Source: Candidatus Synechococcus calcipolaris G9 | GTDB lineage: Bacteria > Cyanobacteriota > Cyanobacteriia > Thermosynechococcales > Thermosynechococcaceae | Direction: 5' to 3' | Assembly (NCBI RefSeq): GCF_029582805.1 | Contig: NZ_JAKKUT010000008.1 | Span: forward strand, 1-64,000 | DNA length: 64,000 nucleotides | Part shown: piece by piece, positions 1 to 64,000 of the stretch | Numbering within the stretch: position 1 is the stretch's first letter | Layout: the number at the start of each line of letters is the position of its first letter | Notes under the pieces: model-generated | What the model was told of the DNA's origin: nothing | Database searches by the model: none | The model's input: the letters and a program-made list of their open reading frames with translations, nothing else | Position numbers and translations under genes: made by a program

Positions 1-2
1 AT

Positions 3-68
3 AGTGACTATCAATTCCTTGATCCTCTGATGCTAGAACAAATCCATGATCAGACCGTAAATGTGTAG
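3..68 (+). CDS. 3' end of an upstream gene (partial)
   Basis: The frame is open from the window edge to a TAG at 66-68 and encodes 21 residues ending ...IHDQTVNV. It lies 15 nt upstream of the next start and on the same strand, so it is probably the tail of a co-transcribed gene. Too little is visible to name it. It could also be a chance open frame. Confidence 0.3.
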   Translation, partial: SDYQFLDPLMLEQIHDQTVNV

Positions 69-83
69 GACTAGGAAACAGTA

Positions 84-326
84 ATGGCCACAGATGATCT
101 ATGTCAGAATTTAACCCTTCGCATTGGGGAACTGCTAGGGATGCTGCAAAGTTTGCAGTCTCGCATTACTAGCCTAGAAGAATGCGATCGCCGTCAGTAC
201 CAATTAATTGCCATTCTGGTAGCGGTAAATTTGGGATTAAATAACCCCCTGACTAATCAACTTTTTAACATTCAGGATGGCCCGGCGGCCCAGTGGGCCT
301 GTGAAGCCCAGGAGGATCAACGGTAA
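84..326 (+). CDS. small coiled-coil/membrane protein, possible holin-like partner of the downstream lysozyme
   Basis: Eighty residues. The first ~40 are heptad-like and predicted helical (LRIGELLGMLQSLQSRITSL), followed by a hydrophobic stretch at about residues 41-62 that could span a membrane once, then a short polar tail. The stop overlaps the next start (TAATG at 324-328), so the two genes are translationally coupled. A helical region plus one membrane segment immediately before a peptidoglycan hydrolase is the usual shape of phage XhlA- or holin-type lysis genes. That role is inferred from context and shape only; I recognise no family. Confidence 0.55.
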   Translation: MATDDLCQNLTLRIGELLGMLQSLQSRITSLEECDRRQYQLIAILVAVNLGLNNPLTNQLFNIQDGPAAQWACEAQEDQR

Positions 327-1294
327 TGATTAGTTTGCGGTTTCAACCAACACCGATCACTGACCACGGCCTGATCCGGTGGCATCTCTCCTTAATGAAT
401 GGAGATCGCCCAGTGGATCAAATCAATGCCTATAGCGGTTCACCCTATGCCCAGGCACTAAATACAGGGTCACGCGATTTTCCTGGTAGCTTGCGGCCTC
501 TCCCTCCTGGTCGCTGGAAAATTGGCCCGATTGAAGACGCGGGCGGAAGTTGGGGCGAAGGGATCGGGCGGTACTGGATTGATCTGCTACCCATGGCAGG
601 TACTCAAACCTATGGGCGATCAGCGTTTGGTATCCACCTAGACGCAAACCACCATCAACCTAGGGGCCGTGGTAGTGCTGGCTGTATTGTCACCCCTAGG
701 GAAGCCGATCTACAGCGGGTATTAGGTTGGCTACGGGCCAAGGCAAAACCTGAATTTCTGGTGTGTTCCCATTCAACAGCGATCGCCGCCGGACAAGTGG
801 CCTACAACATAACCGCAGTGCGGCGGGCCTGGCTGGATACGATCGCATGGGCAGAGGGAACCGACGGGCCTCATGGCTACCGTACAATTTTCAGTTATAA
901 ATTTTTCTCTGATTTCTCAGACCATCCACGGCAGATTCAAAAATCTGGCCCCTTGTCCAGCGATGCCGCTGGCCGGTATCAGTTTCTCTCAACAACATGG
1001 GATGAATGTAAACACGCCCTTGATCTCCCTGATTTTTCTCCGGCAAGTCAGGATCAAGCGGCTTTGTGGTTGATTGACAAGAAACGGCAAGCCTTAGAAT
1101 TTTGCGATCGCTTGATGATAGGGCCAGCGTTGGATCGGCTTTCCTATGAATGGGCCAGCTTACCGGCGGCCAGTGGTAGGGGGCGATACGGTCAACCGAT
1201 CAAGTCTGTTCCCCAAATTAGGGCAAAGTTGACGAAAATTTTACAATCAAGTGGTAATGGGCAATCATGCCATCCCCTCGCCCCTTTACCCTAG
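326..1294 (+). CDS. peptidoglycan-active fusion: L,D-transpeptidase-like domain + lambda-type lysozyme domain
   Basis: 322 residues in two parts. Residues ~30-150 carry an L,D-transpeptidase-like signature: H104-x-D, then S117-x-G119-C120 (IHLDANHH...GSAGCI), where Cys120 would be the nucleophile. Residues ~166-310 look like a phage lambda R / GH104-type lysozyme: a probable catalytic Glu177 in AWAEGTDG, an FSDFSDHPR segment, and SDAAGRYQF at 212-220. No signal peptide is visible, so export would need a holin-like partner such as the preceding gene, with which it overlaps by one base. It probably cuts or remodels the cell wall during phage, tailocin or injection-system release. Domain calls are from motifs; the combination is unusual. 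Confidence 0.7.
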   Translation: MISLRFQPTPITDHGLIRWHLSLMNGDRPVDQINAYSGSPYAQALNTGSRDFPGSLRPLPPGRWKIGPIEDAGGSWGEGIGRYWIDLLPMAGTQTYGRSAFGIHLDANHHQPRGRGSAGCIVTPREADLQRVLGWLRAKAKPEFLVCSHSTAIAAGQVAYNITAVRRAWLDTIAWAEGTDGPHGYRTIFSYKFFSDFSDHPRQIQKSGPLSSDAAGRYQFLSTTWDECKHALDLPDFSPASQDQAALWLIDKKRQALEFCDRLMIGPALDRLSYEWASLPAASGRGRYGQPIKSVPQIRAKLTKILQSSGNGQSCHPLAPLP

Positions 1295-1518
1295 AAAACC
1301 CGACAAAACTTGCAAGCTCGGTCTCTTTAGCCCCATGGTTCTAGAATTAATATAGTCACGTCAAGAAATGTAAAACTGTGCCATACCGTCTTTGAGTTTC
1401 ATTTTTGCCCAAGCCTTTGTATTAGAATAGGCTCAGCAGCCACTCACTGATCAGATCAAGGCAATACACCCTATTCATTTTTAATTTGTAGTCATTTTTA
1501 ATTTGGTTGAATTGGGCC

Positions 1519-1737
1519 ATGGGCGAATCAAAGCGACGGAAGGAAACCCTAGGGGAAAAGTATGGCCAGGATGAACCGATCCTCCCTTGGCTGCCGTTAA
1601 CCAAAAAGCAAGCGGCCCAGGCCCAAGGCATGGTGACCCGTGGTACTTGGTTTGGCATTGTTTTTTTAGTCCTGCTCTGGGTCACGGTTCGCTTCATTGG
1701 CCCTAGCTTAGGCTGGTGGCAGTTGAGTGGCAATTAA
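1519..1737 (+). CDS. DUF2839 family small membrane protein
   Basis: 72 residues beginning MGESKRRKETLGEKYGQ, the conserved start of DUF2839, a cyanobacteria-specific family. A polar N-terminus with a proline-rich LPWLP segment precedes one membrane span (about residues 44-64: WFGIVFLVLLWVTVRFIG) and a short WW-containing tail. The in-frame TTG at 1507 is less likely because the family starts at this ATG. Function is unknown. It stands alone between the lysozyme-like gene and mutS2. Confidence 0.85.
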   Translation: MGESKRRKETLGEKYGQDEPILPWLPLTKKQAAQAQGMVTRGTWFGIVFLVLLWVTVRFIGPSLGWWQLSGN

Positions 1738-1846
1738 CCCTAGAGCTAAGGCCAGAAAAAGGATTTAGGGATGCCTCTGTTGATAATGGGCTAAACCCTA
1801 ATAGCCCTAATATTGATTAACTTGATTCACCTATATTGATTAATTT

Positions 1847-4246
1847 GTGACGATTGGGAAATCTTTGGAACGCCTTGAATGGCCGCGCCTATGTGAGCAT
1901 TTAGCGACATTTGCGACGACAAAGCGGGCTGTTTTATCGCTGCAAGAGGGGGGTGACTTACCACAAACCCAGGCGGAAAGCCAGGTCTTATTGACCCAAA
2001 CCCAGGAGATTGTCTGCCTGGAAACGGAATTTTATACCCATCTCGACTTTAGTGGCATTGCGGATATAGATGCATCCCTGCATCGAGGGGAGCGGGGGGG
2101 AATTTTAACGGGGGAGGAACTGTTGGCGATCGCCCGCACCCTAGGGACGGCCCGCCATCTCCGTCGCCAAATTGCCAGTTATCCCGTCCTAGAGGCGTTA
2201 AATACTTTAGTTGACGGTCTACGTACCCACCCGGAACTGGAGCAGGAGATTCATCACTGTATTACGGATCAGGGCCAGGTCAGCGATCGCGCCAGTGATG
2301 TCCTCGCCCAACTGCGTCAACAGCAACGTCAGGTGCGCCAGCAGATTCAAGGGGCCTTGCAGCACATTATTCAACGCCGTAGTCAGGCCCTCCAGGATAA
2401 TGTGATCACCCAACGGGGCGATCGCTATGTTTTAGCGGTTAAGGCCCAACAAAAAGATGCGGTTCCCGGTCTGGTGCACGATAGTTCTGCCAGTGGGGCA
2501 ACCCTCTACATTGAACCCCAAAGCACTGTTGATCTGAATAATCGCCTCGGCCAGTTCATCCGCGAGGAAGATATTGAAGCCACCCGCATTCGCCAACAAC
2601 TCAGCCAATCCATTAGTGCGGTCTCCCCAGATATTTGGCATCTATTAACGGTTGTCACCGCCCTAGATAGGGCCACGGCCCGGGCCCGCTATAGTCTCTG
2701 GTTGGGGGGGCATCCACCCCGATTTAGTTCTGATCAGGAGCCTATTTGCCTGAGGTATCTGCGCCATCCCCTCTTGTTGTGGCAAGAGCAGCACGAACAG
2801 GGTCAGACCGTTGTTCCCATCGACCTGTTGATTGATCCGGCGATTCGGGTTGTCACCCTGACGGGGCCAAATACGGGGGGTAAAACGGCCACCCTAAAAG
2901 CCCTGGGCTTGGCGGCCCTCATGGCGAAGGCGGGGCTATTTATTCCTGCCAAGGAGCCGGTGGAACTGCCCTGGTTCCAAGGAATTTGGGCGGATATTGG
3001 TGATGAGCAATCCCTGGAGCAAAGTTTATCCACATTTTCCGGGCATATTCGCAGTATTTCCGACATTTTGGAGCAGTTGGAAGTCGGTTCCCAGCTAAAT
3101 TTAGTTCTGCTGGATGAGGTGGGAGCGGGGACGGATCCCAGTGAAGGGACAGCCTTGGCGATCGCCCTGTTGCGTTATCTGGCGGATCATGCCCATTTGA
3201 CCCTGGCAACCACCCACTTTGGGGAACTCAAGGCCCTGAAGTACCAAGACCCCCGGTTTGAAAATGCCTCCGTTGAATTTGATCAAGACACCCTTGGCCC
3301 CACCTATCGACTACTCTGGGGTATTCCTGGCCAATCCAATGCCCTCGCGATCGCCCGTCGTTTGGGCCTAAAACCAGAGATTATTGAAGCCGCTACCACT
3401 CGCTTAGACCCCGAGGGGGATCAGGTGAATCAAGTGATTGCCGGTCTAGTGAGTCAACGGCAACGACAAATGGCTAAGGCCGATGCGGCGGCCACGCTCC
3501 TAAGGGAGACAGAGGCCCTTCACCAAGAACTCATCCGCAAAGCCCAATATCTCCAAGAACGGGAACAGCGACTCCGCCAACAGCAGGAAACGGACGTGCG
3601 GACTAGTATTACCCAGGCCCAAGCGGAAATTGCCCAGGTGATTCGCACCCTGCAACAGGGGCCCCAAACCGCGGCCGCCGCAGAAGAAGCGCATCGGGCC
3701 CTAAGCCAAATTAGCGATCGGGCGATACCGCCACCCCCGTCCCCTGGATTTCAACCCCACGTGGGCGATCGGGTGCGTTTGCCCCAATGGCAGCAGACTG
3801 GCGAAATTATTGATCTAAATCAAAGCGGTGATTTAGTTGTGCGCCTCGGCCAACTCAAACTCACGGTTCCACCGACGGCGGTAGAATCCTTGAGCGGTGA
3901 AAAAGTAACGCCCCCTAATACCCCCAGTCCTAAAACCCCTAGAAAGCCAGCCCAGGCCCCATCGGCACTAACCTCTACCCCAACGTCCCAGGTTCCTTTA
4001 ATTCGCAGCGATCGCAAAACCCTAGATCTGCGGGGAAAACGGGTTCATGAAGCGGAAATGCTCCTAGATGAGGCCCTCAACCAAGCAACGGACATTCTCT
4101 GGATTATCCATGGCCACGGTACGGGCAAACTGCGAAATTTTGTCCAAGAGTTTTTGAAACATCATCCCAGTGTCCATCACTATCACTTTGGCGATCGCGA
4201 AGATGGGGGCAAAGGCGTAACGATCGCCCACGTCAGATTTAGCTAA
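1847..4246 (+). CDS. mutS2: endonuclease MutS2 (DNA / ribosome-collision factor)
   Basis: 799 residues, usual for MutS2, starting at GTG. Order: MutS-type core and clamp (~1-320), ATPase with Walker A GPNTGGKT at 340-347 and Walker B LVLLDEVGAG, a long coiled coil (~500-610), a KOW-like beta segment (VGDRVRLPQW...) near 640-675, and a C-terminal Smr nuclease domain with LDLRGKRVHEA and the HGHGTGKL loop. It lacks the mismatch-recognition N-terminus of MutS1. Family members suppress homologous recombination and, in Bacillus, split collided ribosomes; which role applies here is not shown. The gene is monocistronic in appearance. Confidence 0.96.
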   Translation: MTIGKSLERLEWPRLCEHLATFATTKRAVLSLQEGGDLPQTQAESQVLLTQTQEIVCLETEFYTHLDFSGIADIDASLHRGERGGILTGEELLAIARTLGTARHLRRQIASYPVLEALNTLVDGLRTHPELEQEIHHCITDQGQVSDRASDVLAQLRQQQRQVRQQIQGALQHIIQRRSQALQDNVITQRGDRYVLAVKAQQKDAVPGLVHDSSASGATLYIEPQSTVDLNNRLGQFIREEDIEATRIRQQLSQSISAVSPDIWHLLTVVTALDRATARARYSLWLGGHPPRFSSDQEPICLRYLRHPLLLWQEQHEQGQTVVPIDLLIDPAIRVVTLTGPNTGGKTATLKALGLAALMAKAGLFIPAKEPVELPWFQGIWADIGDEQSLEQSLSTFSGHIRSISDILEQLEVGSQLNLVLLDEVGAGTDPSEGTALAIALLRYLADHAHLTLATTHFGELKALKYQDPRFENASVEFDQDTLGPTYRLLWGIPGQSNALAIARRLGLKPEIIEAATTRLDPEGDQVNQVIAGLVSQRQRQMAKADAAATLLRETEALHQELIRKAQYLQEREQRLRQQQETDVRTSITQAQAEIAQVIRTLQQGPQTAAAAEEAHRALSQISDRAIPPPPSPGFQPHVGDRVRLPQWQQTGEIIDLNQSGDLVVRLGQLKLTVPPTAVESLSGEKVTPPNTPSPKTPRKPAQAPSALTSTPTSQVPLIRSDRKTLDLRGKRVHEAEMLLDEALNQATDILWIIHGHGTGKLRNFVQEFLKHHPSVHHYHFGDREDGGKGVTIAHVRFS

Positions 4247-4281
4247 CTTTCAACACTTCTGCCTTGCAGGGTAATTTCATA

Positions 4282-4485
4282 ATGAAAATTGCTTGGAGTG
4301 AATAGCTGTAACGACAATTTGTAGCTATACAATTACGGAGAGCAGCGTTTTGTCACATTCGGTTCTTGCGAGGGCGAGTTATTGCCGTTGTCCATGCGGA
4401 ACGAGAAGATTGCACCCGTATTATTTCTGTAAGAAAAGCGACAAAATATGAACAACGAGCCTACTTCGAGCAACTCTCAAACTGA
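4282..4485 (+). pseudogene. brnT: decayed brnT toxin gene
   Basis: Three pieces of a BrnT-type RNase toxin survive in order. ATG at 4282 encodes MKIAWSE, the family's start, followed at once by a stop. From 4334 a second frame reads YGEQRFVTFG. From 4363 a shifted frame reads FLRGRVIAVVHAERED...RIISVRKAT to a TGA at 4483-4485. So most of the N-terminal half is deleted and a one-base frameshift remains. The 3' end overlaps the brnA start by 38 nt, the normal brnTA arrangement. The toxin cannot be made; identification is from motif match by eye. Confidence 0.75.
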
Positions 4486-4726
4486 TTGGCAACGATTGGA
4501 TGCGATGAGCGAGGAAGATATTGATTTGTCGGATTGTCCAGAGATTACGCCGGAAATGTTTGCCAAGGCGGTAGTGCGTCGGGGCTTACCTGCTAAAAAA
4601 GCCAAGGCTCAAGTGACACTCCGCATTGATAGCGATGTATTGGAATGGTTTAAGTCCCAAGGGCGGGGCTATCAAACACAGATCAATCAATTGCTACGGG
4701 CGTATATGGAAGCACATCAGCAATAG
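4448..4726 (+). CDS. brnA: BrnA-type antitoxin (orphaned)
   Basis: 92 residues. The acidic N-terminus contains DLSDCPEITPEMFAKAVVR and the C-terminus a ribbon-helix-helix DNA-binding part (KAQVTLRIDSDVLEWFKSQGRGYQTQINQLLRAY, beginning near residue 53), both typical of BrnA. In the family BrnA neutralises the RNase toxin BrnT and represses the operon. Here the reading frame is intact while the overlapping toxin gene upstream is broken, so it is an antitoxin without its partner, possibly kept as a repressor or as protection against related mobile brnTA loci. Confidence 0.88.
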   Translation: MNNEPTSSNSQTDWQRLDAMSEEDIDLSDCPEITPEMFAKAVVRRGLPAKKAKAQVTLRIDSDVLEWFKSQGRGYQTQINQLLRAYMEAHQQ

Positions 4727-4954
4727 GTAGGTTGATGTTGTTGCACGAGAAACCGCGATCTCGATGGCTTAAAAACCCGTTTGCACCCGACCATCGATAG
4801 GTTGTCTACTGGGAACGAAAGTTCGTCTGTAGCGGGTGATTGGGAACGTTAGCATTTTCAGAGTGGTGAGTGTCAAATTCCAGTTGGAATTGACCAAAAT
4901 CGCTACAAGACACGCGATCGCCGCCAAAATACCTCAGGGGCTACACATCTAAAA

Positions 4955-5911
4955 TTAGCTGGCTAAATACTCATGAATATCACCCCGCCGTTTCCGCAGT
5001 TTTCCGAGGGCTTCCCGCTCAATCTGCCGCACCCGTTCCCGACTGATATTAAGTAAATCCCCCACTTTAGCCAGGGTGAGGGGCTGCCCATCCTCTAGGC
5101 CAAACCGCAGGGCTAACACCTGCCGCTGCTGGGTGGTGAGATCCGCCATGAGTCGATCTAAATCCGATCGCAGGGAAGATTGGGAGGTAAACTCTTCCGG
5201 GGACATGGAGGTGTCTTCTAGGAGTTCTCCCAGTTCCGTATCTTGGTTATCTCCCACCCGCACATCCAAGGATAGGGGTTGGCGGGCCCGTTCCAGGTAC
5301 TCCCGCACTTGGGCCGGTGTGAGTTCCAGTTCCTCAGCCAGTTCGCCGATCGTTGCCGATCGCCCCAGTTTTTGAGAAAGTTGGCGTTGGGCTTTTTTAA
5401 TTTTGTTGAGTTTTTCGGTAATGTGAATCGGTAAACGAATCGTCCGACCCTTCTCCGCGATCGCCCGTGTAATTGCTTGCCGAATCCACCAGTAGGCATA
5501 GGTGGAAAACCGATACCCCTTGGTCGGATCAAACTTTTCTACGCCCCGCTGCATGCCAATGGTGCCTTCTTGGATCAGGTCGAGGAGATCCACATTACGT
5601 TTAATATACTTTTTGGCCACGGAAACCACGAGGCGCAGATTGGCCTCCACCATTTTTCGCTTAGCGCGATCGCCGATTTCCAGTTGATCCTCCAGTTCCT
5701 CCGGCGTTAATTCCGCCGCCTGGGCCCATTCTGCTGTGCTGGGGGGGTGGCCCAGGGTTTCCTCAAGCTGCTGATATAGCTCATTGAGGGCCGCTAACTG
5801 CTGCACCTGCTTACCGAAGACAACTTCTTGTTCGTGGGTGAGGAGGGGGACGCGACCAATTTCCCGTAGGTAGGTACGTACTAAATCTTTTGAGGTGTCC
5901 ATGCTAGCCAT
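4955..5911 (-). CDS. RNA polymerase sigma factor, sigma-70 group 2 (SigB/SigD-like)
   Basis: 318 residues, without the long region 1.1 of the primary sigma. Region 1.2 begins [17 protein letters not shown]. Region 2 contains [16 protein letters not shown], the [18 protein letters not shown] core-binding segment and the [15 protein letters not shown] -10 recognition helix. Region 3 follows, and region 4 carries the helix-turn-helix [14 protein letters not shown] near the C-terminus. Group 2 sigma factors in cyanobacteria direct transcription under stress, dark or nutrient change. SigB and SigD cannot be separated with confidence by eye. Single gene, facing brnA convergently. Confidence 0.93.
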
Positions 5912-6231
5912 CGCTATTTTAGAGGTTTACAGCAAGGTGAATTTAACAATACAGGTAAGGGGTGACCAATGGGTGCAGAGGTGAACTTAAATTTAGCCAA
6001 AGTTGCCAAGGAATTTCTGGAAGATCGTGGTTGCAGCGGCCGGTTATGTGTCCTGTATATTAAGAATCTTAACATTTCTACATCATATTACTGGGAATCC
6101 TAACACTCATCGTCTAACTTCTTAATGTTTTCTTTATATTTCAAGCATAAATATTAACCAAGCCGCGGACGAAGAACGGGATTTAGGATAGGGTATACCT
6201 GATATTCTGTTGCTGCTGTAAGGCTTGTTAC
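5912..6231. other. intergenic region between divergent sigma factor and fumC
   Basis: 320 nt upstream of both genes, so it should hold both promoters; no strong -35/-10 pair stands out. One short open frame (5969-6103, 44 codons, with an AAGGGG-type ribosome site) is present on the plus strand. I do not recognise it and do not call it a gene. Confidence 0.4.
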
Positions 6232-7644
6232 ATGACAACCTCCTCCACACCTGCCCCTACCCCTGATCGTATTGAATATGACACCATGGGGCCGGTTGCA
6301 GTTCCCGGCGATCGCTACTGGGGGGCGCAAACCGCTCGATCCCTGAAATACTTTCCCATTGGTGGGTTACGAATGCCCCAGGAGATGATTTGGGGCCTGG
6401 CCATCCTCAAGCAGGCGGCGGCGATCGTCAACCGAGATCTGGGGAAGCTTTCTCCAGAGCAAGCAGCCTGGATTATTCAGGCCAGCCAAGAGGTGATTGA
6501 GGGGAAATGGACGGATCATTTTCCCTTGAGCATTTGGCAAACCGGCAGCGGCACCCAAACCAACATGAACGTGAACGAAGTGATTGCCAACCGAGCCAAC
6601 CAGCTAGCGGGCAGTGAACTGGGGAGTAAAAGCCCGATCCATCCCAATGATCACGTCAATTGTAGTCAATCCTCTAACGATACATTTCCCACTGCCATGC
6701 ATATTGCCGCCGTTGCCGGTCTGCACCATCGCCTTTTACCTACCCTACACCACCTCAACCAGACCCTAGGGGAAAAAATGAAGGCCTTTGCCGACATTAT
6801 TAAAATTGGCCGCACCCATCTGATGGATGCCGTTCCCCTCAGTCTCGGTCAAGAATTTTCCGGTTATCAGGCCCAAATCACCCAGAATATTGCCTGGATT
6901 GAGATGGCCTTACCCCCCCTATACGAATTAGCCATTGGCGGCACGGCGGTGGGAACAGGGCTAAATAGTCCCCCTCACTTTGGCGATCGCGTCGCCGCAG
7001 AAATCGCCCAACTAACGGGCTTTCCTTTTTGTTCAGCAAAAAATAAATTTGCCGCCCTAGCGGCCCACGATCCCCTGGTGATGATGAGTGGAGTCCTGAA
7101 AACCCTGGCCTGCGCCCTCATGAAAATGGCCAATGATATTCGCTGGTTAGCCTCGGGGCCTCGCTGTGGCTTGGGGGAGTTAATCTTACCCGCCAATGAA
7201 CCGGGGTCGTCGATTATGCCGGGCAAGGTAAATCCCACCCAATCCGAGAGCCTAACGATGGTCTGTGTTCAGGTGATGGGCCACGATGGGGCGATCGCCA
7301 TGGCCGGCTCCCAGGGCAATTTTGAGTTAAATGTGTTTAAGCCCCTGATCATCCATAACCTCCTCCGTTCCATTGAACTCCTCAGTGATGGCTGCCAAGC
7401 CTTTACCGACTATTGCCTGGTGGGGATTGAACCCAACCGTGAGCAGATTCAAACCTATTTAGATCGCTCCCTGATGCTTGTGACCGCCCTGAATCCCCAC
7501 ATTGGCTATGACAAAGCTGCCCAAGTCGCCAAAAAAGCCTACGAAGACGGAACCACCCTTAAGCAAGCCTGCCTGGATTTAGGGGTTTTGACCGCCGAGG
7601 AATTTGATCACTGGGTGCGGCCAGAAAAAATGCTATCCCCATAG
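6232..7644 (+). CDS. fumC: fumarate hydratase, class II
   Basis: 470 residues, matching the class II (iron-independent) family length. The fumarase/aspartase signature [11 protein letters not shown] is present near residue 325, along with the active-site segments [24 protein letters not shown] and [10 protein letters not shown]. It interconverts fumarate and malate in the TCA cycle and in recycling fumarate from purine and arginine synthesis. The N-terminal ~14 residues are a low-complexity Thr/Ser/Pro tail. gnd follows about 100 nt later on the same strand. Confidence 0.97.
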
Positions 7645-7749
7645 CAATAATTCTCGTCGGGGAGAGTTAAACTCTTCTTCCAAGGTTATGGGGGGCGATC
7701 GGGTTAAGGTGGGGGAGAAATATCCCACTGCATCGAAGCAGCCTCGCTT

Positions 7750-9189
7750 ATGTCACAGCAAGATTTTGGTCTAATTGGTTTAGCGGTCATGGGGGAAAAT
7801 CTCGCCCTCAATGTCGAGCGCAATGGCTTTTCCGTTGCCGTTTACAATCGCACCGCCTCAAAAACAGACGCTTTCATGGCCGAACGAGCCAGTGGGCGAA
7901 ACTTCAAAGCCACCTATACCCTGGAAGAACTGGTTAGCTCCCTAGAGCGGCCCCGCCGCATCCTCGCCATGGTCAAAGCCGGCCCACCGGTGGATGCCCT
8001 GATTGAACAACTTAAGCCCCTCCTAGAACCCGGTGATATTCTCATTGATGGCGGCAACTCCCTCTACACCGATACGGAAAGACGAGTCAAGGCAATGGAA
8101 GCCGACGGCCTCTGCTTTTTTGGCATGGGGGTCAGTGGCGGCGAAGAGGGTGCCCTCAATGGCCCCAGTCTTATGCCCGGTGGTAGCACCGATGCCTATC
8201 AAGCCCTAGAACCCATTCTCACCAAAATTGCCGCCCAGGTGGATGATGGCCCCTGTGTTACCTACATTGGCCCTGGCGGGGCAGGTCACTACGTCAAGAT
8301 GGTTCACAACGGCATTGAATATGGGGACATGCAACTGATTGCCGAAGCCTATGATTTACTCAAAACTGTTTTGGGGTTAAACCATGAGCAACTCCATCAG
8401 GTCTTTAGTCAGTGGAATACCACCCCAGAACTGAATTCCTTTTTAATTGAGATCACCAGTGAAATCTTTACCTATATTGATCCCGATACCAATCTGCCCC
8501 TAGTAGATGTGATTGTGGATGCGGCGGCCCAAAAGGGAACGGGGCGTTGGACCGTGGAAACGGCCCTAGAATTGGGTGTGAGTATTCCCACGATTACCGC
8601 TGCGGTGAATGCGCGGATCATGTCCTCCATTAAGGCAGAACGGGTGGCGGCGGCCGCTGCTTTGCCAGGGCCCACAGGTAAGTATGAAGGAGACACCCAA
8701 GAATTTATCAACAAGGTGCGGGATGCCCTCTACTGCTCGAAAATTTGCTCCTATGCCCAGGGTATGGCCCTCATTGGTAAGGCATCCCAGGAATTTTTTG
8801 GCGGTGCCCTTAATTTGGGCGAAATTGCCCGCATTTGGAAGGGGGGCTGTATTATCCGGGCGGGATTTTTAAACAAGATTAAAAAAGCCTACGATGAAAA
8901 CCCCACGCTGCCCAATCTTCTCTTGGCTCCTGAGTTTAAGCAAACGATTTTGGATAAGCAGGGGGCCTGGCGGGATGTTCTTATCGAAGCCACTCGTCTA
9001 GGCATTGCCTCGCCGGCCTTTGGGGCCTCCCTGGAATATTTTGATAGCTACCGCCGCGATCGCCTGCCCCAAAATCTCACCCAAGCCCAACGGGACTTCT
9101 TTGGGGCCCATACCTATGAACGCTTAGATAAGCCCGGTTCCTTCCATACGGAATGGGTGCCGATCCAGGAATCTACGGCGGAGTCCTAG
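7750..9189 (+). CDS. gnd: 6-phosphogluconate dehydrogenase (decarboxylating)
   Basis: 479 residues. N-terminal Rossmann fold (GLAVMGENLALNVERNG, then NRT for NADP), DGGNS, the substrate segment GVSGGEEGALNGPSLMPGG and MVHNGIEYGDMQLIAEAY with the catalytic Lys-x2-His-Asn arrangement. It oxidises 6-phosphogluconate to ribulose-5-phosphate, CO2 and NADPH in the oxidative pentose phosphate pathway, the main reductant source in the dark. The next gene, a probable ribulose kinase, starts 21 nt downstream and feeds the same product pool. Confidence 0.97.
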   Translation: MSQQDFGLIGLAVMGENLALNVERNGFSVAVYNRTASKTDAFMAERASGRNFKATYTLEELVSSLERPRRILAMVKAGPPVDALIEQLKPLLEPGDILIDGGNSLYTDTERRVKAMEADGLCFFGMGVSGGEEGALNGPSLMPGGSTDAYQALEPILTKIAAQVDDGPCVTYIGPGGAGHYVKMVHNGIEYGDMQLIAEAYDLLKTVLGLNHEQLHQVFSQWNTTPELNSFLIEITSEIFTYIDPDTNLPLVDVIVDAAAQKGTGRWTVETALELGVSIPTITAAVNARIMSSIKAERVAAAAALPGPTGKYEGDTQEFINKVRDALYCSKICSYAQGMALIGKASQEFFGGALNLGEIARIWKGGCIIRAGFLNKIKKAYDENPTLPNLLLAPEFKQTILDKQGAWRDVLIEATRLGIASPAFGASLEYFDSYRRDRLPQNLTQAQRDFFGAHTYERLDKPGSFHTEWVPIQESTAES

Positions 9190-9210
9190 CCCCTAGGGAG
9201 GGTTGGAGTC

Positions 9211-10572
9211 TTGGCACACCCCCAGACATCATCGCCTGAATCTTCATCGCCTGAATTCTCATCGGGGTCGTCCCCTTATTTTCTGGGCTTAGATTTTGGT
9301 ACCTCCGGGGTCCGTAGTGTGGTGATTGATGCCGCTGGGGTGGCGATCGCCACCCAGGAAATCCGTTGGCCAATTGTTCCCCTGTCCGACTATCCTGCTC
9401 TCTGGCAAGACACCCTGTGGCAGTTAATTTTAGGGATTCCCGAAAACCTGCGATCGCAGTTGGGCCGCATTGCTATTGATGGCACCTCAGGCACGGTGTT
9501 ATTCTGTGATGCCCAGGGACAGCCCCAGGTAGAACCCCTGCTATACAACGACGATCGCCCTCGGGACTGTTTACCCCAGTTGGGGGCGATCGCCCCGGCG
9601 AATCATGTGGTTCTAAGTGCCACCTCCAGCCTGGCAAAGTTACTGTGGTGGCGATCGCAGCAGGATCATGCTGGGCGATCAAGGGTGAAATACCTGCTCC
9701 ATCAAGCCGATTGGCTGGGCTTTTTACTCCATGGTCAACTGGGGATCAGTGACTATCACAATTGCCTAAAACTGGGTTACGACCCTACCACCCTCAGCTA
9801 TCCTGACTGGTTTGATCACCCCGACCTAGTAGACCTTAAACCCCTACTTCCCCAGGGGGTCACTCCGGGCCAGGCGATCGCCCCCATTGCACCCCCCCCT
9901 ATTGCCCCATCCCGATTCCTCGGCCTACCCAAGGACTGTCAAATCTGTGCCGGAACCACCGATAGTATTGCCGCATTTTTGGCCAGTGGCGTGAGTCAAC
10001 CGGGGCAAGGGGTTACATCCTTGGGATCAACCCTGGTTCTAAAACTCCTGAGTCGTTATCCCGTGGGCGATCGGGCGGCGGGTATTTATAGCCATCGTCT
10101 TGGGGATTACTGGCTGGTGGGTGGGGCATCTAACTGTGGCGGTGCCATTCTCCGAAAATTTTTTACTGATCAGGAAATAAATGACCTCAGTCAACGGATC
10201 AACCCTCACCAGTCTACCCAGTTGGATTATTATCCGCTCTTAGCACCTGGGGAGCGGTTTCCCATCAATGATCCTGATTACCAGCCCCGTTTAGACCCCC
10301 GCCCTGAAGATGACACTCTGTTTTTACAGGGACTCCTGGAAAGTTTGGCCCGGATCGAGGCGGAGGGGTATCACCGCTTGGCCCAATTAGGGGCATCTCC
10401 CCTGATCGAGGTGTATACCGCTGGGGGCGGCGCAAAAAATGAAACTTGGCAACAGATTCGCCAGGCTTACCTCCAGGTTCCGGTGCAGAGATCGCCCCAT
10501 CCAGAAGCAGCCTATGGAGCAGCCCGATTGGCTCAACGGGGATTATCGTTTCTCCAAAAAAACTATGTATGA
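9211..10572 (+). CDS. FGGY-family sugar kinase, probable D-ribulose kinase
   Basis: 453 residues. N-terminal FGGY phosphate-binding segment GLDFGTSGVRSVVIDAAG, a second domain with GTTDSIAAFLASG and SLGSTLVLKLLS, and the adenosine loop YTAGGGAKNETW. It resembles the short cyanobacterial/plant group (Arabidopsis XK1, Synechococcus SePSK) reported to phosphorylate D-ribulose, rather than bacterial xylulokinases. The TTG start at 9211 is chosen because an AGGGAGGG ribosome site precedes it and no ATG lies near. Placement after gnd supports a product of ribulose-5-phosphate. The exact substrate is inferred. Confidence 0.85.
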   Translation: MAHPQTSSPESSSPEFSSGSSPYFLGLDFGTSGVRSVVIDAAGVAIATQEIRWPIVPLSDYPALWQDTLWQLILGIPENLRSQLGRIAIDGTSGTVLFCDAQGQPQVEPLLYNDDRPRDCLPQLGAIAPANHVVLSATSSLAKLLWWRSQQDHAGRSRVKYLLHQADWLGFLLHGQLGISDYHNCLKLGYDPTTLSYPDWFDHPDLVDLKPLLPQGVTPGQAIAPIAPPPIAPSRFLGLPKDCQICAGTTDSIAAFLASGVSQPGQGVTSLGSTLVLKLLSRYPVGDRAAGIYSHRLGDYWLVGGASNCGGAILRKFFTDQEINDLSQRINPHQSTQLDYYPLLAPGERFPINDPDYQPRLDPRPEDDTLFLQGLLESLARIEAEGYHRLAQLGASPLIEVYTAGGGAKNETWQQIRQAYLQVPVQRSPHPEAAYGAARLAQRGLSFLQKNYV

Positions 10573-10619
10573 TGGGGTATAAGCAATTTTTAGATTTTTT
10601 TAATTTGTGACCTGTGATT

Positions 10620-10910
10620 ATGCCTACCACCCTTCCCCAAGAACGGCAATCCCAGACCATTGAACGTAAGCCCTACCCCAACTATAAGGTGATTGTCCTC
10701 AACGATGATTTCAATACCTTTCAACACGTTGCCGCCTGCCTAATGAAATATATCCCCAATATGAGTCAGGAACGGGCCTGGGAATTGACGAACGAAGTCC
10801 ACTATCAAGGGTTGGCGATCGTTTGGGTGGGGCCCCAAGAGCAGGCGGAACTTTACCACATGCAACTTCAGCGGGCGGGCCTGACCATGGCCCCCATCGA
10901 ACCTGAATAG
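10620..10910 (+). CDS. clpS: ATP-dependent Clp protease adaptor ClpS
   Basis: 96 residues with the ClpS core YKVIVLNDDFNTFQHV, helix ERAWELTNEVHYQG, and WVGPQEQAELYHMQL. NDD and the following Phe form the N-degron pocket in the family. It delivers proteins with destabilising N-termini to ClpCP. A GTG at 10614 two codons upstream is an alternative start. The gene faces glyS convergently with 24 nt between stops. Confidence 0.95.
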   Translation: MPTTLPQERQSQTIERKPYPNYKVIVLNDDFNTFQHVAACLMKYIPNMSQERAWELTNEVHYQGLAIVWVGPQEQAELYHMQLQRAGLTMAPIEPE

Positions 10911-10934
10911 CAGCTATTTCTATTTGACGAGTTG

Positions 10935-13100
10935 CTATTTAACGATTTCGCCAAAGTCCCCTAGCACCCCGCCAATATTTCGCAACAGGGAGAGTAACCC
11001 TAGGCGATTGGCTTTAATCACTGGATCTGGGGCCATGACTAAGACACTTTCGGGGCCATCAAAGAAGCGGCTGACAATGGGAGCGAGGGCCCCTAAAACC
11101 GCAATAATCTGCCCATAATCTCCCTGATCTTGGGCGGTTTTCACCGTTGGTAAGGTGTCTTGAAGAGCTTGGTAAAACTCCCGTTCAATGGGTTCCTGAA
11201 GCTTGTCGATCGCAATGCCCTCTAAACTTAGGGTGTGGCGTTCCACCGTTCCTTGCCGCGCTAACCGAGCCGCCCGATTCACCGTGGCATAGATGGGTTG
11301 GAGGCTGCCCTCTTGACGCATTCGTTGTAAAAACTGGGCGCGATCGCGGGCATCTAGGACATCCCCTAGGACTTGGGCGGTTGCCGAAGCATCGCTATTT
11401 CCGAGGACGGCATTCACCAGATCGTAGTCAATTGGGTGGGTGGGGTCTTCCTCTAGGAGTGTCCGCAGGCGTTGACCGAAAAAGTCCTGAAGCTGATCTT
11501 GGAGTTGGCTGGGGTTCGCGGTCTTTGGGTAGGTTTGGCAAAAGTGCTGACTGGTTTCCTGGAGCACCTGATGCAGATTCAGGGGTAAACGGGCTTCCCA
11601 GAGAATTAAAAGGACGGCATTGGCGGCCCGCCGCAAGGCAAAGGGATCGGAAGAGCCAGTGGGAATTTGACCTAAACCAAATAGACAGGTCAGGGTATCC
11701 AGGCGATCGGCTAGGCCCACCACCTGACCCGTGAGACTTTCGGGGAGGCGATCGCCCCCATGGCGGGGTAAGTAATGGTCAAAAATTCCCTGGGAGACGG
11801 CGGCCGACTCGCCACTTTTTTCAGCATAGACTTGGCCCATTCGCCCCTGAAGCTCTGGAAATTCCCCTACCATTTGGCTGACGAGATCATTTTTGCACAG
11901 CTCGGCCGTGCGTTGAATCTCATTTTTCTGCTTGGGTTTGAGTTTCAGGTGATCGGCGATCGCCCCAGCTAGGGCTTGAATCCGCGCCATCTTTGCGGCC
12001 ATGGATCCCAATTCATCCTGGAATGTAACCGTTTCTAGTTTAGTGCCGTAGTCGGCTAGGGGCTTAGCCAGATCTGCCTGGTAGAAAAACTGGCCATCGG
12101 CTAACCGGGCCCGAATCACCCGCTCGTTTCCCTGGCGAATGATGTCAGCGGCCTGGGGATCCCCATTGCTAATGGTAATAAAGTGGGGTAGCAGCTTCGT
12201 GTGGGCGCGATCGCCATAGACAGGAAAATATCGCTGGTGGGTCACCATCACCGTGGTAATCACCTCTGGGGGTAAGGCTAAAAATTCCGGCTCAAAATTG
12301 CCTAGGACGGCGGTGGGCCATTCCACTAAATGGGTGACTTCGTTGAGGAGGGTCTCGGTGATGTCCGTGTAACCCTTCACCGTGTTTGCCCGATCATTCA
12401 CCTGGTCAATAATTTTTGCTTTCCGTTCCTCAGGATCAACCTCAATGTACCCCTGGGCCATAGTCTCCCCATAGTCTTGGGCCCGCTCTAGGGTGATGGG
12501 ATCGGCGGCTAACACCCGGTGGCCCCAGGTCTGGCGATCGCTGGTGATTTTTACCGACTGACTTTCTAAGGTCACGGGTAAGACCTGATCATCCCAGAGA
12601 GCTACCAGCCAGCGAATGGGTCGGGAAAAACGCAGTTCTCCATCACTCCAACGCATAAATCGCGGCCCCTCTAGTTGGCTAATCCAGTTGGGAATCCATT
12701 CTGATAATAGGGTTGGCGTGGCCTGGCCCCTCAGGGTTTGCTTCAGAAAAACCACATCCCCCTTTTCTGTACTCCGAATCTCTATATCCTCTAGGACGGC
12801 CTGGCGCGATCGCAAAAACCCCTGTAATGCCTTTGTTGGCTCTCCGTTCTTAAAGGCAATAGCCGCTGCGGGGCCCTTCACCTCACTGTGTTGGTCGGGT
12901 TGTTGCGCTGGTAAGCCGTCTAAAACCAGCACCAATCGCCGTGGCGTACCCAAAACATTGACCGTTGCCCCCAATCCGTGATCCTGTAAATGGGCAGGAA
13001 TCATCCGCTGCCACTGGGCGATCGCTGATTGGACAAAACTAGCGGGTAAATCTTCCGTTCCCACTTCTAGAAGAAAACTATGTTGGCTTGAGTCAGTCAT
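10935..13100 (-). CDS. glyS: glycyl-tRNA synthetase beta subunit
   Basis: 721 residues, the normal length for the beta chain of the tetrameric alpha2beta2 bacterial enzyme. It begins SFLLEVGTEDLPASFV, typical of the family, and contains VMVTHQRYFPVYG and the HD-like QMVGEFPELQGRMGQVYA segment near the middle; the C-terminal ~150 residues form the anticodon-binding part. The catalytic alpha subunit (glyQ) is not in this window. The start ATG at 13100 lies about 200 nt before the tRNA-Thr gene on the other strand. Confidence 0.97.
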   Translation of the reverse strand: MTDSSQHSFLLEVGTEDLPASFVQSAIAQWQRMIPAHLQDHGLGATVNVLGTPRRLVLVLDGLPAQQPDQHSEVKGPAAAIAFKNGEPTKALQGFLRSRQAVLEDIEIRSTEKGDVVFLKQTLRGQATPTLLSEWIPNWISQLEGPRFMRWSDGELRFSRPIRWLVALWDDQVLPVTLESQSVKITSDRQTWGHRVLAADPITLERAQDYGETMAQGYIEVDPEERKAKIIDQVNDRANTVKGYTDITETLLNEVTHLVEWPTAVLGNFEPEFLALPPEVITTVMVTHQRYFPVYGDRAHTKLLPHFITISNGDPQAADIIRQGNERVIRARLADGQFFYQADLAKPLADYGTKLETVTFQDELGSMAAKMARIQALAGAIADHLKLKPKQKNEIQRTAELCKNDLVSQMVGEFPELQGRMGQVYAEKSGESAAVSQGIFDHYLPRHGGDRLPESLTGQVVGLADRLDTLTCLFGLGQIPTGSSDPFALRRAANAVLLILWEARLPLNLHQVLQETSQHFCQTYPKTANPSQLQDQLQDFFGQRLRTLLEEDPTHPIDYDLVNAVLGNSDASATAQVLGDVLDARDRAQFLQRMRQEGSLQPIYATVNRAARLARQGTVERHTLSLEGIAIDKLQEPIEREFYQALQDTLPTVKTAQDQGDYGQIIAVLGALAPIVSRFFDGPESVLVMAPDPVIKANRLGLLSLLRNIGGVLGDFGEIVK

Positions 13101-13302
13101 GGCGTATTATTGCTATTCGTTTCGTTTTTGTTTTGTACGTGTGTTGTTGCATCCTTGGAAGACCTGTTGCGATCAATCCAGTGTCAACGACTCGGATCAA
13201 TCCAGTTTTTTTACCCTCAGTCTTCAAGTTTATAACTCTCTGGCGTAAGTCCTGGTTAAAATAGGTGTACGTTATGAATCATGATTGATCGTGATTGATC
13301 AC

Positions 13303-13376
<74 letters not shown>

Positions 13377-13492
13377 CCCCAAAAAAACCTAAAAAACCCA
13401 GTAAAATCAATGGTTTCAGGCTCTCGCGTGATAAAGGGAATGTATTTTTCTCTCAAGGAATTAGATATTGTTAGGGGTATTTGGGCATAGTT

Positions 13493-13512
13493 TTGGGGTA
13501 GATATGGGGTAA
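13493..13512 (+). repeat. left copy of end motif, possible integrase arm site
   Basis: TTGGGGTAGATATGGGGTAA, matching 19 of 20 bases at 20532-20551 near the other end in the same orientation. It contains two GGGGTA words 10 bp apart, and a third lies about 20 bp upstream. Position about 120 bp inside attL suggests an arm-type site for integrase or excisionase. Confidence 0.5.
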
Positions 13513-13528
13513 TGCTCTAGGGCATGAT

Positions 13529-13560
13529 GGGTACAAGGTTGATACACGGAGTTTGTACCC
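13529..13560 (+). promoter_or_regulatory. inverted repeat over the integrase ribosome-binding site
   Basis: GGGTACAA (13529-13536) and TTGTACCC (13553-13560) are perfect 8-base inverted copies 16 nt apart. The ribosome site CGGAG lies in the loop and the ATG at 13562 follows immediately. It could be a dimeric operator for autoregulation, or an RNA hairpin masking translation of the integrase. Confidence 0.5.
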
Positions 13561-13561
13561 C

Positions 13562-14716
13562 ATGGCTAAGACGGCAACCAAGGCAAAGAAGGGTAGTGTT
13601 ACATTAAAAAACTCGAATGGCAGGTTACAACTGGTTTTCAGTTACCCCATTCTTGCCCCAAATGGTGAAACAGTACGCAAGCGGTTTTATCTGTCTACAG
13701 GGTTTGAAGATACGCCGATTAATCGTCAACGGGCCGGGGTGATTGCAGCAACAATCCAGCGAGATATTGACTACGCTGAGCTTGACACCACCCTGGAACG
13801 GTACAAGCCAGCTAGTCTTGCTGCGGGTGGTGTTTCGCCTGAGTCTATGGGGCTGTTGGCGTTGTGGCAAAAATACGTTGACTTCAAAGCACCGCAGGTA
13901 GCACCCCATACGCTCTTGAAGGATTTTTGCCAAGTACAGCGAGCGATTGAGAGGTTGCCTAGCGACTCACTGGGGGAGGCTGCCAGTATCCGTGATGGGT
14001 TGCTGGGTAATATGCCTGTTAACAGTGCCAAGCGGGTTTTGACTCAGATAAAAGCGTGTTGCAAGTGGGCGATCGCTGAAAAGCTCATCAGTGAAAATCC
14101 GTTTGCTGAAATGAAAATCACATTGCCGAAGGGTAGCGGTTCACCTGTGATTGAGCCATTCACGATGGAGGAACGCGATCGCATTCTGGAAGCATTCAGG
14201 GTACACCGATACTACAGCCACTACCATCCGCTGGTTAAATTTCTGTTTTCTACGGGCTGCCGGCCCGGTGAAGCTCTTGCATTGCAGTGGCGGCACGTTC
14301 AAGATGAGCAAATTTTGTTTGAACAGCGTTTGAGCATGACCGAGAATGGTTTGCAGGTTATCCCTGGCTTAAAGACGCAAAGGCGGCGTACATTCCCGCT
14401 TAACCAGGAATTGAAGGCATTTTTAGCTGACCTACGGGAATCATGCCAAGGTAATCCTGAAGATTACTTGTTTCTTGCCCCTGGCGGCGGGTTTCTGGAT
14501 AGCCACAATTTTTGCAATCGGGGCTGGAAAACGATACTAAGCGAGTGCGGTAGCGGATACCGCAAGCTCTATCAAACCCGCCATAGCTTTATCACCTGGC
14601 TGTGTGAGGCAAACGTCAACACGTTGGCGGTGAGCCGCTGGTGTGGGACAAGCGTCGCCATGATCGAGCGACATTACGCGGCAAGCAACCTAAACACCAT
14701 CCCACCGAGTCTATAG
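13562..14716 (+). CDS. int: tyrosine recombinase / integrase
   Basis: 384 residues from the ATG; an in-frame TTG at 13553 would add three. The N-terminal arm and SAM-like DNA-binding parts (~1-190) precede the catalytic domain. Catalytic residues visible: Arg234 in FSTGCRPGEALALQW, Arg340-His341 in YQTRHSFITW, and nucleophile Tyr372 in MIERHYAAS. The first His of the usual HxxR motif is replaced, as in many phage-type integrases. It would insert and, with an excisionase, excise the element at the tRNA-Thr 44-bp site. It lies 186 nt inside attL and reads inward. The next gene starts 2 nt after its stop. Confidence 0.95.
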   Translation: MAKTATKAKKGSVTLKNSNGRLQLVFSYPILAPNGETVRKRFYLSTGFEDTPINRQRAGVIAATIQRDIDYAELDTTLERYKPASLAAGGVSPESMGLLALWQKYVDFKAPQVAPHTLLKDFCQVQRAIERLPSDSLGEAASIRDGLLGNMPVNSAKRVLTQIKACCKWAIAEKLISENPFAEMKITLPKGSGSPVIEPFTMEERDRILEAFRVHRYYSHYHPLVKFLFSTGCRPGEALALQWRHVQDEQILFEQRLSMTENGLQVIPGLKTQRRRTFPLNQELKAFLADLRESCQGNPEDYLFLAPGGGFLDSHNFCNRGWKTILSECGSGYRKLYQTRHSFITWLCEANVNTLAVSRWCGTSVAMIERHYAASNLNTIPPSL

Positions 14717-14718
14717 GC

Positions 14719-15414
14719 ATGGAAAAATCATTAATCGCCACTTACGGCAATTTAGCTATAGTCATGATGCAAGAACTGGTAAAAACCTACCAGTTCAGTT
14801 CTAGTCAGTTTGAGATGTTCAGGGTTAAACAAGCTCAAAGGGTGGCGATCGCCCGTTGGTTACTCCATCTTGAGCATGATTATCCTAGCGAAAATTTACC
14901 TCTAGGGCTTAAGCCATTCGCCCTTGAATTACGGGAACTCCATGAGCTTCTGACAGGCTTGAGCGTATTAGATGGTAATTTGCCTGATGCCGATTTTTGG
15001 TGGCTTGAGATTGTCAAGGAACGGCAATTCGTCTGGTTTATGGGCACACTTAGCGATCGCCGCGCGTATGTGAACAAGGCTAGTTTCTTGAGATTCACTC
15101 AAACGTACATTGAACGGTTAGAAAGTTTTGACCCGACACCTGAGGCTAAATCATACAAACAGACACATCCAACACCTGCCGAGGATTTATTGATGAGTGT
15201 GGTGCAATTCCATGTAAGGGCAGGCGACTGGCAGGATAACGACACATTTAGCGTCCCATATCGAAAATGGCTTAAATCCATGTTGGCGATCGCTAATGCA
15301 ATTTACAAACATCCGTCATTCGTACCCGTGATCTCCGATGGGTCAGGACAAATCATACTGGGGCAAAAAGGCCGTCAGCGGGACGATACTAAGGCTGATC
15401 TGCCTGACCTGTGA
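14719..15414 (+). CDS. hypothetical protein of the element, coupled to the integrase
   Basis: 231 residues beginning MEKSLIATYGNLAIVMMQEL. Start chosen at the ATG two bases after the integrase stop; a longer frame from 14641 would overlap int by 76 nt and is unlikely. Mostly helical and soluble in appearance, rich in Leu and aromatic residues, with no membrane segment, nucleotide motif or metal-binding cluster that I can see. No family recognised. Coupling to int suggests joint expression, perhaps in control of integration or excision. Confidence 0.7.
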   Translation: MEKSLIATYGNLAIVMMQELVKTYQFSSSQFEMFRVKQAQRVAIARWLLHLEHDYPSENLPLGLKPFALELRELHELLTGLSVLDGNLPDADFWWLEIVKERQFVWFMGTLSDRRAYVNKASFLRFTQTYIERLESFDPTPEAKSYKQTHPTPAEDLLMSVVQFHVRAGDWQDNDTFSVPYRKWLKSMLAIANAIYKHPSFVPVISDGSGQIILGQKGRQRDDTKADLPDL

Positions 15415-15514
15415 AGCCGTATAACCAAAATTGCAACATTAGAAACCGCGATCGCTGACTTTTGAACGATTTTACTTTAACAGCGGTACAACATTGACTT
15501 TCCCTTAGGAGAAA

Positions 15515-15650
15515 ACATTAAAACGCTCTTAAAGTAAAATCTGTAACGTAGTCACAGAGCCGGTTTCAGGATTTACGCTCTTGAAGCTCATTCAAAAATA
15601 TTAAACTTCTCTTGAGTAATAATCTGTAACGTATTCATAGAGCGGGTTTT
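15515..15650 (+). repeat. left repeat cluster: two ~55-bp imperfect repeats (A, B)
   Basis: In the gene-free stretch 15415-15846, copy A (15515-15570) and copy B (15598-15650) share ATTAAA, a CTCTT-rich block, AATCTGTAACGTA and AGAGC in the same order, 83 bp apart. Similarity to the right cluster extends leftwards to about 15475 (TTTAAC...GACTTTCCC). The cluster lies upstream of the small DNA-binding gene and the helicase-like gene, where replication iterons or operators are expected. Confidence 0.75.
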
Positions 15651-15846
15651 GCATTTTATTTTTTATGTTTATCTAGCTGATTTTACGATTTTTCTAATTG
15701 TTGATAACTAGATTCTGATTACTAATAGCTTGCCTGTTAGTTGCTATCGGCTATTGTCATGCCGTGAAATATTAAGAAATGTTACAATCTTTTGATTAAT
15801 TCTACTCTACGGCACAAGCAAGGGCAGGAAGTTAAGCTGATTTTAG

Positions 15847-16104
15847 TTGAGTTCAGGTTTTTTCAAATTGATTAAAGTAAAACAGCTATCTGCTCGATCT
15901 GGACTCAGTAGAGACTTTTGGAAGTGCGCCAGGCTGGGGTCAGCACCCAAGGGAATTAAACCCCAACTAATCGAAGGCTTCCACTATTATCGGATTAGTT
16001 TGCGCACAGTTTTATACGAAGAAGATCGCTGTTTGGAGTGGCTGAAAATTCGCAATAATCCTAAGGCTCTGCAACAGCACCTTGCCCAAGCCTTGCAACC
16101 GTAA
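15847..16104 (+). CDS. small DNA-binding protein, excisionase/AlpA-like (tentative)
   Basis: 85 residues from a TTG start. A helix-turn-helix-like N-terminal half (VKQLSARSGLSRDFWKCAR) leads to GFHYYRISLRTVLYEEDRCLEWL, the pattern of winged-helix excisionases in which a beta wing carrying an Arg is followed by a helix ending in Trp-Leu. Position between the integrase unit and the replication gene matches AlpA/Xis regulators of satellites. It might control excision or the replication promoter. Identification rests on a weak motif. Confidence 0.6.
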   Translation: MSSGFFKLIKVKQLSARSGLSRDFWKCARLGSAPKGIKPQLIEGFHYYRISLRTVLYEEDRCLEWLKIRNNPKALQQHLAQALQP

Positions 16105-16163
16105 AAACGAGAAAACCCCGAAGGAGATCGGGGTTAAATTGTTGATAATAACTTGGTGACATT

Positions 16164-17459
16164 ATGGCATATTTTGACGATGAGCAACTTGATTTTGAAC
16201 CAGGTCTCTACGAGGCGATTTTTGAAGGTTTCTCAAAACCTTTAGAACTACCAAAAAAACAACCAGAACTGGTCACGATTAACCGAGAGGATTATATCAG
16301 AGAAATCAAAGCCTACGAGCGGAAAATAAATCAAATCAGGCGCGATCAGGAATCGATTCCTGATTGCTTGGCGTATCGAGAGCGATTAGAAGTGATTGCA
16401 GCGATCGCTGACCCGATTGATCGAAGTTTTGCCACTATCGAGTTAGCAAAACTCCTAAGAGTATCACCCAGTTTGCTGGAGCGAGATTTAAGCAAGTTAG
16501 AATCTAAAAACAGAGCAACAGACACATCCGAAGTAATCACCTGGGCTGAACTTTATAATCGCGAACAGGAGGATTTAGACTGGCTCGTTCACGGGCTGTT
16601 ACCTGTTGGAGAAACGGTTATTTTGATTGCCGAACCCAAGTGTGGCAAAACCCTTTTTGCTGTTGATTTGACCCATGCAATTATTGAGGGCCATGATTTT
16701 TTGAGTCACAAAACCAAACAGGGGAAAGTCCTATTTATCTCGGTTGATGAGTCGTTGCGATCGACCGAGTACAAGCTCAGGAATAGAAACTTTTCGCCGA
16801 GTGAAAACCTAGGAATTTTGTCAAAATTTAACCTAGAAAACCTCGATTCCCTTGAGAAGGAATTAATCGATTTCCAACCTGATTTGGTTGTCCTGGATTC
16901 CCTCAGAGCGGCGGCTAGGGGTTCAACTATTAGCGAAAATTCTGCCGAGTTTGCAGATAAAATCTATGACCTAAAAATGCTTTTCACTAACCACAAAGCC
17001 GCTGGCATCATCATCCACCATTCCACCAAATCTAAGGAACAGGAAGGGGTCAGCAAAGTTCGGGGTAACAGCGCGATCGCTGGTGCAGCTTGGGGGGTTT
17101 GGCAGCTTCAAAACGACAAATCCTGGGACAATTCAATTACGTCAATTAAGGAATTTTCGTATCAGTTAAGGGATGCTGAATCAGGAAACTTTTCTATCAA
17201 ATTGAATCCCGATGATTTTGCATGGCAAAAAATTGAAGATCACTGCGATCGAGCCGACAACAACCTATTGAATCAGGTAATTGATTTTTTAACTAAGGAA
17301 AAACCAAAAGCATTCGAGCGGGAGGAGATCGCAAACGCGCTACAGGTGAACGATCGCAGCTTAAAGTTTGTGTTAGCTAAGGGGTTAAAAACAGGGCAAA
17401 TTAGCAAACGGAAAAGTGAGACAAATTTACGGAAAGCTGTTTATTTCATTGGAGAATAA
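16164..17459 (+). CDS. RepA/RecA-fold AAA ATPase, probable replicative helicase of the element
   Basis: 431 residues. Residues ~66-112 resemble the helical domain near the DnaG C-terminus (DPIDRSFATIELAKLLRVSPSLLERDL). A RecA-like core follows: Walker A AEPKCGKT at 156-163, SVDES at 193-197, Walker B LVVLDS at 241-246, and the HH pair at 285-286 typical of plasmid RepA and related hexameric helicases (AAA_25). The C-terminal ~80 residues form a winged-helix-like region (EREEIANALQVNDRSLKFVLAKGL). It most likely unwinds the element's origin. A 7-bp hairpin (16114-16135) sits just upstream. The next gene starts 2 nt after the stop. Confidence 0.82.
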   Translation: MAYFDDEQLDFEPGLYEAIFEGFSKPLELPKKQPELVTINREDYIREIKAYERKINQIRRDQESIPDCLAYRERLEVIAAIADPIDRSFATIELAKLLRVSPSLLERDLSKLESKNRATDTSEVITWAELYNREQEDLDWLVHGLLPVGETVILIAEPKCGKTLFAVDLTHAIIEGHDFLSHKTKQGKVLFISVDESLRSTEYKLRNRNFSPSENLGILSKFNLENLDSLEKELIDFQPDLVVLDSLRAAARGSTISENSAEFADKIYDLKMLFTNHKAAGIIIHHSTKSKEQEGVSKVRGNSAIAGAAWGVWQLQNDKSWDNSITSIKEFSYQLRDAESGNFSIKLNPDDFAWQKIEDHCDRADNNLLNQVIDFLTKEKPKAFEREEIANALQVNDRSLKFVLAKGLKTGQISKRKSETNLRKAVYFIGE

Positions 17460-17461
17460 AA

Positions 17462-17743
17462 ATGTTAGATTTTAGTGGCAAAACGATCGCCGAGCGGCGG
17501 GAAATGGTACAGGCTCACCGGAAAAAATCGATTCAAGAAGCATTGATGCTACCCTTGGATGAATCGATTTATGAGCAGGTTGAGATTTGCCGTCTGGCGA
17601 TCGCTGGGGGAGGTTTGCTTACTCGCAAAGCCTTTCTAAAACTGGTTCACTTCTATGGCATTGAATTGATTAACGAGATTGAGTCAGGACTGATACAGGG
17701 TGACATCAATCTAATTCGCCAAAATATCACCGCGATTGAATAG
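17462..17743 (+). CDS. small hypothetical protein, coupled to the helicase-like gene
   Basis: 93 residues, soluble and helical, starting MLDFSGKTIAERREMVQAHR two bases after the preceding stop, so translation is probably coupled. A central segment (LAIAGGGLLTRKAFLKLV) is mildly hydrophobic but does not form a membrane span. No known family seen. It may be a helicase loader or accessory factor by position, which is a guess. Confidence 0.6.
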   Translation: MLDFSGKTIAERREMVQAHRKKSIQEALMLPLDESIYEQVEICRLAIAGGGLLTRKAFLKLVHFYGIELINEIESGLIQGDINLIRQNITAIE

Positions 17744-17820
17744 CGGCGATCGCTCGTTTTGTGTTCCCTACTCTCAATGAAACAAAGGTATAATTTACTT
17801 ATCTAAAGGAGATTTTTCCT

Positions 17821-18210
17821 GTGGAATTAACAAGCGAAACACGGTTAGAACGCCAACTTAAAAGCAAGCTGAAAAACCTGCTTTTGAAAGACCATTTTCG
17901 GGAAATGGGGGGAGACCCAGATTCCTTTCAGGATTGGAGTCGAGCAGTCGATAAACACTTTGAAATTGACGGAGTTGGCGATTTAACAACCACCAGCGGC
18001 AAGCCGATTAACGCAGCGATCGCTGAATTGCGGCAAACTTCAAACCTAATTGATTCACCGTTTCAAAAGCAACAAAAACAGTCTGGTGGTGAACTGGCGG
18101 CTGACGGTGTGACTTACTACCATCATTCTCAACTGAATGAAATCATCAAAGCTGACCCGTATGGCGCGCCACAGAAAATCCGTGAAGGCAAAATCAAATT
18201 TAGGAGCTAA
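17821..18210 (+). CDS. hypothetical protein of the element
   Basis: 129 residues from a GTG preceded by AAAGGAGATTTT, a clear ribosome site. The N-terminus is a charged helix (TRLERQLKSKLKNLLLKDHF), followed by a polar middle and a C-terminal YYHHSQLNEIIKADPYG segment. No motif identifies its function. It lies 5 nt before the terminase-like gene, so the two are likely one transcription unit. Confidence 0.6.
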   Translation: MELTSETRLERQLKSKLKNLLLKDHFREMGGDPDSFQDWSRAVDKHFEIDGVGDLTTTSGKPINAAIAELRQTSNLIDSPFQKQQKQSGGELAADGVTYYHHSQLNEIIKADPYGAPQKIREGKIKFRS

Positions 18211-18215
18211 AAATC

Positions 18216-18701
18216 ATGGCTGGAAAAGGTAAACCAGGAAATCGCAGCAAACTAAGCGCTGGAATGGTTGATAAACTCGTTGACATCATCGGTCAGGGAC
18301 ATTTTCAAGCGACAGCAGCTAAAGTCGTAGGGATTCACAAGGCTACGCTATCCGAATGGTTACGAGTTGGCCGTGAACAGGGAACGGGTCTACAAGGCGA
18401 ATTGTACTCACGATTAAAAGATGCTGAAGCACAAGCCGAACAGGCTGCACTTTCTGTCATTTTGAGTGATGACGATTGGAAATCTAAAGCATGGTTTTTA
18501 GAACGCCGATTCCCCCAACGTTGGTGTCTACAATCTCGAATTGAAAACGAGGCAGAGAGGCAGCTTAAGGATATGCTGAGTCTCATTCTGAACAATGTAA
18601 CCATTGAGGCAAAAACAGAGATTGTGCAGATTTTGACGGGTACTAACCTGTTAACTTGTACCAAGGATACTGACGCAATGATCGAAGGTGCTTTCGGTTA
18701 G
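18216..18701 (+). CDS. terminase small subunit-like helix-turn-helix protein
   Basis: 161 residues. The N-terminal helix-turn-helix (VDKLVDIIGQGHFQATAAKV...HKATLSEWL, about residues 17-50) is followed by a helical region rich in Glu/Ala (DAEAQAEQAALSVI) and the conserved end AWFLERRFPQRW near residue 97. This is the layout of many phage small terminases (DNA-recognition subunit of the packaging motor) and related domesticated proteins. No large terminase, portal or capsid gene accompanies it. In satellites an orphan TerS redirects the helper phage's packaging machine. A plain transcription regulator of the same fold is the main alternative. A strong terminator follows. Confidence 0.65.
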   Translation: MAGKGKPGNRSKLSAGMVDKLVDIIGQGHFQATAAKVVGIHKATLSEWLRVGREQGTGLQGELYSRLKDAEAQAEQAALSVILSDDDWKSKAWFLERRFPQRWCLQSRIENEAERQLKDMLSLILNNVTIEAKTEIVQILTGTNLLTCTKDTDAMIEGAFG

Positions 18702-18737
18702 AATTAGGTAGAGGATACTTTTCCGTGCTTTCTTTTG

Positions 18738-18774
18738 CCCCCCTAGTTCCTAACCGCTTGGGGGGATTTTTTTT
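18738..18774 (+). terminator. rho-independent terminator after the TerS-like gene
   Basis: Six-base stem CCCCCC (18738-18743) / GGGGGG (18760-18765) followed by eight T at 18767-18774. It should end the transcript of the int-rep-terS gene block and separates it from the following two genes. Confidence 0.85.
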
Positions 18775-18784
18775 GCATTAAAAA

Positions 18785-18802
18785 CGCCCCAAGGGAGGGG
18801 CG
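18785..18802 (-). terminator. hairpin with T-run for leftward transcription
   Basis: Stem CGCCCC/GGGGCG with a 6-base loop; on the minus strand it is followed by TTTTTAATG. It would stop transcription coming from the right, although no minus-strand gene is visible there. Together with the preceding hairpin it insulates both sides. Confidence 0.5.
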
Positions 18803-18838
18803 CGGTGCAGTCTATAACAATTCCTTTGTAGAGAAACC

Positions 18839-18862
18839 AGTTCGGACGGATCCGTCCGAACT
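18839..18862. promoter_or_regulatory. 24-bp perfect palindrome, possible operator or partition site
   Basis: The central 20 bases are TTCGGACGGATCCGTCCGAA, extended by AG and CT to 24 perfect positions. It stands directly before the ParB-like remnant. A 14-bp version (CGACGGATCCGTCG, 19103-19116) recurs inside that gene. It could be the binding site of the ParB-like protein or a scar of sequence loss. Confidence 0.55.
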
Positions 18863-18900
18863 AGAAAAGCAATCGGCTTTGTGCCTCCATTGTTGTTGGC

Positions 18901-19410
18901 TTGGATGCACCGATTGAAACCTACAACCCATCCGACCCGATTGCCTATGTCTTGAGTGAAAACCTATATCGGCGGCACTTAAGCGCAGGACAGAAGGCGG
19001 TTTTAGCACTGGAGGTTGAAAGGCTCTATTCCCAGGAGGCAAAGCAAAAACAGATTGAGGCGGGCGGTGATCGGAAATCAGAGGAATACAAAAAATCGCT
19101 TACGACGGATCCGTCGGAACCGATTATTGATCGTCATGAGCGCGAGTCAACAACGCGAGCAGCCAAGGCGGTTGGCGTTGGTTCTACTGCCGTTAAGCGA
19201 GCTAAGTTCTTGCAGCAAAATGCACCGGAAATATTGGACAAGGTGAAACAGGGCGAAATTGCGGTAGACCGTGCTTACAACACCACCAAGGCGCGATTGG
19301 CTCAAATGCCTAAGCCAGAACCGATTGAACCGACCAATGAGATTCTGCAACTACCAGGCGCGATGGATCCATTACGATTAAAGCAACGCCAATGGAGGGT
19401 TAAGCCGTGA
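18901..19410 (+). CDS. N-terminally truncated ParB-like DNA-binding protein
   Basis: 169 residues from a TTG. In-frame sequence before the start (from 18865, after a TAG) still reads KSNRLCASIVVG, the remnant of the family's DGRNRL segment, then NPSDPIAYVLSENLYRRHLSAGQKAVLA, the ParB-like core, and a helix-turn-helix (AAKAVGVGSTAVKRAKFL). About 60 residues of the N-terminal ParB domain are missing, replaced by terminators and a palindrome. The HTH part may still bind DNA. Its last bases overlap the next gene's start (GTGA at 19407-19410), so the pair is coupled. Partition or regulation of the element is the likely ancestral role. Confidence 0.65.
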   Translation: MDAPIETYNPSDPIAYVLSENLYRRHLSAGQKAVLALEVERLYSQEAKQKQIEAGGDRKSEEYKKSLTTDPSEPIIDRHERESTTRAAKAVGVGSTAVKRAKFLQQNAPEILDKVKQGEIAVDRAYNTTKARLAQMPKPEPIEPTNEILQLPGAMDPLRLKQRQWRVKP

Positions 19411-19778
19411 GTGAGCCGATAACAGCCAGCGAAGCTAGGCAGATTCTTGACGGCATTCAGTCCATGCAGGGCGACATCAGAGCCATGCAGTCTGATATTC
19501 AGGCTTTGACCCTAGAGGTCAGAACCAACCAGGCAACCACTAATGAAAAGTTCAACACGGTACAGGCTGAAATCAATGCTGTGCGTACTGAGCTTAAGGG
19601 TGAAATCAAGGCTGTAGACGATAAACTGAGTGCCAAAATTCAGGCTATAGACGATAAGGTGACTGACTTGAGCGATCGCCAAAAGGTAGTGGATTCCCGC
19701 CTATGGGCATTCATTGTGGGACTGGTGACGCTGGTAGGCGGTGGCGTGATTAAGGTTTTCTGGTTTAGCCGTGCTTAA
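19407..19778 (+). CDS. coiled-coil, tail-anchored membrane protein (paralogue of 32625-33062)
   Basis: 123 residues from GTG. Begins MSEPITASEARQILDGIQSM, continues as a long charged coiled coil (residues ~10-95), and ends in one membrane span (RLWAFIVGLVTLVGGGVIKV) with a short basic tail. The C-terminal 34 residues and the N-terminal TASEA segment closely match the protein at 32625-33062, and both follow a DNA-binding gene with an overlap. Shape recalls phage XhlA-type membrane-associated proteins, but no function is established. It may be element cargo. Confidence 0.7.
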   Translation: MSEPITASEARQILDGIQSMQGDIRAMQSDIQALTLEVRTNQATTNEKFNTVQAEINAVRTELKGEIKAVDDKLSAKIQAIDDKVTDLSDRQKVVDSRLWAFIVGLVTLVGGGVIKVFWFSRA

Positions 19779-19879
19779 GCAGCAAAAATATTAACAACAG
19801 TTATGGATAATTTTCTGCTTATTGAGAATAACGAATATTATTTAACGGCAGTGTAATACTGGCTTTCTCTAGGGGGGAA

Positions 19880-20100
19880 ACATTAAACCCTTCTTAAAGT
19901 AAAATCTGTAACGTAGGCTATGAGAGCGTTTTAGGTTAGTAAAATCATGGAAAACTGAAAAACATTAAAACGCTCTTAAATAAAAATCTGTAATGTAGTC
20001 ACAGAGCCGATTTTAGGTTTTCACTTTAAGTCAAAAATGAGCATTTTAGTAAAAGCATTAAAACGCTATAAAATAATATAATCCATTGTCATAGTAGATT
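19880..20100 (+). repeat. right repeat cluster: three ~55-bp imperfect repeats (C, D, E)
   Basis: Copies C (19880-19935), D (19962-20017) and a weaker E (20055-20100) share ACATTAAAACGCTCTTAAA, AATCTGTAACGTA, and AGAGC followed by TTTTAGG with the left cluster at 15515-15650. C and D are 82 bp apart, the same spacing as A and B. They occupy the gene-free stretch 19779-20613. A duplicated origin, arm sites or a dispersed repeat are all possible. Confidence 0.75.
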
Positions 20101-20320
20101 TGCGATCGCTCTAGGGTGAATGTTGCATGATTACATTTTGCTGGCAATGGGGAATAGTGAATAACACCCTTCAGATTGACCGTTAAGGGCATTGAATCAT
20201 GGTGTGGGTAGGGAAATATCCTAATTGGTGTTCCCATGGCTTAGAAGGCATTTATCGGCGTGTTGCCTATTGACCCTGGGCGATCGCAATCCATTGGGTT
20301 CACGGCAACGCTAATGGAGT

Positions 20321-20387
20321 ATGGGGCATCCCTGGTAGACATGGGGCATCCGTAGGGTATTGTGGTGGCCGGTGGGCTATGGGGCAT
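20321..20387 (+). repeat. three ATGGGGCAT repeats near the right end
   Basis: ATGGGGCATC at 20321 and 20341, exactly 20 bp apart, and ATGGGGCAT at 20379. They resemble the ATGGGGTA word of the end motifs at 13493-13512 and 20532-20551. Helically phased short repeats near an att site suit integrase or excisionase binding. The rest of 20100-20530 shows nothing gene-like. Confidence 0.4.
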
Positions 20388-20531
20388 GAGCCGGCGATCG
20401 CTATGGCATGGACAATGGGACGGCCCGTCAGTCATGTTTTTTACCATGGTGGGACTACTGGCAAAGGTGACGATATTTGACCGCGTATTTATCTATGGAT
20501 ACCATTGGATATTTTTAGGGTTTTTTAGTGA

Positions 20532-20551
20532 TTGGGGTAGACATGGGGTAA
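20532..20551 (+). repeat. right copy of end motif, possible integrase arm site
   Basis: TTGGGGTAGACATGGGGTAA, one base different from 13493-13512, located 62 bp inside attR and in the same orientation. See the left copy for the interpretation. Confidence 0.5.
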
Positions 20552-20613
20552 AAGCACTATACCCATTTCTGAAACTCCCTCATAGCAAGAGATACAGACA
20601 CCGTGACCTACTC

Positions 20614-20657
20614 ACTTGTAATCAGTAGGCCAGGAGTTCGAGTCTCCTCACCAGCTT
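20614..20657 (+). repeat. attR: right 44-bp copy of the integration repeat
   Basis: Exact copy of 13333-13376 (tRNA-Thr anticodon loop to 3' end). The flanking 5' part of the tRNA is absent; instead the element contributes CCTACT, which mirrors AGTAGG inside the core. The host sequence resumes at 20658. The following 190 nt contain only a short minus-strand open remnant (20756-20833, no start codon). Confidence 0.95.
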
Positions 20658-20847
20658 TTAAGCCCAAAATTTCGCAGTTTACCTGTGCCGTGGCCAGAGG
20701 ATACCCCCTAACCGCTGAGCTTGTCCCTCTCTAAATCAGATTTCATTGGCAAAATCTACCAGCCAAGGGCGTGTAAATATTGGTTGATATAACTGCGGGC
20801 TTCTTCGCCCAGATGGGGAAGGGGGGATATGTTAGAGTTTTAATCAA

Positions 20848-20921
20848 TCGGGATGACAGGATTTGAACCTGCGACCCTCTGCTCCCAAAGCAGATGCGCT
20901 ACCAAGCTGCGCCACATCCCG
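20848..20921 (-). tRNA. tRNA-Pro (anticodon TGG)
   Basis: 74 nt on the minus strand. Acceptor CGGGATG/CATCCCG, D arm GCGC, anticodon stem CTGCT/AGCAG with loop TTTGGGA (TGG, reads CCA), T arm with GGTTCAAATCC, discriminator A. CCA is not encoded. Confidence 0.96.
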
Positions 20922-21028
20922 ATACTAGACTTAGTGTACCCCATTCTTTAATGTTGATGTTTTTTGGGGGCCAACTTAAATAATCCATTCCTCAATATAA
21001 TTTCTGAAAAAATTGTGAAAAATAATTT

Positions 21029-21949
21029 ATGAAAATTTTGATCACTGGTGCGACTGGGTTTGTGGGACAGCGTTTAGTCCCGACCTTGGCTGATCAGAAT
21101 CATCAGTTGGTACTTTTAGTCCGTGACCCCGATCGCCATCAACAGTTGTTCCAGGATTTAGCCCATAAAACTACGATTGAATGGGTTCAGTATGGGCCCA
21201 AGGAGTCAGGGGATTGGCAAAATGCTGTTTCCGGTTGTGATGCGGTTATTCACCTTGCCGGGGAACCCTTAGCGGCGGGACGATGGACATCGGAACGAAA
21301 GGCGGAAATTTTAGCCAGTCGCAGTATTGGCACTGAAAAATTGGTGGAGGCGATCGCCCAGGCAAATCCCCGTCCTCAGGTTCTGATTAGTACCTCAGCC
21401 ATTGGTTACTATGGCACCAGTGAAACCGAAACCTTTCAGGAAGAGAGTGGCCCGGGGCAGGATTTTTTAGGGAAGGTTTGTCAGGCCTGGGAAGGGGCAG
21501 CCCAACCCGTCACGGATTTGGGTGTGCGTCTGGTGATTCTCCGCTTTGGCATTGTCCTAGGTTTAGGGGGGGCGATCGGGCAAATGTTACCCGCCTTCAA
21601 GCTCTATGCCGGTGGCCCCATTGGTTCTGGGCGACAATGGTTCTCTTGGATCCATCAAGATGATCTTGTGGCACTGATTTGTTATGCTCTGGAGCATCCC
21701 GATTTTATCGGGGTTTATAATGCCACCGCTCCCAACCCCGTTTCCATGGGGACATTCTGCCAAACCTTAGCCGAAGTCTTGGACCGTCCCTCCTGGTTGC
21801 CCGTCCCGGATTTTATTTTGACCTTGCTTTTAGGGGAAGCTGCCCAGGTGGTTTTGCAAGGGCAACGGGTTTTACCCCAACGTACATTGGCTAGTGGATT
21901 TGAATTTCAGTACCCCACCGTCAAGACTGCCCTAGAGGATATTTTATAA
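21029..21949 (+). CDS. TIGR01777-family NAD(P)-dependent epimerase, SulA/GC1 homologue
   Basis: 306 residues of the extended short-chain dehydrogenase fold. N-terminal nucleotide motif [33 protein letters not shown] with the Ser/Tyr of the active site, and [10 protein letters not shown], all typical of TIGR01777 (E. coli YfcH type). Cyanobacterial and plant members (Slr1223, plant GC1) have been linked to cell or plastid division. The substrate is unknown. It converges on pstB with 14 nt between stops. Confidence 0.9.
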
Positions 21950-21963
21950 ATCCCATAGTTAAT

Positions 21964-22764
21964 TTAATTTTGCTGTCCCAGAGGGGCGATCGCCAGTTCC
22001 GTATTCACATAGGCACGGGTTGCGTCCACCGTTGGATTAATAAAGACCTGGGTGACGGGGGCGTATTCCACCAATTCACCGAGGCGATGTTGGCCCTCCT
22101 GCCGCACATTCATAAACCCGACCATATCGGCCAATCGGGCTGCCCGTTGTAGGTTATGGGTCACCATGACGATCGTGTAATGTTGGCGCAGGCGATCGAT
22201 CAATTCCTCAACCCGCAGCGTAGAGACGGGATCCAGGGCTGAGCAGGGTTCATCCATTAAAATCACTTCCGGTTGCAGGGCTAGGGTGCGGGCTAAACAA
22301 AGACGCTGCTGTTGCCCTCCAGATAAATTTAGGGCACTTTGTTTTAGCTTATTTTTTACCTCATCCCATAGGCCAACCTGGGTTAAGGACTGTTCAATGC
22401 AACCATCAATATCCCCTTGGTAGCCATTGGCCCGCAGTCCGAGGGCAATATTTTCATAGATTGATTTCGGAAAGGGATTGGGCCGCTGAAAGACCATACC
22501 CACCCGACGACGCACTTCAATGGATGGCATGGTTAAAATATCCTGGCCAAATAACTTGATGTTACCCACCACCCGTGTGCCCCGAATCAGATCGTTGAGT
22601 CGGTTGAAACAACGTAGGAGTGTACTTTTGCCGCAGCCGGAGGGGCCAATAAGGGCCGTGACCTGTTGGGGAAAAATGTCTAAACTGACATCCACCAGCA
22701 CCTGCTCAGGGCCGTAGAACACTGATAGATTCTGAACTTCTAGGCTAGGGGATGGGGCAGACAT
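21964..22764 (-). CDS. pstB: phosphate ABC transporter ATP-binding protein PstB
   Basis: 266 residues, usual for PstB. Walker [10 protein letters not shown]-loop [19 protein letters not shown] (the PNPFP segment is characteristic of PstB), signature LSGGQQQR, Walker [14 protein letters not shown], and the switch His in VMVTHNL. It powers high-affinity phosphate import. It lies 11 nt downstream of the fused permease gene on the same strand, so they form an operon. No pstS or phoU is present in the window. Confidence 0.97.
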
Positions 22765-22775
22765 AAATAAACGTC

Positions 22776-24668
22776 CTAAGTTAACTGTTTTTGGTTATAG
22801 CGACTACGAATGGCCATGGCGATCGCACTCATTACTAGGAGCAGGAGCATTGTCACCACAATGGCCGCCGCCGCATTAATGCGAAAACCGGCTTGGGGTC
22901 GGGATACCCAGTCGAAAATTTGCACCGATAAGGTGGTAAATCGACTATGAAGGGCGGCCAAGGATAGGGGCGGTGCGGGTACTACACTGGCGGCCCCTAC
23001 GGCCACCAAGGCTGCGGTTTCCCCTGCGGCTAGGGTGAGGGCTAAGAGGGAGCCGGTAATGATCCCAGGGATAGCGGCGGGTAAAACCACTGTGGACACC
23101 ACCTGCCAGCGCGTTAGTCCCATGGCAAAGGCCCCTTGGCGCAAACTATCGGGCAAATTTCGTAAAGCATTGCGGGTGGCAATAATCGAAAAGGGTAACA
23201 CCAACACCGATAGGGTTAGGGCCCCGGATAAAATGGTACGACCGCCAGTTAGGGGTTCCCACAGCCGCACATATAGTTCCAAACCCAACAAGCCAAAAAT
23301 AATCGAGGGTACCGCCGCCAAATTGGCAATAATGATTTCAACAATTTGAAAACGGCGACTATCGGGCAAATATTCTTCCATGTATAAGGCGGAACCAATG
23401 CCAATGGGGAGGGAAATCAAGGCCGTTAGGCCCAACAGCCAAAATGTGCCCCCTAGGGCGGCAAAGATGCCAGCGTTGGCGGGGGTGCGTGAGGAGCTTT
23501 GGGTAAAAAAGTCGAGGCTGGTTAACCGAGGCAAGCCAGACCAAAATGTGACCAGGAATAACGAGGCCAGAAGTAGTAACCCCAGAAGTACGCCAATGGC
23601 GGTCAGGAAGCCAAAGAGTTGATTGAAGCGAATCCGGCCTTGGAACTGGGCGAGAAATTTACTGCGATCGGGCAGCAAAATGGTCGCACCCTTTAATCCA
23701 TCCCCTTTGGCAAGAGTCAGATTCGCTACCACGCCTTGGGCCATGGATTGACGATAGCGACGCATCAGGTAGTAACTGAGCAGGTTTAGGCACAGGGTGA
23801 GAAAAAAGAGGACGGCCCCCACCGTGAAAATGGTCTGAAACACCAGGGAACCCGCCTGCACATTCCCTAAACTGACCTGAATAATGTAGGCGGTCATGGT
23901 TTCGATCGCCTCTAGGGGGTTCAATGTCATCCGGGGAATTTGGCCGGCGGAGATCGCCGCAATCATTGTTTCACCCATGGCACGGGAGGCGGCTAGGGCT
24001 AGGGCCGCGAAAATACCCGGCAGAGCCGTGGGAAGCATAATTTTCAAAATGACTTCATGGCGGGTCAACCCTAGGGCAAAACCCCCTTCCCGCACTGCTG
24101 CTGGAATATCCCGTAGGGCATCCTCACTCATGGAGGCAATAATCGGCGCAATCATCACCCCGGTAATAATCCCGGCACTGAGGGCATTAAAGACAGAGAT
24201 CGTCGGAAAAATAAGCTTCAGAAGAGGCGTAATAAACAACAAGGCAAAGTAGCCTAGAACCACCGTTGGAATCCCCGGCAAGGCATCTAAGGCTGGCTTC
24301 ACCAGGGCCCTCACCTTTGCAGGTGCGTATTCTCCCAGATAGATCGCCACTGCTATTCCCAGGGGCGCGGCCACCACCATGGCAATCAACGTCACCAAAA
24401 ATGTGCCATTCAGCAGCACAATCATGCCAAATTGGGGGTCGGCAAATAGAGGTGTCCATTGGCGATCGCTCAGAAGCCGCCAGGGATGAACCTCCTGGAA
24501 AAGATCAAAGGTTTCTTGGCACAGAATAATCACGATCGCCCCGGCAATCAAAATCGGGATCGTGGCGATTGTCGCCAAACCTATATCTGCAACCCGCTCC
24601 TGCCATACCAAAGATTGCATGGAACGCTGCCATTGGCTGACCCCTTGACGACTCAGTTCAGAATCCAT
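22776..24668 (-). CDS. pstCA: phosphate ABC transporter permease, PstC-PstA fusion
   Basis: 630 residues, about twice a single permease. Residues ~25-325 are PstC-like and residues ~350-620 PstA-like; each half has about six membrane spans and its own EAA loop ([17 protein letters not shown] in the first, [17 protein letters not shown] in the second). A soluble linker (~325-350) joins them. In most bacteria PstC and PstA are separate proteins forming a heterodimer; here one chain fixes 1:1 pairing. The reading frame is continuous across the junction. It forms an operon with pstB. Confidence 0.93.
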
Positions 24669-24802
24669 GGCGCATAGCTCAACTGCTCTCGAAACGACAT
24701 CCCCTCGCCCATCATTGCAGAGGAGATGAACCCATTGGGTAAACGATTCGTAAACAAATGCTTAAGGCCAAGGGAAGAGTAAAGCGTCAAGCCTTAATGA
24801 CC

Positions 24803-26491
24803 TTAACGATTCGTCAATGTGTCCCGACTGAGAACCTGATTGAGTTGATTTACATTCAGCTGATCCACAATGAAAAACTTAAAGGCGTCCTCCTCAGAGG
24901 ATAGGTTGTTAGCAAAGGTTTGACTTAAAAAGGGCCGAAACTCCGGTTGATTGGCCGCAAAGGCCTTGAAGAACGCTGAACTTAGCCCCTTAATCCCCAC
25001 CTGCGCCAGTTCTGGATTGGGACCAATGAGATCCTGAGGAACAGGCAACACGCCATCAGAGCTTACTCCAATGGTTGAGAAATGGGTTCCGGGCTGGATA
25101 ACCGAGAGAAATTTCGGTGATGAATGTTGCAACCAGGTAAAGGGACGGATTTGTTCCTCTAGGGGCGGTGCAAAAATATCATTACTGCCAGCCACAAGCA
25201 TAGTTGGTACACGGATTTCCGCAAACCCACTTTCACCGAATAATGTACTTGCCACCGGATTAACCGCAATCACCGCCTTCACCCGCGGATCCGCCACACT
25301 TGTCTTGGGCGGTTGGGCCGCAATAATTCGGCATTGTAACGGCAGGGAGATATTAAAGGAAAAACTATCTTCCGCAATCCGTTTGCATTCCTGGGGAATA
25401 CTGGGCCAATTGACCACAGCACCGGCGGCGGCCAACACGGTGTAGCCCCCCATAGACTGGCCAAAAAGTGCCACCTGATTGGTATTAATGTTCCAGGTGG
25501 GATTGGCGGGGGCTTGGGCCGCAATGGTATCAATCACATATTTGAGGTCAAGGGGGCGTTGAACCCAGTCTTCCGGTAAAGCTTGATAGTCCAAGGGCGC
25601 ACCGGAAAGAAAGTGACCAATTTGATTGGCATCTGAACCGGGGTGGGTCACCGCTGCCACCGCAAAACCCTGGGATGCTAAATGCTCGGCAAGGTAGGCA
25701 AAACTGAGGCGATCGGAGGCTAAGCCATGGGAAATGACAATTAAGGGGGCCGGAGCCGTCAACCCCTCTGGCACGTAGACATCCGCCGGAATCGGCTGGG
25801 TTCCTCGCTGGGGGTTCACAAAGGAGATGGTTTGTTTGTTCCAGGTATAGTTCCCTGCCTGTTGGGGCATGGGTAAATTGGGTAGGGTAATGGTGGGCTG
25901 AACGGTGGCCACCCGCTCCACAAATTTAACGGCTTCAACCTCATTTTGAATGGCTCGGAAGAGGGCTCCTACGGCCTGTAGACCAAACTGGCCGTCAATT
26001 TGAATGGACTTATCGGGAAATCCCCGGAGAACTGTTAAAACCGTAATGCCATCGGGACTAGCTGCGGCAACTTCCATGGCCGTCGCCAGTGCTTTTGCGC
26101 CATTTTCACCGTCACCGGTTTTGAAAACCCGACCAAGACGCTCAAATAACACCCGTCCAATGGGGGAATTGATGACTTGGGTAATGGTTGTTGGCTCTAT
26201 GTCTATGGCTGCATTTAGGTTTTGCTGTATCTCTCCGGTTTGGTCTGTAGGTATAAGTCGCAGCAAAAAGTTGAGTTCTGGACTGGCAACCCCGGTTCTA
26301 GCATAGGTTTCTAAGTCACTGGTACGAATGCTAAAGGTGCCAAAGGGAGGATAGGATAACTCGATTTGCTCGGCGGGCAGGACAGGAGTCGCCCAAAAAC
26401 TAGCCGCTAAGCCCAGGGCCGATAACCAGCGAAGGCCCCGAGGTGAACGCATCCTCTGCAATCCAACCATATTAAGTTTCACCAAAAACAT
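24803..26491 (-). CDS. secreted alpha/beta hydrolase with N-terminal DUF1400-type region
   Basis: About 562 residues from the ATG chosen here. A longer GTG start at 26533 lacks a ribosome site; the ATG at 26452 would place the signal peptide (RWLSALGLAASFWATPVLPAEQ) nearest the N-terminus. Residues ~35-160 correspond to a DUF1400-like region of cyanobacterial hydrolases. The catalytic domain has the oxyanion HGL segment (VISHGLASDRLSF), the nucleophile elbow GQSMGG, and a late Asp and His (GSNDIF, GTHFS). Probably a periplasmic lipase or esterase; substrate unknown. It is monocistronic, 134 nt upstream of the pst operon on the same strand. Confidence 0.85.
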   Translation of the reverse strand: MFLVKLNMVGLQRMRSPRGLRWLSALGLAASFWATPVLPAEQIELSYPPFGTFSIRTSDLETYARTGVASPELNFLLRLIPTDQTGEIQQNLNAAIDIEPTTITQVINSPIGRVLFERLGRVFKTGDGENGAKALATAMEVAAASPDGITVLTVLRGFPDKSIQIDGQFGLQAVGALFRAIQNEVEAVKFVERVATVQPTITLPNLPMPQQAGNYTWNKQTISFVNPQRGTQPIPADVYVPEGLTAPAPLIVISHGLASDRLSFAYLAEHLASQGFAVAAVTHPGSDANQIGHFLSGAPLDYQALPEDWVQRPLDLKYVIDTIAAQAPANPTWNINTNQVALFGQSMGGYTVLAAAGAVVNWPSIPQECKRIAEDSFSFNISLPLQCRIIAAQPPKTSVADPRVKAVIAVNPVASTLFGESGFAEIRVPTMLVAGSNDIFAPPLEEQIRPFTWLQHSSPKFLSVIQPGTHFSTIGVSSDGVLPVPQDLIGPNPELAQVGIKGLSSAFFKAFAANQPEFRPFLSQTFANNLSSEEDAFKFFIVDQLNVNQLNQVLSRDTLTNR

Positions 26492-26654
26492 ATTGTTTGA
26501 TCTTTCCAAGCATATCATTCCTACCCTTGACACAAAAGGGATAAAAAAGGTTGCCTAGATGCCCCTCGGTGTTTGTTTTTCTGGAATAACTGGGAGACGG
26601 AGTAGGGGGGGTATTGGGTTTTGCCCAGACTCCTGTGGCAGCTTGAATGGAGAT

Positions 26655-26852
26655 TTAATTGGCTTCTGGAGAGTACTCGTTGGAATCCACTAAGGGAAGG
26701 CGATCGCCCCGGAAAATTTCCCGACTCTCTTGGCTTAGTTTCAAACCAATTTTGGTTAAACAGTCCAGCCCAATAAGTCCCACTAAAAAAGGAGCCGTAG
26801 CTAAGCTAACAATGATTTGAGTTCCCAGATCAGGGGATTGTTGATTTGCCAT
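26655..26852 (-). CDS. small conserved-type membrane protein, unknown function
   Basis: 65 residues with one membrane span (about residues 12-34: QIIVSLATAPFLVGLIGL) and a C-terminal segment SREIFRGDRLPLVDS. The RGDRLP motif recalls small cyanobacterial hypothetical proteins, but I cannot name the family. It precedes a larger hydrolase gene and follows a DUF7219 gene, all on the minus strand. Confidence 0.65.
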   Translation of the reverse strand: MANQQSPDLGTQIIVSLATAPFLVGLIGLDCLTKIGLKLSQESREIFRGDRLPLVDSNEYSPEAN

Positions 26853-26908
26853 GATTTAATTATTAATTACATTAAAATTACATGAATTAGAAAGATATTA
26901 AAAAGACA

Positions 26909-27199
26909 TTAATTAGGCGGGGGGGTATCCGGTGTACCATCATCGGTGAGCAATAACTCCCGGGATTTTTTCAACTGCTTCCACAGAGATTTAATTTGAT
27001 CATAGGCTTCCTGGGGAGGCATTTTTCCGCTGGTTTCTAGGGCGCAAATGTAACCAATCCGCTGGGCAAATTCCTGGAGATTGGCATTAAAGGCTAAGTT
27101 TTGGGGACTGAAGTCACCGTGATAGCGACTGGTGGGATATAGAAAATTGTCTTTTGCATGCTGGTCTTTGTCAGGATTGGCATCGGATGGATTCACCAC
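26909..27199 (-). CDS. DUF7219 family cyanobacterial protein
   Basis: 96 residues. The block FLYPTSRYHGDF followed by NLAFNANLQEFAQRIGYICALE and the helix DQIKSLWKQLKKSREL is characteristic of the DUF7219 family of cyanobacteria. It is soluble, predicted helical, with a proline-rich tail. Function unknown. The small membrane protein gene follows on the same strand after 56 nt. Confidence 0.85.
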   Translation of the reverse strand: MVNPSDANPDKDQHAKDNFLYPTSRYHGDFSPQNLAFNANLQEFAQRIGYICALETSGKMPPQEAYDQIKSLWKQLKKSRELLLTDDGTPDTPPPN

Positions 27200-27506
27200 G
27201 GCGTTTCTATGCTCCTTCGGAGTTTTTTGAGCATTTGGAGTCCTGTGATCATTGTGGCATATTCGTTCCCTTTGGTTCTTGGGGAACTTGATCTATTCCA
27301 GATCAGTCTGGAACTCCTAGGCGTATCACCCGAATACTAAACCCACTGGGAACCCTAAAAATCTAGGATCAGTAAAATGATTCAATGATTTGCCTACCTC
27401 CTGCCAGTGGCTTAAATTGAAGCCTTCTCCCAAGGAGAGGGTTTGGGTGGCTAGGGTATCCTAAAGTTAAACTGATTTGTGATGCCCTGACGATGTAGAC
27501 GATAAA
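27200..27506. other. divergent promoter region
   Basis: 307 nt between the divergent DUF7219 gene and the M48 protease gene. It should hold both promoters. An open frame on the plus strand (27158-27340) overlaps the DUF7219 start and shows no ribosome site, so I take it as chance. No structured RNA or repeat seen. Confidence 0.35.
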
Positions 27507-28367
27507 ATGCGAGTCTTAACTATGAAACGTCAACGTTGGTTAACATTGCTGGCGGTTATTACCCTTGTGGTGACTGTCACCCTTCACCCTGTTGCGGCTC
27601 AGGCCCAAAACCTATGGCAGCGGTTACTGATTCAGGGGGTGCAGATGATCCAATTGTCAAATATTGGGCCTCAACAGGAAGTTGCCATTGGTCAGCAGAT
27701 CAATCAACAGATGCTACGCCAAGGAATGCGACTTTATACCGATCCGAGAGTTCAGGGCTATGTTAATCAAATTGGTCAGCGTTTGATTTCCGTGGGCGAT
27801 CGCCGGAATATTCCCTATACGTTTCAGGTGATTAGCGATCGCCAAGTCAATGCCTACGCCACCATGGGCGGATTTGTCTATGTCACCACGGGACTGATCG
27901 CCACAGCGGACAATGAAGCAGAGTTAGCCAGCGTGATTGCCCACGAAATTGGCCACATTGAACAACGCCATGTCATTCGCCAAATGCAACGGATGGCAGT
28001 GGCCCAAGGATTGATGACCGCCGCTGGACTGGATCGCGATCGCGGCGTACAGATGGCCACCGAGTTAGCGTTTCGTCGCCCCCGTAGTCGCGAGGCTGAG
28101 TATGAAGCCGATCGCCATGGTTTAGTTTTACTTTCCCGTGGTAACTATGCCACCAGTGCCATGCCTGCCTTTTTACGAAAATTGGGCCGCCAAGGTTCTC
28201 CCCCCACGATTTTGAGTACCCACCCGGCCCCCAACGATCGCATTGTGGCGGCGGAAACCATGATCCGCTCCGGAGTGAATAATCTTTGTACGGAGCAGCC
28301 CGCAGACCCCCAGTGTGGAACAGACCCGCAAGCTTATCGACAAACCCTGGGCCTCAATCGATCCTAG
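27507..28367 (+). CDS. M48 family secreted metalloprotease
   Basis: 286 residues. N-terminal signal peptide (LTLLAVITLVVTVTLHPVAAQAQ), then a M48 zinc protease domain: HEIGHIEQRH holds the two zinc His and catalytic Glu, and EYEADRHG supplies the third zinc ligand. It resembles the periplasmic BepA/LoiP-type proteases that act on misassembled envelope proteins, without a TPR domain. A second ATG at 27522 is an alternative start. The inositol-phosphatase-like gene starts 28 nt after the stop. Confidence 0.92.
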   Translation: MRVLTMKRQRWLTLLAVITLVVTVTLHPVAAQAQNLWQRLLIQGVQMIQLSNIGPQQEVAIGQQINQQMLRQGMRLYTDPRVQGYVNQIGQRLISVGDRRNIPYTFQVISDRQVNAYATMGGFVYVTTGLIATADNEAELASVIAHEIGHIEQRHVIRQMQRMAVAQGLMTAAGLDRDRGVQMATELAFRRPRSREAEYEADRHGLVLLSRGNYATSAMPAFLRKLGRQGSPPTILSTHPAPNDRIVAAETMIRSGVNNLCTEQPADPQCGTDPQAYRQTLGLNRS

Positions 28368-28395
28368 ACTAGAGAAATAGACTGCTAGGAGATTC

Positions 28396-29238
28396 ATGGA
28401 ACATCACTTTTGGTCAACGGTTCTAGACCTGTGCGGCAAAACCACCACCGTTGTGGGATCCCACCTGATGGGGGAAGCTGGACAATCCTTCACCGAACAA
28501 AAGTCCGATGGTAGTTTAGTCACGGTTGCGGATCGCTGGGCCGATCAAGAATTACGGCGGGGGATTGCCGCTATTTTTCCTGACCATGGTTTACTCAGTG
28601 AAGAAGGGGCCCATCACTTTCCAGAAACGGATTGGTGCTGGATTATTGATCCCATTGATGGAACGACTAATTTTAGCCATGGCTTACCCATCTGGTGTAT
28701 TGCCCTCGGATTGCTCTATCGGGGAATGCCTGTCTTTGGCTATGTGGCTGTTCCTCCCCTACATCAAGTGTTCCATGGGTTTTATCAGGCCCCCGGCCAT
28801 GGCGATGGAGCTTACTTAAATCAGCAGCCCATTCAATGTCAGCCCGGAGTCCCTAGTCACCAAGCATTTTTTAGTCTCTGCGCCCGCAGTATTAGTCTCC
28901 TAAAACGCCCCTTTCCCTGCAAAATTCGGATGCTGGGTTCCGCCAGTTATAACTTCCTCACCGTGGCAGCGGGCTATACCCTGGGAGCCGTAGAGCGGAC
29001 ACCGATGATTTGGGATATTGCTCCTGCTTGGCCCATTGTCCATGGGGCCGGGGCCCATTGGGCGAGTTTGGAGTCTTTGGATAAATTAGATCCTTTAAGC
29101 GTAAAGAATGTACCAGATATTTTTCCCTTAAAATTTGGAGAATCCTACGGCGATCGCTCGTACCATACCCTTGTCAGTGCCAGTTCGGAATTGGCCGCTA
29201 TTTTTCTACCCTACATTAGGGACTCAGTAACTCAGTGA
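28396..29238 (+). CDS. inositol monophosphatase family protein
   Basis: 280 residues. Metal-binding motifs of the family: SEEGAHHFPE, DPIDGTTNFSHG (aspartates binding two Mg ions), and the C-terminal WDIAPAWPIVHGAG. A TAGGAG ribosome site precedes the ATG. Members hydrolyse inositol phosphates, histidinol phosphate or 3'-phosphoadenosine compounds; the motif set does not decide which. It lies 7 nt before the nuclease gene on the same strand. Confidence 0.9.
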   Translation: MEHHFWSTVLDLCGKTTTVVGSHLMGEAGQSFTEQKSDGSLVTVADRWADQELRRGIAAIFPDHGLLSEEGAHHFPETDWCWIIDPIDGTTNFSHGLPIWCIALGLLYRGMPVFGYVAVPPLHQVFHGFYQAPGHGDGAYLNQQPIQCQPGVPSHQAFFSLCARSISLLKRPFPCKIRMLGSASYNFLTVAAGYTLGAVERTPMIWDIAPAWPIVHGAGAHWASLESLDKLDPLSVKNVPDIFPLKFGESYGDRSYHTLVSASSELAAIFLPYIRDSVTQ

Positions 29239-29245
29239 ATACGCC

Positions 29246-30031
29246 ATGATTCATCAACTGTCCCAGGGCCATCTGCAAACTCTTAATGGATGTCCCCGTA
29301 AGTTTCAATACCTTTACCTGGATCACTACACCCTACCCAGCTTGCCCCAGCAACTTAACCGCCAACGCCTAGGCACAGACTTTCATCGCCTCATGCACCA
29401 AGAATCTCTGGGTCTAGATATTGCCCCTCTCATTGCCGCCGATGGGGATATGGAGCGTTGGTATCAAACCTTTCAGACGAGTCCACCGCCAATGATTTCT
29501 GGACGGGCCGAAAGTGAACATTGCCGCAGTGTTGCCCTAGGAGCCTTTACCTTGGTGGGGATATACGATCGCGTAATTTTTGGGCCGACCCAAGCCCAGA
29601 TTATTGACTGGAAAACCTATGCCCGGCCCCCGGAAAAAAAGCATCTCAGCCAACATTGGCAAACACGGCTCTATCCGTTTCTTTTGGCGGCCACCAGTGA
29701 TTACACCCCCGAAAATATTTGTATGACCTATTGGTTTGCTGAAGGCTCAGAACCTCCGCAGTATTTTTCCTTTGCCTATGGGGTAGAGATTCATCGCCAG
29801 ATCTGCGATCGCCTAGAAGCGCAGTTAAGTCGCCTGCAAACCTGGCTGGATCGCTATGAACAGAACCCTGGGGATCATCCCCTTCCCCAAATTCCCCAAG
29901 AGATGGGTCGCTGCTCCTATTGCCCCTTTGTTCACCGCTGTGAACGATTTAACCCTGAGGCAGAATCCCAAAAGCTGGATGTTGCCGGACTCCTGGGAGC
30001 GATCGCCTCCATTCCCGAACTACCGATATAA
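29246..30031 (+). CDS. PD-(D/E)XK nuclease family protein with probable Fe-S cluster (RecB/Cas4-like)
   Basis: 261 residues. An N-terminal Cys in LNGCPRKFQYLY and three C-terminal Cys in GRCSYCPFVHRCERF are arranged as in Cas4/AddB-type nucleases that wrap the nuclease core around a 4Fe-4S cluster. Core motifs: H in TDFHRLMH, Asp in GIYDRVIF, and DWKTY (D-x-K). No CRISPR array or cas gene is nearby, so this is a stand-alone housekeeping or repair nuclease. It follows the inositol-phosphatase-like gene closely. Confidence 0.88.
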   Translation: MIHQLSQGHLQTLNGCPRKFQYLYLDHYTLPSLPQQLNRQRLGTDFHRLMHQESLGLDIAPLIAADGDMERWYQTFQTSPPPMISGRAESEHCRSVALGAFTLVGIYDRVIFGPTQAQIIDWKTYARPPEKKHLSQHWQTRLYPFLLAATSDYTPENICMTYWFAEGSEPPQYFSFAYGVEIHRQICDRLEAQLSRLQTWLDRYEQNPGDHPLPQIPQEMGRCSYCPFVHRCERFNPEAESQKLDVAGLLGAIASIPELPI

Positions 30032-30168
30032 ACCCTCTGGGGTCGTCCTAAAACGGGATCGTCCTAAAAATGTGAGGATTGGCGAGAAATCTTTTCCGAG
30101 AAACTCCATGTCTGATTCCCCAGCGACCTGCCCCACCGGCCAGTCCACCCATGTTGTTAACAAGAGTT

Positions 30169-30201
30169 GCGGGACGACACGGATAGTCGATATCGTCCCG
30201 C
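30169..30201. terminator. inverted repeat between convergent genes
   Basis: GCGGGACGA (30169-30177) and TCGTCCCGC (30193-30201), nine perfect pairs with a 15-nt loop, lying between the nuclease gene and the SH3-like gene that face each other. There is no T-run, so it may be a rho-independent-like transcript end or 3' stabiliser. Confidence 0.45.
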
Positions 30202-30208
30202 GATCTCG

Positions 30209-30523
30209 CTAGCGCCAGCGCACCTGAGATTCAGGAATCCAGGCCTTGAGTCCGTTGGAGGGCAGAACGTAGTACCAGATTTGACCGTCAGCACCACGCT
30301 GGCTATTGAGAATCAGGATGTGTTGTCCGGGATTGAGTGTATACTCCTGATTGGCATTGGGCGACGGACTGCCATAACCGTAGATGAATTCCTGACCGCC
30401 ATTGACCACGTACCCGGCATGTCCCGTAGACGTAGTAGGTGCTATGGGATCAGCCAGTGCCAGGGGGCCGGCTCCTAAAGTAATTGCGCTGGCCACTATG
30501 GCAGCATATACGAACTTGATCAT
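30209..30523 (-). CDS. secreted SH3-like domain protein
   Basis: 104 residues. Signal peptide (FVYAAIVASAITLGAGPLALA) followed by a single compact beta domain of SH3b type: YTLNPGQHILILNS, WYYVLPSNGLKAWIPESQVRW. Such domains bind peptidoglycan or peptides outside the membrane. A GTGAGGAG ribosome site precedes the ATG. No enzymatic motif; a periplasmic binding role is inferred. Confidence 0.75.
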   Translation of the reverse strand: MIKFVYAAIVASAITLGAGPLALADPIAPTTSTGHAGYVVNGGQEFIYGYGSPSPNANQEYTLNPGQHILILNSQRGADGQIWYYVLPSNGLKAWIPESQVRWR

Positions 30524-30734
30524 CAGACTTGCTCCTCACACTATTAAGGGAAAGTATATATCTGCACAAGGACGAGTGTAGTGTTTAATCAACTCGTTCT
30601 CCAGTGAGTCGAGAAATATACCACTTGAAGATTTTAACCCCTTGCAGTGCGGCAAATCCAGCCTTCGTTTGCGATACTCACTAAAAATTGCTCAAATTAA
30701 TGCATCCTTATCTATTTGGCACTACCAACCCTCC

Positions 30735-31520
30735 ATGCTCACCAGTCTTCAAAATCCCCTGGTTAAAGACCTACGGAAACTACACCAAGCCAAGCATCGC
30801 CATCGTCAACGTCAATTCTTACTAGAAGGCACTCACCTAATCCAAGAGGCCCTTGCCACCAACTATCCCCTAGAGATCATCTGCTGCACTCCCCAATGGC
30901 AACAGAAGTATTCCCAACAACTGTGGAAAGAACTAGAGGAACGAGTTAATCGCCTGGAAATCGTCAGTGAAGCGGTTCTAGGGGCGATCGCCACCACCGT
31001 ATCCCCCGATGGCATTATTGGGGTAGCCCCAAGTCCTGAGTCAGCTCCCCTAGACCTAACCTCCCTGGGCTTAGCCCTGATTGGTTTGCAGGATCCGGGG
31101 AATATGGGGACAATTATTCGCACCGCCACCGCCACCCAAGTGGAAGGACTACTGGGGGATGATCAATGTGTGGATTTTGAACATCCCAAGGTTTTACGGG
31201 CCAGTGCGGGGCAATGGTTCCGATTACCCATGCAGCGCAGTGACCATCTGAAAGCCGAGTTGGAGGGATACCAAAAAAAAGGCTGGCAACTTATTGCCAC
31301 CAGTCCCCACAGTTATGACCCCTACTGGGACGCTAATTTTCTGCTACCTACAATTATTTTAATGGGCAGTGAAGGCCAGGGACTACCAGCGGATATTTTT
31401 GCGCTGGCGAATCAAACCGTCAGCATTCCCCAAGCCACCGCCGTTGAGTCCCTCAATGTGGCGATCGCCACTGCCCTACTCCTCTACGAAGTTCGTCGCC
31501 AACGCTGGCAACGGCCCTAA
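30735..31520 (+). CDS. SpoU/TrmH-family RNA 2'-O-methyltransferase
   Basis: 261 residues from [16 protein letters not shown]; the frame is open further upstream to 30642 but this ATG fits the family start. The N-terminal substrate-binding domain ([17 protein letters not shown]) is followed by the SPOUT knot: motif 1 [14 protein letters not shown], motif 2 [11 protein letters not shown], motif 3 [17 protein letters not shown]. It methylates ribose in rRNA or tRNA; the exact nucleotide is unknown. Its last four bases overlap the opposite-strand psbZ gene. Confidence 0.93.
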
Positions 31521-31705
31521 ACCACCAGGAAGTTCAAGGCAGCCACCACTAGGACCAAGGCAACCCAAGCACCGGAACCCAGGAAAATTAATTGCTTGGA
31601 GCGATCCCAGTCCTGGGGAGATGCATAGGCAACGGGCACACCCACAACCATGGCAAAGGAGAGAAGGACAAGAGCAGCAAGGGCTAACTGGAACAAAATG
31701 GACAT
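31517..31705 (-). CDS. psbZ: photosystem II protein PsbZ (Ycf9)
   Basis: 62 residues from [17 protein letters not shown], the standard length. Two membrane helices (about 3-25 and 38-58) are linked by the conserved loop [19 protein letters not shown]. PsbZ is a small core subunit of photosystem II that helps binding of neighbouring subunits and carotenoids. The upstream in-frame ATG at 31720 is not used in the family. The stop overlaps the convergent methyltransferase gene by 4 nt. Confidence 0.96.
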
Positions 31706-31854
31706 TGTTATGAACTCCAAAATCTTATCAGCGGTGGAATAATTGCGGTCAGTCTACCCTGTGCCCCAGGGCGGACTCATGGAGTTAATTTTATCATCCC
31801 TAGCCAAACCCAAACGTTTATAATGGCTCCAGCAGGTATTTTGAGGTTGGATCC

Positions 31855-32184
31855 ATGAATCCCCCCATTCCCGCCATTACCTTGCCCCTTTGTCCCGATT
31901 GGCAGGCGGAAGCTGACTGGTTAGAAAAAGCCCTCAGGGAGTGGCTCGATCAGGAGTATCTCCCGGAAGCAGTGAATGCTGACATTGCCCGACGGACTGC
32001 AAAAATTTATCTGCGGCAGCGTCTTGAAGGAGAACACGATCTGGGTGGATTAATTCTTGCCCTCGTGACGGAACTCCAGCAGTTTGATTTTTCTAAGAGT
32101 TTTTATGGTGAGTTTGCCGTTGCCAATGCCGTGAGTGATCTATTGATGCAGCGATTGGGAATGGATCCCTGTTGTAGCGGCTAA
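31855..32184 (+). CDS. conserved-type hypothetical protein
   Basis: 109 residues, acidic, with a proline-rich start (NPPIPAITLPLCPDW) and helices EWLDQEYLPEAVNADIARRTAKIYL and VSDLLMQRLG. No catalytic motif or membrane segment. It resembles small hypothetical proteins widespread in cyanobacteria, but I cannot give a family. Transcribed alone, divergent from psbZ. Confidence 0.7.
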   Translation: MNPPIPAITLPLCPDWQAEADWLEKALREWLDQEYLPEAVNADIARRTAKIYLRQRLEGEHDLGGLILALVTELQQFDFSKSFYGEFAVANAVSDLLMQRLGMDPCCSG

Positions 32185-32277
32185 TAGTAGCGTTGCGGCG
32201 GCAGAATGGTTGGGGAAACATTGCTGGCGATCGCCTCGAATTTTGAATTAATCGAGATGCCCTTATGAGTTGACACG

Positions 32278-32320
32278 GTATACAGTGGATTTTCTCATCT
32301 GATACTTTGTGTATACTGTG
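32278..32320 (+). promoter_or_regulatory. operator-like direct repeats over the promoter of the ribbon-helix-helix gene
   Basis: GTATACAGTG (32278-32287) and GTATACTGTG (32311-32320) are near-identical direct repeats 33 bp apart, about three helical turns. The second contains TATACT, a good -10 element; TTGACA at 32270 sits just before the first. The arrangement suits autorepression by the ribbon-helix-helix-like product starting at 32342. Confidence 0.55.
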
Positions 32321-32341
32321 AGCATTACTTAGATAAGGATT

Positions 32342-32632
32342 ATGGCGAATATAAAAAACCTGAAACACTTCCCACGATCTGATGAGACGGTAGAACCCTT
32401 GGCAGAAAAACCAACGCAAGTTAGGTTGCCTGTGAGTATTGAGCAGGCTATTAGGCGACTGGAAAACCGTAAGTCTCCCTGGCTTCGACGTGTCATCACC
32501 GAAGCTGCACAGCGTGAACTCATGGGCAATACTCCCCAGTCTGGGCTGGAATCCGACAAGGAGACTGGTGATCCTGTTGCAGTTACTCCGAAACGGCGGG
32601 GGCGCAAACCCAAGGGAGATAATCATGAGTGA
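32342..32632 (+). CDS. ribbon-helix-helix-like DNA-binding protein (tentative)
   Basis: 96 residues. The central part KPTQVRLPVSIEQAIRRLENRKSPWLRRVITEA reads as a beta strand followed by two helices, the ribbon-helix-helix fold of small repressors. The C-terminus ends in a basic AT-hook-like RRGRKPKG. It overlaps the next start by 8 nt, so the two proteins are made together. Two direct repeats in its promoter suggest self-regulation. It may be the regulator of the downstream membrane protein. Confidence 0.65.
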   Translation: MANIKNLKHFPRSDETVEPLAEKPTQVRLPVSIEQAIRRLENRKSPWLRRVITEAAQRELMGNTPQSGLESDKETGDPVAVTPKRRGRKPKGDNHE

Positions 32633-33062
32633 CGTTATGACAGCCAGTGAAGCCAAGCAAATCATGGACTTACTGCAATCCATGGACAAGAAGCTAGATG
32701 TTCACATTGTTAAAACGGAGGAGCAATTTAAGGCTCTCAATGACAAGGTGGATGCGGTTAGGACTGAGCTTAAGACCGAAATCAAAGCAGTTAACGAGAA
32801 GGTCGATGCTGTTAGGGCTGAGCTTAAGACCGAAATCAAAACAGTTAACGAGAAGGTCGATGCTGTTAGGACTGAGCTTAAGACCGAAATCAAAGCAGTT
32901 AACGAGAAGGTCGATGCTTTACGCTCTGAACTGCGAGATGATATTACCGAACTGCGTAGCCAACAGAAAACGACTGATGCAAGGTTATGGGGTTTCATTG
33001 TGGCCCTGGTAACGCTAGTCGGTGGTAGCGTGATTAAGGTTCTCTGGTTTGACCGTGCCTAA
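32625..33062 (+). CDS. coiled-coil, tail-anchored membrane protein (paralogue of 19407-19778)
   Basis: 145 residues starting MSDVMTASEAKQIMDLLQSM; the in-frame upstream extension to 32439 runs through another gene and is rejected. Almost the whole protein is coiled coil, built in its middle from three copies of an 18-residue unit (VRTELKTEIKAVNEKVDA), then a C-terminal membrane span (RLWGFIVALVTLVGGSVIKV). The ends match the element-borne protein at 19407-19778 closely. Unknown function; the shape suggests a membrane-anchored rod. A mobile or phage origin is likely given its relative inside the tRNA-Thr element. Confidence 0.75.
   Translation: MSDVMTASEAKQIMDLLQSMDKKLDVHIVKTEEQFKALNDKVDAVRTELKTEIKAVNEKVDAVRAELKTEIKTVNEKVDAVRTELKTEIKAVNEKVDALRSELRDDITELRSQQKTTDARLWGFIVALVTLVGGSVIKVLWFDRA
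32757..32918 (+). repeat. three tandem 54-bp repeats inside the coiled-coil gene
   Basis: Units start at 32757, 32811 and 32865; they differ at only a few bases, and each encodes 18 residues, equal to one heptad plus one hendecad of the coil. Recent duplication changes coil length without disturbing frame. Confidence 0.95.
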
Positions 33063-33090
33063 AAAAATACCCAGACCTGCAAGCCTGGGT
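33061..33090 (-). terminator. hairpin with T-run on the minus strand
   Basis: ACCCAG (33069-33074) and CTGGGT (33085-33090) pair; on the minus strand the stem is followed by seven T after one base. It would stop leftward transcription, though no minus-strand gene is seen to the right. On the plus strand it directly follows the coiled-coil gene stop. Confidence 0.5.
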
Positions 33091-33775
33091 GGATTCAATT
33101 TAATTCTCAAGGTAATTTTCCCATGTCTGAATGAGATTTCAAAACTTCACAACAAAATAAAAGCTGGCACTTTAATGTCCATACCGGCTCTGGAGCCGGC
33201 AGATGCAACGCCATTGACAGGGAGGTTAAACCCAGCGGTATCTTAAAAAGCCTATGCCCATCTTTTCCAAGTGACCATCATCTGGGGGTATATCACGATC
33301 GCGCTTCGGAAGAAACCTCGTTATATCAATGGTTTGATGGATCTAATGGTATGGCCCTACTCTCCATTTACTCAACAGCTTCTTTTGCTAATTAAGTACC
33401 TGGGTTCAATTAACCTAAACATGCTGACAGGGAAAAAGGCGATAATCTCCTTACCTGGAGGCTACACTGCGATTCCCTTGTCTTACAAGTAATTGCGCCT
33501 ACCTACTTAATATTCTAAAAAAATAACCTATTGCAAGTGAGTAGAGTGTTAGGACATTTTGCCTCTGAGAAGCCTGTGAACCAAGGGACTCCCATTTGGA
33601 AGTGTCCTAATCACATCTTCATCTGCAATAAGTGGGGATAACCGAATGCCCCTACGGGAGAGATCACTGCTGTTCCAAGGGGAAGGAATGATTTCCCATC
33701 GCGATAAAATTGATCTCAGACAAACGTGTGCCTAGCGCATCTGCATTTATTGGAATTAACGGACAGGACATTACC
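33091..33775. other. gene-poor stretch upstream of htpG
   Basis: 685 nt without a convincing gene. One plus-strand frame is open from the codon after a TGA near 33134 to about 33395 with protein-like composition (for example AGRCNAIDREVKPSG), possibly a remnant, but it has no start. Another frame (33271-33492) looks like chance. A short inverted-repeat element lies at 33549-33610. The htpG promoter is presumably at 33620-33770. Confidence 0.4.
33549..33610. repeat. 62-bp element with TTAGGACA terminal inverted repeats
   Basis: TTAGGACA (33549-33556) and TGTCCTAA (33603-33610) are perfect inverted ends. The left end TTAGGACATTT also matches, inverted, the right arm of the element at 43840-43937. 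The interiors differ. Possibly a non-autonomous mobile repeat. Confidence 0.45.
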
Positions 33776-35719
33776 ATGCTGGAACAGGGAACCATTTCGA
33801 TCCATACTGAGAATATTTTTCCGATCATCAAAAAATGGCTCTACTCCGATCATGAAATCTTTATACGGGAACTCGTTTCTAATGCTGTGGATGCCATCCA
33901 AAAGCTACGAATGGTTGCCCGATCGGGGGATTACGCTGGGGATGTGGATCAGCCAGAAATCACTATATCCTTAGATAAAGAAAATAAAAAGCTGGCGATC
34001 TCCGACACAGGCATTGGCATGACTGCCGAGGAAGTGAAAAAATACATTACCCAGGTGGCCTTTTCTAGTGCCGAAGAGTTCGTCCAAAAATATAAAGGGG
34101 AAGGAGACCAGGACATCATTGGCCATTTTGGCCTAGGATTCTATTCCTCCTTTATGGTGGCTCAGCGGGTGGAAATTGATACCCTCTCCTACCAAGCCGG
34201 GGCAACCCCAGTCCATTGGAACTGCGATGGTTCCACCGAATTTACAATGAGCGACGGCGATCGCAGCACAGTCGGCACAACTGTAACCCTGACCCTGCAA
34301 GCTGAAGAAGAGAGCTATCTAGAGCCGGAACGGATTAAGCAACTTATTCGCACCTACTGTGATTTCTTACCCGTGCCAATCAAGCTGGATGGGGAGCAGA
34401 TTAATAAACAGATTGCCCCCTGGAAAACCAGTCCCAGCAGCCTTAGTAAGGAAGAGTACCTGGAATTTTATCGCTACCTCTATCCCTTCCAGGATGAACC
34501 CCTCCTCTGGGTACATTTGAATACGGATTATCCCTTTGTCGTCAATGGTATTCTTTACTTTCCCAAGCTGCGACCGGATATTGATGTGAGCAAGAGTCAA
34601 ATTAAACTCTTTTGTAATCAAGTCTTTGTCAGCGATAACTGCGAAGAGGTGATTCCTCGCTTCCTGTTACCCCTGCGGGGAGTGATCGACAGTAGCGATA
34701 TTCCCCTGAATGTCTCCCGTAGTTTTCTCCAGAACGATCGCACCGTCCGGAAAATTGCCGACTACATTGCCAAAAAAGTGGGCGATCGCCTCAAGGAACT
34801 CTACCGCGAAGACCCAGCGGCCTACGTCAATTCCTGGAAAGACTTGGGCACGTTCGTCAAATTTGGCTCCCTCAACGACGAAAAATTCAAAAAACAAGTT
34901 GAAGATATTGTCATCTACCGGACAACGGCCCAGTTGGAGGCCCCCGGAGAAGGGGATGATGCCTGGCAAAGCGCGGGGGGCATGACCATAGATGGCCAGG
35001 CCTATACCACCCTCAAGGATTATCTGGAGCGGAATAAGGATAGCCATGCCAATCGGGTTTACTACTGCACCGATGAAGTGAATCAAGCGACCTATGTGCA
35101 ATTGCTTAAGGGCCAAGGAATTGAAGTCCTGTTTATGGATAGCTTCATTGATACCCATTTTGTACCCTGGTTAGAGCAAACCTACAGTGAGGTGAAATTC
35201 CTCCGGGTCGATGCAGAACTGGATGAAACCCTGATTGATAAGGACAAATCGGCGGAAATTGTAGATCCCGGCAGTAATCAAACCCGCAGCGAACAGATTA
35301 AGGCCCTATTTGAAAAGGTACTAAAGAAACCCAACCTCACAATTCGCACCGAACCTCTGAAAGGGGATACCCCAGAGGCAGCTCCTCCGGCGATGATTTT
35401 GTTACCGGAATCCAGCCGACGGATGCAGGAGATGATGGCCATGATGCAGCAACAACTCTCGGTGCAACTGCCAGAGGATCATACGTTATTGGTAAACACT
35501 GCCCATCCCCTCGTCCAAAACCTTTTGAGTCTGAGCCAGGGCAGTATTGTTCAAACCGGTGGCCCATCCCCTGCGGCGGATTTGGCCGATCGCCTCTGTC
35601 ACTATATCTATGACCTGGCATTGATGTCCCAACGGGGTTTTGATGCCAATGGAATGCAGGAATTCAGTGAGCGTGCCAGTCAGGTCTTAACCCAGTTAAC
35701 GACAATGGCCATGCGTTAG
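33776..35719 (+). CDS. htpG: chaperone HtpG (Hsp90 family)
   Basis: 647 residues from MLEQGTISIHTENIFPIIKKW; an in-frame upstream TTG/ATG region from 33710 is not part of the family. N-terminal GHKL ATPase: FIRELVSNAVDAIQKL, SDTGIGMTAEEV, and the lid/GHFGLGFYSSFMVA. The middle domain holds the SRSFLQND loop, and the C-terminal domain is for dimerisation. Family role: ATP-dependent folding under heat and other stress; in cyanobacteria it also affects phycobilisome and tetrapyrrole proteins. Monocistronic in appearance. Confidence 0.97.
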   Translation: MLEQGTISIHTENIFPIIKKWLYSDHEIFIRELVSNAVDAIQKLRMVARSGDYAGDVDQPEITISLDKENKKLAISDTGIGMTAEEVKKYITQVAFSSAEEFVQKYKGEGDQDIIGHFGLGFYSSFMVAQRVEIDTLSYQAGATPVHWNCDGSTEFTMSDGDRSTVGTTVTLTLQAEEESYLEPERIKQLIRTYCDFLPVPIKLDGEQINKQIAPWKTSPSSLSKEEYLEFYRYLYPFQDEPLLWVHLNTDYPFVVNGILYFPKLRPDIDVSKSQIKLFCNQVFVSDNCEEVIPRFLLPLRGVIDSSDIPLNVSRSFLQNDRTVRKIADYIAKKVGDRLKELYREDPAAYVNSWKDLGTFVKFGSLNDEKFKKQVEDIVIYRTTAQLEAPGEGDDAWQSAGGMTIDGQAYTTLKDYLERNKDSHANRVYYCTDEVNQATYVQLLKGQGIEVLFMDSFIDTHFVPWLEQTYSEVKFLRVDAELDETLIDKDKSAEIVDPGSNQTRSEQIKALFEKVLKKPNLTIRTEPLKGDTPEAAPPAMILLPESSRRMQEMMAMMQQQLSVQLPEDHTLLVNTAHPLVQNLLSLSQGSIVQTGGPSPAADLADRLCHYIYDLALMSQRGFDANGMQEFSERASQVLTQLTTMAMR

Positions 35720-35783
35720 GGGGCCATGCGCTAGGGGCTGTAACCTGAGATCGAGTAAGCTTGTTGAAACTGAGACAGAACCC

Positions 35784-37298
35784 ATGATCACCACTGGATT
35801 GATTATTGCTGCGGCCTTCACCTTTTTAGCCTGGGGATTTTATCGGGCCCTCCCCTTTGGCAAACTAGGGGTGGTGGCCTGGCTACAAACCGTGGTTTTA
35901 ATGGTGCCCTGGTTGCTCCTCTACGGCTTAATTGGTCTAGGTGTGGGCATTAATTTGGCGGGAATTCTGTTCATTTTGGTGACGGCAATTGCGATTTATA
36001 TTGGTCTGGGGCGTTGGTTGCGATCGCTGGCGGAAACAACGGGGGCAACCCTACCTCACCAGCGATCGGGGCGATCCCATTTGTCGGATATTCCAGTCTC
36101 TTCCTCAGACCATTCCACCCTAGACCCAGACCTAGAAACAGAGTCATCCACGCCGGAAGGGACTGTCTCTGAGGGGGCCTTACTGACGATGCCCAGTGAG
36201 GATCTCAATAAAGTGAAGGGCATCTTTGGCATTGATACCTTTTTTGCCACGGAGTTTATTCCCTACAAGCGGGGGGTAATTTGTAGGGGGAATTTACGGG
36301 GAGAGGCGGCGGCGGTTCATCGCCATCTCAGTGAGCGGTTGCAGGAGGTATTACCGGATCAGTATCGCCTATTTATTGTGCCCAATTCCGACAGTAAACC
36401 GGTGATGATTGTCCTACCCCAGACAACGGAGCCGATTTCCACCACCCTAAGCCAGAACGTCTTAGCAGGGATTCTCTTTCTAGCTACCTGCGCCACTTGT
36501 TTGGAAACCAGTTCTATTTTGCAAGGCTTTAGTTTTCTCAGTGCCCCTGGGGACTTTCAACGCGCTCTGCCCATTGGTATTGGTATTTTAATCATTTTAG
36601 TCTGCCATGATCTGGGACATCGCTGGATGGCTGCCCGCTATAAGGCTCAGTTGAGTCCACCCTTTTTTATTCCCGCTTGGCAGTTGGGGGCCTTTGGCTC
36701 CATTGTTCGCATTGAATCCTTTCTGAAGACCCGTCAGGAATTATTTGACATTGCGATCGCCGGCCCTGCCTTTTCCGGTATCTTATCTCTACTGGCCCTA
36801 GTGATTGGATTTTTTGCCCCTACGGGCCCCAGCACCAGTTTTCAAGTCCCCAGTCTCTTTTTCCAAGGGTCAATTCTAGTGGGCAGCCTCGCCCGTGTCT
36901 TCCTGGGAGATCAACTTCAGGCAGATTTTGTGATGATTAATCCCCTGGTGATTATTGGTTGGTTGGGTTTGATTATTACGGCGATCAATTTAATGCCGGC
37001 GGGCCAGTTGGATGGGGGACGAATTGTTCAGTCCATCTATGGCGTAAAAGTGGCGGGTCGCTGTACCTGGATTACTCTTATTGTTTTGGGTCTGGTGGCG
37101 ATCGCCAATCCCCTGGCCCTCTATTGGGCCCTGATTATTATTTTCTTGCAACGAGACCTAGAACGCCCCAGTTTGGATGAAGTCAGCGAACCCGATGATC
37201 TACGGGCAGCCCTGGGACTATTAGCCTTATTTTTAATGGCTGCCACCCTCATTCCCCTAGCTCCGGGGTTGGCGGGTCAGTTGGGCATTGGCGGTTAG
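35784..37298 (+). CDS. site-2 protease (M50) family membrane protein, EGY-like, with HDLGH in place of HExxH
   Basis: 504 residues. Two to three N-terminal membrane spans, a soluble segment (~85-215) with KVKGIFGIDTFFATEFIP and RGNLRGEA, the mark of cyanobacterial/plant EGY proteins, then about seven spans. The metal motif is H275-D276-L-G-H279 where the family usually has His-Glu-x-x-His; the second metal site NLMPAGQLDGG (Asp410) is intact. The Glu-to-Asp change may weaken catalysis or be tolerated. Role: intramembrane proteolysis, substrate unknown. larB starts 11 nt after the stop. Confidence 0.87.
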   Translation: MITTGLIIAAAFTFLAWGFYRALPFGKLGVVAWLQTVVLMVPWLLLYGLIGLGVGINLAGILFILVTAIAIYIGLGRWLRSLAETTGATLPHQRSGRSHLSDIPVSSSDHSTLDPDLETESSTPEGTVSEGALLTMPSEDLNKVKGIFGIDTFFATEFIPYKRGVICRGNLRGEAAAVHRHLSERLQEVLPDQYRLFIVPNSDSKPVMIVLPQTTEPISTTLSQNVLAGILFLATCATCLETSSILQGFSFLSAPGDFQRALPIGIGILIILVCHDLGHRWMAARYKAQLSPPFFIPAWQLGAFGSIVRIESFLKTRQELFDIAIAGPAFSGILSLLALVIGFFAPTGPSTSFQVPSLFFQGSILVGSLARVFLGDQLQADFVMINPLVIIGWLGLIITAINLMPAGQLDGGRIVQSIYGVKVAGRCTWITLIVLGLVAIANPLALYWALIIIFLQRDLERPSLDEVSEPDDLRAALGLLALFLMAATLIPLAPGLAGQLGIGG

Positions 37299-37309
37299 GG
37301 AGACCAGAA

Positions 37310-38092
37310 ATGATCAGTAATTCCCAGGCCCTTTTACAGCTCCTAGAATCCGTTGCCGGAGGGGACATTTCCGTTGACCTTGCCCTCGAAAAACTAAAGC
37401 ATTTTGGCTATGAACCCGTTGGCGACTTTGCCCGGATTGATCACCACCGTACTTTACGCACGGGCTTTCCTGAGGTCATTTGGGGCCCAGGGAAAACCGC
37501 CGAACAAATTGCCGAAATTATCCAGCGGATGCAACCCCACCACGATTGCGTCATGGCCACCCGCATTTCCCCAGAGGTCTTTGGGCAACTGCGATCGCCC
37601 CTGCCAAACCTATATTATTTCCCCCAAGCTCGAATTTGTAGTACCTGTGATCTGCCTGAAACCCCGACGCAAGTAGGTCAGATTGGCCTTTTAGCAGCGG
37701 GGACAGCGGATCTACCCATTGCCGAGGAAGCAGCTATTACCGCGCAACTTTCAGGGTTTGCCGTCAAACGATTCTTTGATGTGGGCGTAGCCGGTATTCA
37801 TCGCCTCCTGAGCATTCAAACCGATCTGGCAGAAATGGCGGTGTTGATTGTCGTGGCGGGCATGGAAGGGGCCCTACCCAGTGTGGTGGCAGGCTTAGTG
37901 GAAGCTCCGGTGATTGCTGTTCCCACCAGTATTGGCTATGGGGCTAATTTAGGGGGGCTGGCGGCCCTGCTGACAATGTTGAATTCCTGTGCCCCAGGCA
38001 TTGGGGTCGTAAATATTGATAATGGTTTTGGGGCCGCCATGTTAGCTGCCAAAATGGTGCGATCGCAGCAAAAAATTATCGGGAATGATTAA
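37310..38092 (+). CDS. larB: LarB, nickel-pincer cofactor synthase (carboxylase/hydrolase)
   Basis: 260 residues. N-terminal helical segment, then FARIDHHRTLRTGFPEVIWGPGKT, characteristic of LarB, and a PurE-like domain with AAGTADLPIAEEAA, FDVGVAGIHRLL and VVAGMEGALPSVVAGL. LarB carboxylates nicotinic acid adenine dinucleotide and cleaves it to the pyridinium biscarboxylate mononucleotide, the first step of the nickel-pincer cofactor of lactate racemase-type enzymes. LarC and LarE are not in the window. Close spacing to the upstream protease gene suggests co-transcription. Confidence 0.93.
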   Translation: MISNSQALLQLLESVAGGDISVDLALEKLKHFGYEPVGDFARIDHHRTLRTGFPEVIWGPGKTAEQIAEIIQRMQPHHDCVMATRISPEVFGQLRSPLPNLYYFPQARICSTCDLPETPTQVGQIGLLAAGTADLPIAEEAAITAQLSGFAVKRFFDVGVAGIHRLLSIQTDLAEMAVLIVVAGMEGALPSVVAGLVEAPVIAVPTSIGYGANLGGLAALLTMLNSCAPGIGVVNIDNGFGAAMLAAKMVRSQQKIIGND

Positions 38093-38193
38093 ACAGAGTC
38101 GGAGTGAGTAAGCCCCTAGTCATTAACAAGTCAGTGACGTTATCCACTTAAATATTGATACGATAGGAACCGCTGGACTCGCAGGGATAGTCT

Positions 38194-40773
38194 GTGGAAT
38201 CTCGATACGAACCTCAAGCCATCGAAGAAAAATGGCAATTAAACTGGGCCCAGCAGGATATAGATCGCACACCTACGGACGCGGCAAAACCCAAGTTTTA
38301 TGCCCTGTCCATGTTTCCCTATCCTTCGGGGAATCTGCACATGGGCCATGTTCGTAACTATACGATTACGGATGTCATTGCCCGATCGCGGCGGATGCAA
38401 GGCTACCGCGTGCTACACCCCATGGGTTGGGATGCCTTTGGTTTGCCCGCAGAAAATGCGGCCATCGATCGCGGTATTCACCCAGCAGCCTGGACCCATG
38501 AAAATATGGCCCAAATGCGCCGGGAACTTCAGCGGTTAGGGCTATCCTACGACTGGACAAAGGAGGTGGCCACCTGTAGCCCAGACTATTACCGATGGAC
38601 CCAGTGGATTTTCCTAGAATTTCTCAGGGCCGGGTTAGCTTATCAAAAGGAAGCGGCGGTGAACTGGGATCCCATTGACCAAACTGTTTTAGCCAATGAA
38701 CAGGTGGATAGTGCCGGCCGATCCTGGAGATCGGGGGCCATGGTCGAGCGGAAACTCCTGAAACAATGGTTTTTGAAAATTACGGACTACGCAGAACAAC
38801 TTTTAGCGGATTTAGATCAATTAAAGGGTTGGCCCGAACGGGTGAAATTAATGCAGGCCAATTGGATTGGCAAATCCGTGGGGGCCTACCTGGAATTTCC
38901 CATTGTTGGTTCTGGGGAAAAAATTGCCGTCTTCACCACCCGCCCCGACACCGTTTATGGCGTGACCTATCTCGTCTTAGCCCCGGAGCATCCCCTTACC
39001 CCCCAAGTGACTACGGCCCGCCGCCGCAAAAAAGTGGCAGAGTTTATTGCTGAAATTAGCCAGGAAAGTGAACTGGAGCGCACCGCAGAGGATAAACCCA
39101 AGCGAGGGGTAGCGACGGGGGGTAAAGCCATCAACCCCTTCACGGGGGCAGAAATTCCCATTTGGATTGCCGATTATGTCCTCTATGAATACGGCACTGG
39201 TGCAGTGATGGGGGTACCTGCCCACGATAGTCGAGATTTTGCCTTTGCCAAGTCAAATAAATTAGCCATTAATACGGTGATTGTACCGGAGGGGGATAAC
39301 CCAAATCAGAAGCTAAAGTCTGCCTACACGGAGCCAGGAATTTTGGTGAATTCCGGCAACTTTGATGGACAACCCTCCCAGGAGGCAAAACAAGCCATTA
39401 TTGAGTACGCCCAAGACCAAGGGTGGGGAACGGCCCAGGCCCAGTATCGTCTCCGGGATTGGTTGATTTCGCGGCAACGCTATTGGGGGGTTCCAATTCC
39501 AGTGGTTCATTGTCCCAACTGTGGCATTGTGCCCGTGCCCGAAAAAGATTTGCCCGTTCTCCTGCCAGAAGATGTGAAATTTAGTGGACGGGGCCCCTCT
39601 CCCTTGGCCAAACTAGAAAACTGGGTGAATGTTCCCTGCCCCACCTGTGGCACACCCGCCAAACGGGAAACTGACACGATGGATACGTTTATTGACTCGT
39701 CCTGGTACTACCTACGCTACGCCGATGCCCAAAATCCAGAACGGGTGTTTGACTCCGCCAAGGTAAACGATTGGCTACCGGTGGATCAGTATGTGGGGGG
39801 CATTGAACACGCTATTTTGCACCTGTTATATTCCCGCTTTTTTACGAAGGTGCTGTGCGATCGCCAACTCATTAATTTCAGTGAACCCTTTCAACGCCTA
39901 TTGACCCAAGGTATGGTGCAGGGCAAAACCTACAAAAATCTCCGTACCGGACAGTATGTTCCCAGCGATCGCATCGGTGATCTTCAGCAGCCCCTGGATC
40001 CAGAAACTGGCGATCCCCTGGAAATTGTTTACGAGAAAATGTCCAAGTCTAAATATAACGGCGTTGCCCCCAGGGATGTGGTGGATAAATATGGGGCCGA
40101 TACGGCGCGAATGTTCATTTTATTTAAGGCTCCCCCAGAAAAAGACTTGGAATGGGATGATGCCGATGTGGAGGGACAGTTTCGTTTTTTGAATCGGGTC
40201 TGGCGGTTGGTGACTGAGTTTATCGCGAAGGGGGGGGCGATCTCCCCTAGGGAGGCACCCAAGGAACCCACGGCTCTCAGTAAACCCGAAAAAGATCTGC
40301 GCCGTGCCATTCACACCGCCATCAAAGACGTTACCGAAGACTTAGCGGAGGACTATCAACTCAATACGGCGGTAGCCGAACTCATGAAACTAAGTAATGC
40401 CCTAGGGGAGGCCAAATGTCTCACCTCACCCATTTATGCCGAAGGCATTGAAACCTTGGTGACGTTGTTAGCTCCCTTTGCACCCCACATTGCCGAAGAC
40501 CTCTGGCATCAACTGGGAGGTAGCGGCTCCATTCACCACCATGCCTGGCCCCAGGCAGATTCCCAGGCCTTAGTGGCCGATGAACTGACGATTGTGATTC
40601 AAATTATGGGTAAAACCCGGGGCACCATACAGGTTCCTGCCACCGTTGATCGGTCTGCCCTAGAGGACTTAGCCAAGGAATCGGACATTGCCCAGCGATA
40701 TATTCAGGGCAAAACCCTGAAAAAAGTGATTGTCGTCCCTGGTAAATTGGTGAATTTTGTGGTTATGGACTAA
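38194..40773 (+). CDS. leuS: leucyl-tRNA synthetase
   Basis: 859 residues from GTG, normal for bacterial LeuRS. Class I motif HMGH at 49-52 and KMSKS at 615-619; between them the editing domain CP1 ([14 protein letters not shown], with [12 protein letters not shown]) and a zinc-type Cys cluster ([10 protein letters not shown] ... CPTCGTP). The C-terminus holds the anticodon-binding helices and the short tRNA-interacting domain. It charges tRNA-Leu. It stands alone between larB and the radical SAM gene. Confidence 0.98.
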
Positions 40774-40883
40774 TATTTTCAGCCAACTTTCACCCCTTCC
40801 ATCTGTGGAGATGATAAAAAACTACACATAATTAGCTTAATAGACATGATATTTTGGCAAGTAAAGATGACGCACCAAAAATA

Positions 40884-42182
40884 ATGACAAGAATTTACGC
40901 AACAGCCACCCTAAAACATCTTCTGCAACGGCGACGCTTAAACCCCATTATCGAACGCTGGAATTTGGAGCAACAGAAAACGGAGCAATGCTTCCAACTC
41001 CTACGGCAATTGGTAAACATTCCCCAAGGAATTGTAGTAGATGCAGAGGAATCCCCCTTAGTGAATCACCTCATAGAGAATTATCTAGTGCAAGCAGACG
41101 CTGTTTCTCCCAAAGACCTTGGCTTACCCTTTGTCTTTGTCGAGGCAATTAACTTTGAACTTACCTATGGCTGTAACTTAGCCTGCGCCCATTGTCTCCA
41201 AGATGCTTTGCGTCCACAGGGATTTCACTGGATTTCTCAAGAAGCGGTCATTCGTGCTCTTAAGGATGGACAGTGGCTCGGACTAACCACTCTGGGGGTA
41301 AACTTTACCGGTGGCGAAATTTTCATGCCAGGGAGTCCAGTGCTAGGGTTGCTGGCGGTGGCACGGGATTTAGGAATTCCAGCGCGGGCAAACACAAACG
41401 CTTGGTGGGGTGGCCGTACACAAATCACAATTGGCACCCATACCTTTGCAGATGATGAGGCGGTTGTAGAGGCACTCATTCAGCAACAGTTAGGTCGCTT
41501 GGCATTGAGTTTAGACAATCGGTATCAGCAATACCCCTCTCTACTAGATCGTGTCGTTCAGGTCGCAACGCTCTGCGAAGCTGCCCAGTTGTCCTACGAA
41601 TTTGTTGCCACAGACCCCAGTCCTGAGGTAGTTTACCTTGCATGGGACAAACTCACCCAACGTATTGGTTGTCAGCCATGTTATTTAATGATGACTCCTA
41701 TGGAAAAGGTGGATGTGGGTGCGCCCGCTCGTGATAACCAGGGAACCCTGAAGGCAAAGACGTTGGTAGAATTGGCAGTCAAATCTCCCTGTAAGACCTA
41801 CGGATTTTATCGCCCTTACTTCTTACACGTTGCCCCCCATGGCGGGATTCGCAGTTGTATGCAAGCTCCCAATGGCAGTTGGCTTGGCAATATTATGCAG
41901 CAGCGATTACCGGAAATTTTGAATCGTGCGTCCCAAAGCCCTGTCTATCGCCTTTTCAAAGATGAAGGACTGGCAGCATTTTGCGATCGCTACCTTACGC
42001 CTTGGCAACATCTTTATAGAAATGTGACCCATGGGTGTACTGCTTCTGCCCTTTTGGCTCGCCTAGCTGAAGAAATTCATCGCCAAGAAGCTAGCCTTTG
42101 CCGTCCCCTTGCTACCAAAGAACTTGAGGCACTGCATCAACGGATCGGGAAAGAATACCACCTATTGCAGCCGACCACTTAG
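40884..42182 (+). CDS. radical SAM protein, unknown pathway
   Basis: 432 residues from the ATG; a TTG at 40854 would add ten residues. A helical N-terminus (~1-90) precedes the radical SAM core with the cluster motif C-x3-C-x2-C (TYGCNLACAHCLQ), a GGE segment (NFTGGEIF) for S-adenosylmethionine, and further strands. A later Cys region (SPCKTYGFY, IRSCMQAP, FCDRYL, THGCTA) may be a SPASM-like auxiliary cluster site. No precursor peptide or partner gene lies beside it, so a RiPP or modification role cannot be shown. One HIP1 site is present. Its isolation suggests an accessory gene. Confidence 0.8.
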   Translation: MTRIYATATLKHLLQRRRLNPIIERWNLEQQKTEQCFQLLRQLVNIPQGIVVDAEESPLVNHLIENYLVQADAVSPKDLGLPFVFVEAINFELTYGCNLACAHCLQDALRPQGFHWISQEAVIRALKDGQWLGLTTLGVNFTGGEIFMPGSPVLGLLAVARDLGIPARANTNAWWGGRTQITIGTHTFADDEAVVEALIQQQLGRLALSLDNRYQQYPSLLDRVVQVATLCEAAQLSYEFVATDPSPEVVYLAWDKLTQRIGCQPCYLMMTPMEKVDVGAPARDNQGTLKAKTLVELAVKSPCKTYGFYRPYFLHVAPHGGIRSCMQAPNGSWLGNIMQQRLPEILNRASQSPVYRLFKDEGLAAFCDRYLTPWQHLYRNVTHGCTASALLARLAEEIHRQEASLCRPLATKELEALHQRIGKEYHLLQPTT

Positions 42183-42282
42183 GGAAGATCGGTAAAACTA
42201 GGCCAACCTTAGTAGCAACGCGGGATAGAGTGTGATACCTTAATGGGGGTATATACAAAAGTTAACATTTCTCTCATTAACC

Positions 42283-43020
42283 TTGTCTGCTTTAACATCC
42301 CTCTCTTCCCCTGGTGCGGCCGTTGACCGTCCTTCCCAACGGCTGGGTCATGGCCTTAGTTGGCGAATTTTTGCCTGGGCCAGTTTTTTGGTGTCTGTGC
42401 CCGTCTTTTTTCAAGCCCCCTTGGTGCGAGTGTTCCCCTGGATCAGTTTTCTGTCCACCCTACTCTGGTTTGCCCTCAGTGGATTCCTAGGGCGATCGCC
42501 CCGGTATCGACTAGGGGGAGATATCCTCTACGGTTTTAGTTGGTGCTGGTTCGCAGGATCGATTTATTGGGGGTGGTTGCGCTGGGAACCCCTTTGGCAT
42601 TTACCCGTGGAAGCGATCGCCCTGCCGATTGTCCTTTGGCATCTGAGTCAGCGGAAATTCTTGCTGGGTTGTTTCTTTTATTTAGGTTCCCTGCTGGGTA
42701 CAGCAATCACCGATGCTTACTTTTACCTGATTGATGTCATTCCCCATTGGCGGGCGGTGATGTATCTAGAAAACCAGCCCGAATTGGTCAAGGAAATTTT
42801 AGCCCAGGCGATCGCCCAACTTCAAACCTATACTGGACAACTCTGGGCTGTCCTACTCATTTTGAGTTTACTGCTCCTTGGCACTCTACCCCTATTTCAG
42901 CGGCAAATTCGCCGGGGAGATCGGGATATGTTGCCCTGGTGGGGATTCATGGGGGCAGTTCTGAGTACCCTCATGGTGGATGGATTATTTGGCCTGAGCC
43001 TACTCTGGCTGGGAACTTGA
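42283..43020 (+). CDS. DUF3120 family membrane protein
   Basis: 245 residues with about six membrane spans. It contains the family block SVPVFFQAPLVRVFPW, YGFSWCWFAGSIYWGWLRWEPLWHLPVEAIALP and FFYLGSLLGTAITDAYFYL, found in cyanobacterial DUF3120 proteins. The start is a TTG at 42283. Function unknown. Confidence 0.87.
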   Translation: MSALTSLSSPGAAVDRPSQRLGHGLSWRIFAWASFLVSVPVFFQAPLVRVFPWISFLSTLLWFALSGFLGRSPRYRLGGDILYGFSWCWFAGSIYWGWLRWEPLWHLPVEAIALPIVLWHLSQRKFLLGCFFYLGSLLGTAITDAYFYLIDVIPHWRAVMYLENQPELVKEILAQAIAQLQTYTGQLWAVLLILSLLLLGTLPLFQRQIRRGDRDMLPWWGFMGAVLSTLMVDGLFGLSLLWLGT

Positions 43021-43486
43021 TGCTTTGGTTCAGCGTCCCTTTATTTATGGAAATAGACCGTTGTTTGTGACCGTTGTTTTGTAGCCATTGCTACCAAAAA
43101 ACCAAGCATTTCCTAATCCTGCATAAATGTTGTCAATCCTAATTATGCAAACTAGAATATGGAAGGAATCAATTGGGGGAAACAGTGGATTTGTATCCCT
43201 GAATACCATTAAGATTCCCTTTCACTTTTAGGCAGTTATTTTTTAGGCAATCCTTTGCCAATGTTTAGTTTATCCATGTTTAAGGTTTGTCAATGCTCAA
43301 GGTGCTACAGGTACCTATTCATTTAATGCTTTTAATGACTTTGATGGACAGACATCGCCCTTTTTTAACTCCTCTGTCCCCATTATTTTCTTACTGTTCT
43401 TATCGTTGAGTTGTGTCTCAACCTCTCAGTTTTTACGTCACCTCAAGGCATCATTTTTGTGCTTGAGACTCGTTTGATGTGAGTGC
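43021..43486. other. long leader region upstream of the Mo-nitro_C gene
   Basis: 466 nt, AT-rich, with no open frame of note and no tRNA or riboswitch fold that I can recognise. It should contain the promoter of the next gene, which may have a long 5' leader. Confidence 0.35.
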
Positions 43487-43807
43487 ATGGTTTCTATGAT
43501 TAGTCAATCTTCGTTTCCCAATGGTCGTCAATCTCTATTTCAGCGTCTAGTTCAAGGAATCCTGAAGCCCCTACAGCATTGGATCGATCGGGTAGATGTG
43601 CGCCAGCCCAGTCGCGCCCATCGTCTTTGCCGCTTGATCCCGGCCCAATGCCCCTTTGAACGGGATATTCAGGTAGGTTCCTGGCAATTCCATATTCCTG
43701 CCCTCTGCCAGTTAAATCCCGTTTATGAGCAGCTTGTATTTCTGCGGTTTCGCGCCCTCTGCTATCTAGCCGATGAGTGCGGTGAAGATATTAGTCAATA
43801 TTGCTAG
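43487..43807 (+). CDS. Mo-dependent nitrogenase C-terminal domain (Mo-nitro_C) protein
   Basis: 106 residues. The conserved block AHRLCRLIPAQCPFERDI, FHIPALCQLNPVYEQLVFLRFRALCYLADECGED matches the Mo-nitro_C domain, a cyanobacterial family named for similarity to a nitrogenase-associated region. Stand-alone copies occur in non-fixing strains, so presence does not imply nitrogen fixation; no nif gene is seen here. Several conserved Cys could bind metal. Function unknown. Confidence 0.88.
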   Translation: MVSMISQSSFPNGRQSLFQRLVQGILKPLQHWIDRVDVRQPSRAHRLCRLIPAQCPFERDIQVGSWQFHIPALCQLNPVYEQLVFLRFRALCYLADECGEDISQYC

Positions 43808-43839
43808 AACTTGCGAGAACTTGAGTCGCTATATTTTTT

Positions 43840-43937
43840 ATATAGCTATTGCTAATTAGTTTAGGACGGGGTGCAGGGGTGAAACCCCCACACCCCCCTT
43901 ATCCGAAATGTCCTAAGGAAACAGGCGACAGCTATAT
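43840..43937. repeat. 98-bp inverted-repeat element (MITE-like)
   Basis: Arms 43840-43867 and 43910-43937 are inverted copies identical at 20 of 28 positions, sharing ATATAGCT outside and TTAGGAC inside. The centre folds into a strong hairpin (GGGGTG, GGGGT against ACCCC, CACCCC). The right arm supplies the last bases and stop region of the convergent esterase gene. The inner TTAGGAC end recurs in the element at 33549-33610. Confidence 0.55.
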
Positions 43938-44579
43938 CTTTTGGGCGATCGCCTGGGTCAGTCTAGGCTTCATTTCCTGCCATAAAGTCTCCAGGTTCTC
44001 TATGAACTTGTGATCGCCATCTATTTCGATTAAATCCACCCAGGGACGAGTTTGGGCGTAGTCACGACTCACCTGGACGGGAATGGTCTCATCTTGGCGG
44101 CCATGGATAATCAGGGTGGGGATGGGTTGCTGTAATTCCGTTTCCGAGTAGGACATTAAATCCTCGACAAACGGAAAGCCTAGGGGGAGGAATGCCTCTT
44201 TTCCGTAGTGATAGATGGGCAATTCCCCCTGGGTACGCCATTGTTCATACTGATCCCCTAGGCGAGGCAACCAGACCTGGGCAAACTGGAAGGCGGGGGC
44301 CAACAAAATGAGGTGCTTAATCTGGGGATGCCGTTCCCCGAGCCAGGCCGCTGTCAGACCGCCAAAACTAGAACCAATGATCCCGATCGCTCCGGAATCC
44401 TCTAACAGGGCAGTACATTGATTTATCTGTCGAGTCAACGTCAGGTTAAAAAAATCCCCTTGGTTCAAATCTGGGATCAGCAGGTTGATGCCAATCTCGG
44501 CGGCGCGATCGCGAAAATAGCTGGACTTGGTTGATAGGGGGGATGAGGCAAACCCATGGAGATAGAGAAAATTAACCAT
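43932..44579 (-). CDS. YqiA-type alpha/beta hydrolase (esterase)
   Basis: 215 residues. Begins NFLYLHGFASSPLSTKSSYF, typical of YqiA/YcfP, with nucleophile elbow IIGSSFGGLTA, then Asp in IIHGRQDETIP and His in DGDHKF forming the triad. Probably a cytoplasmic esterase or thioesterase; substrate unknown. The stop codon lies within the right arm of the inverted-repeat element at 43840-43937, so insertion of that element may have reset the C-terminus. Confidence 0.87.
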   Translation of the reverse strand: MVNFLYLHGFASSPLSTKSSYFRDRAAEIGINLLIPDLNQGDFFNLTLTRQINQCTALLEDSGAIGIIGSSFGGLTAAWLGERHPQIKHLILLAPAFQFAQVWLPRLGDQYEQWRTQGELPIYHYGKEAFLPLGFPFVEDLMSYSETELQQPIPTLIIHGRQDETIPVQVSRDYAQTRPWVDLIEIDGDHKFIENLETLWQEMKPRLTQAIAQKI

Positions 44580-44692
44580 TCAACAAAACCTTACCAATTT
44601 AAGCACTGCAAATGACATTAAGAAATAAAAAAACGACTTATTTCCCTGTTTTCTAGGGAATACTAGAACCTAGGTCCTCTGTTTGCCCTGCC

Positions 44693-46126
44693 ATGGCCCC
44701 CCATCGTTCAACCTCCCTAGGGCGGGATATTCGCGCTCCCTCTCCTTTCTCCCTTGCTCGATTTATCTCCCATCAAAATTCCCACAGTCTGCTGCTGATG
44801 GGGAGTGATCTCCTATCCCTGATTCTGGCCTGGAAGATTGCCTTTAAATTCAACCAGTTTTACCAACCCTTGCCGCCGCAGTTGGTCTGGTGGACATTTT
44901 TGGGGCTGCCCAGTTTATTTTGGATTTTTGCCGGGAGTATTATAGTTATTTTAGCCTTGGGCGGTCTGTACCATCCCCGCAGCAATTGGAAAAACTATCT
45001 GCGGGCAGCCAAGCTTGTTAGCCTGAGCTACGTTCTGTCCTTGGTTATCAGCTATATCTATGACCCTGATCTGAATATGCCGCGATCGCTCTTCTTTACG
45101 GCCTGGGTTGCCAGTGTCGGGATCGTCCTATTTATGAGGTTAGGCGTGACCTTATTGTTGCAACTGGTGGCCCAACGATCCCAAGTGACGATTTTTTTAA
45201 TTACCACTGGCGATCGCCTGATTCTATTGCGGGATATTTTAGAACGCCAGCCCCACTATACGATTGTGGGTACTGCCCTTGCCAGTACGGCCAATGATCC
45301 CCATACCCTAGAGATGATTTTGAAGACGGGGACCCAAGAAGTTTTGGCCGACTGTTTACCGCCATCGGATTTGGCCTCTACCCTCTACTGGCAATTGCGC
45401 CAACATGGGATCACCCTGCGCTTAGTACCCTCTAGTCTAGAAATGCTCTATCGGCGAGGTGTTCCCGAGGTGTTTGCGGCCCTACCTACTCTGCGGGCCG
45501 AAGTCACCTATCTCAATGGCTTAGAGTACCGCTGTAAACGCTGGTTTGATGTAATTGCGGCCCTAGTGGGGTTGATCCTTTTAGCACCTCTATTGCTGGC
45601 GGTGGCGATCGCCATTAAATGTACATCCCCCGGGCCCGTCTTTTTTTGTCAGGAACGGGTGGGTCTCCACGGCAAGACCTTTCACATGTGGAAATTTAGA
45701 ACCATGGGCATTCATGCCGAGAAACAACAGGCGCAAATGGAAGCCATGAATGAAAATCCAGATGGTATTTTATTTAAGATGAAAAAAGATCCCCGCTGCA
45801 CCCTCTTTGGCCGCTTCCTCCGCAAAACCAGTATTGATGAGCTACCCCAGTTATTTAACGTCCTGTTGGGACAAATGAGCTTGGTGGGCCCCCGTCCCCT
45901 GCCGATTCGGGATGTGGCTCGGTTCAATTCCTGGCATCATATTCGCCATCAAGTTTTACCGGGGATTACGGGCCTGTGGCAAATTTCCGGGCGATCGCAA
46001 ATTGGCAATTTTGATGAAGCCGCCCGCCTAGACCTCTACTACATCGATAATTGGTCTCTGAATATGGATCTGGATATTCTCGTGGAGACAGTGCGAATCG
46101 TCTGCTTTGGCAAAGGAGCCTATTAA
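44693..46126 (+). CDS. exopolysaccharide polyprenyl glycosylphosphotransferase
   Basis: 477 residues. Four to five N-terminal membrane spans (~30-160), a CoA-binding-like middle region, another span (~285-305) and the bacterial sugar transferase domain: CKRWFDVIAA, ERVGLHGKTFHMWKFRTM, DELPQLFNVLLGQMSLVGPRP, PGITGLWQISGRS. It transfers a sugar-1-phosphate to undecaprenyl phosphate, the first step of exopolysaccharide or sheath synthesis. No other polysaccharide gene is adjacent. Confidence 0.93.
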   Translation: MAPHRSTSLGRDIRAPSPFSLARFISHQNSHSLLLMGSDLLSLILAWKIAFKFNQFYQPLPPQLVWWTFLGLPSLFWIFAGSIIVILALGGLYHPRSNWKNYLRAAKLVSLSYVLSLVISYIYDPDLNMPRSLFFTAWVASVGIVLFMRLGVTLLLQLVAQRSQVTIFLITTGDRLILLRDILERQPHYTIVGTALASTANDPHTLEMILKTGTQEVLADCLPPSDLASTLYWQLRQHGITLRLVPSSLEMLYRRGVPEVFAALPTLRAEVTYLNGLEYRCKRWFDVIAALVGLILLAPLLLAVAIAIKCTSPGPVFFCQERVGLHGKTFHMWKFRTMGIHAEKQQAQMEAMNENPDGILFKMKKDPRCTLFGRFLRKTSIDELPQLFNVLLGQMSLVGPRPLPIRDVARFNSWHHIRHQVLPGITGLWQISGRSQIGNFDEAARLDLYYIDNWSLNMDLDILVETVRIVCFGKGAY

Positions 46127-46258
46127 GTATGCAGGATACTCAATCAAAAAATAATCTCCACCCAGATAGGTTAGATGGAGATCATTCGTCATTCAGGAGA
46201 TCAACAAAACAATGGGGAAAAACCCTTGACATTGCCTGGTAAAAGCTAGTTAAGGGAA

Positions 46259-46510
46259 CTAGTTGGATGTGCCTTCCGGCTCCGCTGCACCCTCAGGAGA
46301 TTCGGTTGCATCGGGGGTTGCTTCGCCCTCAGCGGGTTCCTCCACCACTTCTTCTTCGATAACTTCTTCTACAACTCCTCCATCGGGAGATTCTTCCATT
46401 GCGGGAGTTTCTTCCACGGGAGGTGTTTCATCACCGCCACAGGCTACCAATCCTAGGGAAAAACCACCCACCAACAGACCGAGCATTAATACTCTGATCA
46501 CAGATTTCAT
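46259..46510 (-). CDS. small acidic lipoprotein
   Basis: 83 residues from the ATG preceded by a GTGAGGA ribosome site. Lipobox LVAC follows a signal segment (VLMLGLLVGGFSLG), so the Cys near residue 24 is lipidated. The mature part is almost entirely Glu, Pro and Ala (for example VVEEVIEEEVVEEP), low complexity and likely disordered, extending from the membrane. Similar tails occur in uncharacterised cyanobacterial lipoproteins. Confidence 0.75.
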   Translation of the reverse strand: MKSVIRVLMLGLLVGGFSLGLVACGGDETPPVEETPAMEESPDGGVVEEVIEEEVVEEPAEGEATPDATESPEGAAEPEGTSN

Positions 46511-46617
46511 ACTTTTTATCCTCACCAAACATAAATTACGCATAAACCAGTCTTAAACTAGAGGCGCATGGTGATCAGTTGTAACAAGGTTGATGCAGAA
46601 TAGCAAGAGTTTGAACC

Positions 46618-47523
46618 CTAAATCTGATAATTAGCAATAAAGCTTCTTACAAAAGTAACAAAGGCTACCGTTGATTCGTAGGGCAAGACATTCCGGCCCG
46701 GCATGGATTCCAACTGAACTTGGCTGAGGGCCGTTTCGTAGGCAGCGAGTCGCTGGTCAGGGGTTTCCTGATCGCCTTCACGGCTAATACTAGAGGCTTC
46801 ATCTCCCATCAGTACTAACACGGGCTGGGCGATCGCCGCCATGATTTTACGGTAATCCCGTCGCCAAAACCCCGACAAAAAGGCATAGACGGCATGGCGA
46901 CTCTCAAAGGATTGGCAACCTTCACGGAGGGTGTCTAGCCATTCCCGATCCACATCCTCGGCCCGGGCAAAGAGTTGGTCAATGGAAAATTGCCTTAAAA
47001 ACCCTTCCTGACAGGCATAGACATAGAAACCCCACCCCAAGGGCGAGTCAAACAGGTTCCAGCGGATGCGTTGCAGCCAATCGGCGGTGTCCTCAATCAT
47101 TAGGGGCCAGGCGGGCGGGCCACTGAACACCAAACCTTTCACCTGTTCAGGATGGTAATGAACCAGTTCTAGGGCGACGGGGAGGAGGGCCCCTTGAACC
47201 ACAACAATGACGGGTTGGCCAATCACCTCTTTAATAAAAAATGCTAATTGACTTGCCCAATCTTCCGGTAAGTAGGTGGCATGGGGCATGGCACTTTTGC
47301 CGCAACCCAATAGATCTGGGGCAAAGATGGGGCGATCGTTGCCGCCCTCAACCCAGTTCCGACAGAAGCGATCCCAAAATCTGGCGGATAGGCCCACACC
47401 AATGGGATGGATTAACAGGAGGGGCGTTGCCGCTGAGTTGCTATCCCCAGATTGGTAGTAGGCACAGGAATAGGTTTGCCAGTCATAGGTCTTAAAATTA
47501 GGGGCGATCGCTGAATTAACCAT
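46618..47523 (-). CDS. alpha/beta hydrolase-fold protein lacking the nucleophile Ser
   Basis: About 301 residues from the ATG (a GTG at 47562 would add 13). The fold is clear: LLLIHPIGVGLSARFW (oxyanion segment), FAPDLLGCGKS, late VLVLMGDEAS. At the nucleophile elbow, where G-x-S-x-G is expected, the sequence reads VVVQGAL, with Gln at residue 110 (123 from the GTG) in the nucleophile position. No His in the usual last position stands out. The protein is probably not a standard hydrolase and may have a binding or structural role. Confidence 0.82.
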   Translation of the reverse strand: MVNSAIAPNFKTYDWQTYSCAYYQSGDSNSAATPLLLIHPIGVGLSARFWDRFCRNWVEGGNDRPIFAPDLLGCGKSAMPHATYLPEDWASQLAFFIKEVIGQPVIVVVQGALLPVALELVHYHPEQVKGLVFSGPPAWPLMIEDTADWLQRIRWNLFDSPLGWGFYVYACQEGFLRQFSIDQLFARAEDVDREWLDTLREGCQSFESRHAVYAFLSGFWRRDYRKIMAAIAQPVLVLMGDEASSISREGDQETPDQRLAAYETALSQVQLESMPGRNVLPYESTVAFVTFVRSFIANYQI

Positions 47524-47728
47524 AGGAAAAAGGCTCAGTATCTGGATGGGCGGTACTTTCACTGTAGTACCCTAGCCCAGCCATGGCCCAGATATGGTCT
47601 AGGGGCTGCTCTCATTTTTTGGGAAATTGCGTCAAAATAGGGATATGTCCCCAAACGAGAATCCTAAAAGATCTAATCATTTCTCGTAAAGTTCCAGACT
47701 ATTTATTCGGATTATACGGAGGCAATCT

Positions 47729-48454
47729 GTGAGTAACACCAGTAATTTTCGTCAAGCCATTAGTGACGTAAAAGGGAATGCCATCGTCGGCCCCAATGTC
47801 ATTAGTAATGCCCTTCCCTTTGTCGGTGGTGGGTTGTTGCTAACCGCAGTTGGCGGCTGGGGTGGCTTGGGTGTCATTGCCAATGCCCCTGGGCTATTCA
47901 TGATCACTTTCTTTGTGGCAATCGTTGCCCAGCTTGTCCTTTTCTTTGTTGCCCGCAGTGTGGCTGTAAAAGGGAATAATGGGGTTGCCTTACCTCTGCT
48001 AGCCGTCTATAGCTTACTAACGGGTTATACCCTAGCGAGTTTATTATACGTTGCACTCCATACCCAGGGAGTGGGCTTTACGGGGATTGGTATTGCGGCC
48101 GCTGGCTGCGGTATTACGTTTATAGCCGGCCGCCCCCTTGGTTCTAACCTGTCGGAACAAGATGGTCTAGCTCTGACAAAAACCGTCCAACTGGGGATCA
48201 TTGCCCTGCTCGTGGTGATGGTTGGCCAACTTTTACTTTCGTTCTTTGGGGTTTTTACGCCCACTTGGCTGGAAGTCGGCATCTCTGGGGTAGGGGTGGT
48301 TTTATTTGTTGGCGCAGCAGTGGTGGATTTCTTTACGCTACCTCGCACCTACCGCGATGATCAGTACTTACCAGCGGCCCTCTCGATGTACCTCACCTAC
48401 ATCAATCTATTTATCTTTATCCTGCGTCTATTGCTGGCCCTAAACCGCCGCTAG
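47729..48454 (+). CDS. Bax inhibitor-1-like multi-span membrane protein
   Basis: 241 residues from GTG with about seven membrane spans and short loops. The C-terminal ALSMYLTYINLFIFILRLLLAL resembles the YL-x-x-(L/I)NLFL hallmark of the Bax inhibitor-1/YccA family. Members are implicated in ion or pH homeostasis or membrane protease control. Assignment is from topology and the C-terminal motif. Confidence 0.75.
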   Translation: MSNTSNFRQAISDVKGNAIVGPNVISNALPFVGGGLLLTAVGGWGGLGVIANAPGLFMITFFVAIVAQLVLFFVARSVAVKGNNGVALPLLAVYSLLTGYTLASLLYVALHTQGVGFTGIGIAAAGCGITFIAGRPLGSNLSEQDGLALTKTVQLGIIALLVVMVGQLLLSFFGVFTPTWLEVGISGVGVVLFVGAAVVDFFTLPRTYRDDQYLPAALSMYLTYINLFIFILRLLLALNRR

Positions 48455-48497
48455 GTTGAGGTAGAATTCGCTGGACAAGGGATGGGTTATTGGCTGA

Positions 48498-49529
48498 ATG
48501 CCCATTGACTCAATTCACAACGATGGATACAGCTATGACTACCGTCCCTATTCCATCCCCTTAAAATCTCCCCTAAACAGTCATCATGGCGTTTGGCTGC
48601 GGCGAGAAGGGATTTATATCCGCCTAGAAAATGAGCGCGGTCAGGTGGGTTTTGGAGAGATTGCCCCCTTACCCTGGTTTGGTAGTGAGTCTATTGAAGC
48701 TGCTTTAGGGTTTTGTCAAGGATTGCCTCGCCACATTACGGCGGCGACCATTCAATCTATTTCCGATGATTTGCCCGCCTGTCAGTTTGGTTTTGGTACG
48801 GCCTGGGAGGCGATCGCCCATATTCCCTATGCCATTACCCTACCCCTAAATACCCTCAATATTTGTGGACTTCTACCCGCTGGCAAGGATGTGTTAACGG
48901 CATGGCAGGCCCTCTGGCAGGAAGGGTATCGAACATTCAAGTGGAAAATAGGCGTTCATGATCACGCCCTCGAAAAGGATCTTTTTCATACCCTTATTGC
49001 TGAACTACCCACTAGGGCCCGACTGCGTTTAGATGCCAATGGGGGACTGACCCAGGAGACTGCTAGGGACTGGTTGGCCACCCTGGATGGGATCCGCCCG
49101 CCCGATCTCATTGAATTTTTGGAGCAACCCCTACCGCCCCAAGCCATCGATGAACTCATGGCCCTCGCCCATGACTATCACACTCCCATTGCTTTGGATG
49201 AGGCGATCGCCAGTGTCCGGCAATTATGGATGTGGCACCATCGGGGTTGGCCGGGCATCTATGTATTGAAGCCGGGGATTTTGGGTTTTCCAGAGCGTCT
49301 GCGCCAGTTTTGCCAATATTATCGGCAGGAATCTAAGCTAGTCTTTTCCTCCGTCCTAGAGGGGGCGATCGCCCGCACGGCTATTTTTCATCTGATTCAA
49401 GGGCTGGAACTAGAGTCCAAGCTGGCCTTGGGATTTGGCATTGACCCTTGGCGATCGGTACCCCTTTTGACACACCTAACGGACTATGAAAAACTATGGC
49501 ACGGTAGCCATCAAAGTTATGAGCGTTAA
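48498..49529 (+). CDS. menC: o-succinylbenzoate synthase
   Basis: 343 residues, enolase superfamily: the catalytic Lys in FKWKIGV, metal ligands in RLDANGG and FLEQPLPP and the Asp in ALDEAIAS, and the second Lys in VLKPGILG. It dehydrates SHCHC to o-succinylbenzoate in the menaquinone/phylloquinone pathway, which supplies the photosystem I electron carrier in cyanobacteria. No other men gene is in the window. It follows the Bax-inhibitor-like gene after 43 nt. Confidence 0.92.
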   Translation: MPIDSIHNDGYSYDYRPYSIPLKSPLNSHHGVWLRREGIYIRLENERGQVGFGEIAPLPWFGSESIEAALGFCQGLPRHITAATIQSISDDLPACQFGFGTAWEAIAHIPYAITLPLNTLNICGLLPAGKDVLTAWQALWQEGYRTFKWKIGVHDHALEKDLFHTLIAELPTRARLRLDANGGLTQETARDWLATLDGIRPPDLIEFLEQPLPPQAIDELMALAHDYHTPIALDEAIASVRQLWMWHHRGWPGIYVLKPGILGFPERLRQFCQYYRQESKLVFSSVLEGAIARTAIFHLIQGLELESKLALGFGIDPWRSVPLLTHLTDYEKLWHGSHQSYER

Positions 49530-49597
49530 TTATTTTTTGAGCGTTAACCTAGCCCCAAACTGGGATCACCCCATGTTCTTTTACCCGGATATGCAAC

Positions 49598-50287
49598 ATG
49601 CGACTTCACTACTTACAACATGTTCCCTTTGAGGGGCCGGCCAATATTGCCCGTTGGGCCCAGGAACAGGGGCATAGCTTGGTGGGGTGTCAGGTCTACC
49701 AATCCCAGGAGTTTCCTGCCCTGGATGACCTAGACGGCTTGGTGATTATGGGTGGGCCGATGAATGTGGACGAGGGCGATCTCTACCCCTGGTTAGCACC
49801 CGAAAAAGCATTTATTGAGTCGGTGATTGCTGCCGGCAAGCCTATTTTAGGCATTTGTTTGGGGGCACAATTATTAGCCAGGGTCTTGGGAGCCAGGGTT
49901 TATCCGGGGTCAGAAAAAGAAATTGGTTGGTTTCCAATTCAGCCAACCCCCGCAGCCATGGAGCTTCCCCTCTGTCAAGGGTGGCGAGAAACCTTTCCCG
50001 TCTTTCACTGGCATGGGGATACCTTTGATTTACCCAGGGGAGCCATTCATTTGGCCAGGAGTGCGGTCTGTCCCCATCAGGCGTTTCTTTGGGGCGATCG
50101 GGTTCTCGGCCTGCAATTTCACTTAGAATCTACCCCAGAAACCGTCAAAACCCTGATTCACCATTGCCAAGATGAATTAATTCCGGCAGCCCATATTCAG
50201 CAGCCCAGAGAAATGTTAGGGTCAGAGATTAACTTTGTCGAGAATTGGCACCTATTGCAGGCATTACTAGGGCAATTTTTCAACTAA
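49598..50287 (+). CDS. class I glutamine amidotransferase-like protein
   Basis: 229 residues. Nucleophile Cys in ILGICLGAQLLA, the His-Glu pair in LQFHLESTPE, and GGPMNVDE form the GATase class I active site (GuaA N-terminal type). No synthase partner domain is present, so it may be a stand-alone gamma-glutamyl hydrolase or supply ammonia to another protein. Substrate unknown. Confidence 0.88.
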   Translation: MRLHYLQHVPFEGPANIARWAQEQGHSLVGCQVYQSQEFPALDDLDGLVIMGGPMNVDEGDLYPWLAPEKAFIESVIAAGKPILGICLGAQLLARVLGARVYPGSEKEIGWFPIQPTPAAMELPLCQGWRETFPVFHWHGDTFDLPRGAIHLARSAVCPHQAFLWGDRVLGLQFHLESTPETVKTLIHHCQDELIPAAHIQQPREMLGSEINFVENWHLLQALLGQFFN

Positions 50288-50322
50288 GATAGCGTAGCAT
50301 TGGTGTAACCGTTGGAGGGTTT

Positions 50323-51519
50323 ATGCAGGCGATCGCCATTGGTACAAGTATCATTATTCTTATCATTATTTTGATTGGCTTGGCCCTAGAGTGGAGGTAT
50401 CGTCGTCGGCCCTCCCAGCCCTTAGATATTTTGCCCGCTCAATGGAATATTGATATCTATGAACCGGATCACTATCGCCTGACAGGGGAACTCGGCCTCA
50501 GTAATCCCCACCGCGGTCTAGAGGTGATGGTTCCCCAGCTATCGGCCCAGGTGAGACTCCTGAGTAGGGATGATATTGGTGCTATAGATACCACGATAGA
50601 TGTCATTCCCCGACACCCGGAACCCGAATGCGCCCCCCGCAGCGATCGCTATTGGTTTGCCTATATTGTCAAGTCCAATAAACAAACCACCGTTGAACTA
50701 GTCCTAGATATTAAGGGCCCCAGCTTAACCGCCCTCAAAGCTGCCTGGGTGCAGATTCACTACATTGTCTATGGCCCCCACGGCCGCAGTGGCAAAATCC
50801 ACCATGAAGTCATTCCCCTCAGTTTCCCAACGGAAGCCGCCTCTGGTCAATGGCGAGATGCAGAAACCTGCCATGTTCTACCCATCCATACCCATTTATT
50901 AACTCCCCTCGATCGCCCCACGGAGATTGTCAAACGCTACGTTCTCCCCCATAGCCAAGCTGGGGATATTGTCACCATTGGTGAAACGCCCCTGGCAATT
51001 ATGCAAAGTCGCTGGTTAGATCCAAGCCAATTGCAGCCAGGATGGGTGGCGCGGCGGGTCTGTCAGTTTTTCTTACCCACCTCAAGCTTGGCTACGGCCT
51101 GCGGTATGCAAGCATTGGTGGAGCAGGTTGGTGCGTTACGGGTGCTACTGGCCTTTTTAGGGGGATCCATTGCCAAGATTTTTGGCTACCGGGGTGGGTT
51201 TTATCAATTGGCTGGATACCAGGCCCGCCTCATTGATGATGTCACCGGAACCCTACCCCCCTACGATCAATTTATTGTTTTAGGCCCGGATAATCCTCAG
51301 GGGGTGGTTGAGGAGATCAAGGCAGAAACGGGATTAGAAGCGGCGATTGTCGATGTTAATGATCTCGGAGCAGTGAAGGTCTTAGCCGCAACCCCAGGGG
51401 CCAGCCTAGCCGTTTTAGAACAGGCCCTGCGGAAAAATCCAGCGGGGAATGCCGATGAACAAACCCCCGTGGTTTTAATTCGTCCCCAGGCATCCCAGAC
51501 CACTGAGCCAGGACATTGA
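50323..51519 (+). CDS. membrane-anchored protein with F420-0:gamma-glutamyl ligase-like domain
   Basis: 398 residues. One N-terminal membrane span (IAIGTSIIILIIILIGLAL), a beta-rich domain (~40-180), then a C-terminal region (~190-380) resembling the F420 gamma-glutamyl ligase fold (ETPLAIMQSRWL; IVDVNDLGAVKVLA). Cyanobacterial members exist although these organisms make little or no F420, so the true substrate is unclear. It follows the amidotransferase-like gene after 35 nt. Confidence 0.75.
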   Translation: MQAIAIGTSIIILIIILIGLALEWRYRRRPSQPLDILPAQWNIDIYEPDHYRLTGELGLSNPHRGLEVMVPQLSAQVRLLSRDDIGAIDTTIDVIPRHPEPECAPRSDRYWFAYIVKSNKQTTVELVLDIKGPSLTALKAAWVQIHYIVYGPHGRSGKIHHEVIPLSFPTEAASGQWRDAETCHVLPIHTHLLTPLDRPTEIVKRYVLPHSQAGDIVTIGETPLAIMQSRWLDPSQLQPGWVARRVCQFFLPTSSLATACGMQALVEQVGALRVLLAFLGGSIAKIFGYRGGFYQLAGYQARLIDDVTGTLPPYDQFIVLGPDNPQGVVEEIKAETGLEAAIVDVNDLGAVKVLAATPGASLAVLEQALRKNPAGNADEQTPVVLIRPQASQTTEPGH

Positions 51520-51526
51520 GGGAGAA

Positions 51527-52159
51527 TTAGCGACTTAACATCCGAATAATTTCATCATTGAGTTCTCGAAATACGTATCGTGGGCTAACGTCATCTAGCA
51601 TATCCACAATACGCTGGGTTTGAGCAGCGGAAAGGTCTCGATTTCCCGTCAAGGATTCTAACTTTACCTTGATCACATGATTACGAATATCATCAACCGA
51701 GGCGCGATCGGCAACCATCCTTTGCACAAATTTACTAGATGCGGCAAATTGAATAAAATCTTTATTTAGCAATGGGTAGGATAGCTCCCCCTTTTTGTTC
51801 GTATAAGCTTTGACAATGGCTTCATACTCCGCACAATCAATCGTTGCCAATTCTTCGGGAGAATCCTCTTCTTCGGTTTGACTTTCTGGCTGGTAGCCAC
51901 TGAGTTTGACGGAGCCTCGGCGAGAATAGGGCATTCCTGAGGTGAGTTCAATGGCTTCCTTAAACGCATCTACAGGAAACAGTTCAAGATTAGTATTGAC
52001 AGAGGGTTCGGGTTCTGCTGTGCGGCGACTAACCGTTGCCAACCCCGGCTGATCGGTGTCGTAACGCAAAATCACAATGCCCGATTTTCCATTTTTTAAT
52101 TTCTGACGATAGGCAACAGCTTCAATGGCTGACAATTCGACGATTTTTGTTCTAATCAC
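51527..52159 (-). CDS. hypothetical protein
   Basis: 210 residues, soluble, not a known family to me. An N-terminal domain with alternating strands (KIVELSAIEAVAYRQKLKNG, GIVILRYDTDQPG), an acidic linker (~90-105), and a helical C-terminus (FIQFAASSKFVQRMVADRAS; VDMLDDVSPRYVFRELN). No membrane segment or catalytic motif visible. It converges on the preceding gene with a 7-nt gap, and an AT-rich 399-nt region lies upstream. Confidence 0.6.
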   Translation of the reverse strand: MIRTKIVELSAIEAVAYRQKLKNGKSGIVILRYDTDQPGLATVSRRTAEPEPSVNTNLELFPVDAFKEAIELTSGMPYSRRGSVKLSGYQPESQTEEEDSPEELATIDCAEYEAIVKAYTNKKGELSYPLLNKDFIQFAASSKFVQRMVADRASVDDIRNHVIKVKLESLTGNRDLSAAQTQRIVDMLDDVSPRYVFRELNDEIIRMLSR

Positions 52160-52558
52160 TATCCAACCTCGTGGAGATTATCTATGGGATTCAAACTGTT
52201 TTATTACTTTATTCTTAAGTAAAAAAATATACTAAATAAAACAAAGTAATACTACCATATTGCCTACTTTATTTTTTAACACCATAAAGGTTTTGACATT
52301 TTCCTGTCGCAAAAAATTGATCACGTTGATTTTCGCCGATGTCCTGTTGGAGCGCCTCAGGCAGGAGAAAGCAGCTACCACTACCACCTAGAAAAAAAAT
52401 ACTAAAAAACGGGATGCGCAAGGATATTACCGCCAACAGACCATCCCCTCAAGGCTGGGGGCATTCTGTAGGGTGAGTGAATGAAATTTATTAGGGAATG
52501 ATTTAAGCTAGTAAAGAGTAAATCTCAAAATCTATGTTGCAAACCCTTACCCCATGCC
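52160..52558. other. AT-rich intergenic region upstream of the PTPS-domain gene
   Basis: 399 nt between divergent genes. Contains a small CCCC/GGGG hairpin near 52445-52466 but no T-run, and no match that I can see to preQ1 or folate riboswitches. No gene visible. Confidence 0.35.
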
Positions 52559-53443
52559 ATGACCTGTATTATTAATCGTCGGGCTGAATTTTCTGCCAGT
52601 CACCGCTACTGGTTGCCAGAACTATCTGCGGCGGAGAACTGGAGTCATTTTGGAGCCTGTAGTCAGTTTCCTGGCCATGGCCACAACTACGTTCTCTATG
52701 TGTCCATGATTGGCGAGTTGGACATCTATGGAATGGTTTTAAATCTTTCTGATGTGAAACATATAATCCGAGAGCAGGTCATTGATCCCCTGAATTTTTC
52801 CTACTTGAATGATGCCTGGCCAGAATTTCAGCAAACCTTGCCGACCACGGAAAATATAGCTCGGGTGATTTGGCAGCGTTTAGCTCCCCATTTACCCCTG
52901 ACCCGCATCCAACTCTATGAACATCCCCGTCTTTGGGCGGACTATGAAGGACATGCCATGGAAGCCTATCTCACCGTTGGAACCCATTTTAGTGCGGCCC
53001 ATCGTCTGGCCTTAGAGCACCTCAGTTATGAAGAGAACTGTCGCATCTATGGTAAATGCGCTCGCCCCCACGGCCATGGCCATAATTATCATCTAGAGGT
53101 CACGATTAAAGGTGAAATTGATCCACGCACGGGCATGATTGTGGATCTAGTCACCCTAGAGCAAACCATTAAAGACGAAATTGTTGAACCCTTTGACCAT
53201 ACATTTCTGAATAAAGATATTGCCTATTTTGGCGAAGTCGTTCCCACAGCAGAAAATATTGCTATCCATATTCGGGATTTGCTTCAGGAGCCGATTCAAA
53301 AATTAGGCTGCCAACTCCATCGGATCAAATTAATTGAAAGTCCTAATAACTCCTGCGAAGTCCTCTGTGGCGATCGCCCTAGTGTGAGTCAAATGGGCCA
53401 ACGGGCTGAGCCTGTCCTAGTTGGCCAGGGTACAGCCATCTAA
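52559..53443 (+). CDS. double-domain 6-pyruvoyl/6-carboxy-tetrahydropterin synthase (QueD/PTPS-like)
   Basis: 294 residues with two PTPS domains in tandem. First domain (~1-138): zinc His in FSASHRYW, GACSQFPGHGHNY. Second (~139-280): zinc His in FSAAHRLA, GKCARPHGHGHNY. Both keep the Cys-x3-His/Pro-HGHNY pattern of the active site, so both may be catalytic. PTPS enzymes convert dihydroneopterin triphosphate toward pterins or queuosine precursors. Single-domain forms are usual and form hexamers; here two subunits are joined. Confidence 0.88.
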   Translation: MTCIINRRAEFSASHRYWLPELSAAENWSHFGACSQFPGHGHNYVLYVSMIGELDIYGMVLNLSDVKHIIREQVIDPLNFSYLNDAWPEFQQTLPTTENIARVIWQRLAPHLPLTRIQLYEHPRLWADYEGHAMEAYLTVGTHFSAAHRLALEHLSYEENCRIYGKCARPHGHGHNYHLEVTIKGEIDPRTGMIVDLVTLEQTIKDEIVEPFDHTFLNKDIAYFGEVVPTAENIAIHIRDLLQEPIQKLGCQLHRIKLIESPNNSCEVLCGDRPSVSQMGQRAEPVLVGQGTAI

Positions 53444-53529
53444 CACAATTTTATAATTCCTAAGGGACTGTGCCACAATTTCCATAGGACTGTTAATCTT
53501 CATATCCCAAAAGGAAAAACACCTCTCCT

Positions 53530-55341
53530 ATGACGGATGCCCCTGTCTCCCATATTCGCAATTTTTCGATTATTGCCCACATTGATCATGGTAAATCCAC
53601 CCTAGCCGATCGCCTGTTGCAATATACCGGAACCGTTGCAGATCGCCAGATGAAGGCTCAATTCCTAGACAATATGGATTTGGAGCGGGAGCGGGGGATT
53701 ACGATTAAATTACAGGCTGCCCGGATGAACTACACCGGTCGGGATGGTGAGCAGTATGTCTTAAACTTGATTGACACCCCGGGCCATGTAGATTTTTCCT
53801 ACGAAGTATCCCGATCCCTGGTGGCCTGCGAAGGTGCTCTGCTGGTGGTGGATGCCTCCCAGGGAGTGGAAGCCCAAACCCTAGCCAATGTCTATCTTGC
53901 CCTAGAGCATAACCTGGAAATTATTCCTGTATTAAATAAAATTGATCTACCGGGGGCTGAGCCGGAACGGATCAAGAATGAAATCGAAGAAATTATTGGT
54001 CTGGACTGCTCCCAGGCGGTGATGGCCTCGGCTAAGGAAGGGATTGGCATTGATGAAATTCTAGAATCGATTATTCATTTAGTGCCGCCGCCCCAAGATA
54101 CCCTAGACGAACCACTGCGGGCCCTGATTTTTGATAGTTATTACGATCCCTACCGGGGAGTCATTGTCTATTTTCGGGTGATGGATGGCCGCTTGAAAAA
54201 GGGCGATCGTATTCGCTTGATCGCCTCAGGCAAGGAATACGACATTGATGAACTTGGCATCCTCTCCCCCAATCAAATACAAGTCCAGGAACTCCATGCA
54301 GGGGAAGTGGGCTATTTTGCGGCGGCCATTAAGGCGGTTGGCGATGCTCGGGTCGGAGATACCATTACCTTGGCTCAGAAACCAGCAAAAACCCCCTTAC
54401 CCGGTTATGCCGAAGCCAAACCCATGGTTTTTTGTGGTCTATTTCCCACGGATGCAGCCCAATTTGAGGATCTGCGGGAAGCCCTAGAAAAACTAAAATT
54501 GAACGATGCCGCCCTCAACTATGAACCGGAAACCTCTAATGCCATGGGATTTGGCTTTCGCTGCGGTTTCTTGGGGCTACTCCACATGGAAATTGTCCAG
54601 GAGCGACTGGAGCGGGAATATAACCTGGATCTGATTATTACTGCCCCCTCCGTGGTCTATGAAGTGACCACCCTCAAAGATGGCGTAATTTTGATTGATA
54701 ACCCCAGTACCTTGCCGGAACCCCAACACCGGGAAAAAATTGCCGAACCCTACGTGCGGGTAGAAATGATTACCCCAGAAACCTATGTGGGGACCCTGAT
54801 GGAACTGGCCCAAACCCGGCGGGGCATCTTTAAGGATATGCGCTATCTTGCCCAGGGACGGACAACCCTGATCTACGAAATTCCCCTGGCGGAAATTGTG
54901 ACCGACTTTTTTGATCAAATGAAATCCCGCTCTCGGGGTTATGCCAGTATGGAATATCACGTCATTGGCTACCGTGAAAATGATTTGGTCAAGTTAGATA
55001 TTTTAATTAGTGGGGATCCCGTGGATTCCCTGGCCGCCATTGTTCATCGTGATAAGGCTTACAATGTTGGGCGATCGCTGGTGAGCAAACTGCGGGAGTT
55101 GATTCCTCGCCATCAGTTTAAGATTCCCATCCAAGCCTCCATCGGTAGTCGGGTGGTGGCCAGTGAAAGTATCCCGGCCCTGCGCAAAGATGTGTTGGCC
55201 AAGTGCTATGGCGGTGATGTGAGTCGGAAACGAAAACTCCTTGAAAAACAAAAAGCGGGTAAAAAACGGATGAAGGCGATCGGCAGTGTGGATGTGCCCC
55301 AGGAAGCCTTTATGGCGGTTCTACGATTAAAGGACGATTAA
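53530..55341 (+). CDS. lepA: elongation factor 4 (LepA)
   Basis: 603 residues, a standard LepA. GTPase motifs [33 protein letters not shown]; the switch block [14 protein letters not shown]; LepA-specific C-terminal domain with [20 protein letters not shown]. It back-translocates or stabilises stalled ribosomes during ionic or temperature stress. Monocistronic. Confidence 0.98.
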
Positions 55342-55701
55342 TAAGAAAGGACGATTGGCTCGCTGGATTTATATTTTTTCTGAAAATCAATACTTTTCAA
55401 GGCTGAAATCCTTGCTAGCTGGGGTCTAACGACCTTTGTTACAATTCTTAACCCCTGGTGTTCTAGGGCTGTTTTTGCCAGGTTTTGGGGACAAAACAAC
55501 GGAAAATCAAGGGTTTGCAGGTTCTTAGATGCATAAAAACCCCTGAAATCCATATATCTTAAAGGTTTCAGCGATCCAGTTTCGATCTAGCTGATTTAGA
55601 ATGAGGCATTGGAACACTGAACCCATCAGGGTTTGATGCCCTTTGCAAATCATCAATGTCACGGGTTGTCACTTAAATAATGTCTTATTGGAGTAAATTC
55701 C
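55342..55701. other. intergenic region upstream of the HU gene
   Basis: 360 nt, probably holding the hup promoter. An open frame on the minus strand (55338-55553) has no ribosome site and is taken as chance. No repeat or RNA gene found. Confidence 0.35.
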
Positions 55702-56025
55702 ATGAATAAAGCGGAATTAGTGGATGCGGTATTTGGGCGCGCCCATAATGGCCATAATGTCACCAAAAAACAAGTTGAGGCAGTTATCTCAGCCACGGTT
55801 GAGGAAATTATGGATGCCGTTGCTAGCGGCCAGAAAGTTACCCTAGTGGGCTTTGGGGCCTTTGAACCTCGGGAACGGAAAGCACGGGAAGGTCGCAATC
55901 CTAAGACCCGTGAAAAGATGCAAATTCCAGCCACAACCGTACCTGCCTTCTCTGCGGGTAAGCTGTTTAAGGAAAAAGTGTCTCCTCCGGCTCCCCCCGA
56001 ACCTGTTGCCAAGAAGAAAAAATAA
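55702..56025 (+). CDS. hup: DNA-binding protein HU
   Basis: 107 residues. Typical start MNKAELVDAV, the HU/IHF signature VTLVGFGAFEPRERKAREGRNP with the Arg-rich arm, and PAFSAGKLFKEKV. A Pro/Ala/Lys tail (SPPAPPEPVAKKKK) extends it beyond the ~90-residue average. It bends and compacts DNA as an abundant nucleoid protein. A TTGGAG ribosome site is present. Confidence 0.97.
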   Translation: MNKAELVDAVFGRAHNGHNVTKKQVEAVISATVEEIMDAVASGQKVTLVGFGAFEPRERKAREGRNPKTREKMQIPATTVPAFSAGKLFKEKVSPPAPPEPVAKKKK

Positions 56026-56036
56026 CGCAGGGTAAT

Positions 56037-57104
56037 GTGCGGCCCCACCATGGCGGGAATTTGGAATGGGCCGCCACCATTGCCCACTGTGCCACCACGG
56101 ATATTCTAGATTTTTCCGCCAGTATTAATCCCCTAGGACCGCCATCGGAGGTAATTTCCGCCCTAGAAGCGGCTCTGGGGCAATTGGGTCACTACCCCGA
56201 TCCCCTCTGTACCCATTTACGCCACATTCTCAGTCAAATCCATCACCTGGATCCCCCTTGGATTTTGGTGGGTAATGGTTCGGCGGAACTACTCACTTGG
56301 GCGGCACGGGAGTTGGGGGAACGGGAACAGGTGTGGTTGGTGACACCCGCCTTTAGTGACTATGGACGAGCTTTGGCAGCGTTTGGGGCTAGGGTCTCTA
56401 GGTATCCTCTCATCAATTCCTCAGGACAGTTTCAGCCCGATCTACAGCCCTTAGTTAGGCGGCTGCGATCGCCCTTAGGTGTCATTCTCAATAGTCCCCA
56501 TAATCCTACGGGCCACCTCTGGTCACGGTCTGATCTGATTCCTTTTTTAGACTCTGGGGCATTAGTGGTGGTGGATGAGGCCTTTATGGACTTTTTGCCC
56601 CCCGAGCGGGATCAGACTCTCATTTCCCTGGTGGAGGAATATCCCAATTTAATGATTCTGAGATCGCTGACCAAGTTCTATGCCCTAGCGGGGTTACGAA
56701 TTGGCTATGTCCTCACCCACCCCGATCGCCTTGCTCGATGGCAGGCCTGGCGGGATCCCTGGGCCGTGAATAGTCTGGCCCTAGTGGCTGGCGTTAGATC
56801 TCTCGGCGATCGCCGATTTCAGGAGCAAACTTGGGCCTGGTTAGGATCCGCCCGTGATCATCTATTTGCTGGACTTTCTGCCCATGGGGCCCTCACCCCC
56901 TGGCCCAGTGCGGCTAATTTTATTTTAGTGGAAAGTTCGATATCCACCAGTCAACTACAGCGGGACTTACTCACCCACCACCGGATTTTGATTCGAGATT
57001 GTTTAAGTTTTCCGGAACTGGGCGATCTCTACTTTCGCGTGGCGGTGCGTTCTAGGGCAGAAAATGAACGATTACTGGCAGCCCTTGACGACCTGCTGTT
57101 GTAG
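56037..57104 (+). CDS. cobD: threonine-phosphate decarboxylase-like PLP enzyme (CobD type)
   Basis: 355 residues from GTG. Begins HHGGN...DFSASINPLGPP, the CobD opening; the PLP lysine lies in RSLTKFYALAGLRIGY; later VNSLAL and the C-terminal VRSRAENERLL. It would form aminopropanol phosphate for cobalamin side-chain assembly. Histidinol-phosphate aminotransferase is the nearest alternative. It overlaps the opposite-strand acyl-CoA-dehydrogenase-like gene by 33 nt at the 3' ends. Confidence 0.88.
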   Translation: MRPHHGGNLEWAATIAHCATTDILDFSASINPLGPPSEVISALEAALGQLGHYPDPLCTHLRHILSQIHHLDPPWILVGNGSAELLTWAARELGEREQVWLVTPAFSDYGRALAAFGARVSRYPLINSSGQFQPDLQPLVRRLRSPLGVILNSPHNPTGHLWSRSDLIPFLDSGALVVVDEAFMDFLPPERDQTLISLVEEYPNLMILRSLTKFYALAGLRIGYVLTHPDRLARWQAWRDPWAVNSLALVAGVRSLGDRRFQEQTWAWLGSARDHLFAGLSAHGALTPWPSAANFILVESSISTSQLQRDLLTHHRILIRDCLSFPELGDLYFRVAVRSRAENERLLAALDDLLL

Positions 57105-58205
57105 TTCCGTGAGCATGGCCTGGCGCAGATCTTGGGTTAAACCAGACACGATATAGAGCATGGCTTCCCGATAGAGGCGTTGGGCGGTGTGATTCAGGTT
57201 TAGGGCCGATCCTCCTGTTACCACAATGGCGGCTTGGGCCGATCGCACCGCTAAGCTAATGGCTTGGGCCCGTAGTTGGCAGTGATAATCGAGATTGATG
57301 TTGCCCAGTTCTGTGATCACAGCGGCTCTACAGTCTTGCCATAGGGGGTATAGGGTTCGATAAATTTCGCCGCCAAAGGGAGATGAGTCGAGGAGTGTCA
57401 GACTGGCTCGAGTACAACCCAAGGCGGGGGCAGCCCCCATCAGAACCTGTTGCTGATCCTTATCTTCCAGCCAATCTGGGGCGAGGAGGCAAACCACTTC
57501 TTCTTCGGGAATAAACCACGCCTCAATTTCCGCCTCTACGGTTTGGGTGGAACTCACTACGCCGAGGGAGAGGGGTAAGCTAAGGTGGAGAATGCCGCCC
57601 CCCGCCTGTTGGGCATTGAGCAAGGGCAGCAGGCCAAAAAGAATATCGGCTTCCGGTAAACGGGCGGCCACAACCATATATTGAAAATGTTCAAACCCCG
57701 TGATCCAATGAATTTCTCCAGAGATCAGGTAGCCACCGCTGACGGGGGTTGCTTGTAGGAGGGGCTGTTCTTTCCGTAAATGGGAGAACCCGACCCCCAT
57801 GAGGGTGGTTCCCTGGGCCATGGCCGCTAGATAGGTTTGACGCAGTAAGGTATTGGTACTGTTAAGGATCAATCCTAGGGCTGCTTGATGTTGGAGTTGC
57901 ACAAAGCTCAGGGCACCAGAATACTGGGCCAGGCGTTCCTGTATTTGCCAATAGTGGCGTAGATCACAGTTGTAACCTCCCCATTCCTGGGGCAGCCGTA
58001 GTCGAAATAGGTTCTGCTGACCTAGGGCTTGAATTCCTTGATTGAGGAGATGGGCTTGGTAATCTAAGCGATTGGCTTGGGGGGCTACCACCTGGTCTAG
58101 ATAGGTTTCAAATTGGGCGATCGCCGTGGCCATGGATGGCAACCCAGGGATAGGTTGCTCGCCACTCTCACTCTCATTATCTTGGTTAGGGCGAATTTGG
58201 GTCAT
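57072..58205 (-). CDS. acyl-CoA dehydrogenase family protein
   Basis: 377 residues. N-terminal helical region (~35-120), a middle beta domain with TLMGVGFSHLRK and SGEIHWITG, and a C-terminal helical region, as in the FAD-dependent acyl-CoA dehydrogenase fold. The usual catalytic Glu is not evident by eye, so the substrate may not be an acyl-CoA. It starts 17 nt after dnaJ on the same strand and could be co-transcribed with dnaK-dnaJ. Confidence 0.82.
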   Translation of the reverse strand: MTQIRPNQDNESESGEQPIPGLPSMATAIAQFETYLDQVVAPQANRLDYQAHLLNQGIQALGQQNLFRLRLPQEWGGYNCDLRHYWQIQERLAQYSGALSFVQLQHQAALGLILNSTNTLLRQTYLAAMAQGTTLMGVGFSHLRKEQPLLQATPVSGGYLISGEIHWITGFEHFQYMVVAARLPEADILFGLLPLLNAQQAGGGILHLSLPLSLGVVSSTQTVEAEIEAWFIPEEEVVCLLAPDWLEDKDQQQVLMGAAPALGCTRASLTLLDSSPFGGEIYRTLYPLWQDCRAAVITELGNINLDYHCQLRAQAISLAVRSAQAAIVVTGGSALNLNHTAQRLYREAMLYIVSGLTQDLRQAMLTELQQQVVKGCQ

Positions 58206-58222
58206 AGGGTCTGGGCAACCAA

Positions 58223-59203
58223 TTAGTAGGGTAAGGTGGCACGGGGATTGTAGGTTTCGATCTGGCGTAGCTGACGGTAAAGGTTTTCTTCCTCGTCACT
58301 CAGTTCTGGGGGAAGGGTGAGGGTAATTTCCACAAGCTGATCGCCGCGATCGCCCTCGTCCGTAGGATAGCCTTTGCCCGCCAATCGGAGGCGTTGTCCC
58401 GGGCGCACACCCGCCGGAATCGACATTTTCACCCAGCCATCTAAGGTGGGAGCTTCCACTTGTCCCCCTAGCACCGCTTCACTGGCCGTGACGGGCAAGG
58501 TACAGACGACATCAAAGCCTTCTAGACGGAAAATGGCATGGGGTAACACATCAATCTTTAGATAGAGATCACCGCCGCCGCTGCCTTGGCCCCGCAACCG
58601 AATCCGCTGGCCGGTCATCATGCCTGGGGGCAGGGACACTTCCAGGGAACGGCCATCCCCAAGGCGAATTCGCTCCCGTCCGCCCTGATAGGCCCGTTCT
58701 AGGGGAACTTCCAAGGAAGCCTCGGCATCTCGTCGCCCCGATCGGGCTGTATAGGTGGTTTTGGTGACACCAGGGCGAAAACTATCGGTTTCATAATTTG
58801 TTACCCGCCGCGAACTGGTTTGGGTGGTAGCCCGCGATCGCCGCCCCAGGAGTTGATCCAAGAAATCCTGGAAGTTATCGTAGTCCCCCACCTCCAGGTT
58901 ATCGGCAACGGCCGTACCATTGCGCCCCCCTTGATGGCTAGATTGACGCACTGTGGATCGATTCCGAAATCCGGGCTGGGACCAATGCTCACCGTAGCGA
59001 TCGTAGGAGTCCCGTCGGTTGGGGTCACTTAAAACCTGGTAGGCTTCGCTAATATCTTTGAACTTTTCTTCCGCCGCGCGATCGCCAGGATTCATGTCTG
59101 GATGATACCGCCGCGCCAAACGTCGATAGGCTCGCTTTATATCTTCACTACTGGCGCCCCGATCGACCCCTAATAGCTGGTAGTAATCACGAAAGTTTTG
59201 CAT
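58223..59203 (-). CDS. dnaJ: DnaJ-type co-chaperone (CbpA-like, no zinc fingers)
   Basis: 326 residues. J domain at ~5-70 with the HPD motif ([12 protein letters not shown]), a Gly/Arg-rich linker without Cys repeats, and the two C-terminal beta domains ([38 protein letters not shown]). Absence of zinc fingers makes it a type II/CbpA form. It stimulates DnaK ATPase; dnaK is 28 nt upstream on the same strand, so the two form an operon. Confidence 0.94.
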
Positions 59204-59231
59204 GGATTGTCTTTATGTCCTTAGCCGTCAT

Positions 59232-61247
59232 CTACCAGTCATCATCATCCCAGTCATCCCAGACCGCCGGTTCACTGGTACGGCCATTACTGCGCCGCCG
59301 AGTCCCCTTGGGTTGGTCCCAAAGATCATCCTCTTGACCGCCTCCCCGACCCCGTACCACATTTAATCCCTTGGAGACCGCCTGGGAAAGGTTTGGTATT
59401 TTGAATAGATCATCTTCATCATCGTACTCTTCTTCACTTTGTTGGACAAAACGGGCAAATTCATAGAGGCTTTCTTCTAGGGCGGCATAGGTGAGATCAA
59501 TTTGGCGATCGTCATCATTCCGCACGCTCTCCTGTAGCTCTCGCACCAATTTTTCCACTTGACGCCGTTGATCCGTGCCAAACTGATAACCAAACTGCTG
59601 GGCAGCATCCCGTAACTGTCGCTCGGATTTATTGATCAAGTCCTGGCTACGATTGCGCTTTTCAATGCGATCCCGACGCTGGCGATCGCTATCGGCAAAA
59701 CTTTCCGCCTCCTGTAGCATCTGCTGAATTTCGTCTTCAGATAGGGTTGATGCGCCCTGAATTACAATACTTTGCTCCCGACCACTAAAGCGATCTAGGG
59801 CAACGACCTGTAATAGGCCATTGGCATCTAGATCAAAGGAGACTTGAATTTGGGGAATCCCTCGCGGCGCAGGCGGAATACCCGTGAGCTTAAATCGCCC
59901 TAGGGATTTATTATGCTCAGCCATCTCCCGTTCCCCTTGGAGAACATGGATTTCCACTTGACTTTGATTATTTTCGGACGTAGAAAAAATATCCGATCGC
60001 CGCACCGGAATGGTGGTATTGCGGGGAATTAAAACCTTGCTCACCCCACCAATGGTTTCCACGCCCAAGGATAGGGGGGTGACATCCAGGAGCAGCACAT
60101 CCTTCATCTCCCCTGCTAAAATACCCGCTTGAATGGCTGCCCCTACCCCCACCACTTCATCGGCATTCACGTTTTGGTTGGGTTCCCGATCCACTAGTTG
60201 GCGTACCAGGTTTTGGACCATGGGCATGCGGGTGGCTCCCCCCACGAGGACAACGGCATCAATTTCACTGGGCCGTAGCTGGGCATCCCGCAGGGCCATC
60301 TCCACGGGATGTTGCAATCGATCCAGGAGGGCTTGACTGAGTCCTTCAAATTGACTGCGGCTGAGGGTGGTTTCAATGTGTTTTGGCCCCTCGGCGGTGG
60401 CGGTGACAAAGGGCAAATCAATATTGGTTTCCAGTAAACCAGAGAGTTCAATTTTGGCTTTTTCCGCAGCATCCGTCAGCCGCTGCAAGGATTGGCGATC
60501 GCGGCGGAGATCAATCCCCTCTGCTGTCAAAAAATTTTCCGCTAACCAATCCACAATCAACTTATCAAAATCATTTCCCCCCAACTGGGTATCCCCACTG
60601 GTGGCCTTCACCTCAAAGACTCCGTCCCCCACCTCTAGGAGGGACACATCAAAGGTTCCTCCCCCCAAATCAAAGACGAGCACCGTTTGCTCCTGCTGGC
60701 GATCGAGACCGTAGGCCAGGGCCGCCGCCGTGGGTTCATTGATGATCCGCTGAACATTGAGTCCGGCTATTCGCCCCGCATCTCGGGTAGCTTGGCGCTG
60801 GGAATCATTAAAGTAGGCCGGTACGGTAATGACGGCATCGGTGACCGGTTCCCCCAAATAACGACTGGCATCGTCCACCAGTTTGCGTAAGACCATGGCC
60901 GAAATTTCTTCCGGGGCAAATTCTTTTTGTAACCGGGGGCATTTAAGGCGAATATTGCCATTTTCATCCCGTCGCAGGGTATAGGGAACCCGTTTCGAGT
61001 CCTCATTCAGTTCAGCATACTGGCGGCCAATAAAACGCTTCACCCCATAAAATGTATTTTGGGGATTGAGAACAGTTTGCCGCCGTGCTAATTGACCGAC
61101 GAGCCGCTCCCCCTCCTTGGCAAAGGCAACCACCGAAGGGGTTGTGCGTGAACCTTCTGCATTGGCAATGACAATCGGTTTGCCGCCTTCTAAAACAGCC
61201 ACAACGGAGTTTGTTGTTCCTAAATCAATGCCGACAATTTTGCCCAT
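59232..61247 (-). CDS. dnaK: Hsp70 chaperone DnaK
   Basis: 671 residues from [21 protein letters not shown]; a further in-frame start at 61268 would add seven. ATPase motifs [39 protein letters not shown]; the substrate domain [13 protein letters not shown]; lid helices to ~600. The C-terminus ends in an acidic Trp-rich tail ([10 protein letters not shown]) instead of the usual EEVD-like end, as in the accessory DnaK paralogues of cyanobacteria (DnaK1/DnaK3 types). Works with the DnaJ encoded next. Confidence 0.96.
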
Positions 61248-61400
61248 GCAGTCTAAAGTACCCCGCACCGTATAGAGAATGAATAGGGTTATGGTAACGG
61301 ATTATTTACCCATTGTTGCGCTTCTTTAATCTTAAAGTATTCGGCTCAGAAATCCGATCTAGAGCATCCCATCCCTAGGGGGACAGTTGAGTCCTGAACA

Positions 61401-62729
61401 TTAAACCCTCTCTAGGAGAACAAATAAACTGGGTTCGAGGCGAGCTAACAGCTTTTGTACGGCTGTTTCAACCTCTTGCCGCGGTTGGGTTTCCATGGTC
61501 AAGGGATCCAAAGGAGCTAACTGTTGCCAGCGATCGCACAGATCTGAAAACATTTGCGGGCCATCAAACAGAGGCAAGAGGGCGGCTAGGGCCTGGGCAT
61601 CCGCGTAAACCGGACTATTGGAGGACACACTAAAAAATACCCCCAGATCCACAATCAGGCGATCGCCCAGGTGACTGAGCCATTTTTCTTTAACTTTTTC
61701 TGAGCGTAATTGGGGATGGAAATGCACCCGTATGTCCTGCCAATCGGCATCACTCCAGTCCTCTATGGGGGTGAATTCCGGTAAATCCTGGGGATGCCCA
61801 CACCAAAAATCCAGCAGTCGGTGAACCGGGTGGAACAGTTCATAGAGTTGCAATTGCACAGAATCGGGGACATCTGCCAAACTCATGGCCAAGAACGAGG
61901 GCAAATTTTTCTGATCCGTGAACAGATCCACAAAACTCCAGTGTCGCCAGTTCACCATGGTGATAAAGTCGAGGGCGGCGGCATCTAAGTAATCAAAAAC
62001 ATCCGCCATCGTACTGCCCTTATCCCCCACCAGCAAATGATTCGCTAGGAGTAATTCTGCCGAGTTTTCCTCGTTATAGGCCAGTCGCCAGGTGCGTTTT
62101 TTCAGGTCTACCCCATCCTTGAGGGCCGTCATAATCTCTTTAACGATGTCCATTTCCATTTCTTCGGGGTTGCCATCCATTAGCCCCATCATTTGAAACA
62201 CCTGCTGGGCCCGGAAAAAGGCTTCCCGCTGCATCTGGCTGTGGAGATTCGTGCGAATTATACCCTCTGGCTCTAAAACGGATTTCATCGCCTCTAGGCC
62301 CTTCACCGCATCGGGGAGCAGGTATAGCACCTCATCGCAGTTGATATAATCAAAGGTCAGACCGAGTTCCGGCAAGTCATAGATAGAGAGGGTATAGAAT
62401 TTCGCATTATCAAATTTATGGAATTTTAGCCGTTCCTCTGCCAACTTAACGGAGGCTTCGGAAATATCAATGCCAATGATTTCCGCCTCTGGATTCGCCT
62501 CTGCCAACAGAAGACCCTTGTAGCCACTGCCACAGCCCGCATCCAATATCCGTTTACCCTGGGTATTCACGACCTTCTGATAGCGAAGATAGTAGGGAGT
62601 GACGAGGTTATGGAAGAATAGCTGGTTATTATCTTCCTTTGGGGTCTTCTCAACGGGAATCCGCGGATAGGGGCCAAAGTCAAACTGCTTTCTAATGCGC
62701 TCTAACTCTTCCGATTCGGGGCTACTCAT
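61401..62729 (-). CDS. class I SAM-dependent methyltransferase
   Basis: 442 residues. The methyltransferase domain (~45-170) has motif I ILDAGCGSGYKGLLLAEA, the acidic IIGIDISEASV loop and YINCDEVLYLL. The C-terminal ~250 residues are helical and unrelated to common methyltransferase tails, perhaps a target-binding region. Similar two-part proteins occur in cyanobacteria. Substrate unknown. Confidence 0.85.
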   Translation of the reverse strand: MSSPESEELERIRKQFDFGPYPRIPVEKTPKEDNNQLFFHNLVTPYYLRYQKVVNTQGKRILDAGCGSGYKGLLLAEANPEAEIIGIDISEASVKLAEERLKFHKFDNAKFYTLSIYDLPELGLTFDYINCDEVLYLLPDAVKGLEAMKSVLEPEGIIRTNLHSQMQREAFFRAQQVFQMMGLMDGNPEEMEMDIVKEIMTALKDGVDLKKRTWRLAYNEENSAELLLANHLLVGDKGSTMADVFDYLDAAALDFITMVNWRHWSFVDLFTDQKNLPSFLAMSLADVPDSVQLQLYELFHPVHRLLDFWCGHPQDLPEFTPIEDWSDADWQDIRVHFHPQLRSEKVKEKWLSHLGDRLIVDLGVFFSVSSNSPVYADAQALAALLPLFDGPQMFSDLCDRWQQLAPLDPLTMETQPRQEVETAVQKLLARLEPSLFVLLERV

Positions 62730-62838
62730 GGCAGGGACTCCCAGAGGTAAACAGCCCTAGAATAGCAGGAACAGCCCGCTTGGGCTAAATTATTCAGAAT
62801 AATTCAGAGAACTAGACCAGGGAATTAGGCCCAGAGAA

Positions 62839-63744
62839 CTAAACAGAGCCTAGATCAGAGAGGGAAGTTAGGTTGGCCCCATCGTGATCCTGAGCATAGC
62901 CCTGAAAGGCCTGAATTAAACGGGCAATGGCTTCACCATCCTCACAGCTACTCGCAGGGGTGGCGGCAATGGTCTCCCGTCCGGGAAAGCTGGCTTGGGT
63001 TCCGCTTAATTGCTCAATCAGGGTGGCTAATTCTGGAATGGCACTGACTTGGGCCGCATTGATATTTGTCTTGCGAACCTGTAATTCTTCCGGGGCTGTG
63101 TCCGTAGGAACTTCTGGCAGGGGTTGAAGGTAACTAATTTGCTCCGATAGGTAGTAAATGGGCTGCAGGTCTGCGATGGGAAACTGGCCATAGCCCTGGG
63201 CATCGGGGGGATATTTTTGCCAGTGTTCAATGAGGGTGCGGCGATCGCTAAATCCTAGCAATGCGGCCCGGCGATCGCTGCGGTCTAGGTGAACGGCAAC
63301 GGCCAAATCCGCATTCACGACCCCCAGAAAGGTGGGGCAATGAATTTTTAGCTGATCAGGGTCATCTTCGACTGGATAAAACGAAAGCTGAATCCCCTCA
63401 ACATTGAGATCGGCAACATCCACTAATTCCAACACATCAGCCCGTTCGCACCAGGTCGTACTCAGGGATAGTTCCGCCGCAGGTTCATAGCCCTCATCCC
63501 ACAATTCATCGGATTCATCAGGCTCGGCATTATTTATGGACAACCCGGGCTGGGCAAAGCGAGGTGCTCCCTCGGATTCCCACCACGTCAAAAAGCTATA
63601 CAAGGACAACAGATAGGGTAAGGCTTGCCGCTGACGGTGGGGACTACAGTGCTGTAATACCTGAAGGGCAGCATCTAGCTCAAGCCGGCCGATGGGAACA
63701 ATTGGGGCGAAGGGAAACGTCATAGGGTTCATAATCCAAACCAA
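62839..63744 (-). CDS. DUF1822-like protein
   Basis: 301 residues from GTG/ATG near 63732-63744. The arrangement of a helical start (LQVLQHCSPHRQRQALPYLLSLYSFLTW) and a central beta region (VADLNVEGIQLSFYPVEDD, AVAVHLDRSDRRAALLGFSD) recalls DUF1822 proteins of cyanobacteria. No enzyme motif. It ends about 90 nt before the methyltransferase gene and shares its direction. Confidence 0.5.
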   Translation of the reverse strand: MVWIMNPMTFPFAPIVPIGRLELDAALQVLQHCSPHRQRQALPYLLSLYSFLTWWESEGAPRFAQPGLSINNAEPDESDELWDEGYEPAAELSLSTTWCERADVLELVDVADLNVEGIQLSFYPVEDDPDQLKIHCPTFLGVVNADLAVAVHLDRSDRRAALLGFSDRRTLIEHWQKYPPDAQGYGQFPIADLQPIYYLSEQISYLQPLPEVPTDTAPEELQVRKTNINAAQVSAIPELATLIEQLSGTQASFPGRETIAATPASSCEDGEAIARLIQAFQGYAQDHDGANLTSLSDLGSV

Positions 63745-63770
63745 TGATTCGAGGGTTATTTGGGCCAGGC

Positions 63771-64000
63771 CTAGGGGAGGTAGTAGATACTATTGTGACT
63801 ACACCAATCCGAAAGTCTGGCTTCTATTTGTTCGTCAATTTGCTTGGCTGAGTACACGCCCCGCGCATATTCCGGGTGGATGTCCCGCCGAGCTTGCCGC
63901 CGTTGGTGCGGACTGGGGATATTTTGAGTCTCATACCATCGCTTCATCCATTCAGGAATCTGTTGATCCTTGAAGAATCTACGATAGAGCCAGAGGCGAT
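63771..64000 (-). CDS. 3' end of a gene running off the window (partial)
   Basis: Open on the minus strand from the window edge to a TAG at 63771-63773; 75 residues, rich in Arg and aromatic residues (LWLYRRFFKDQQIPEWMKRW; HQRRQARRDIHPEYARGVYS). The DUF1822-like gene begins 27-40 nt downstream on the same strand, so they may be one unit. Not identified. Confidence 0.6.
   Translation of the reverse strand, partial: RLWLYRRFFKDQQIPEWMKRWYETQNIPSPHQRRQARRDIHPEYARGVYSAKQIDEQIEARLSDWCSHNSIYYLP

Follow-up and report, generated by a model that had tools for sequence, protein, structure and literature searches.

A brnTA toxin-antitoxin module with a broken toxin gene and an intact antitoxin gene in Candidatus Synechococcus calcipolaris G9

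Anatomy of the decayed module

The window analysed here, a 64,000-nucleotide stretch of Candidatus Synechococcus calcipolaris G9 (contig NZ_JAKKUT010000008.1, positions 1 to 64,000), carries a brnTA toxin-antitoxin module in which brnT is broken and brnA is whole (Table 1). The module sits between mutS2, which ends at 4246, and a convergent sigma factor gene (4955-5911), both read by eye. The brnA gene is an uninterrupted frame of 92 codons whose product scores well above the cut-off of the BrnA_antitoxin profile and is identified by it as BrnA. No working cognate toxin adjoins this frame, which makes it an orphan (solo) antitoxin. The genes follow the order brnT then brnA and overlap, with the stop codon of the brnT remnant falling 35 bases inside brnA, as it does in relatives. 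The original prediction, made from the sequence alone, had described a decayed brnTA module that had lost its toxin, with an intact and cleanly open brnA overlapping brnT, and it holds on each of these points. A search of solved structures with the window BrnA returned no convincing relative by sequence (best E 0.049); the BrnT of an intact relative, L077, matches the solved structures 7vd7 and 3u97.

Comparison with intact brnT genes, which had been proposed alongside the original prediction, mapped a deletion and a one-base frameshift in the toxin gene. Relative to L077, approximately 146 bases (counted by hand) are absent, comprising the true start, codons 1-39 and the K-H-G motif; a TACAAT sequence marks both ends of the deletion, near one end in intact leaders and at the other at 4328-4333. 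The frameshift, near 4365, divides the remaining brnT. From 4328, a middle piece matches BrnT residues 40-58, and the frame of 4366-4485 matches residues 47-91 at 80% (tblastn), with a gap in alignment A1. Residues 5-34 of the frame at 4351-4464 correspond to PF04365 positions 48-77 with 33.9 bits, just below the cut-off of 34.5, and the remnant, spread over two frames, is not a complete single-frame BrnT. The C-terminal part and the middle piece in another frame are thus both present as predicted, whereas the count of three pieces, start included, has to be reduced: read by translation, brnT survives as two pieces, each in its own frame, preceded by a leader, the supposed third piece being leader DNA. 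The K-H-G motif occurs in all 49 intact modules tested and is absent from the window remnant in all three frames; we take this motif to be the Lys-His pair associated with RNase activity. That pair is reported to be necessary for RNase activity (PMC10714953).

The stretch at 4282-4302, which reads MKIAWSE and had been predicted to be the BrnT start, was rejected as such, since it matches the non-coding leader of intact modules. When window 4181-4460 was compared locally with 49 intact modules, counting leader-only matches at E 0.01 or better, window 4263-4336 matched the leader of 33 modules, between roughly -96 and -19 relative to the brnT start codon, and 13 of these 33 matches cover 4282-4302 completely. 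The highest identity, 86.8% along 53 bases, is with L077 (window 4282-4334 aligned to -75 to -25), and leader homology is also found with L011 and L012. A global MAFFT alignment had set this stretch on brnT coding DNA, a misplacement that arises because the window lacks the intervening DNA, and the local matches are to be preferred. Given this homology, MKIAWSE is a chance reading of leader DNA, and it shares its frame with the C-terminal brnT piece by coincidence.

The module resembles the BrnT/BrnA family (PF04365/PF14384), including Brucella abortus BrnTA, in its toxin-then-antitoxin order, in the overlap of its genes, in a BrnA that belongs to PF14384 and in a remnant that is PF04365-like. 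Unlike in that family, the toxin gene of the window has lost the start along with codons 1-39 and the Lys-His motif, and it is frameshifted, so that only the antitoxin is left.

Table 1. Features of the brnTA module, with coordinates given as positions of the window.
Feature	Coordinates	Strand	Evidence
Retained brnTA leader, formerly non-coding DNA 5' of brnT, with a chance ATG inside	4263..4327	+	Leader matches
Leader element, candidate promoter/operator, 2 extra bases at the junction	4305..4333	+	Shared consensus of intact modules
Deletion junction, leader fused to brnT codon 40	4327..4328	+	L077 leader and codons; tblastn match beginning at residue 40
brnT remnant in one frame, from codon 40 to about codon 51	4328..4365	+	tblastn residues 40-58 at 63%; three-frame translation
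brnT remnant in the other frame, from about codon 53 to codon 91 and the stop, overlaps brnA	4366..4485	+	PF04365; tblastn
brnA antitoxin, intact, 92 aa	4448..4726	+	PF14384 73.1 bits (profile search; cut-off 26.1); 80-95% identity to BrnA of six other genomes

Leader element and genomic setting

The intact modules share a leader element with the consensus GCTGTAACGACAATTTGTAnyTACAAT. Its 25-base core is present with 4 or fewer mismatches in 46 of the 51 intact modules (those with 300 or more bases upstream), and 79 base-shuffled upstream regions used as a control never gave better than 6 mismatches. Twelve of 28 toxin-broken loci, the window included, retain the core with 3 or fewer mismatches. 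In the window, a 24-base form of the element lies at 4307-4330 with 2 mismatches; elsewhere in the window's genome it was found nowhere at 2 or fewer mismatches and at one site with 3, and a reversed control of the same search returned 0 sites. A wider BrnA regulon was rejected, given that the element at 2 or fewer mismatches occurs only at the module in this genome.

BrnA has been described as an RHH antitoxin that controls brnTA (PMC11980606), and for Brucella abortus BrnA, binding to its own promoter has been reported (PMC10714953); we regard the leader element as a candidate BrnA operator or promoter. Because this element survives upstream, BrnA is probably still expressed in the window's genome. 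Against this, a consensus scan of 4200-5000 found no sigma-70-like promoter, and the junction has altered the element itself by 2 bases. A terminator scan of 4200-5000 also found none.

The mutS2 neighbourhood was rejected as the ancestral site of the module: a mutS2 match was obtained in 39 relatives, and none of the 29 mutS2 loci fetched (two of which, L060 and L067, are short pieces) matched a brnTA module or the sigma gene. The DNA downstream of brnA is single copy in its genome, structure in 4727-4954 does not go beyond that of shuffles (z -0.45), and a tRNA search of window 1-12000 returned none. A stretch of 72 bases located 3' of brnA (4782-4853) matches, at 75%, DNA located 5' of a different brnA (L038:964-1034, in G031). 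The same genome holds three further intact BrnT (C2:1235966, 1585253 and 1733959), and behind each of them lies a further small open frame that appears, by eye, to be its own antitoxin. At G000 C2:72524-72637, a sequence interrupted by a stop matches the BrnT profile weakly (32.3 bits) and is perhaps another remnant.

Among mobile elements, a Chroococcidiopsis plasmid carries both genes of the subfamily (BrnA 91%, BrnT 88%), and of the 849 plasmid records that match BrnT, it alone exceeds 60% identity. None of 8 phage records with such a match exceeds 60% identity, and 18 pattern matches in viral contigs yielded 0 confirmed cases.

Toxin and antitoxin losses among cyanobacterial relatives

The brnTA subfamily is widespread in cyanobacteria, and four of the six other genomes with the BrnA identities listed in Table 1 come from other families. 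From a scan of named genomes with BrnA, the best 80 of 132 relatives were retained (78-98% identity). Among these best 80 of 132, brnT was intact in 51 and not intact in 28, L109 and L115 among the latter being without only the usual brnT start codon, and L121 was left unjudged at a contig edge; brnA was full length in all of them except L147.

A scan with BrnA selects for brnA, and we therefore made a symmetric census in which the same 291 genomes were searched with BrnT and with BrnA. The 53 census loci, which overlap in records with those of the named genomes, are the listed matches of about 60% identity or more together with L187 at 55%; the matches listed end at weak ones on both sides, short remnants being missed alike with BrnT and with BrnA. 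Fifty-two of the 53 loci were judged, L169 lying at a contig edge. Both genes were in frame in 28 of the 52, a class that takes in L177, which carries an in-frame insertion, as well as L185 and L186, where BrnT is one codon shorter. In 14 loci brnT was broken and brnA whole, in none was brnA broken and brnT whole (or in 1, should L193 be placed here), and in 10, L193 included, both genes were damaged. A sign test on this contrast, for loci that are not fully independent, gives approximately 1e-4 for 14 to 0 and 1e-3 for 14 to 1. At L193 (G265 C1:3684123-3684362), BrnT codons 1-79 of 91 are open from the start and followed by a stop, and no brnA was found; the locus could be a toxin without antitoxin, which would count against a toxin-first order. 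The toxin would be lost before the antitoxin because of addiction, the reverse order being not easily survived. Loss of the toxin with retention of the antitoxin is a recurrent event in related bacteria, of which the window looks like an ordinary case.

Several other damaged loci were recorded. A same-family genome holds a separate fossil (L018 / L199, G018 C1:1741471) in which a deletion has fused the front of brnT to mid-brnA and the leader is kept. In L188 and L189 (G217 and G151), brnA is split at codon 45/46 and brnT is recognisable only from codon 54; this damage appears common to both, and the decayed module was perhaps inherited in common. In L171, L116, L129 and L112, an otherwise open brnT is interrupted by a stop as early as codon 3, 4 or 5, a cluster for which chance and downstream restart are both possible, and L109 and L115 carry ATC in place of their relatives' ATG in a brnT that is otherwise open.

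Orphan antitoxins are reported to be abundant in Klebsiella (PMC7192599), and both orphan antitoxins and orphan toxins are reported to be abundant in E. coli (PMC10790755). As in the cases these sources describe, the window holds an antitoxin frame in a former toxin context with a toxin that does not work; it differs from those orphans as described in having a mapped lesion and intact relatives of its module, and in that the asymmetry was counted within a single subfamily across cyanobacteria. None of the papers found in a literature search on cyanobacteria names such decay in its title.

Persistence of brnA after toxin loss

Compared with its nearest intact copy (L076), the window brnA shows 14 synonymous and 3 non-synonymous differences from codon 13 onward, and codons 55-79 of the window brnT show 5 synonymous and 2 non-synonymous differences. 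The dead brnT has thus barely drifted, and the loss of the toxin therefore looks recent; it follows that the window cannot show why brnA stays, and its brnA may have had no time to decay. No sister locus with the window's own lesion was seen among the compared loci. Of the interpretation first offered for the locus, the part that had the antitoxin outliving its toxin is supported; its other part, an anti-addiction or regulatory use, receives no positive support from the window, where the remnant is fresh.

Pooled over nearest neighbours, brnA pN/pS is 0.154 in 33 toxin-broken loci versus 0.116 in 60 intact ones, and the corresponding values for brnT codons 55-79 are 0.277 (21 alignable loci of the 33 toxin-broken) and 0.215 for intact loci; these pooled figures are weak either way because the pairs overlap and much of the divergence within each is older than the loss. 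L177, L121 and 2 of the 97 distinct loci, with brnA outside 85-100 codons, were left out of this count. In a few toxin-broken loci brnA looks relaxed, for example in L111, with 7.5 non-synonymous and 1.5 synonymous differences.

A Microcoleus-type genus, in which brnA occurs in 12 of 29 genomes, offers pairs of loci that share a brnT lesion, one lesion in L202 and L205 and another in L208 and L212. Within these pairs, few as they are and with recombination with intact copies as a possible confounder, brnA codons 13-91 accumulated 20 synonymous and 11 non-synonymous differences, compared with a neutral expectation of approximately 73% non-synonymous at a transition bias of 3 (P ~2e-5 for both pairs together; P 0.0001 to 0.01 for each pair alone, depending on the assumed transition bias). 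This result suggests that brnA is still constrained after toxin loss in the two pairs and, against the reading of brnA as a leftover, that a solo brnA can be more than that. The brnA of L212 is altered at Ser28 and Pro48, positions invariant in alignment A2, which is a sign of relaxation, and two further loci of this genus, L211 and L213, have a broken brnA too. Across L202-L213 (genus of G142), the module is found intact, with a single nonsense codon, with various deletions or replacements, or with brnA broken too, and several of these seem to sit at one shared locus.

We consider it very likely that the window holds a brnTA cassette whose toxin was disabled by a deletion reaching from the leader to codon 39 together with a frameshift, and whose brnA is most likely a recent leftover. 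The cassette belongs to a subfamily scattered through cyanobacteria, presumably by horizontal spread; a cell can dispense with the toxin as long as it makes the antitoxin, and the reverse would not easily occur. BrnA would still fold, bind its own leader and neutralise a cognate BrnT. That brnT is in reality intact and only appears broken through sequencing or assembly error is extremely improbable: the one-base frameshift could be such an error, but about 146 bases with the start and 39 codons are absent, more than a single-base error accounts for, and resequencing one base cannot restore the toxin because about 39 codons are missing from the assembly. It is likewise very unlikely that BrnA keeps one of the genome's three further intact BrnT in check, given that each of them is followed by what looks like its own antitoxin and that the two such frames matched by the BrnA query are only 44-48% identical to the window BrnA, one of them over half its length.

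A use for the solo antitoxin could be sought in anti-addiction, described in PMC7354431 as a demonstrated role of chromosomal CcdA and a proposed one of orphans: BrnA would be kept to neutralise BrnT arriving on plasmids or other mobile copies of the subfamily, making their loss harmless for the host. As with the Erwinia chrysanthemi chromosomal CcdA of that source, the antitoxin could neutralise the toxin of an incoming relative; unlike for CcdA, neutralisation is for the window BrnA a proposed use only. The close copies in several cyanobacterial families, the Chroococcidiopsis plasmid with both genes and the constraint on brnA in the two lesion pairs all speak for this explanation. Against it stand the window's own toxin loss, too recent for a test of selection, the single plasmid record above 60% identity with no phage at that level and no viral contig confirmed, the signs of relaxation in L212 and L111, and recombination with intact copies, which could also produce the constraint; on balance, it is possible but doubtful. 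Reuse of BrnA as a DNA-binding regulator of other genes would agree with the promoter binding reported for Brucella abortus BrnA (PMC10714953) and with the leader element retained in the window, but it is unlikely, as the element at 2 or fewer mismatches occurs only at the module in the window's genome, and brnA is whole in L202/L205 though the DNA upstream is no longer leader-like (11 mismatches in L131 and L139, which are the same loci). A broader proposal, that the subfamily is a source of solo antitoxins in which the toxin is repeatedly lost and brnA is actively kept as immunity against mobile brnTA, with the window as a young example, we hold to be rather improbable; as far as the compared sequences go, selective retention of brnA finds some support elsewhere in the subfamily and is not shown for the window.

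The window thus presents a real, ordinary toxin-first decay of a type II module, and the general pattern is modestly interesting. Orphan antitoxins are reported to be common and their use is unsettled. In the subfamily described here, losses both young and older are available, their lesions are mapped and intact relatives are close, which makes it testable whether a solo antitoxin is selected or merely dies later than its toxin, the window itself being one ordinary, probably recent, instance of toxin-first decay.
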